Below, in pieces: positions 1 to 44,041 of a DNA stretch of 44,041 bases (position 1 is its first letter; each line of letters starts with the position of its first letter). The notes below the pieces were generated by a model. That model did not search any database, was not told the DNA's origin, and saw only the letters and a program-made list of their open reading frames with translations. A program made the translations under genes and the position numbers. The DNA lies in assembly GCA_003550305.1 (NCBI GenBank), contig QKYT01000079.1:213297-257337 (forward strand), written 5' to 3'. Source of the DNA: Glomus cerebriforme. Taxonomy: Eukaryota; Glomeromycota; Glomeromycetes; Glomerales; Glomeraceae.

Positions 1-1481
1 TTTTTTTTTTTTATAATATAATAATTTTTTTTTTTTTTATTTTTTTTAAAATTGTATTTATTTATAATTTTTTTAAAATTTTTAATAAAAAAAAAAAAAA
101 AAAAAAAAAAATACGAAAAATCCATATTATAAAATAATTACGTCAGTAAGATAATTGAAATAGAAATTATAATAATTAATTGAAGAAAATGAACATCAAT
201 TTCAGAAAGCAACGAAAACATAAATCTTCTTATGCATATAATAAGAATATCTTTCCACCGTTTTAAAACATGGTACAATCATATTTAATCACAATTGTTT
301 TTAAATTTTTAATTATGAAAAAAAAAAGTACGGCAAATTTACATTTAAAATCGTCATAACACATCATGATTGGCTAAATTTTACATTATGCTTTGTGTGA
401 ATGTAAGATATTTGAAATTGAAAAATTAATTAAGAAAATCATTTCGTCACAACGAATCTTCTTAATGCATAATATAAGATTATCAATCAAACAAATTTTA
501 GAATTATTTATACGCCATATTACCTTAATCGATTCAATGTGGGAATAAAGTTTAGCCCGGTGTTAATCATTTTCCCTATTTTCAGAATCAAAATTAATAA
601 TTACCAAATTACTGGACGATTACAGGACGATTACTGGCTGATTTCTGTCGAAATTATGTCACATGGTACCACGGCTACAGAAATTCTGCTAGACCACGAA
701 ATCGATCAGATAAAAGATAATGTATAATATAATGCATTAAATTATTAGGTAAATTATCCAATCCAATTGACTTTGAAATTTTAAAAGGAAAAAAATTGAT
801 AATATTGACTTTATTATAAAATTATTTACTAATTGTCAAAACATCAAAAATGATACAATTACTATAAAAGGAAACCAAGGAAATCCAACGTGCTATGTCC
901 AAATAAATAATACAGAAAATACAATATAATTGGTCTATTTCATTATTATAATTAATATATTTTAGAAAATGATATATTTTAATAATTATACTTTTAAAGA
1001 ACAATTCAATTAAAAATGTAAAGAACAATAATTTATTTTTTTAATAAAGAAAACTTTTAAAGAATAAACGATTTTCATAAAGAACTAATTATTTAAATGC
1101 AAGTTTATTTAAAGCATAAAGAACGGTTTATTTAAAGAATGAAGAACAATTAATTAACTGATAATATATTTCTTTTTTTTGATATTTTCAATGAATTTTT
1201 TTTAACCACGTATGACACGTATGACATATGTCGTTTCTTATCCATTGTTTCGCCATTGTTCATTGTTATGATTGTTAGTATGACGAAAGAATTTGATGAT
1301 CATTTTTGAAAAAAAAAAATTGTTATAATAAAAACTGTGTTAAATGTTACCTGATGCAGTTTGGCGTTTTATCGGCGTTTTCTAAATTTAGTGATGATTG
1401 TCAAAAAATGATCTCTTCGAAACATGATAAGAGTACCCTTTAAATGTTAAATTTTGTCATTAAAAAAAAATTTAGGTCAAC
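1..1481. other. AT-rich region without a convincing gene
   Basis: Homopolymer A and T runs, especially in the first 115 bases, and scattered AT-rich sequence. An open frame of 62 codons at 539-727 (+) has no recognisable domain and lies over a short tandem repeat, so I do not call it a gene. The end of the stretch holds the presumed promoter and 5' leader of kinase-like gene A. A possible acceptor (tttag at about 1471-1475) lies just before its ATG, so an upstream 5' exon cannot be excluded. Confidence 0.6.
611..643. repeat. Three tandem copies of an 11-bp unit
   Basis: Three adjacent imperfect copies of actggacgatt are visible: 611-621, 622-632 (acaggacgatt) and 633-643 (actggctgatt). They lie in the only longer open frame of the 5' flank. 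They could be the remnant of a dispersed repeat; no coding role can be supported. Confidence 0.6.
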
Positions 1482-4144
1482 ATGTGGAATTTATTAAGAA
1501 TATCAAAAAATAAATGTGCAAAATGTGGTGGAATATATACAAATAAACAATATAAATGGTGCAAATCATGCCAATTAAAATATTTAAAAGAAAATTTTAA
1601 GAATTGGACTAGCGAAAATGAAAAAATCGATAGATTAATTCAAGCAATGCAATTAAAAATTGATGATCCGAACGATTTAATATTTGAATGGATACCTTAT
1701 AATCAGTTTAACATTAAAGAAAAAGGTAAAGACGGACTTGCTACAGTATATTTGGCTACGTGGAAGAATGGTCCGTTATATTGGAATAAAGAAGGATATG
1801 CAAGAGATTCAAATAGAACAGTTGTTTTAAAGTGTTTGGGTAACGCACAAAACGTAACTCTGAACGAGGTATGAAATATTTACTATGAATCAAATTTCTT
1901 ACCGAAAATTGTCAAGTTTATCCTTTTAACGTGATTTTTTTAAAAAAAATAGGATAAGGATCATTCAGTCAAGTGGTACATTGATCTTAAAATATACGGA
2001 ATGTCTCAAAATCCTGATACGAAAGAATATGTTTTGGTCCTTAATAATAAATATTTTGAAGAATATTTTAAAGGATACTGTGTAAAATGTAGTAAAATGT
2101 ATGAAAATACGCAACATAAATGGTGTAAACAATGTCAAATCGATCATTTTAAGAAAAAATTTATAAATTGGACCAGTGGAAATGAAGAAATCGATGCTTT
2201 AATTCAAGAAATGCAATTAAAGATTAATGATTATAGAGATATATTATTTGAATGGATACCTTATAATCAGTTCAATCAAGTTAATAATGTTGAAGGAATT
2301 GGAATGGGATTTTCCACAATAAAATCAGCAATATGGAAAGATGGTCCATTAAAGTATGACATAGATACAAAGAAATATGAAAGATGTCCGAATAAAGTAT
2401 TTACTTTGAAATGTTTGGATGGCTCACAAAATGCGATTAGCAAGGTTTTAAATGAGGTATGAAATTTCTTTTTGACTTTAAATTTTTTTTTTTTTTATAA
2501 TATAATAATTTTTTTTTTTAAAATATTTTTAACAGATCAAAAAATATTCAACAGATACTAACAGTAACGTTCTCAATATACATGGAATATCTCAAGATCC
2601 TGATACAAAAAATTATATTATAGTTTTTGAAAATGAATATTATGAAACATATTGTGAAAATTGTGGTAATATATATACAAATATGTATAAATGGTGTAAA
2701 CCATGTCAAATGGATTATTTAAAAGAAAATTTTACTAGTGAAAATAAACAAATTGATGATTTAATTCAGGAAATGCAATTAAAAATCAATAACCCAAAAG
2801 ATACAGTATTTGAATGGATTCCATACAATCAGTTTAGTGATATTAAAAAAGAAATAGATAATGGTTTCGTCACAGTATATTTAGCAAAATGGAAAAATGG
2901 TCCATTACATTGGAATAAAAGGAAGTGGACAAGAGGATTTGATAGTCCATATAATAAGGATAAAAAAGTTGCTTTAAAATGTTTTGACAAATCACTAGAT
3001 GTGACTAATGAATTCCTAAACAAGGTATAAATTTTCTTTATAAATTAAATGTTTTTTTTTAATAAAATAATGACTTTTTTTATCTTATCTTTTAATAGGT
3101 TAGGATATATTCAATTAATTATTTGGAATATAATATTAGAATCTATGGAATATCTCAAAATCCAGATACAAAAGATTATGTTTTGGTATTTGAAAATAAA
3201 TATTGTGAAAAATATTGTGTAGGTTGTGATAAAATATATAGTGATGGGTATAAATGGTGTAAAACATGTCAAGTAAATTATTTAAAGAACAAATTTACAA
3301 ACTTGAGTGGAGATGAAAAAATTGATGATTTAATTCAAGAAATGCAATTAAAAATCAATCACCCAACCGACATAGTATTTGAATGGATACAATACAATCA
3401 GTTTAATAAATTAAAAGAAATAGGAAAAGGAGATTTCGAAATAGTATATTCAGCAATATGGAAGGATGGTCCATTAAAGTATGATACAGATGCAAAGAAA
3501 TATGAAAGATATCCAAATAGAGTATTTGCTTTGAAATGTTTAAATAACTTACAAAATATAAATGATATAATTAGTAATAAGGTATTTAATTTCTTAATTC
3601 AAACACTACATTACAACATAACAGAACATAACAGATAATAATTGTTTTTAATGTTTTTTGATGGTTTAACACATAGGTTAAAGAATATTCGATAAATATT
3701 GATAGTAAAATTTTCAAAATATATGGAATAACTCAAAATCCGAACATGAAAGATTATATCATGGTTCTTGAGGATAAATATTGTGAAAAATATTGCAAAA
3801 AATGTTGTAAAGAATATACGGATATAAATTATAAATGGTGTAATAATTGTCAAATAATCAATTTTACAAACTGGAGTGGAAATGAAAAGGTTGATACTTT
3901 AATTAAAGAGATGCAATTAAAAATTGATCTTTATAAAGTATTTGAATGGATACCATATGATCAGTTTAATGATTTTAAAGAGATAGGGAAGGGTGGTTTT
4001 GCTACGGTATTTTCTGCATTATGGAAGAATGGTCCACTATATTATGATAAGAATAAGGAAAGATGGGCAAGAGAATCAGACAAGAAAGTTGCCTTAAAAT
4101 GCTTATTTAACTCGCAAAATATCACTGATGAATTTTTAAATAAG
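1482..4144 (+). repeat. Tandem cassette-exon array A (five units)
   Basis: Units are exons 1-5 of gene A (1482-1868, 1953-2456, 2536-3024, 3099-3581, 3677-4144), about 0.5 kb each with the intron. From unit 2 on, each exon starts with the alphaC/beta4/beta5 piece (IYGISQNPDTKDYI), runs directly into the ribbon, then through beta1-beta3. The duplicated unit is therefore exactly exon plus intron. Introns are 66-95 bp and most donors read gtatgaaattt. Divergence between units shows that these are not recent copies. Confidence 0.85.
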
Positions 4145-5080
4145 GTATGAAATTTCTTAATAAATTTAATTTATATAACCTTATTTTAATATTAATTTTT
4201 TTTTTTTTAGGTTAAAGCATATTCAATCAATAATTTTGATAGTTCTGATAGAATTCTTAAAATGTATGGGATAACTCAAAATCCATTTACAAAAGATTAT
4301 ATTATGGTTCTTCAATATGCAGAAGGTGGAAATTTTAATTATTGGATAAATAACAATAATAATTGCAAATATTTCAATTGGTTGATTAAATTGAAAGTAC
4401 TAGATAACACTATTAATGGTCTTAAAGAAATTCACCAAAAACAGTTGATTCATTGTGATTTTCATACAGGAAATATATTATTTAAAGAGATTTATTGGGT
4501 TTCTTCAAGTGCAAGTACATATATTTCAGATGTGGGATTTTCTGGAAATGTTTGTAATATCGATGAAACAAAAATTTATGGAGTTATGCCTTATGTAGCT
4601 CCTGAAGTATTGAGAGGAAAACCTTATACTCAAGCAGCAGATATATATAGTTTTGGTATGATTATGTATTTTGTAGCAACTGGAAGACAACCTTTTGCTA
4701 ATCGTGAACATGATCAACATTTAGCATTAGATATATGCAAAGGAATCAGGCCCGAAGTAAATGAGCTAGAAATACCTGAATGTTATATTGACTTAATGCA
4801 AAAATGTTGGGATTCAGATCCAGACAATAGACCAAATGCTACAGAAGTAAAAGAATTGATTAAATTATTTCATGATTCGTATTCTCCAACTGAAACAAAA
4901 CAGGATGATGATGAAATTGAGGAACAATTCAAAGAAGCAGAAAAATTTAGAAGAGCGAATAAAGATATCCTATTAACTGTTCACCCTCAAGCTATTTATA
5001 CATCCAGATTACTTAATCCTTTTATTGAAGTTCTTTCAAAATATATTGATGATGTTGAATGTTTATACCGTGAGATATAA
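1482..5080 (+). CDS. Kinase-like gene A: five zinc-ribbon/N-lobe cassette exons plus one catalytic C-lobe exon
   Basis: Six exons: 1482-1868, 1953-2456, 2536-3024, 3099-3581, 3677-4144, 4211-5080, giving 1066 residues. All five introns are GT-AG and phase 0. Exons 1-5 each encode a CxxC...CxxC ribbon (the second half reads KWCxxC), a helical link (IDDLIQEMQLKI), EWIPYNQF, a glycine loop and the beta3 lysine (ALKCL), and end inside helix alphaC (FLNE or FLNK). Exon 6 supplies alphaC to beta5, the catalytic loop HCDFHTGN (about residues 858-865), DVG in place of DFG (about 884), APE (about 907) and the C-lobe, then an acidic linker and the tail PQAIYTSRLLNPF. The family is protein kinase, TKL-like, probably Ser/Thr, as in the expanded Rhizophagus kinases; no substrate can be named. 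Glycine loops decay in exons 2 and 3 and are canonical (GKGGFATV) in exon 5. Whether all exons join in one transcript or are alternatives cannot be told from the DNA. The start is the first ATG in frame; no signal peptide is seen. Confidence 0.8.
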
Positions 5081-6504
5081 ATAAACATATAGTATAAGCA
5101 ATAGATTATCTATTGCTAGGTTTGACTGAAGTTTGAGAAGGGAAATTATTGAACTTTTTTCATTAAATATTTTATTGTTGAACGATAGTATTTAACAAAT
5201 ATATATTGTATTTTTTTTCCTTTGATGTATAGTTTTTGTTCAACGCTGATTATAGAGTAATATGTAAATCTTTTCTTTTACATAAATAAAATCAGTTTGT
5301 AATTGAGCAAACCACAAATAAAATTGTGCATGCCATTCTTTGTAAGATTATTCTCATAAAAGAAAAATTTTGTACTTTCGTACTTTCCCGAATTCTTCCA
5401 TGTCTTATGACTGTACCCAATAAAATTAATAAAGAAAGAATACATAAGGAATCAAAAACCGGTCTTGCTCATTACTAAATCCATAACGCAAATTGATTTC
5501 CTAATAAGTGAATTTAAATAACAAAATAAAATTAGTCAATGAAAGTAATAATAAATCGAAAAAAATCGAAAAAAATCATTTGAAAAACTATTTTTACTTT
5601 TAAAATATTTTATTAGAAATATATTTAATTGAAGAATAAAAAAAGTTTCTTATCTTGCACGCTGATTCCTTTATACATCTTTTCACTTTCATCATTATTT
5701 AATGTTGGTTTGTATTTTTATATGTTTTTAGTTAATTTTTATCTATCAATCAAAAGGGTCGGTCTTTTTTAATATATCATAATATTCATTTTATAAAACA
5801 TTTGGGTGAGTTAATCTTATTAAAAATCTAAATTATCTAAAACTAAGTTAAAAGATGGTATAAAAATCTTGCGGTTTAATCTGTGTATACAACAATCTTT
5901 ATGAAAGTGATAATAAGATAAAATCAAGCTGAAAGAATGTTGACTTTGATGGTAATAATTTAAGAATTTTAATTAATAAAAAAAGGTAGTGGAGGAAACT
6001 GCAAGAATTGGATTGGTTATGAGTAAATTATAAAATGGTTGTCCTTCACATTAATAATTGAAGAGTAAATATTATAAACTTATTATATCAATCTGTTTGT
6101 AAGAAAATTTAATAAATAAATTTTTAATTATTTCTTTATAATGCAGTTAAAAATTCGACGCCAAAGTTATTATATTTGTAAGCTGTTAAAAAATTAAGCG
6201 CAAAAACCATTAAGTAATATTTAATCAACGGGTAAAGGATTATGAATTATTATCAGATACAATTTAACAAAACAATGAAATTAATAAAAAGAATCGAAAA
6301 TTTTTTTCAAAATTACAAATAGAAGGATGATTTAATCTATTGACTATTTATTTACAAGAAGTGAAATATCCGAAATCCCTGATATATCCGAAAATAATGT
6401 TTTTATTTAATCAATAAATATATGTAATGGAATTAATTTTTACTCATAAATTTCTAAACTAAAATTCTGAAAGACCGAAAAAAAGAAAAAAAAAATATTG
6501 ATGG

Positions 6505-6640
6505 AAGGGCCCCACACACGCCCAATCCTGTAGCATCCACCCTGGTATCCCCTCTTACAAGGTCATCCTGATGGATGCCCGGGAGGACCCAGTTTCCTTT
6601 GGCAAATTGCCTCAGGAGATGCTTCCATTTATTCCAAAAA
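6505..6640. other. GC-rich island, probable fragment of a dispersed repeat
   Basis: About 135 bases of clearly higher GC content than the surroundings, directly after an A-rich run. It includes gggccccacacacgcccaat and a small hairpin (catcc tgat ggatg, near 6567-6580). The minus strand is open over about 45 codons but has no start or splice context. Base composition unlike its neighbours suggests a transposed or repeat-derived piece; no terminal repeats were found. Confidence 0.45.
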
Positions 6641-6970
6641 TTAGACCGTATCTAAAATGAATGTAGGCAAAGAATTTGTTAAATAATAATTAAAATATCA
6701 TTATCAAAAAAATCAAATACTTCCCATTTATTGTAAATTATGTACAGTATATATATCGTCAAAGCACTCACTAGGCATGAATTAAAAGTACTAGATATGT
6801 AATTCTTCCACCTCCCAGATGAAGCAGTTTCTCTTATTCTTTATTAAAAAGAATTAGAGCAAGGTACATAGCCTCCACTCCTTTATGTGGATAAACAAAT
6901 GGGGGATTTCAGATGTGCGTATAGCACATTTTGTACTTTTTTATGAAAGTTGTTGCCTAGTGTTGCTTTT

Positions 6971-7030
6971 GTATCCAAAGTTGTTGTATCCAAAGTTGTT
7001 ATATCCAAAGTTGTTATATCCAAAGTTGTT
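6971..7030. repeat. Minisatellite, four copies of a 15-bp unit
   Basis: Four back-to-back copies of (g/a)tatccaaagttgtt at 6971-6985, 6986-7000, 7001-7015 and 7016-7030 differ only in the first base. The flank to about 7390 is rich in ttgttg and ggttgttgt. Read on the minus strand the units give a Thr-rich pentapeptide (TTLDT or TTLDI) in a short open frame with no other coding support. Confidence 0.9.
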
Positions 7031-9634
7031 GTGGTTGTTGTGGTGGTAAAAAAAAAAAAAAAAACAAGAAACAATGACTGTTTCACTTGGTCAACCTTGG
7101 GTGGTTGTATTGTTTAAACTTACCTGTAGTAGCGTTTCGCTTATTTTGAGTTGTATTATTTTGGTTGTTGAAAACTTGTTGTAGTTGTTTCGCTTGGTTG
7201 TTTCTTGAGTGATTGTATTATTTTAGTTGTTGAGAACTTGTTGTACTTGTTACTTGGGTGGTCGTATTATTTTGTTGTTTTAGTAGTTGTTTGAGCGTTG
7301 TATTATTTAGTTGTTGTAGTAATTGCTTTGTTGACACTGGGTTGTTCTGGTTGGGTTGTTGTAATGATGGGCTGTTGTTGGTAACGAACCTACAAGAGAA
7401 ATAAGAGAATTGTTGAGGTATTTATCTTATTTTTTTGCGGAAATATATATGAGAAAATGAGAAAATGAGTTCATTGATATACTACATTTTGCATGACGTG
7501 TAAAATTATGAACTATGACTCATGATTAAATTTATTAATTTATTAGATTAATTAAGTAATTTTACATTTATTAGACACATGATGAGTATGCGTGATCATT
7601 AGACTAAGAATATTAGAATAGTCATAATTACTCTAGTTACCTATACAGCGTGACTTTACGTATTATTCATTACATTTCTAGATTATGAAGCTACAAAAAA
7701 TTTCAATAAGTTGGTAAAACCAAATATTAATTAGTTAAAACGAAAAATTGGAACCGAAATTAATGAGTTCTTGTTATTCGATACTTTAATTTTTTTCACT
7801 ATTTTATTTATTAAAAAGTAATTGAATTGAAAAGTTAAATCAATCTGCGTATAATCAATTAATCATATATTTAAATTTGTATTAATCTATCAATTTAAAA
7901 AAAAATCAATTTTAACTCAATCCATTACATAATTTAATATCTCTTTTATTTACTACTAAAAGAATTACATAAATATTTTGGATCATATGACGTTAGATAT
8001 AAATCCGCGATAAGATCACTCCCGAAATTCACTGGAAATTAAAATAACTTTATAAGGACTATTTTCATGTTGTAACCTATTGATTGTTACTTTATATCCA
8101 ATTATTGAAATAATAAATAATAGAACTTAAGAGGAAAAAAAATATACAAGAAAGTGATGTTTATAGTTTTGAATCATTAAGATGAAATATTTAATGGATT
8201 ACCTTGATATGGCTCATGATGAGATTTATTAAAGATTCACAATTAATAGATAATATCCATTAAAAAGACCAACTGCAAAATTTTAGATAAAGGTTTCAAT
8301 CAATTATTTAATGATTCAATTATATTTAAGAATGGGGAGATTTATAAAGAAATTAAAGAAACAGGATGAATTTAATGAAGATCAAACATCATTTACAAAA
8401 TTACCAGTTTATAATGAACTAAACATTCTCAAGTTATAAATTAATTTACTCAAACCAAAAAATGCAGATGAAAAATTTGTTTTTAATCTATAATATTTAA
8501 TTTATTTTACTAAACTTAATCCTCAAAATAATAATTTTAAATGATTTTACCAAGTTGAAATTATATTAAATGAAAATATCCTCATTTTTACTATTTTAAA
8601 GGTGGTTGCATTAAAGATGTTATAAAATAATATTTAACATTTATAAATTCAAAATCTTATTATCTTGTCTCAATTCTTTAAATTGAATGTACATATATTA
8701 TATTAATTCTTGCTTGTTCAAGTATGTCAAATCAACGAGGTCCTATTACATTCTTCGTTCTATTTAATAATAAATAACAATACTCAACACGTATAATTGA
8801 GTAAAGTTTCTATTAAAAAATTATCTAATTTAACCAAGCACATTGCATGTAATGATTACTAACACTAAAATTAATGGAAATAAAGTTCTTGAAAGTTAGA
8901 TTTACATAGTTAGAATTTACTTTTTTGATTCTTCTTTTTGAGAATTAAATTAACCAACTTTTCAAAACGTGAGATATATATATATATATTTGTATATATA
9001 AAGCGAAGACAATATATTCAAAATTAATTTTCTCTATGAATTCAATTTTCTCGTTTTTATGGGATAGGACGTTCAAGAAACAGAACCAGTATTATTTAGG
9101 ATTAATTATTTGAATAATACAATCAATAGATCAAATGTTAGGACCCAAATTTTAATAATACCTTAATAGAACTTGTTGTTGAAGGCTTTCATTAACTTCA
9201 TGACTGTAAGAATTTCACCTGATGCTTTAAATCATATCATCGTTTGCTATTTTTTTTACATCAGTATTTTAATTATTCGATATACTTTAGATTATTACTC
9301 ACTAATCAGAATATGTATTTTTTTTTTTTTTTTTTAGCTATTTATTCTTAAAGTACGCGAGAGGATGTTAATTAATTACTACTTTTTTTATACTCGCACA
9401 GAATTTCGGGCCGAAATACTAGATAAATTATAATAAAAAAAAAAAAAATAAGATGGTGCTGAATCTTAAAAAATTTTAAAAATTTTTCGATCGATATATT
9501 TTATTATTTAAACTCAAATCACAAAAAAAAAATTTTAATTTTATTACAATTCAAAATATTTTCTAATATATATATATAAAAATATACAAAAAAAATTCTA
9601 TAGTTATTGAATGTCAATAAATATTTTATAATTT

Positions 9635-12600
9635 TTAAGCCTGATTGGTTAAGGGATCTGAAACTGTTGCCGTGCCGTTAACACTGTTAACACCACTATC
9701 ATTATTTATCCCATCCTTTTGTTCAGAATTACAATCAACATGTACAATATCACCATTTGGTTGTCTCATAAAATCTGATCCACTGATATACTTTTTACAA
9801 GTTGAACATAATACATTCTGATTTATTACAGTTGGTCCAATTTTTTGATATGCTTGATATAGTTCAAAACTTGTCTATAAAATAAAAAATTTGATATTAA
9901 TTATACATTGAAATTTTAAATAGTTCTCATTATAATAAAAAATTAAATTACCGTTGTGTTTTCGCCACGACACAATCCCTTTAGAACTTGTCCTTCCCTA
10001 TAATTATGGTAACCCTGTCTTAATGAACGAACCAGGAATTTGCTTAACATTTCGACTGACCAATATTCTGGTAATAACCCCATAACCTGCATAATATTAT
10101 CAAAAAATATTCAATGAATCATCTTTGCAAAACTTTTGTGCTATTATTAATTCTAACCAACCTCTGTGATATCTAAATACACTGCTTGTGCATTCAACAA
10201 ATTTATTATTTCTTCAACCATTTCACTCCTATATGTATATTTTCTTAGTATGTAAAATAATAATAATAATAATCGATATAAATAATAAATATTATATTTA
10301 CCCATTTTGTATTTCCAGATAAACTTTTAATAACATTAGAAATAAAGTCCGCCTTGTAGCAATCAAATTCTTATCATTATCCTCTATTAATTTTTTGTCA
10401 GACTGTTTTTTAGATGATGATTTACCGATCATTCGACCAGCATAAAAGCAATAAACTTCTGCTCCACGAAAATCTTTCAAATCATTAATCAATATACGTA
10501 AAGCTTTTTCATGTTCATTTAGCTTTATAAAAAATTAAAAGGATATTAGATATGAGAGTTACAACTATAATTAAAATTAAACTTAATTATGAATTAATTC
10601 ATACCTTTCCGTAAACAATTGCTAACTCAGCTTTCAACACTTGGATTTCAAGCAAACTATTTAAAACTACTTCTGCATTGTATCTTACTGAAGATTGTAA
10701 GTAATTTATTAATTTGGCTCGTTCATGTGATAATAAATCTTCCGTTGGTTGATCTAGTAAGAAGGACAAATATGTCTTCGAAAATTTCGAATCTTTCGAA
10801 CTTCTTATAAATTCATTTGCTATTATATAAAAATGATATCTTTATTAATTTTCCTCATGCTTATATAAATTTTATCAAATTCTAAACACTTACTTATTTC
10901 TTCAATCTTCGTTTTTACCTCATCTGATTGTAATTGGTTTTTAAATTCTTTAACATATAAGAGTGCTAGTTCCGTATGATGCTCGTCTTCGTGACTTTTT
11001 CTTTGTAAAACCAAGTATTCCAAATACATTTTAAGTCCTTTATTTCCAACCGATCTTAATTGATCCAAAACCAAATTGGATTCAATCAACAAAGGACGCC
11101 TTAAATTTGGTTGAATATACACCTAAATAATTCAAATTAAATATGAATTTATATTTATCAATCTTTTTAATCCAGATAAATTCATACCTTTGCTCCAATA
11201 ATTTCATCTTGTTTCACAACCCAACTTGCATATTCCAATATTAAATCATGGTCATCCAACATTCCAAGTATATTTGCCATTTGTTGTAAACCATTAGAAA
11301 CATCTTTATCTGAATTATCCTTTTCGAGAATCCTGCGTTTTAAATTTATAAATAAGCATAATTAAATCATTTAACTTTTATGAATATTATAAATATTAAC
11401 CGTTTCCATATTTCCAAGGCCTTTCTGTATTCTTTGCTGTCTTTATAAAGTAAAGACAATGGATAGTATTTCTAAACAAACAGACAATATATAAAAAATT
11501 AAAATTTAATAATGTAACCTGTACTCTAATATTAATTGTATTATATCTAACCTTGTTATCTAATAGAACTTTTTCACTAAGTTCTAACTCACATTCATTA
11601 GGATTTTCCAGTAAAATATTTAATTGCTGTTCTGATTCAGGTTTATCTGAACTAGCGTATAACCTAAGTAAAGCATTATCAACAGCCTACCAAATTCATT
11701 AAAAAATTATTTTAGGCTAATATATAAAATCAATTGAATTGATATTCACATCAATTTATATCTCTACCCTCAAAATATTTCTTTCATCTGGCTTCAAAGC
11801 TTTCCCTTTAACTACTCGCTGTTCACGATCTTTTGTTAGAAACTTTTGTAACATTTCTCTTGCGTTTGTAATAAGAACTTTACCAAGTCTTTGTGTAGCT
11901 TGTGCTGATTCGACATCGGGCTTAATATGAGGTTCATAATTTTTAACCAGATTACGTGATACTATACAAAAAAAAAAATTTTAAAAAAAGTCAATCTTTC
12001 GAATAAGTTTAATTATAATAAAACAGGTTCATATATACCAATATCCTCAATGCTACCGAGTTGTTTGACAACTGTTTTAACACCAGAATAAACAGTAAAA
12101 TCGTCATCATTTCTGATAATATCTTTCATTTCTCCAAATAATTGAATTAATAATCGAGGATCAGTTCTTCCTTCTTCAAAAAGCGGACAAGCCATATCAA
12201 AAAACGTCAATCCAAGATAAAGGAAGCCAGATTTTTGTTGAATATAATTGAACTCATGACGCTATAAAATATGACAATTATATGACAATTATAAATAAAT
12301 ATAAAATAGGGGACAAATAGTTATAATATCATCCAAATTCCGCGAAACTCACCATTCTCTCACTATGAATATTCTCTGGAGTTGCTGTTGTTATCATCTG
12401 TTTAGATAATTCTATAGCTTCCTCTACGCGGGAAGCATCAAGCATTGAATCAATCTTATTATTTAAAAAAAATTATTAAAAAATTATTATATAAAGCTAG
12501 AAATAAATATTTAGATAATATAATCTAACCTTAACAGTAAAAGGCGTTGCTGCTAAAGCAACAACTGATTCGCTCCCTGCAATTATGAGTCGAGTAGGAA

Positions 12601-14235
12601 CAGTTGCTAAAAAGCTGGATTGATTTCTTGATTCAGCCTTGCTATTATCTACACTTGAAGTATCATCATTATCGTCTTTATTCAATAAATATCCGCTTTC
12701 TAATTTTAACCTATCCATCAGCCCAGTGACCTGAACTTTAATACCAGGCCCAGTTGAAATTGTTCTTGATTTTGACGGAAGCTGTACACTTTGAACCTGT
12801 TTTTGTTCAAGTATATTGTGAACCTCTATCACATTATTACGCAACAATGCAACAACGTATGGAAATTCAACACCGATCGCTCTTGGGAAATTATTCCATT
12901 GCAATATTCCGCGAACAGGATCTCCTGTATACCTAATAAACTGTCCAATTGTCACCTGTAAGACAAAACAAACATTAAGGATATTTATAAAAATTATAAT
13001 TAAGTTCTCTCATCAATTTCATCAATTTGATGGTTATAATAGTATAAGTAAAGGATATGACCAGTATTAGCTGGTAAGGTCAACAAAAATTCTCCCTCTC
13101 CAATAACAGTAATTATAGGTTTAAACATGTCCCCATTAACAGGTGACTCATACGGAAATAAATTTTCCATCCGTTTAGCTGACAAATTAATCATCTTATA
13201 CTGACGTGCATCCGCAACACACACATAAGGCCCGTATTGACATGCCGTAATTGCACCATCTGGAACTTGCATAGACTGTTGAAATTTATATGATTGTTAA
13301 TTAAAATTTTCATCAATAAATTCATAGAATCATTATAGCTTACAGTCTCTTCGGCACATCTATCTGATGTCAACGAATAAATATGTAACATTCTTTTCTT
13401 CATTACACATATTCTTACTGTTCCATCTTGTTCAGTTTTTCCTTCTTTTGAAATATCATGACAAAAACATGTAACCCCTTTGATCAATGGAAAGGTTGCT
13501 GCCGGTAATGCAGTCATCTCAGGAAGCTCGTAAAAAGATAACGTTGAATCTAATTATTCCCAAATTTTATTAACATAATAATTTTTAAAGCAACATAATA
13601 ATTCAAGATTAAATCGCATTTTTACTTGCCACATAATATAACAGCAATTGTGATTTGAGGGAAAAGCATTATACGCTCAACAATCCTTTTCCCAAGAGTT
13701 TGTTTACTAATACGAAAGTTACTCGGCACGTTCTTTATTGAAATACATAAAAAATAAGATAAAATGAAAATGCAAAAAAAAATCATTCTTTATTGTTTAG
13801 TTTTATACATACATTGTCGGATGAAACTTGATCATCAATCCAATAATGAAATAAATGTCCATCTGAAGTGCCTAAATATAAATTATTTTCTGGCACAATA
13901 ATAGTATACAAGAAAAAAAATTACTTATCTGATGGTAAAGTTTATTTATTAAATAAATACTAATATTAAATTATTTATTTAAAAAAATCATTTCAGAGGA
14001 AAGAAAAGGCTAATATAAAACGCTATAATTCTACAATATTTCGCGTCAGGAACGTTGAAATATTTGTCAACTTACCCCACGCCTCAACTGACTCTATCGT
14101 AATTTGACTATCTTTATTCCCCCATCCTGCTCCAAACAATCTACTTCCGCTTCCAGAATTTTGAGAAGCATGTTGGCTATCTTCAAGGGGTAATGAATTA
14201 ATGAGAGTCTGTAAAGAAAAAGGTGGTAAAGTCAT
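9635..14235 (-). CDS. VPS3: Vps3 / TGFBRAP1-like CORVET tethering subunit
   Basis: Eighteen exons (14235-14076, 13889-13813, 13732-13630, 13549-13344, 13275-13059, 12957-12530, 12454-12353, 12261-12039, 11961-11768, 11686-11552, 11471-11401, 11332-11188, 11122-10894, 10819-10605, 10522-10302, 10228-10162, 10086-9952, 9874-9635) give 1055 residues, close to fungal Vps3. The N-terminal citron-homology (CNH) beta-propeller shows LYLGTSDGHLFHY, PYVCVADA and the strongly Vps3-like GDPVRGILQW and FPYVVALLRNNVIEVH. A helical clathrin-repeat-like solenoid follows. The C-terminus has the Vps39-type metal-binding segment CSTCKKYISGSDF...PNGDIVHVDC (residues about 999-1024). In the family, Vps3 is a CORVET subunit that binds Rab5-type GTPases in endosome fusion. 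Intron 3 appears to be GC-AG and intron 5 a U12-type AT-AC intron. The gene is divergent from gamma-SNAP with 207 bp between start codons. The Vam6/Vps39 paralogue is the main alternative; the GDPVRG motif favours Vps3. Confidence 0.88.
12958..13058 (-). other. U12-type AT-AC intron (VPS3 intron 5)
   Basis: On the minus strand the upstream exon ends ...AATACTGGTC and the intron opens ATATCCTTTA, the U12 AT-AC donor consensus. It contains TCCTTAAT (12981-12974), a near-perfect U12 branch site about 17 nt from the 3' end, and closes with TTAC before AGGTGACAATTGG. Joining C to AG gives CAG and keeps frame into VTIGQFIRYTGDPVRG. The only usable GT (ACTG|GTCATA) has the wrong phase for the available AG. 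Confidence 0.85.
13550..13629 (-). other. GC-AG intron (VPS3 intron 3)
   Basis: The donor is TTATGTG|GCAAGTAA and the acceptor ATAATTAG|ATTCAACG, both on the minus strand. This gives LCDSTLSFYELPE, the expected CNH strand. The nearby GT (GGCAA|GTAAAA) leads to a stop codon, so GC-AG is the only joining that works. GCAAGT is the classical GC donor. Confidence 0.85.
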
Positions 14236-14442
14236 TTGACAATTGTTGCAAAATTGTAAAATCGAAAGTAGAATAGATGATAAAAATTGATTGTTTAACT
14301 TGTTAAACGGTAAAAATCATGTGATTGAAGTTCTATTTTTAGTAAAATAACATCATCCGAAGCTCAATATTTAAAACTTTTCCTACAATATATTCATTCA
14401 TTCGCAATAATACTGTAAATCTGTATTTTTATTTTCTAAGCC
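14236..14442. promoter_or_regulatory. Bidirectional promoter region, VPS3 / gamma-SNAP
   Basis: Only 207 bp separate the start codons of two divergently transcribed genes, so the 5' leaders and both promoters must lie here or in the genes. No clear TATA box or known operator is recognisable. Confidence 0.6.
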
Positions 14443-16094
14443 ATGGAAGATAATAAAATACGAGAAGCGGTTCAATATTTGTCAGAGGGCGATAAGGCGT
14501 CAGTAATTATAATATTAGTAGTCTTTTATCCGATTTTACATTAATTCGGTTTTGCCTTCAGGACTCGAAAGGGCTGGTTCAAAAAACCTGAATGGGACGT
14601 AGCTGGACAAAATTACGAAAAAGCTGGTACCCATTAACTATTTATTTTAATTCCTTAGTTTTATTTTAGCAATTCTTTGTTATAATATTAAACATTGGTA
14701 AATTATACTTTCAAGCTTCGTGTTTCAAGTCGGCTCGTTCATATGATCAAGCGATTCAAGCATATCAAAAGGCTTCCGATGCCCTTTTTAAATCGGATTC
14801 GTATGTATAATGAATTTTTATCAAATTTCCTTTTTCTTTTCTTTTCTTTTCTTTTTTTTCTTTTTACCAAATCGTTTTATATTTAGCTTATATATGGCCG
14901 CAAAAACAATGGAGTCTGCTGCAAACCTAGCAGCTCAACAACTTAAACAGCCTGAACGAGCTAGTGAAATGTACAAAAGAGCTAGCGACCTATATCAAGC
15001 TCATATGACTCCAGATCGAGCAGGTGAAATGTTAGAAAAAGCTGCAAGGTAATTTATATTTATATGGCTTGATGTTGATTTATTCAATTGTCTGACACGT
15101 TATCGTTTGAAAAAGAGCTTTGGAACCAGTTTCTATCGATAGTGCCATAGAATATTATACTGCTGCATGTAATTTATTTGAATCAGAAGAACGTGGAAGA
15201 TTTGCTGTTGATACATTCAAGAAAACAATAGCGATTATGATTAAAAACAAGAGGTAGATTATTTATAATTTTTATTTGTAAAACATCTTATATTTTCAAA
15301 ATCCTAATCAAATTTAAATGTTATTAAGATATACAGAAGCGGTGGATATTATGCATAGACTTTCTAAAATATATCAAAGCATTAATAATCAACAGGGATT
15401 GAATAAAACATATTTAAGTATTATCATAACTTTATTAGCATTAGAAGATGAAGTTGAGGCGAAGAAGCAATTTCAATTATTTTGCCAGTGATTATTAAAT
15501 TAATTTTATTGTTGTTTCACATTTATCGGATGGTCGGTTATTTATATAATGCATTTGGTTCTTTTTCTTAGACATGCCTTTGTTCAATCAGAAGAGTCAG
15601 CGATTTCAAGTTCGCTTTTGGATACCTTTGAACAAGGTGATCAGGATCTTTTGGATCAAATTGTACGTAGACCAGTTGTAACTTATTTGGACAATGAAGT
15701 CGCTAAACTATCTAGAGAATTACAAGTTCCTGGAAGTTTAAGTCGGCCGCTTCCAACTACTTATATACCTCCACCAGAGCCCGTTACTTCGGATAATGGT
15801 AGACTTCAGCAAAAGAATGATTTTCCCATTTATAATCAGCATCAAAATGATACTTTACATAATCAAGAACAAAAGGAGAATCTAAATGATAATGATCATG
15901 TGGAAAAGGAAAGCAATTCTTTGCATGGTCAACTACAAAATAATGATCGGCAAAAATCTGACGAAAAAGATTATGCACCGGAATACACTATTGATGAAAA
16001 GATTGAAGCACCCTCAACTACAATACCTGAACCATCATCTCATTCAAATTTTAATCAAAATACCGTCGTAGAAGAAGATGATGGTTTATGTTAA
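14443..16094 (+). CDS. NAPG: Gamma-soluble NSF attachment protein (gamma-SNAP)
   Basis: Seven exons (14443-14498, 14562-14626, 14716-14800, 14887-15048, 15116-15253, 15329-15487, 15572-16094) give 395 residues. SNAPs are helical TPR-like adaptors that recruit the NSF/Sec18 ATPase to SNARE complexes. Family features seen are KKPEWDVAGQNYEKA near the N-terminus, then AAKTMESAANLAAQQ, AIEYYTAACNLFESEERGRF and LLDQIVRRPVV with the conserved acidic run DTFEQGDQDLLD. Beyond about residue 280 the protein has a low-complexity, Asn/Gln/Glu-rich tail of about 110 residues; animal gamma-SNAP is about 312 residues and lacks this. The exon 1 donor (GC|GTCAGT) was chosen because the more obvious TCA|GTAATT puts a stop in exon 2. 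Convergent with the K+ channel gene. Confidence 0.87.
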
Positions 16095-16667
16095 TCTTTT
16101 CAAAATTCGGGTTAATCTAGATTAATTTCCGTCAGCTCACTATTTATTCTTTTTTCTTGTAATGGTATAAAATAATAGAACATTGAAGTATTAAAGCACA
16201 GGTTTTCAACTATTATATTTATTTGATAGTGTGCCCCTGAGCATAAATTAAAAATTAACTGAACTTTGATTATGCGTTTAAACCATAGAAGGTTGTTATC
16301 TGCAAAGTAATATAACTTTATTAAATATTATATTCCTTATAACTGATGTAAGTGATATAATGATGTTACTATAAATAAAAAGCAATATATATAGATGAAT
16401 TAAATGGGTTTTAATCACATCAAGAATTAATTAATAAAACTAACAATTATATATAACAAACACATCCTAAACAAGTGACTTTACTAATCATTTCTATATT
16501 ATTTACAAAATTAAATTTAAAATGGTTGTTTGAAATAATAAGAATGCTGAAATAAATAAAATAATTTTTATTCTAACCATAAAAAAGGATATAAAGATTT
16601 ATGTCGAGTTTTTCGAAGATCAACCGTGATCATGCATTACATATTGATCATCTTACTTGATCGAATG
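16095..16667. other. Convergent 3' spacer, gamma-SNAP / K+ channel
   Basis: AT-rich spacer between two converging stop codons, with AATAAA-like sites on both strands suitable for polyadenylation. No gene or RNA recognised. Confidence 0.6.
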
Positions 16668-18737
16668 TCAGGATCCTCCAGTTGCACTTTTTTCTGGTAT
16701 CGTAAGGTTAGCTTTCATCTCTTTTTCTTCCTGGCTCACATTTAATTTAATTCCATTTTGTTCCAACGTTTGCTGAATCCTTTCTAATGCAATTTGGTTT
16801 TGTTGTGATAAATTTATTAAATTCCTCATTTGTTGTAATAATGCATCTTGATTGGCAACAAATTCTTCGTTCATTGAAGAATATCCGCGAGGCCCATGAG
16901 ACACAAAAGAATGAGTACTTTCAAAACTTGCTCGTAAATCAGGACCTAAACATAATATATGATAAGTAATTATAAAGTTGATTATAACAAACTATTATTA
17001 CTTACCCATGGTATATTCGCTACTGTCATCTTCATTGTTGTTGTTTGCCTTTATTGTTATTATAATGATTAGTTAATATTTTTTGAGTTAGGATTATTTT
17101 TAAAAAAAGTTACCTGAGTATTAGCAGTTGAACGACGGTATTGCCGCATTGCCTCCCATACCAGTGTAAAATTTCTCCCGACAATAATTGATGGTAACGC
17201 AATTAGCTAAATAATTTTAACTACGTGTTAAATAATAGCTTCATTAACAGCTCAATTGAACACGAAAAAAAACAATTCTTTTTTGCAATAAATTTACTTA
17301 CAAGAATCCCACACATCATTGCAGGGAAAGCTATTAATTTTCCTATAAATGTTGTGGGAACCATGTCACCATATCCAGTAGTAGTAATAGTAACCATAAC
17401 AAACCAAAATGCTGATGGAATACTATCAAAAGAGCTAATAAATGCAAATAAATGCCAAGCAAAAAAATTTAATCATTCATGAGATTAATATAGACAAGCA
17501 CATATTTCCATACCTAGGATATCCTTTACTGTCAACAAATACTTGTTTTTCTTGATCCCATGTACCTTGTAAATTGATTAAGAATAAATTATAAATTCAA
17601 CATATTTATTAAATAATGTAAAAATGTTATCACTTACCGCGTTCTGCAAAATATAATAAAGTTGAAAAAAGTACAATACTAGTTACCATGAAGAAAAATA
17701 ATGCCCCTAAGGCATCCATACTTCGTTTCACGGCAACTATCATAACCTCAATGGTCATAATTATCGTGGAAGAATATTTGAATGCTTTGAAGACGCGAAG
17801 AAGACGAAACAAACGAAGGATAGTAAAACGAAAATCATAGGTCTAATTGGAAATAAGATGTTCTTCATATATAAAAGTCGTGATTTATAATTAAAAGAAA
17901 GAATTAGTTACTTACTGTATCATGATGAAACATTAATTCGATATAATAAGGTGCAATGGCAATAAAGTCTATAACAGCGAGAGGAGCTAATTTCAAAGCA
18001 ATAACAAAGAAAAATTCCAGTTTACATAAAAAGAAGTTCAAAAGGAAGTTATATAATATAATTTCTTTTACCTTTAACAAATCGCCATAATTGACGCATC
18101 GAATCAGAATGTGCAACTAAACGAAACAAATATTCTAACGTGAAGAAAGCGACTATGGCAGTTTCAAAATTAAACCTAAATTGAAAATAGAAAAGGTATC
18201 GTAAATTCATTAGGGCCAACTTCAATACTGCATAATTCATTGAATATAATTAATCATTTACCACACTGAACTCGATGTAGACCTAAATGTGGGTATCGTC
18301 TCAACAGTGGTTAGTACTGCACTTAGTACTATGGAAAAAGATACAAACACATTCACTATAAAAGCGGCATTACTCGAGGAAGGATCTTCCAATAAAAGGA
18401 ATAATCTCCTCTTCCAATCGGTTCGCATTGAATTGGCTTCTGTATTATTAGCAGCACTTGTATCATATTCCTCTGTTCTAAGTTCTTGTGGAATCTCGGT
18501 AAGAGGCCACTCATCTTCCAGTCCAATACCGATGGAACCCCTCCGGATTGGAGGCGCTGTGGTAAAATTAACTACGTGGGGATTTACGTTGGGACTTTCA
18601 GGACTAGTGATCGAGTTAGAAGCAGCTGCCTGGTTAGATGTCATAGCTTGTAAAGGTATAGCCGGCTGTGTTGTGGGATTAGATAGATTAGGTTCACTAT
18701 CTGTCGCAAGTCTTGTAAATTTTTGGTGTTTTGACAT
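16668..18737 (-). CDS. Voltage-gated potassium channel subunit (Kv-like)
   Basis: Nine exons (18737-18262, 18175-18072, 17986-17916, 17842-17638, 17565-17514, 17434-17302, 17206-17114, 17048-17006, 16945-16668) give 484 residues. Six-helix channel: S1 about 124-148, S2 160-183, S3 194-215, S4 about 222-240 with a spaced basic series (FRFTILRLFRLLRVFKAFK: R222, R227, R230, R233, K236, K239), S5 about 258-281, a pore helix and the filter TTTGYGD (320-326), S6 about 333-361. TxGYGD is diagnostic for K+ selectivity and S4 for voltage sensing. The first 110 residues are Ser/Thr/Asn-rich with no recognisable T1 domain. The C-terminal tail has a Gln-rich heptad-like helix (about 415-445) that could drive tetramer assembly. 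It would sit in the plasma membrane or another membrane. It is not a TOK channel, which has two pores. Confidence 0.9.
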
Positions 18738-20052
18738 TTGTGCAAACTCGAAGTAATTTAATGGTGTGTTACGATCTTAAGAAAAGTGATATATAATAAA
18801 GTTTCAACGAAAAGTAAGTTAACGAGATAGTGCAGCAGATCTTATCGCTAATGATCCATGCAGATCATACTAAAAATTTGCTACTTCTAGAATCTCAGAG
18901 TTCTAGTATGATCGGCATAATGCAAAAAGATATTTGATACCATAATTAATGATCGACCGAGACTCTCTTCTGAATGTAGCGTATGGTGGTCCTTTGCTAT
19001 GTACGTATGGTTGTACGGAAGTGTACGTACAGACGTAAATATTAATTCCGTACATACGCAGCCGCAATTACTGCGCCACACTTCGTATAAAACTCTGCTG
19101 CGCCACCACACTCCGCTGTTAAACTGAGGTCTTAAAAGATTAATTCCACAGAATTGAACTATGGATGCTGCACATGTAAAAGGTTGTAAATTATAAAGAA
19201 ACAACGGCTTTCACCCTTTTAATTAGCATTATTGGATATTTGAAGCATTAAAAAGTATTATTATAGTTATAATGAATAAAACAAATATAAAATAACTAAT
19301 ATAACTTTACTGATATGTAGTATTATATTTATATAAAGAGAGCTTTGGATATTTTAATAAACAAATCTATTTAACTATCAAACCGAATCATACCATACTA
19401 TATGCCTTATACAATGTACCATTATACTGAAAATACAAGATCCTAAGTGTTATAATTCTAAAAAAAATATTTACAGTGATGCTAGTGATGCTTCAAATTT
19501 TATCGTTTATATACTAACAAATTTACATAAAATTGTTTGATTTATTGTAAAAATAGCAAATAATTACGGATACGAGTCATCTAAATTTTTAAAAAAATTA
19601 CAATTTCAGCTAAATCTTGAAACAGATTATCAAATCAAAAGAATAGTAATAATGTAAACTTACAATAGTACAAAATAAGAGTTTAAGTATAAAAGAATTA
19701 AATTTTTTTTTGAAGGAGTAAAAGAATAAAACATCACAAAAATTTAATTTAAAAAAAAAAATTAATTACATGACGTGTCAAATTTATGGAATTATGGAAG
19801 TTTGGAGCGTATACACTTATACATATGGTTAGTATACATACGTACGAAAAGTGTTTGTCATGTATAGTGCACATCACTATGCATAGGTCTATACATAACA
19901 TCTTTTCTATATAATCGACTCTCTTCGAAGTTGAATCTTTTGACATTATTACAGTGAGATCGATCCTCTGAAACAACAAACATTTTATTTTAAAATATTT
20001 GAAACTAAAATTTTATATAATATCCTCAGAAAAAAACGAAAGAAATATAAAA
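18738..20052. promoter_or_regulatory. 1.3-kb divergent upstream region, K+ channel / NOP10
   Basis: No gene is supported here. The part near 18985-19130 is richer in GC and carries repeated gtacgt/tacgtac motifs, an 8-bp inverted repeat (gtacggaa at 19013-19020 and ttccgtac at 19046-19053) and two copies of a tgcgccac-type motif. A second patch near 19800-19905 has gtatac and catacgtacg motifs and a small hairpin (atagtg cacat cactat). These could be regulatory for either gene; this is inference only. Confidence 0.4.
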
Positions 20053-20319
20053 ATGCATTTAATGTACTATATTGATGATAAAGGAAATCGTGTTTACACT
20101 CTCAAGGTAATTTCATCCTTTACAGAGTTAATTAATAACAAGTTTATTTTTATTTACAAACAAATTTCCTATTCTTAGAAATTCAATCAGCATGGTGGAA
20201 TCACAAAATCAGCTCATCCTGCAAGATTTTCACCGGACGATAAATTCTCTCGTCACCGAGTTACATTAAAAAGGCGATACAAGATTTTATTAACACAAAC
20301 ACCAGCTAAACCTTTGTAA
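20053..20319 (+). CDS. NOP10: H/ACA ribonucleoprotein subunit Nop10
   Basis: Two exons (20053-20106 and 20179-20319) encode 64 residues, the usual length for Nop10. The sequence follows the family throughout: [18 protein letters not shown], then [17 protein letters not shown] and a basic C-terminus ending PAKPL. Nop10 is a core protein of box H/ACA snoRNPs, contacting the pseudouridine synthase Cbf5/dyskerin in rRNA pseudouridylation in the nucleolus. The intron (20107-20178) is GT-AG, phase 0. Eukaryotic Nop10 lacks the zinc cysteines of archaeal homologues, as here. Confidence 0.97.
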
Positions 20320-20716
20320 ATTATTAGAATTTGAGACGGTTTAATTAATCACCTTTTTTTATATTTAGTATAAATTTTGGAAGTTTTAAATCTATTTTTT
20401 AAAAGCAATATATATAGTCGCAAATGTTAAAATCCTTTAGTAAATGAAAAATCTTAATACATATACATCTTATTACATTGGCTAAAGTAACAGAGAATAA
20501 TTTACATTAATTATAAATTAAATCTATATACAAATAAAATCATCCTTCGTTACTGCGAGTCAAATTATATAAAGGGTTTAATAAATTTGTTACATTTGTA
20601 AATAAAAAGGATAAAAAGGATGGTATATTATAAACAATCCGAATGCAAAATTCCTTCAATTCCAATGGTAGAATGCGATTACCTATATATAAATATATTA
20701 AGTATTATATATCCAA
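20320..20716. other. Convergent 3' spacer, NOP10 / DENND11-like
   Basis: AT-rich spacer of about 400 bp between converging genes; nothing beyond probable polyadenylation signals is seen. Confidence 0.6.
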
Positions 20717-23254
20717 TTAAATCCGAAAACAACAACAACCATCTTCTATTGAAGAAAACAAATTAGAACAAAATTGAAATATAATATTGCAACCTTTTCC
20801 CACCACTTCAACTTTTTTCCCAAAATAAATATCTGCCAATTCTTTAACAAAGGCACCATCTTCGTGTGGATCGAGACCAAGTTGAATTAGTTTATCAGGA
20901 TAAAGAATTGTAGTATCTTCTTCTACATCATCGGAATCTGAAACCATCGGTCGCAATGTGTTAAAAAGATTCGTCGTTAAAGCCTGGAAAAATCTTTAAA
21001 ATTAAAAAAAATTAGTAAAATCATAGTTAACAGTTGCAAATGCTTTTAATTAATTTCAAACCTTATCATTTCTACTTCAATTTCTGAAGTATCGACGTTT
21101 AATGAATTACCACTAAACGATTCATTCTGATTATTTAACGTAATTTCTTCTCCATCTTCTCCATCTTCTTCATCCTCCTCGTCATATTCATCATCATTTA
21201 ATCTTTGATAACCATCGCGTCCATACCACCAAAACCAACCACCAAACATCATCTTGATCCAAGTGTCAGTCATATCACCACCATCCTCCTCTCCATCATA
21301 GCTATTCACACCATAAGATGCCAACAACTTGAGTAAAACTCTATAACGTCGGATATCTGTCGCGTTGATCTTAGTGGATAATTTTGAACCAGGAGATGTA
21401 ATCAATTCTGGATGTTGAAATTGATTTTCTTTGTGTGGTAAAATTACAAGTAAATCATAAAGATTCTTTTTGTGTTGAAAAATTAGGTCAGTTGTGCCTG
21501 TAAATATGTAAATTAATAATAATAATAAAAATAAATCTCAAGATTTTAAACATAATAAGAAAAATGGTTATAAATCTTACATGCAACATAGCCACCCTCT
21601 GTTGCCTCGATCATGGGAATATCGCTAACACCAACATTGAATAGTGGTCTTATCTTGTCTACTTTGTTTCGTAAAGTTCTACTAATGGATGATGGTACAT
21701 TGGCAATTAAACACGTTCCGTAAACTTTCATGAAATAAAAAAAATGTGAATAAATAGATAAAATTTATTACTTAAAAATCTGTTTTTATAAGTTATAAAT
21801 ACCAGAGTAGCAAGCTTCTCCTACTGGAGGCTGAGAATAGAACAAAATGCGTTTTTTAAGTAAAGCAGCTTTCCATAATAAAAAAATAGTAGGACCACAT
21901 AAACGAACAAAATCTGGAAAGTGACGAGCAGGATGCATTGGCTTTTTTTAAGGAAAGAGTAAGAATATTTTAAATTAATAAAAAATGCCAATATTTTAAA
22001 ATAAGAATAAATTGAAATGCATCTTACTGTAACAGGAACTTGATAGCTAGTTGTGCTCATTTCAGATGTTGATAAACACCTATTTCGTAAATATTGAGGT
22101 TTATTGTTTGACCCGCTCGACAAAGCACGTTGTCGCAAAGTAGATGGTCCACCTTCAGATTCAAATGTTAATAAGTCATTATCTACCGAATTTATTCGTA
22201 TTCCCCGTTTTTCGAAATAACTAATAAGACTTGAATAATCATCTGAGAAATTGACATGCTGTCTATAATAGATAAAACATTTTAAATTCTAAATGTTAAT
22301 TCTAAAATTAATAATTTCTTTTGGATTTACTCATTAAAAAAACGTACAATATTTCACTTTGTAAAAACATCAAATGGTTCCAAGGACGACCACACAATCC
22401 AGTTTCAGATGTAGGTATTACTAATACACCAACAGCGGCCATATGAGCTCCTCGGTCTAGTGATTGATCCAAAGTAGGTTCATTCCGAAATGCACACAAT
22501 CCAACAAAGGGGGGTTTGGTAAAGTATCTGTGAAATTAAACAAATAATGGAGAATTACAAATCCAGTTATAATATTGTCAAATTATATGATCAATCCTTG
22601 CATTTTAACACATACATTATATCTTGGCTTACAGTATGTAATCCACTAGGTAGCGCCTGGAATTCGACTCCTTTAAGATCAAAATCTGTGTTTTGACTAT
22701 AATTAGTAAAATGAATTAATTTCTATAACACAGACATAAATAGTTTGATATTAATTGCTCATTACCTTCCGGGTACTGCCACTCAATTATATTTCCTCTC
22801 TTCGTATCGAATCGAATGATATATATTGCGACCACGTTAGAAACGTGGTCATCTTGAGAACCGTTTATGGATGATTGTTCCATAATTTTAGGGGATACGG
22901 ATTCATCATTTTCTAAATTTCGGGCTTCCCTAATAGGGTGTCAAATACATATTTTAATATATATGTATCAAATAATGTTTACAAAAATAATTCTTATGGA
23001 CATACGTGATTTTCGCGTCTGAATCAATAATTATATTATTAACCTGTTTGTTCTTTCTGTATAAAAGAGAATTCTCGATTAGCTCCTTAATGTTATCTTT
23101 TTTGTTCATTTTCATTCATTTTTCAGTCTTAAGAAATGAATATTTGCCTTTGTGAATGTTTTGTTGCAACTTCGTCAGTATTTTCTAGCGGTTCTAACGT
23201 CTCAGCCGATAGAGGAACGTTGTCTGAAAGGGCAACGTTAACAGAACTCGCCAT
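20717..23254 (-). CDS. DENN-domain protein, DENND11 (LCHN)-like
   Basis: Ten exons (23254-23148, 23056-23006, 22929-22766, 22685-22616, 22527-22348, 22262-22028, 21941-21803, 21724-21581, 21497-21062, 20993-20717) give 600 residues. Recognisable blocks are VVAIYIIRFDTKRGNIIEWQYPE and LKGVEFQALPSGLH (upstream DENN), YFTKPPFVGLCAF, the central RHFPDFVRLCGPTIFLLWKA with KKRILFYSQPPVGEACY, FNVGVSDIPMIEA, VACTTDLIFQHKKNLYDLLV, and a C-terminal ALTTNLFNTLRP with LGLDPHEDGAFVKELA. DENN proteins are typically guanine-nucleotide exchange factors for Rab GTPases; which Rab is used here is unknown. An acidic, Glu/Asp-rich insert lies near residues 450-470. Intron 1 is modelled as GC-AG (see separate entry), the least secure junction. 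Divergent from CSF1. Confidence 0.82.
23057..23147 (-). other. Probable GC-AG intron (DENND11-like intron 1)
   Basis: Donor CACAAAG|GCAAATATT and acceptor TTATACAG|AAAGAAC on the minus strand, phase 2. The alternative GT donor of the same phase (GAGAC|GTTAGA, further upstream in exon 1) also keeps frame, so this call is less certain than the VPS3 one. Confidence 0.5.
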
Positions 23255-23500
23255 TTTAAAGTAGCTTTGATGAATCTTTAATTAAAATCTCATCGAAACG
23301 AACAGCAGGCAAAATTAGGCAAAATTGTGGCGACAACTATAGACAATCACTGATCTATTACGTAAGAAACCAAATTTGTTTACATCCGTACACCCGTACA
23401 ACAGTACAAATATCGAACCCTGCATGTTTGCAATAATTTATATAAAAAGAGACTTGGGGCTTAGTTGGTCGGCAATAATTTTATTTATATAACGGGAAAT
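23255..23500. promoter_or_regulatory. Bidirectional promoter region, DENND11-like / CSF1
   Basis: The start codons of two divergent genes are 246 bp apart. TATAAAAA at 23441-23448 lies 53 bp before the CSF1 start and could be its TATA box. A ccgtaca motif occurs twice at 23386-23400, followed by agtaca. Which elements drive which gene is not determinable. Confidence 0.55.
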
Positions 23501-26500
23501 ATGTCACAAGAACTGTAAGTGCAATAAAAATTATCTTTAATTCGTTTTCTTTGATTAGTTTAAAAGGTTTAATGATTATTAAATTATTATTATAGGGTTA
23601 ATTTTTCGATTGTTTGTTTAATAGTAGCATTTCTAGGGTTATTTTTTCTATTTTATATCAATCGAGTATTTGCAATCATTTTATCTCGGTTGATACGAGT
23701 ATATACTTGGCGAAAGTATCATGCTTATATTGAAATTGGTGAGGGTTTTATAAGGAGTTGCAACAAGTTCTATGATCTTTTGTATTCAATTATTTTTTGT
23801 ATTTGCTTTTAATTTTAATAAAATAATTAAATTAACCTATAAAAATCTTTTTATCTGATGTTAATTGTTACTATGATTAGAATCATTACAATTTGCTCCT
23901 CTTGCTGGGCGAATATTGTTTAAAAATTTAAAATATCGATCAATAAATCAATCATTTTCAATATTGAAAGGACACATTACCGTCCAGTATTGGCTATGGA
24001 ATGTTCGAAAGGAATATCAAATCCAAGATAATAATGGTAGCATTGCTACTGGTAAAATTTTTTTATTAAAACTTTTCTTTCAAAAAAAGTCTGAATTATA
24101 ATTTGATTACGGGTTTGGTTTTCAATAATAGATAAGGATCTACCTTGTCGAATTGTATGTCATTTAGATGGTGTTGAATGGTTCGCATATAACAGAACAC
24201 CTGCATATGATGCTTTAGAAAGTATCATCAATGGTCTTAATAGTGAGAGTTCTTCGAATATGACCCAAAATGAAACTGAAGATATTACTGGTAAATCATT
24301 ATAATTTTTATGAGTCTTATATCAAAAGATAATTCTTAGTTAATAAACAATTCTTTTTTTTTTTAATAAAGTTAATGTCAATGGCAACGATATACCTGAA
24401 ATAATTTATTCCGAAGAGTCATTTTTTCAAAAGTTATTACCGATTCAGATAGATCTTGAAAGAGGAGCTATCATCTTTGGCAATACAAACACACCTTCAC
24501 TTCTGGTTGTAGAATTTTCTCAAGCTAGTGGTATATATGCTGCAAGAAAGGTAACTAACTGGACTAAAATTATGTTCCATCTTGAGAACTCGCTAAATTT
24601 TTTTTTCTAATTATAGTCACGTTCGAGATTTGATTATTACAAATCGGTGCTTGATCTAAGATTTCGAGAGCCTAAAATCCATCTGAGAACAAATGTTGAT
24701 TATAAAGAACCAGAAAATATACTTCCAGGGCATGCATCAATTTAAAAAAATTATATTCATAAGGATTTGAAATGCAAAGTATTAAATTCATTTTATTTAT
24801 GTACATAAGGTTAACAAGAAAGGAAGGTTTTTTATCTAAGCTTAAAAATTTTTTCAAGAATTATATCACTTTTTGGAAATCATCTCGACCGGCTGACATC
24901 ATTGAATGGCATGGTCTTCCTAGATATCCTTTTTTTTTTTTTATTTCTATGATTTAAATTTTATAATATGATATATATCTCTTTAATATGTTCACACATA
25001 TCGGGCGGATGATGAGCTGAATAACAAAGACAACGTCACAGATGAATACGCTAAAGTCTCAACTATATTAGTTTGTCATTTTTTAGAGATGACTTATTAT
25101 GCTGATGTGGCTGGTATGAATATGCATAAGAAATAGTGGTGGAAATGTTACTTTTAAAATTGTAGTTAATTAAATAAATTTATGTAGGCAAGGTCCCTCG
25201 TGTTCCTATACCGATTACTGATTCTGAAGAAATAGATATAGGAAATGGAGACTTATCGCCAGAATGGGGAGTGGAATTAGTATTTACAGGAGTTCAATTA
25301 GATTATGGGCCTTGGGCAGACCGTCAAAGGTAAATTTGATTATTATACTTAACATCTTTTATAAAGTATATCTTAATTTTTCTCTAAATAGGAGTATTCT
25401 GCAGAATTTTTTCTTTCCGCCAATATACCGTAATGCAAAGCAAACAAAGAAATTAAGTCCTGGACAGGATAGGATACATACTTCATTAAAGATATCAATT
25501 CAATTCGATGATCAAGTTACGTTAAGAATTCCTATGAGAGAGCCATCAAAGGTTTATATTTTTATTTTACAGATATAATTTTTTTTGTTTTGTTGTTATC
25601 ATACTTATTTTATTCGTTTCAAAAGGATTTAAAATATTCTAATTCTGAGGGGAGGATGGACGAATCACATTTACCCGGAAATAATAGACCTTATGGATGG
25701 TTGGCAGTCAATGTTGATGAGGATTCGGTCATAAATATGACATTACCTATGGTATTCACAGAACAAGGATATTCTAATTTTTTTGACATTTCATTAGAAA
25801 ATGTTGTGGTTCAGTCGAGTGTCAATTTTTCTCATTTATTAACTGCTAAACAATGCAAAGTAAGTTGTTACGCTAAAGTTTTATAATATTTAATAAATAT
25901 GATGTTTATGTGTTATTTATATACTGATATTCTGTTTATTTATAGTTAAGATGTGATTTACCAAGTCCCATAATATGGAATCAAACCCGCAAATGGGATT
26001 TTGATATGCATTTTACAGATGCAAGAATTTATTTGCTAAGAGACCATATCACATTATTACAGGATTTAATTAAAGATTGGACTTTTGGGCCTTCTCCAGA
26101 TCAATTGCATTTTATTCCTATGGAGTATCAATTTAATCCGCGATTCACAAATTTTGAATTATTTCTTAATGTTAATGAACACAATATAATTGATAATCCA
26201 ATAGACATCGAAGACAACGGTATAATATTATTCAGCTGAAGTTAGCTTATAAAATCTCAACTTTATTAATTTAATTTTATCTTTCTTTTTATTAGCGTTC
26301 ATCATTATAAAAGGACCACAATTAGTTGCAGAAGTTGTGATCCCGTTACTACAATATAACCAAGAAATTACTAAAATTCGGTTTGATATTGAAGTATGAA
26401 TTGTTAAATAATAATTATAACCTATATTGTTGTTGAATTCATAATAATTAATAAAATTTACAGATCACAAAGGGTAAAATTGTTATGTCGCCTCCAGTTT

Positions 26501-29500
26501 CTCAAACTCTTGGTGCTTTCTTGACAAATGATAGTAAGGAATCAGTACAAATATCAAGTTTTACTATTGAAGGAAACTATCAATATTATAGTTTTGTTGA
26601 TCCTAATCATGTGGAGTCATTATCATTATATTTGAAGGTATGTATATTACCCCCCCCCGATTTAAATATGCATAAATATCAAAACGAATAAATTAATTAT
26701 TTTGATTTTTTAGGGAAAAGAAGTTAATCTAAAGCTTTTTGGATTCGTTATTAGATACTTCTTAATCCTTCAGATGAATTATTTTGGTAATTATATTAAT
26801 TTTATGACACTGGAGGAGTATCTTATTAAGCATGATCCGAAAAATGCAAAGAATAATCTATTATTACAAGAAGAAGTTGTGAAGGTAATTTTAATATAAT
26901 TTACCAATATGCAGATATATTCATATATATATATATATAATAATTTGATCATCTCATATTAATAATTTTTTTAGTCTCCTGCAGATCCTTTTGAAGTGTA
27001 TATGATATTAGTTATTGAAGATGGTACTTTAATATTACCTGAAAATTTATATAGTGCTGATAATTCTTCAACGGTACAATTTCATGAACTACAGGTAGAA
27101 TTAAGAAATCTTGATGTTTATATGGGTAAGTGGTTATTTATAATCATTTTATAATAAAATTTATGACCTGATAATTACTACAACAATAATTTTCATTATT
27201 TCCCATTTTTAGATATGGATGTTACTGTTAGTCCATTAATGTGGACACTTAGTTCAGATGCTAGTCTTAAAAAGAATTCAATCAAGCCAAAATCATCAAG
27301 AGATGATAATTATAATTATTTGTATATTGATGGTATATATTTCATCATTTGTTCATTTTTACTTACACAATGATAAATTTATTTATCAAAAAAAATTTTT
27401 TCTTTAGATTTGAATATTTATGCCCATAGATTGTTTGGTCCATTGCCTAAAACTGCAACATATGTTTGCAATTGGGATATAAATATTGGCACAATATCTG
27501 GACAGTTAAAACCATCATTTTTACTAAGTGTGACTTCATTTGCAAGAACATTTGCCCATCATTTTGTTGATAAAGAAAACGCGTTACCTACAAAGTATGT
27601 AATGCTCCCTGATCCAGATGTCACTTTTTTAACCGTTGATGTTCAAGAAGTTGACATATCAATATGGGGAGGAGGTAGCGTGACACAAATTATGCTTAAG
27701 GAGGGTTTAAGCGTTAAATTTGATGATTTAGCAAATGAAAAATATATTCTTAAAGTAATATTTAATTTACCGGATTTGACTATAAGAAGTTTAGCCAAGT
27801 CAGCTATGACTTTGGCATCAATTGGTTATTCAAAGGATGCTGAATATCATCCTTGGGTAGAAGTTGCAAGTTTTGAATCTGCTTTTAATATCACTTTATA
27901 TCGCACAACCTCTGGATGGCGTGAGAGACTTGAAAGTCAACAAGCATTTATAAAACACGAAGACCGAGAAACTAAAAGGATTCCATTCCTCTATGGAAGG
28001 GACCATAATCAAGATTTACTAGGATCTAATGGCAATCACTTTGGTTCTCTTTATACTCCACCAATGCCCCCACCATTACCAGGTATCCATTATTTAACCT
28101 TTATTTATCGAACCAGAAACATCGTTTAAAATTATATATTATTTTTAGATGACATGGATACCAGTTCCGTATTATATAACGAAAGTACAAATTCATCTAT
28201 GGTTGATCTTACTGCAAATAATAGCAGAAAAAATATGTTAGACTTTTTTAGTATAAATAGATTCGATTTCGATATTGATAATGATGATGACGATGATGAA
28301 AGCTGTATAAGAACTGATTGTGATAGGTTTGTCTCGACTTTAATTATTTTATTTCAAGAACATATTATGTAAATTTTTTCTTTATTTTTTTTTGTTTTAA
28401 AAAAAAAAATCTCTTTAGTACATCTATTACTGGATCTGGTGTCAGTGCGTCAAATGCCTCATTTGTAACTGCAAAAAGTGATGATTCTCAATACAGCGAT
28501 GAAAGCGACATTGATAATCTTCGTAATACTAATATTAAAATAAGTGGAGATTCTGATAGTGAATACGAGGAAAACGAATCAGATCATTCGCCTATTGCTG
28601 AACAAAATCCAATGTCCCCGCTAGCTCCACGATCTATCCCTTACGAAAGTTATTTGAAAAGATATCGATTAACTCATAAAAGACCCTTTGCTACCTCTTT
28701 TCCAAGCTCATTTCTTCGACCCTCTCGTATATTGTTTATTCCAGCTAGAGTATTCGTCATTTTTTCATTATTTCTCATTAGATTTATTTAAGTAATTTGC
28801 TCATACTTTTTTTTTTTAAAGGAAGAGGAAGCCTTGTCTCCTGATGATGAAAATAGTCAAAGCTATAAATCTTTCCCATTTACGAAGACAAAGAGTGCAA
28901 GCACCGAATCATTCAAGGATTTTCAACCTGAAGATGAAACATCATCTGCGAACAGCGATGTCGAAGAAAAATTAACAATAATTTTTGAAGCGGCAAAGTG
29001 CATCAAAATATCATTGACGCCAATTTTCTTAAAAATTGTTGAAGAATTTCTCGAAGCAATCATAGATAAGGTTACTGAAGATAATTTTTTAATTTTTTTT
29101 TTTTTATAAAAACTATCAATTTATATTCTAAAATTATGTTTAACTTATTCATTATAGAATTGGCATTTAGAAGCTATGCTTGATAAAATACAAATTGATT
29201 ATGTCGAAGAACTTACCAAATTGTTTCCATTTAAATATACAACCATAAGATTTGCTGCTTCAATTCCTCGTATACATCTTCATTTCATACAAGATGTCCT
29301 CCTTCCTGATGATTTAACTAATGTAAATGATGAACATCCTGGTGTTAGAACAAGATATGATTTGACAGATACCATTTTATGTGCAGCCGCAGACTTGATT
29401 TTAGATCAGACTCTTTTAACAGGCCTAATAAAATTTGAAGATAAAAAATTTGATAATAAGGATAAAACAAAAAATTTTCGTCCATCTTTAGAGTTGATTG

Positions 29501-32500
29501 AGTCTCGGGCCAATATTGATTTTGATACATTAAAGCTTAACGTTCGATTTGTAACTGGTTCGAATTCTATTGTTATCTTTGGAATTCCAGAACGTTTGCA
29601 TCATTTTAAAGAGTCCGGATTTATGTCTTCTGATACTTTAGATAATGAACCTGTTGTTTTGATTGTTGAACTAGAGCAGCTTAAGCTGAGGTGGATGGGA
29701 TGTATGGAACCCAATTATTTTTCTTTCGATATAGATAGAGTTGCTGGTATTTTTATAAGTCAATCTATAGAGATTTTGTTAGGTGGTATTTATTGGTGGT
29801 TAGTCTTTGCAGAAGATCTAGCAAATTTACTAAAGAAATTTCAAACGCATCGAACACGACAGCTACAAGTCTTAGTGTATGAAATCGCTAAATTCTCAGA
29901 AAAAACAACGAATGAAAATGATCCACCTTACTTAACGAGACCATCTCATGTTTTAAGATTAGGAACCAAAAATTTTAAAAATGATGATGGTTGGAAAATT
30001 CTTGGTCGTGTTAGACATTGTAAGACGTTAATGCAAACTGAACGAATTGATGAATTATATACCATATTGAATAATAGTGCTCACTTATTATCCATGGATC
30101 CAAATGAAATGTATGGACGGGTTTTAGGCGTTTTTTCGAAATGGAGGCATTGGGAAATGGAAAATTTATCCAATTGTCATTTATTTACGGACCTTTTTCA
30201 ACAACCAATTGACAAATCATCTATTAATGATATTAATGACATTTATCGATTCGTGACAATTTCAACGAATTTTGTTAAAATACGGATTGGAAATATCGCT
30301 TTATCTATCTGGGATGGACATAAAGAAAATTCAGTGGTTGTTTATCCTATTGAATTAGATTTGGAAACAAAATTTCATAAGGATAATTTGCCATCATCTG
30401 AAGTTACTCGAAGACACGTGGATTCAAATGCGAGTAATACAGAACAAGAAACTCCCCAGATTTTGAATTCATTATTTACTGGATATTTGGATGTAATATT
30501 AAGAATTGGAATAGACCAAATAGGCTTGGATGTAAATCCGGACATGCTTGCTTTTGCAAAGCATTGGCTCAAGGTTCACAGAGTATTCAGTTCAAAATTC
30601 CAATCTTTAAGCAAAGAACCTGTTATCCAATCTGAAGAAGTCATTCCTACTACAAAAATACATAAGCACAAGCAAACACCTACAATTACGAGTTTTCATG
30701 ATATAAAATTGTCAAAGAAGAAACGTAAAGACACTGTCACAGAATCAATTTCATCTGATCCAATAAAAGATTTGTCATCTCGTCTTAACATTTTTGCACA
30801 TGGAATTATTATTCTCAAAACTATCATTATCAAAGCATCAGCCCAAAATCTTATGGCACAAACTCAGTTATCAAATCTTAAAATTTCTAGTTGGTTTAAT
30901 AATCCTCAAATTTTGAATTCTAGTGATAAACTAGACTTAGAAAACGTGTCAATTAACAAAAGTCCGGGATCGAGGAGCAGTGGTGGCAAAGGATCAAATA
31001 GGTTGATCTTTTCAACTATTTTAGGTATTGAAAGTATATTGGCTAGTATTAGCCATTCTTCTGGAAACAATACCTTATTATCAATAGAATTCTCTAAAAT
31101 AAGTTCAGATGCATCACTTAGTTTATTAGCTATCGGGCGACCAAAGAGTAAGATTGAAATTGAACCACGTAAAGTGTTAAGCATTTTATTGACACTTGAA
31201 GAAATATCTGTAAAATTACCACAGAGTCTTTTAAAATTATATAATTTTGTTGAAGAATGGAGGGCTGAAAATCTATCAAGTTATGACTTTTTATATAAAA
31301 CATTATTAGATGAATTGGAAGAGCAACGAAAATCAACACCAAAATCTACTCATCCTGGCACTCGTGAAATTCGTACATTAACAGAAAAGAATTTACGAAA
31401 TTCTTTGGAAATAAAATTTCAATTCTTGATGAAAAAATTTTCGATTCAAACTCATATGTTGCCATCTTTAAGATTTCATTACGATGCATGGGATTTATTC
31501 ATAATTTTAGAAAAAAGTACATCAGCTCTTGGTGATAATTTGATTAATTACTCTGGACAACTATCAAAACAAGTTATTCATTTTGTTACGCGACAAAAAC
31601 ATAAAAATAAATCCGAGAAATCCAACGATGATGAAACTGATGACCGTCATCAAAAAGGTGCTTTTACTATTCCAGCGATAAGGGCAACTGGTAATATTAA
31701 GTCTTGTGAACCTCGAAAATCTGGCGTGTCTAGCAAAAAAACGGCAATTCATTCCGCTAATTCAGTTGCACCTTCTAAGTATTCAAAACTTGAATCTTCA
31801 GTGACATTAGATTTTGTTAAATTAAATTTGAATGTAAATATTATTGATAATTTGTTGACAGCACATTCAACTCTCGGAAGCGAATTAAATGATATACTAG
31901 ATGTGTTTTTGTTTTCATCTAGAAAACTTAAGGAACGCGGTGATGCTTCAAAAGAGAAATCATCTGTTTCATCTAAAGATAACGATACATTATTTTACAA
32001 TCTTAAAATATCTTTAATAGGTCTTAGAATATCAGCAATGAGTCCAAATGCTGTCGGGTTTTTTGAGACAAATATTCTTAATGGTCTTATTACGAATGTT
32101 TCTTCGATAGGCTTTGAGAAGTCTCCAAAGGTTCAATGGAAATTTTCAGCACAGAATTTTTCTTTATCATTAAATCATAAAACTGGAATCATGAGCCAAG
32201 CAGACACTGATGATGATATTCGTAAATATCGAATTGCTTATATAATGATTGATTTAGCACTACAAAATTTTAAAAATCAACAAGAAAATTCTGACTCTAT
32301 CAGTAAATCTGAAGAAGATGATGAATCTATTGAGTCTTATTTCCTTAAGTTATTAAAAGTTCATGCTGTAATGCAACCAATTGCACTTGGTCGTTTAATG
32401 GATTTATACGTTTACTATAGTGGCGAATTAGAGCGTAGGAAGAAGATGAAAGCGTCCGATATTGATAAATTAACCGCTAATACGCAAAGAATATTAAATT

Positions 32501-35500
32501 CACTTGATGTTGAGATGCCTAAATATAAATCGAAGAGTAAATCATTTTTAGATGAGAAGGTGTTATCACTTGACATAACAAGATTTGCCATTGCACTTCC
32601 TCTTGATTTACACGACGATCTAATATCTACATCTGCACAACATTTATATGAGCATTCTCAAATTCCTGCATTCCTTTTTTCAATTTCTTCGATGAATTTC
32701 CGGACAAGAAAATTGAAATCTAACTGTGCGATTCTCAAGGATTTAAGCCTTCAATTTGTTACTCAGTTTGATCAGGGAAATGAAGATCATTTTTCATCTT
32801 ATTTTCATCCTAATATGAATAGAATATTCGTTCCTGAAATTTCTTGTGAAGGACAAACTACTGGTACAATAGATAAGAAAAAGATTTATGTTGAATCAAG
32901 AGTAGAAGGTTTTAGAGTAGATGTTGGAGGAAATATTGTTAATCATATAAATAGTCTTAGTGAGATTTATGCTGCAAGTCGAGAAAGATTAGAAACTTTC
33001 ACCACCGAGACTAATTTTAATATTGGATCTCAATCTCAATCGCAAAAACCTTCAAATAATGAAGAATTAAATGATGATTCAGGCTCTCCTAATATTGTTG
33101 AGCTTGAAATAGAGGCTACGTTTACAGCTAAAAGTGGTACGATAAAATTGTATCCTAAAAATTATTTCACAAAACATCATAATAGAAGACCAACAGAAAC
33201 TAAAGATCGTTCAAAATCAGCGCGTGGTTCTCGTGGAAGCATTGTATCTATTACTCTTCCTCGTCTTAATTTAGATGGACTTCCTAATTATGCTCCTACG
33301 AGTTTAGATGATTTAACAAGACAAGGAGAACATGGTGTAGATAATATAATAATACCAGGTCTTAGTTTGAATACTTTTTACCGTACAATAATTGGACAGA
33401 GAGTTGTACCTTCTCCCGATGCATTAACAAAAAGAGTTCATGTTGAACTTATAATTCATCCAAGTGAAAATATACTTTACCCATCCCTGGTGCCATTTTT
33501 CAAAGATATTATTGACGGTCTAAAGATTGGTGTTCAACGGTCTAGTGATAAAAAAGCAATTGCAGTTCAAGAAAGTTCATCGCCAATTCAAGGAGTTAAT
33601 TTTACATGTTATTTCAGACTTTCACGTACCACCTTTGACCTTAGTTGTCAGCCTGCTTCTAAAGTTGCTTGTTCTCTAAAATGGGAAGAAGGAAATTTTC
33701 TTATTTCATTTAATGCTGCAGAAGAAGCAGTTCAAAGTATAACATGCGTTGGAAAGATTAGAGGTGCATCTGGAAATATCCGTCATGCATTTTCTCCTGA
33801 AGATTGTGTTAGAGCTGAAACCAAAAATATCTCATTCAATGTAACTTTAATGAGTAGGAGAACGGAGAGCGTTTCTGATGATTCTATTTCTATTATCGTT
33901 GAATTACCACAAATTACAGCGGAATTAAACATTCGTCACCTTCAAGATTTGTTACTTTTAAAAACCATTTGGATAGATCAAGCTACGAAATTATACGAAG
34001 TTAGTGGTTTGAGTTCTCAACAATCTTCTCGACCTGTAAGCGGTGAATATTTTAATGGAGATAAAGCATCCTTATCTTCATCCTCATCGTTACGTTCTGT
34101 AACTTCATTTTCGGAAGATGAAACAAAAGTCAAACCTTATTCTGTATACATAATGGTTAGATTGAATCAACTAGATTTATCCTGTGATTTAGGTCAGGCT
34201 ATAGGAAAAGTTCAATTCAATACTAAAAATATTCAAGTTCGTACAAAAAATGTTCCAGGAGTGTTGAAAACAGCCACTGCTACTACAGATTGTCTTGGTA
34301 TTAAATGCGAAGGTCGTCTTGCTGGTTCCGCTAATATGAAAGGACTTACATTTACAACAATTTTAGGAATTCCTCCAAAGTCAGAATCCGATGGTTCGAT
34401 TTGCGTAACGAATTTATTGTTCAAGACTGAAAGAATTCAATCTTTTTTGGAATATGAATATCAAAAAATTTTGGTATTAGAAGTTGATCCAATCCAATTT
34501 AAACTAACAGACTGTTGGAAAATTATATCACCCGAAAAAGCATCTGTTTTAATACACGCGAATGTCTCTGTTAAGCGTATTCAAGCAATAGTTGCTATTA
34601 AGACGATACCAAGCTTTCTTCATATGACGAATAAACTTTTAGCTTTAGTAGAAGAAAAAAGAATTTCTGCATCTAACGTAATTTTAAATTCTAATCGATC
34701 ACCTTATTTAATTCCAAATTCTCAATCACAAACAAATACGACACCACCAATGGAACCTAATAAACTTTCACCACAAGAAACAAGTAATTCTCCTTCTTAC
34801 AAGGAATTATTAATTGGTGGATTGTTAGTTCATCCGGTAGGAAAAATAACGATAGCTATGGAGAAAGTATATTTAACTATTTTTCCAAATCATTTCTACG
34901 ATACCGATTGTGTTCAGACAAGATTTGATGGACTTCTTATAGATTTGGAAAGATCAATCGAAGAAGGAGGTCGGGTTAATAGGAAACTTGATATGCAGCT
35001 TAACGGTATTGCACTGTTAAAAAGTAACTGCAGAAAATTAAATCATAAAAATGAATCGCTAACGTTCCAGAATTGGTTTGATCATGTTGAAAATTCTTCT
35101 TCAAAGAACATTTTTACTCTTCCGAGTACACATTTAATAATGGATACCGCACAAGGTATTGGAAGTAATATTGTGGATCATAAATTTTATGTTGACTTTA
35201 GAGGAAAAGTTGATGTAGCCTTAAATTTTGGGTTAATTAGATATCTTCAAGAATTGAGAGCATTATACAAAGAACAATTAAGAAAGAATATAGTCGGTGC
35301 AGCTGATATTCCAATTGTGTCTCCAAGTTCATCACCTGTTGATTATTTTAAATCTAATCCTTTGATACAAGTCCAGCAACCTACTTCACCAGTATTATCT
35401 GGTTCACCAACGAAAGAAACAAAAGTAGTTCAGTCAAGTGAGAATGAAGATTCGAAAGAAGTAAAAATGAAAGATGCTATAATTTTTAATCCAGTTGAAC

Positions 35501-35679
35501 CAGTAAAATTAGAGCCACAACTAAGAATTCTAGGAGATGCCACACCTCCATTAGAATGGGTCGGTGTTCAAAGAGCTAAAATTCCAGGATTTGTTCATAC
35601 AGCAATCACAATGAATTTAGATGAAATTATAAACAAAATTACTAATGAATCATTTAAGGCAGCCCAAACATTATTATAA
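23501..35679 (+). CDS. CSF1: Csf1 / BLTP1 (Tweek, KIAA1109) bridge-like lipid transfer protein
   Basis: Twenty-two exons (23501-23514, 23596-23738, 23881-24051, 24132-24290, 24372-24550, 24617-24729, 24810-24923, 24998-25113, 25188-25329, 25392-25551, 25626-25859, 25946-26219, 26296-26393, 26464-26637, 26714-26884, 26975-27125, 27213-27332, 27408-28082, 28149-28326, 28419-28749, 28822-29070, 29158-35679) give 3495 residues. An N-terminal membrane anchor (about 8-32) is followed by IRVYTWRKYHAYIEIESLQFAPLAGRILFKNL, typical of Csf1, then GVQLDYGPWADRQR and KLFGFVIRYFLILQMNYFG. The rest is long, beta-rich and without a catalytic motif. The family forms a rod-like hydrophobic groove that moves phospholipids from the ER to other membranes at contact sites. 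Seven-eighths of the introns lie in the first half; the last exon is 6.5 kb. Intron 7 is a U12-type AT-AC intron and intron 6 probably GC-AG. The exon 6/7 junction is the weakest part of the model. Confidence 0.9.
24730..24809 (+). other. Possible GC-AG intron (CSF1 intron 6)
   Basis: The frame before it runs into TAA at about 24743. The best in-frame solution is donor CTTCCAGG|GCATGC and acceptor TACATAAG|GTTAAC, phase 2, giving ENILPGLTRKEGFLSK. No GT donor in this stretch keeps the frame without adding an unusual micro-exon. The donor is a weak GC match. Confidence 0.45.
24924..24997 (+). other. U12-type AT-AC intron (CSF1 intron 7)
   Basis: The exon ends ...GGTCTTCCTAG and the intron opens ATATCCTTTT, the U12 AT-AC donor. 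TCTTTAAT (24980-24987) is a one-mismatch U12 branch site about 12 nt from the end, and the intron closes TTCACAC before ATATCGGGCGGATG. The join AG plus A keeps frame (GLPRYRADDELNN). No GT-AG pair exists in the interval that would do this. Confidence 0.87.
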
Positions 35680-36357
35680 AATTTTTTTAATAATAATTTA
35701 AATAGATTAACTAATAACATAATAAAATGTTATATACTTTTATTACTTTGTAGTGAATTTCGTTATTGATTACATTAATAGAATATGATAGAATATTATA
35801 GAATAATTACATTATTTGATAAATATACTGTTTACATAATGGAAAATCGTCGTACGTATAATTTACTTCAGCGCAGAATAAAACTATTAGATCATTTATT
35901 TTAAAAAATTTTTTAAAATAGAAAAATATCACTAACACATTTGTAATGTTAATAATGAAAGAAAAATCTTACTTCATTGTCTTAATTTATTAAATTTTTA
36001 TTAACAGTTAATGTAAACAATGAATTAATAAATATTTTTTTTTTTTAAAAAAAAAAAAATAAGCATCAATGCATCATAAATTAACGTATTATTCTTGTCT
36101 TCTTGACATCCTTTAACAATTTCAATAGACTAACACCATTAACACCATTAATATTTATCACTTATTATTGGAACATACGAGATAAATATTTACGTTCTGA
36201 TAACAAATTAATTAATATTATTCTCAGTTGCACAAATTTTGTACGACAAATCGGTGTTTAAATCGATTTTGTTTATTAATTTAATTAATCTAAAAAACTT
36301 TCATTTGTATCAAGTCTGCTGACTTTGCTCTTACTAACCTTTAAGATTTAGCATTTT
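35680..36357. other. Spacer between CSF1 and kinase-like gene B
   Basis: AT-rich sequence with poly-T and poly-A runs near 36031-36059. It presumably contains the CSF1 polyadenylation region and the promoter of gene B. No other feature seen. Confidence 0.6.
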
Positions 36358-38479
36358 ATGGAACTGAAAATTTTAATAATCATTTTAGTTGCATTCAGTG
36401 CGCTTGAATTTGGCATCTTGGCTTTACTTCTTAGTATTGGGAAATTAGGACAATGTACAAAGTGTTTACAGTATTCACAGTATTTGGGCTATTCATGGTG
36501 GTGTAAATCATGTCAACTAAATAATTTAAAAAAAAATTTTACAAATTGGACTAGTGGGAATGAAAAAATCGATTATTTAATTCAATCAATACAATTACAA
36601 ATTATTAACTATAAAGATATAATATTTGAATGGATACCATACAATCAACTTATTAATATTAAAGAAGAAATAGAAAAAAATGATTTTTCAACAGAATATT
36701 CAGCAAAATGGAAGGGTGGTCCATTAAATTATGATTTAGAGAAAAAGGGATATATAAGAAATTCAGATAAAACAGTTACATTAAAATGTCTTGGTAATTC
36801 AATAAATATTACTGAAATCTGGCTAAATAAGGTATGAAATTTCTTTAACGTTAATTTTAATGTATAAAATAATTTTTTATTTTGATTTAATAAAAAATTT
36901 TTTTTTTTACTTTGTGTTTTGTAGATTTTAAATAAATATTCAGTAAAGAGATATGGTATTCCTAAAATATATGGAATATCTCAAAATCCAAGTACAGAAG
37001 AATATATAATGATTCTTGAAAATAAATCTTTTGAAAAATATTGTGTGGAATGTATTGAGATATACACAGATATACAGTATAAATGGTGTAACCCGTGTCA
37101 AATAAATTATTTGAAGAAAAATTTTACAAATTGGACTAGTGAGAATGAAAGAATTGATTATATAATACAAAATTTGCAATTAGAAATTAGTAAACCAAGT
37201 GATATAGTATTTGAATGGATATCATATAACCAATTTTATAATATTAGAGAAATATATAAGGATGATTTTGCTACAGTATATTCTGCGGAATGGAAGGATG
37301 GTCCATTAATTTATGATAATGATAAAAAGAAATGGAGAAGAGAATCAGAAAAAAAAGTTGCTTTAAAATGTTTACATAACTCAAAAAATATTACTAATGA
37401 ATTTTTGAATGAGGTATGAAAGTTCTTTATAAATTTAAATACTTTTATTTTAATCATTAATAATAACTAATTTTTTTTTCGCATTTTAATAGGTCAAAAA
37501 ATACTTACAGTCCGAAAATAAAACGTACGGAATATCTCAAAATCCATATACAAAAGATTATATAATGGTTTTTCATAATAAATATTTTGAAATATACTGT
37601 GGAAATTGCGATAAAACATTTACAAATATACAAAATAAATGGTGTAACCCGTGTCAAGTAAATTATTTTAAGGAAAGGTTTACAAATTGGACCAGTGGAA
37701 ATGAAGAAATTGATAATCTAATTCAAAAAATTAGTAAACCGAGTGATATAATATTGGAATGGATATCATACGACCAATTTAATGATGTTAAAGAAATATG
37801 CAAAGGTAGTTTTGTTACTATATATTCTGCGGTATGGAAGGATGGTCCATTAAATTATGATAATGATAAAAAGATATTGAAAAGAGAATCAGATAAGAAA
37901 GTTGTTTTGAAATATTTACATAACTCACAAAATATTTTCATTAAATGTTTAAATGTAGTAAGAAATTTTCGTTTTAAAATTTAAAATGTTTTTATTTGAT
38001 TAATAATAACTTTTTTTTTCGTATTTTAATAGATTGAAAAATACTCGCGGTCTGAAAATAATATATATGGAATATCTCAAAATCCAGATACAAAAGATTA
38101 CATTATAGTTCTTTATCATAAATTTTCTGAAGAATATTTTAAAGAATATTATATAAAATATGATAAAATACACAAACATAAAAAAATTTTAACAAATTGG
38201 ATTAGTGGGAATGAAAAAGTTGATGATTTAATTCAAGAAATGCAATTGAAAATCAATTCTCCAGATGATATAATATTTGAATGGATACCATACAATCAGT
38301 TTAGTGATGTTGAAAAAATAGGCAAAGGTGGTTTTGCTACAGTATATTCAGCAATATGGAAGGATGGTCCATTATATTATAAAAAGAATAAAGAGAAATG
38401 GGCAAGAGCATCTAGTAAAGCAGTTGCTTTAAAATGTTTAGACAACTCGCAAAATATTACCGGTGCATTTCTAAACGAG
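36358..38479 (+). repeat. Tandem cassette-exon array B (four units)
   Basis: Units are exons 1-4 of gene B. The ends of introns 2 and 3 are nearly identical (ttttttttcg(c/t)attttaatag) and the starts of exons 3 and 4 match closely, so exons 3 and 4 or their introns derive from a fairly recent duplication. Introns are 93, 79, 75 and 67 bp. Confidence 0.82.
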
Positions 38480-39391
38480 GTATGAAATTTCTTTATAATT
38501 TTATTCAAGTTATATATATATATAATAATTATTTTTTTTTTCTTAGATTAAAGCATATTCAATTAATAATTTCGATAAAATTTTACAAATATATGGAATA
38601 TCTCAAAATCCGGATACAAAAGAGTATATAATGGTTCTTCAATATGCAGAAGGTAGAAATTTTAATTATTGGTTAAACAATAATATCAAATATTAATTAA
38701 ATTGAAAGTGTTGAGTAATATTATCAATGGCCTTAAAGAAATTCATCAAAAACAGATGGTTCATCGTGATTTTCACATAGGAAATATATTATTTGAGGAG
38801 ATACTTTTATTTACTTCAAATTACATTTCAGATATGGGATTATGTGGAGAAATTGGAAATATAGATGAAACGAATATTTATGGAGTTATACCATATGTAG
38901 CTCCTGAAGTATTAAGAGGAAAACCTTATACTCAAGCAGCAGATATATACAGTTTTGGCATGATTATGTATTTTGTAGCAACTGGAAATCAACCTTTTTC
39001 TGATCGTGCTCATGATGAAATTTTAGTATTAGATATATGTGAGGGAGTTAGACCTGAATTAGAAGAGACAGAAGCGCCTAAATGTTATATTGACTTGATG
39101 GAAAAATGTTGGGATTCAAATCCAGTCAATAGATTAAATGCTACTAAAATAGAAGAGTTAATTAAATTATTTTATAATTCATATTGTTCAAAAGAAATAA
39201 AGCAAGATGATAATGAAATCGAAAAACAATTCAAAGAAGCAGAAAAATATAGAAGTACAAATCAAAATAGAAATAACAAATCAACTATTCATCCACAAGC
39301 TATTTATACATCTCGATTACTTAATCCCTTTACAAAAGATCTTCCAGAATATATTGATGATAAATCTGATTGTTTGGATTGTGCAATATAA
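36358..39391 (+). pseudogene. Kinase-like gene B: cassette-exon array with a frameshifted catalytic lobe
   Basis: Paralogue of gene A. Exons are 36358-36831, 36925-37413, 37493-37957, 38033-38479 and 38547-39391, all GT-AG with phase-0 introns. Exon 1 starts with a hydrophobic segment (about residues 4-28, signal anchor) that gene A lacks, then a CxxC...CxxC ribbon and an N-lobe. Exons 2 and 3 repeat the unit; exon 4 has the unit without its ribbon cysteines but with perfect GKGGFATVYSAIW and VALKCL. The last exon would carry HRDFHIGN, DMG, APE and the PQAIYTSRLLNPF tail. A net 10-nt deletion relative to gene A near 38691 brings TAA at 38694-38696, giving 674 residues without a C-lobe. The C-lobe frame stays open from 38702 to 39391, so decay is recent, an assembly error is possible, or a 56-nt intron (38653-38708, gtagaa...aaag) restores the frame to an 887-residue product. 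Confidence 0.72.
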
Positions 39392-42300
39392 ATAAAGGAA
39401 TACGAACAGCGAAATTATTTTAATACTAGTGGATTAAGTGAGAAATTATTATTTTATTAATTATTTGGTTAGGAATTAAATATTACATACAACTATATAA
39501 TATATATTCTTTTATACAATATAATTTTTTTACTCGACACTGATTAATAAACAAACCATCGAATATTAAGCAAATATTTACGCCAAACGTAAATACAATG
39601 AAAAATCTATTTCTTAATCGTCTATCAAACATATTTTTGTTTTATTTGTATCATTAATCCGTTATCGGTTAACGCCAAACAAACAGATACAATAATCTTT
39701 TTAATCGTGTTTCAAATTCTGGTGAATTTAAAAAATGAACTAATTTATTAATTTCAGCTAATTCCAATTTAGTTTAGCCGGTTAAAAAAAAAAGAAATAA
39801 TCTAAATGTATTCACATGATCAGCAAATTATTTTGCATTAATTTAGTCATTATCTGCTGAGTAATCTCCGAAAAAAAAATGAAGATCACGTGAACCAAGA
39901 TTTGCGTCCAATGTTTTCTTATTTTTCTTTTTTTTCAATTCTAACCAATTTCAGATAATATTATTGTAAATCGGATTATTAATAGTTACTAATCGATACT
40001 ACAAAATTATTCTTCTGATTTACTGGAAACAAAATTCTAGAGAGAAAAAAAAAAAGATTTCATCCCACAAAACCATTGAAGGTTAATGATAAATCTCATT
40101 ATTATGTACAAAAAGGAGATATTCGGAATTTTGGATATAAAAGTTTTTTTTTTTGTTACTTTTTTAACAATCATTTCATTCTTTTTTATACTACAATTTC
40201 ATTTATGGTAATTGTAAAAAATTGTCTATGAAGGTTTAAAAATTTATTATGAACAAAGTTTTTTTTTTTTTTTGGCTTGAAAGACACATTTGGTATATTG
40301 GTTCAGGTTGCATATCTTTTTAGAATCCAAATCTATCCAAAAATATATAAATAAATATATTCATATAATATGAAAAAAAAAGAAAAAAAGAAATTTTATT
40401 GATCCGGCCGAGATCTACCCTAATATATAATATATATATGTACATTATAAAAAAAATAAATCCGATTTTTTAACTTAATTAAGATAACAACCCGACCGTT
40501 CATTTGTAAATCACAAAATCACAACCATTACAAAGCTGTCACACAACATAATCGCACATTCGCACTACAAGCCCTTTTGAAATTCATTTCCATTTTTTAT
40601 CATTTAAAGTGAAATTTTGGTTCGCTTTTTTTTTTCCTTTCTTTTTTTTTTTCTTTTTTTTTTTAATTTAATATATATATATGTGTGTGTATATGTACTG
40701 TATATTATTGAATTATATTAATGTTAAATCCGAATATGCATTATGAAACGTAAAAAAATATATATACATTAATAAAGTTTTGTTCAACGATAAAAAGATT
40801 CTCTAGAGAAAAAAAAATGAAATAAAAATTTCAACGCATTAAATAATTCATCAGCATACAATTATAATTGTTTAGCTGAGTTCGTTGTATTCTAATCGAA
40901 ACTACTGTAATAAAAAAAAAAAATATGTGCGTATATTATCTAATAAAAAATATCTTGTAACACCCAAATACAGCCCCCTTAAACCAGGGTCCAATCATGT
41001 GAATCTCGTTTGAAATTTGTATTATATAATTAAATGAAAAAGAAAAGAAAAGAATATTTTATTTGTTTTTTGTTTATTTCAAATAAAACCTTCTAATAAT
41101 AGACTTTACCATTTAAAGGAAAATAAAAAAAATTCTAATCGTACATTAATATTACATTCATATTCAATTTCTTTTTAATAATCGGAATGATGATCCCATT
41201 TGATCAATTAAAAAAAAAAAACTAAAAAAACTAAAAACTAAAAAACTTAAAAACTTTAAAAAAAACTGAAAGATATAAAAAAAAAGATTCATCCAATTTT
41301 AAAACAAATAAAAAGGTATTTATAAAATTCTAATTATTCTAATTGTAATTGTAATTGTTATTAAACGATGATGATATCAAAAATAAAAATACAAACTTTT
41401 TATAATTTAGTAACTTAATATATACATTCCGTTAATATAAATTATAAATATTCTGATGTCATTCTTGTCCAAACTTTCTTTATTTCGAATGTCAGTATGT
41501 ACAGTATGTATAACAATCAATATCACGTGTTCCACCTCATATGTCATCAGCAATTCTTAGTAAAGCGCTATGTTTTTGGTGGCTGAAAGTAACTTGATAT
41601 ATATTTAATTAAAATTAATAATAATAATATAAACATCAAACATATGATGTAATTAAACAAATTAAAAAAACGTAATGTCTTAATATGGACCACCAATAGA
41701 TTCAACAAATTATTGACATTAAAATTGATAGATAAAAAGATTTGGAATTAAAATATAAAAAAAAAAGATTGAAAAGATAAAAAAAAAAAAAAAAAAAAAT
41801 AAAAAAAAAAAAAAAATTAAAAAAAAAAAAAATTTGAAAAAAAAAAAAAAAAAAAAAAAAATAAAAAAAAAAAAAAAAAAAAAAAGTCAATTAACTATAA
41901 AAAAAAATTATTAATTATTAAGATCAAGAGTTATTACAATCATGTAAAAGAAGATTTAAATTTGATTTGAAATTATGAAACTTTTAATATTAAGAAGAAG
42001 TTGAATCAACATTTACGCGTGACGAATATCTGTTACCTGCTGTTACCTGATTGGATCAACGGATTAAATATTAAAAGATCGNATGTTACAAGAAGAATTA
42101 TTCCAAAATCAAAAGAATAAAGAATAATTAACGGATCGTTAAAAAATTCATTACAATTTTTTTTATGTAAACACAATGTACTATACCTTATTTAGTATGA
42201 TGCATCGCACGCACATTCCAACAAACTACACCCGCATAAAAAATTTAATAACAAATAATAGTGCACTTATTTAAATGCATTCACAATGTGCATCAATTTG

Positions 42301-43936
42301 GATTAAATAAAATACAAAACATAAATAGTTAGAATAGTAACTGAAACAGAATTCATCAACAAACCGCATTTAGCGACACAAAGCAACTCGTTTTTATCTT
42401 TATATGGTGATTGTTGTTTGTTTATTTTATTTATTATCAATAATATAAGTGAAATGCCGTTACACCAATATGTACATATGAATCTCCAATTTAGGTTCTC
42501 GTCATCATGTGACTTTCTATGAATTTTATCTATTGGATAGATTATTTTTTTATTCAAAAAATTTTTTTTTAGAATAAAAATGTTGTGATTGTTACTTATC
42601 TATTTAATTTATTTATATATGGGAATTGTTTGATTATCTTAGATTTTGCGAAAGAGAGAGAAAAGAAGAACTGTAACAGATTTTGNTAATATACACAATT
42701 GACAACATTATATATTATTGATTTTGATTATAAAAAATAAATTTGACGAATAAAAAAAAACAACTTTCAGATTTCATTTCTTTTACGGAATACAACTTCA
42801 TTTCGATCATTTCTTGTAAGAACAATGGTGTGAATTTTGAGAACATTTTCTGAAAACTTGATGGGTAATAAATTATGTATGATAATAATATTAATCAAAA
42901 TATTTTTAATATTTTTATATATTTTTTTATAAGATCGAAACTTCTGACATCACTATAATAATAATTAAAATTTTTTTTTTTTTTTTTTGAAGATTTCGTC
43001 TCCACAAAGATTTACTGATTATATTGTATAATAATCATAATTTAATTCGTCGAAACCAAATTTGGATTACAGAATTGATCGTCAATAAAATTTCTTTGGA
43101 TTGATGTTGTGACTACNTTTATTTTTTACCACGGATTTTATAACCCCCCGCATCTTTGTTACTTTAACTTCAAAAAAACCAACCCTTATTTTTTTTTTTC
43201 TTTATCGACTNTATTGGAAATCTATTGTTATAAACATGTGTATTTTTTTTATAAGTAATCATCTTTATAATGAAAGAATTAGTTAATGATAATGTGAGTT
43301 CTTTACCACTTTTAACTCATTTCCATCTTTATGTAAAATTGTAGTTTCGTAGTTTTATAGTAGATAGTCTCCTTGAAGTGGCGCAGTAACAATAAAAAAA
43401 AAAATTAGAAAAAAAAACTTAACTTTTATTAAATAAAAACTTTTGTTTTTTTAAAAAAAAAATCTTTTTTTTCAATATTTTTTTAAAAAAACTTTATTTT
43501 TTCTTTTTAAAAATAAAATGATTCTAAAGTAAAATTTAATAAAAAGAAACATTCTTCATTGAATGAAACTAGTGAAACCGAACGAAAGATTGTGATGAAA
43601 TTTGTATAAAAAACTTAAATAACTCGTGATCTACACGCTTTTTTAGATTCCTTGTTTCCTTTTTAACATCGTTGATTTTATTGGGATCGGCTAATCAGGT
43701 TTTNCATTCAAATATTTCCCTTCGCCTATTTCTTTTTTATCAACCGAGGGAAATAGAAAATTATTATCTTTTATAAAAAAAGTTAAAAAGAATTCACAAT
43801 ATTAAATTAAAACTTTTATTAAAATTTTAAAATTAATAATTTAATCAACTAAAAAGTAATTATTTTATTTTACTTTTATTTGAAAAATTTATCTCAATCA
43901 ACCTTTTTTTTTCATTTTTTTCACACTCTTTCGTTC
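39392..43936. other. Gene-free AT-rich region with low-complexity tracts
   Basis: No coding region is supported on either strand. Contents include the likely 3' end of gene B, many homopolymer runs, an (AT)n/(GT)n patch near 40671-40700, an A-rich block at 41758-41886, and five undetermined bases (42082, 42686, 43117, 43211, 43704). Confidence 0.6.
41758..41886. repeat. Near-pure A tract of about 130 bp
   Basis: Runs of A broken by single T or G bases, with short tttg or att interruptions. It gives a spurious poly-Phe frame on the minus strand. It could be the eroded tail of a retroposed sequence or simple low complexity. Confidence 0.8.
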
Positions 43937-44041
43937 ACCATATTTTCTCCATATCAGGTCATTGGTGTTCAGATCTTTGCATGTTAACATGGGGCCTAAG
44001 CATGTGGCACAATTCCCATGAAACAATAACGTCACATTAGC
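43937..44041. other. Terminal GC-richer fragment, possibly the edge of a repeat or exon
   Basis: Composition changes sharply at the end of the window. The minus strand is open from the window edge for more than 40 codons (containing HGNCATCLGPMLTC), but the piece is cut off. It may be part of a mobile element or of an exon of a neighbouring gene; no family recognised. Confidence 0.3.

What the first reader, a model, noticed from the sequence alone, without database searches (positions are those of the whole stretch)
1482..5080. Array of interchangeable kinase N-lobe cassette exons in front of one catalytic lobe
Seen: five successive exons each encode a zinc ribbon plus the beta1-beta3/alphaC half of a kinase, every intron is phase 0 and falls at the same point in helix alphaC, and only exon 6 has the catalytic lobe. 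Any of the five donors can be joined in frame to exon 6 to give one complete kinase domain, and all can be joined in series to give a 1066-residue poly-N-lobe protein. Inference: this is the layout expected for mutually exclusive or combinatorial splicing that swaps the ATP-binding lobe and ribbon on a constant C-lobe. I know of no described kinase system built this way.
Basis: partly seen in the sequence, partly recalled or inferred. Interest (0 to 1): 0.88.

Follow-up and report, generated by a model that had tools for sequence, protein, structure and literature searches.

The report
Beaded kinase with repeated ATP-lobe copies
This gene, likely from an arbuscular mycorrhizal fungus, holds five tandem copies of a zinc-ribbon-like motif plus a kinase N-lobe in front of one catalytic lobe; because across the family the ATP-binding loop is reliably kept only in the copy next to the catalytic lobe, the gene is predicted to make one long beaded kinase rather than to swap lobes by splicing.

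Summary
The anatomy is real: six exons at 1482-5080, five phase-0 introns at one point in helix alphaC, one C-lobe. One correction: exons 2-5 each begin with the second half of the preceding N-lobe, so serial joining gives five complete N-lobes, the last fused to the C-lobe. The layout is a genome-wide family: 131 cassettes in 33 arrays annotated. Position in the array predicts the residues. In this genome GxG + Lys + alphaC-Glu is kept in 20 of 24 last cassettes, 4 of 52 internal and 0 of 23 first ones; the four ribbon cysteines are kept in 96 of 98. In 120 public proteins the figures are 75 of 87 last against 5 of 308 others. Orthologues in R. irregularis and R. clarus carry the same five cassettes in the same order. 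Interchangeable lobes are thus not supported. Best reading: constitutive serial splicing into a poly-N-lobe protein with one kinase and several beads. Against it: GxG alone survives in 14 of 58 internal cassettes, among them cassettes 2 and 4 of this gene; no RNA was tested; optional exon skipping is not excluded; this gene's last cassette has Lys for alphaC Glu in all three species, so its activity is uncertain. The role of the beads is inferred.

The parts
1482..1868 (+). Exon 1: start Met, Zn-ribbon-like CxxC..CxxC, linker helices, beta1-beta3 and first half of alphaC of N-lobe 1 (loop KGKDGLATV, Lys, alphaC Glu)
   Evidence: orthologues P0003/P0007 start at the same Met
1869..1952 (+). Intron 1, 84 nt, phase 0
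1953..2456 (+). Exon 2: alphaC end, beta4-beta5 of N-lobe 1; then ribbon, beta1-beta3, alphaC start of N-lobe 2 (Gly-rich but shifted loop EGIGMGFSTI, alphaC Glu)
2457..2535 (+). Intron 2, 79 nt, phase 0
2536..3024 (+). Exon 3: second half of N-lobe 2, then ribbon and first half of N-lobe 3 (loop EIDNGF, no GxG; alphaC Lys)
3025..3098 (+). Intron 3, 74 nt, phase 0
3099..3581 (+). Exon 4: second half of N-lobe 3, then ribbon and first half of N-lobe 4 (loop GKGDFEIV, GxG kept here but not in either orthologue; alphaC Lys)
3582..3676 (+). Intron 4, 95 nt, phase 0
3677..4144 (+). Exon 5: second half of N-lobe 4, then ribbon and first half of N-lobe 5, the only one with the family's canonical loop GKGGFATV; beta3 Lys present, alphaC Glu replaced by Lys
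4145..4210 (+). Intron 5, 66 nt, phase 0
4211..5080 (+). Exon 6: second half of N-lobe 5 and the only C-lobe (HCD..N, DVG, APE), tail and stop
   Evidence: Pfam Pkinase 2.3e-31; catalytic residues

Best explanation
The locus is a six-exon gene whose five tandem ribbon/N-lobe cassettes are most likely all spliced in series into one protein of about 1066 residues, in which only the last N-lobe is predicted to make a working kinase with the single C-lobe and the upstream copies likely act as docking or regulatory beads. Shown by sequence: the exon layout, its recurrence in this genome, the frequent loss of the ATP-binding loop in upstream but not last cassettes, the retention of ribbon cysteines and N-lobe core residues in all classes, and conserved cassette order in two other Rhizophagus species. 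Predicted: each upstream cassette, together with the first part of the next exon, folds as a complete N-lobe. Inferred: short-intron constitutive splicing; growth by tandem duplication of exon plus intron, often within an array, after which the upstream copy tends to lose its ATP pocket; beads that bind partners or the kinase domain itself through N-lobe and ribbon surfaces. Untested: activity of this gene's kinase, whose alphaC Glu is replaced by Lys.
Against: No RNA or protein data for the serial product. The orthologous serial proteins are gene models whose RNA support I did not see. GxG alone is kept in 14 of 58 internal cassettes, and in only 12 of 24 arrays is the last cassette the sole one with GxG; in the window gene cassettes 2 and 4 contain GxG. 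beta3 Lys is kept in 72 of 82 upstream cassettes, so some nucleotide binding upstream is not excluded. Four of 52 internal cassettes keep the full motif. Upstream cassettes have higher dN/dS than last ones, compatible with relaxed constraint. The window gene itself breaks the family rule at alphaC (Lys, in all three orthologues). No partner of a bead is known.
Confidence: 0.7

Rival explanations
1. Cassette choice: one of five N-lobes is spliced to the common C-lobe, giving kinases with different ATP lobes.
For: All five donors are in frame with exon 6 and all introns share phase 0 and position. Cassettes 2 and 4 of this gene still contain GxG and beta3 Lys.
Against: Upstream cassettes mostly lack the ATP loop in this genome and in the public proteins; a search with the exon 1-exon 6 product showed no protein of about that size at about 70% identity over its whole length among the 120 listed of 1380 hits; cassette order and residues are fixed between species.
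Confidence: 0.07
2. Bead-number variation: the last cassette is always joined to the C-lobe, but upstream phase-0 exons are skipped at will, giving proteins with one to five N-lobes.
For: Skipping any internal exon keeps the frame and still gives complete N-lobes.
Against: Nothing in the data shows skipping; intron-definition splicing of short introns, usual in fungi (recalled), favours full inclusion; the annotated orthologues contain all five.
Confidence: 0.14
3. Relics: tandem exon duplicates that drift without use, with only exons 5-6 (or a late start) functional.
For: Higher dN/dS upstream; the C-lobe exon of a second array in the window is broken; [quoted passage not shown] irregularis (PMC8647823, passages seen).
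Against: Four ribbon Cys and W94, W119, L143 are nearly invariant in upstream cassettes and splice sites are in place; 123 of 131 cassettes have an in-phase donor reached without a stop; first cassette of the window and its paralogue: dN 0.186, dS 0.929; orthologues keep all five.
Confidence: 0.08
4. Cassettes as a store of sequence for recombination or gene conversion with the expressed last cassette.
For: 19 of 39 terminal pairs in the cassette tree are from one array; in several arrays the last cassette's sister is the neighbouring upstream one.
Against: The window gene's cassettes kept separate identities through three species; last (and single) cassettes group together more than shuffled labels do (12 changes against a mean of 24.6).
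Confidence: 0.04

Closest known systems
TKL-group protein kinases (RAF, TAK1, RIPK, MLK, Roco4)
   Different: The matched solved kinases are not known to carry N-lobe repeats (recalled); DFG is mostly DMG here (23 of 28)
Expanded kinase gene family of Rhizophagus irregularis (2,533 kinases: PMC10234402; PF07714 the commonest motif among inflated genes: PMC6123716; passages seen)
   Same: The window gene's orthologues sit in Rhizophagus species
   Different: The passages I saw do not describe repeated half kinase domains
Pseudokinase-kinase tandems such as JAK JH2-JH1 (recalled) and plant tandem kinases (recalled)
   Same: A degenerate kinase fold upstream of an active one in one chain; a JAK chain is the top Foldseek row, but at TM 0.24
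   Different: Here only the N-lobe is repeated, several times, with a ribbon on each, and no C-lobe
Mutually exclusive tandem duplicated exons (Dscam, recalled; human tandem duplicated exons, PMC9741552, search listing only)
   Same: Tandem duplicated, phase-compatible exons
   Different: Cassettes are not functionally equivalent; each inner exon carries halves of two neighbouring domains

Membership tests
TKL-type protein kinase (last N-lobe + C-lobe) | Protein kinase C-lobe homology with HRD, DFG, APE motifs | tested here: met
   Pfam Pkinase 2.3e-31; HCD, DVG, APE in the window; HRD Asp and DFG Asp each in 27 of 28 C-lobes
TKL-type protein kinase (last N-lobe + C-lobe) | Gly-rich loop, beta3 Lys and alphaC Glu in the adjoining N-lobe | tested here: inconclusive
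   Family: met in 20/24 last cassettes. Window gene: loop and Lys present, alphaC Glu replaced by Lys, also in both orthologues
TKL-type protein kinase (last N-lobe + C-lobe) | Phosphotransfer activity | not testable with these tools
   none
Mutually exclusive exon cluster | Exons are functionally equivalent alternatives | tested here: not met
   Catalytic residues depend on position in the array
Mutually exclusive exon cluster | Exactly one exon per transcript | not testable with these tools
   No RNA reads; orthologous gene models contain all five
Pseudokinase N-lobe module (upstream cassettes) | Kinase N-lobe fold | tested here: met
Pseudokinase N-lobe module (upstream cassettes) | Loss of nucleotide-binding residues | tested here: inconclusive
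   Met for most of the class, but GxG stays in 14 of 58 internal cassettes and beta3 Lys in 72 of 82 upstream ones; ATP binding not testable
Zinc ribbon | Two CxxC knuckles on a ribbon fold with bound zinc | tested here: inconclusive
   4-Cys pattern kept in 96 of 98 first, internal and last cassettes; Pfam matches below cut-off; zinc not testable

The most novel reading that the evidence does not exclude
Rhizophagus fungi have made a half-domain repeat out of the kinase N-lobe: strings of 4-11 (perhaps 14) ribbon-bearing N-lobes, largely stripped of the ATP pocket, that compete with or gather N-lobe partners of one C-terminal kinase, so that the kinase carries its own multivalent array of decoy lobes and tunes signalling in a large, fast-changing family of root symbionts.
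Probability: 0.3. Interest if true: 0.85.

Novelty: new variant of a known kind. Interest (0 to 1): 0.62.

Why it matters
Kinases are usually thought of as one two-lobed domain; copying only the ATP lobe, repeatedly and with frequent loss of its nucleotide pocket, would be a new way to build a pseudokinase regulator. An unknown but possibly large share of the numerous 'kinase' genes of arbuscular mycorrhizal fungi may be arrays of this kind, in which Pfam's kinase domain covers only the last part. The question of what these expanded families do becomes testable one bead at a time.

Tried and rejected
Intron-loss test: one cassette lay in an open frame of 9042 aa, which I took as a possible intronless array; the sequence shows a run of N, a scaffold gap, so this was dropped. 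The other candidate (C269, 352-aa frame) was not fetched. Public proteins without a C-lobe by my cut-off (28 of 120): the ends of the eight that I printed stop in mid-cassette, just after a cassette or in sequence unlike a cassette, so I do not claim a C-lobe-less class; some of the 28 carry Pfam kinase labels and only failed my cut-off. cDNA evidence: a 394-aa piece of P0003 used as query listed no near-identical fragment among 120 of 380 hits; P0234 (446 aa on a 1437-nt contig, source 'lgn') is an uninterrupted frame across the alphaC junction of a one-cassette gene, suggestive of a spliced transcript but of unstated origin. No relative in prokaryote genomes or viral contigs with one single-protein scan each. 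Genome-wide copy counts by DNA pattern were never obtained (tool busy). Literature: ten searches listed no paper on repeated kinase N-lobes that I recognised from titles and abstract starts; the library holds open-licence papers only. Kwon et al. [quoted passage not shown]

Rows dropped before counts: one search uses 110 of 131 cassettes (C-lobe present, cassette not partial) and then drops cassettes with a gap or no donor at a motif column (8 of 107 in the first, internal and last classes); one search's four-residue count uses 395 of 657 cassettes because the alphaC end is often unaligned, so single-column counts and an alignment-free count are given too. One search uses reciprocal pairs twice and only best matches in another array at 50% identity or more with dS below 1.2. 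One search asked for a phase-0 solution, so it shows that one exists, not that it is used. Loci were the best matches plus regions I chose around them, not a random sample. The proteins include several strains and close paralogues, so their p-values overstate independence; the within-array shuffle is the safer test.

Full report
WHAT IS THERE. The window is G000:C928:213297-257337 of a 112.5-Mb genome. No call names the organism; the names listed for the closest proteins are Rhizophagus irregularis, R. clarus, R. diaphanus and Glomus cerebriforme, so an arbuscular mycorrhizal fungus is likely. Serial joining therefore gives five complete N-lobes, the last one fused to the C-lobe.

A FAMILY, NOT A ONE-OFF. 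A search of the same genome with exon 5 scored 150 places of 1855 first-look candidates. In the window plus 27 loci I annotated 131 cassettes in 33 arrays. 28 arrays have a C-lobe exon at the 3' end; three of these have a single cassette, one has eight. Of the other five, three are cut by a locus end or a gap (L027, L024, L051), one shows only the start of a C-lobe exon (L030) and one is a lone cassette (L034). My grouping closes an array at a C-lobe, so the independent check is the protein set: 92 of 120 public proteins have a C-lobe by my cut-off, none has two, and no cassette follows one; they carry 4-11 cassettes. Donors sit directly after the alphaC residue (123 of 131 cassettes), mostly GAG or AAG followed by GTATGA; 112 of 113 tested junctions admit a phase-0 solution on both sides; these introns have a median of 75.5 nt and 109 of 112 are 120 nt or shorter.

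THE DECIDING TEST. If the cassettes were alternatives for the same C-lobe, all should keep the ATP-binding residues. They do not. In this genome the set GxG (positions 107 and 109), beta3 Lys and alphaC Glu is complete in 20 of 24 last cassettes, 4 of 52 internal and 0 of 23 first ones; ribbon cysteines, W94, W119, G122 and L143 are kept in all classes. The last cassette has the highest catalytic score in 24 of 24 arrays with at least two full cassettes (ties in 5), and 0 of 20,000 within-array shuffles reach the observed totals. The columns that lose most conservation upstream are the Ala of VALK and the loop positions 109, 110 and 107. In the 120 public proteins the figures are 75 of 87 last against 5 of 308 others; for loop Gly 109 alone, 90 of 90 against 37 of 529. 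In a second set of 120, from the same group of species, 51 of 67 last against 2 of 49; 21 proteins with one cassette by my cut-off (several with partial ones upstream) keep a loop close to the canonical one. Counting GxG anywhere in the loop region, without alignment columns, gives 23 of 25 last, 14 of 58 internal and 0 of 24 first here, and 77 of 90 last against 23 of 564 others in the public set.

RESULTS AGAINST. The alignment-free count is less sharp: only 12 of 24 arrays have GxG in the last cassette alone. In the window gene, cassette 2 (EGIGMGFSTI) and cassette 4 (GKGDFEIV) contain GxG beside the canonical GKGGFATV of cassette 5, and all five keep the beta3 Lys. beta3 Lys is kept in 72 of 82 upstream cassettes of the genome set. 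The loss of the ATP site upstream is thus a strong tendency, not a rule for each cassette.

ORTHOLOGUES. P0003 (R. irregularis, 1056 aa, 70% over 99%) and P0007 (R. clarus, 1034 aa, 66% over 97%) align exon by exon, 65-77% per exon. Each window cassette is closest to the cassette of the same number, 61-72% against 44-60% for the others. The window's odd features are shared: loop EIDNGF in cassette 3, Glu before introns 1-2 and Lys before introns 3-5. In both orthologues cassette 4 has lost GxG and its beta3 Lys is Ile. Thus cassettes have kept separate identities, which does not fit interchangeable parts. It also shows that this gene's last cassette has long had Lys at the alphaC-Glu position (that this position is the alphaC Glu is from recalled kinase alignments); the two orthologues also have Ser for the first loop Gly. 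The C-lobe has HCD, DVG and APE. Whether this particular kinase is active is open.

SELECTION AND ORIGIN. Best-match pairs from different arrays give median dN/dS of 0.50 (first, n=13), 0.45 (internal, n=26) and 0.34 (last, n=21), by a simple counting method on AT-rich sequence; single pairs vary, one internal pair exceeding 1, so only the sign of the medians is safe. In a cassette tree 19 of 39 terminal pairs are from one array, and last (with single) cassettes group together more than shuffled labels (12 changes against a mean of 24.6, minimum 19). I infer growth by local duplication of exon plus intron, with repeated loss of the ATP loop upstream; the array at C928:189727-193848 is a duplicated sister of the window gene (first, second and last cassettes pair).

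MECHANISM. Most likely the pre-mRNA is spliced constitutively into a string of ribbon/N-lobe beads ending in one TKL-type kinase. The beads keep fold and ribbon but mostly not the ATP pocket, so they are best read as binding modules: for partners, for other kinases through N-lobe contacts, or for the C-lobe of the same chain. This last step is inference with no direct evidence. Exon skipping that changes bead number remains possible because every internal exon is symmetric.

NOVELTY. The kinase expansion in R. irregularis is well known (PMC10234402, PMC6123716, PMC8647823; passages seen) and the proteins are in public databases, often as kinase-domain proteins. In ten library searches I saw no title or abstract start on repeated kinase N-lobes. 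I file it as a new variant of a known kind: pseudo-domain plus kinase, but with half a domain as the repeat.

Noticed in passing
window 36352-39391 (+): A second array with four cassettes and a C-lobe exon. Its C-lobe matches lie in two frames that meet at about 38684, so it looks broken there; its last cassette has lost the ribbon cysteines but keeps GKGGFATV, Lys and Glu, and its first exon begins with a hydrophobic stretch.
   Followed up: partly
L031 (C928:189727-193848, minus strand): Sister array of the window gene with six cassettes, about 19 kb before the window's start on the same contig, in opposite orientation; its C-lobe has HCN instead of HRD.
   Followed up: partly
28 C-lobe exons in the annotated loci: The DFG motif is DMG in 23 of 28 C-lobes, a family-wide change next to the ATP site.
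   Followed up: no
window 27377-35679 (+): Exons of a Csf1-like (bridge-type lipid transfer, recalled) gene, including one frame of 2173 aa.
   Followed up: no
window about 9650-14250 (-): What looks like a gene of many short exons, with a weak CNH-domain match at 12500-13006 (E 0.0004, below cut-off).
   Followed up: no
L051 (C699:88500-91500): A cassette array runs into a scaffold gap of N, which produced a false open frame of 9042 aa.
   Followed up: yes
public proteins P0011, P0025, P0043 and others: Gene models with 12-14 N-lobe cassettes and no C-lobe by my cut-off, in which the ribbon columns are often unaligned; the eight ends printed look truncated, so it is unclear whether C-lobe-less arrays are real.
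   Followed up: partly
   Followed up: no
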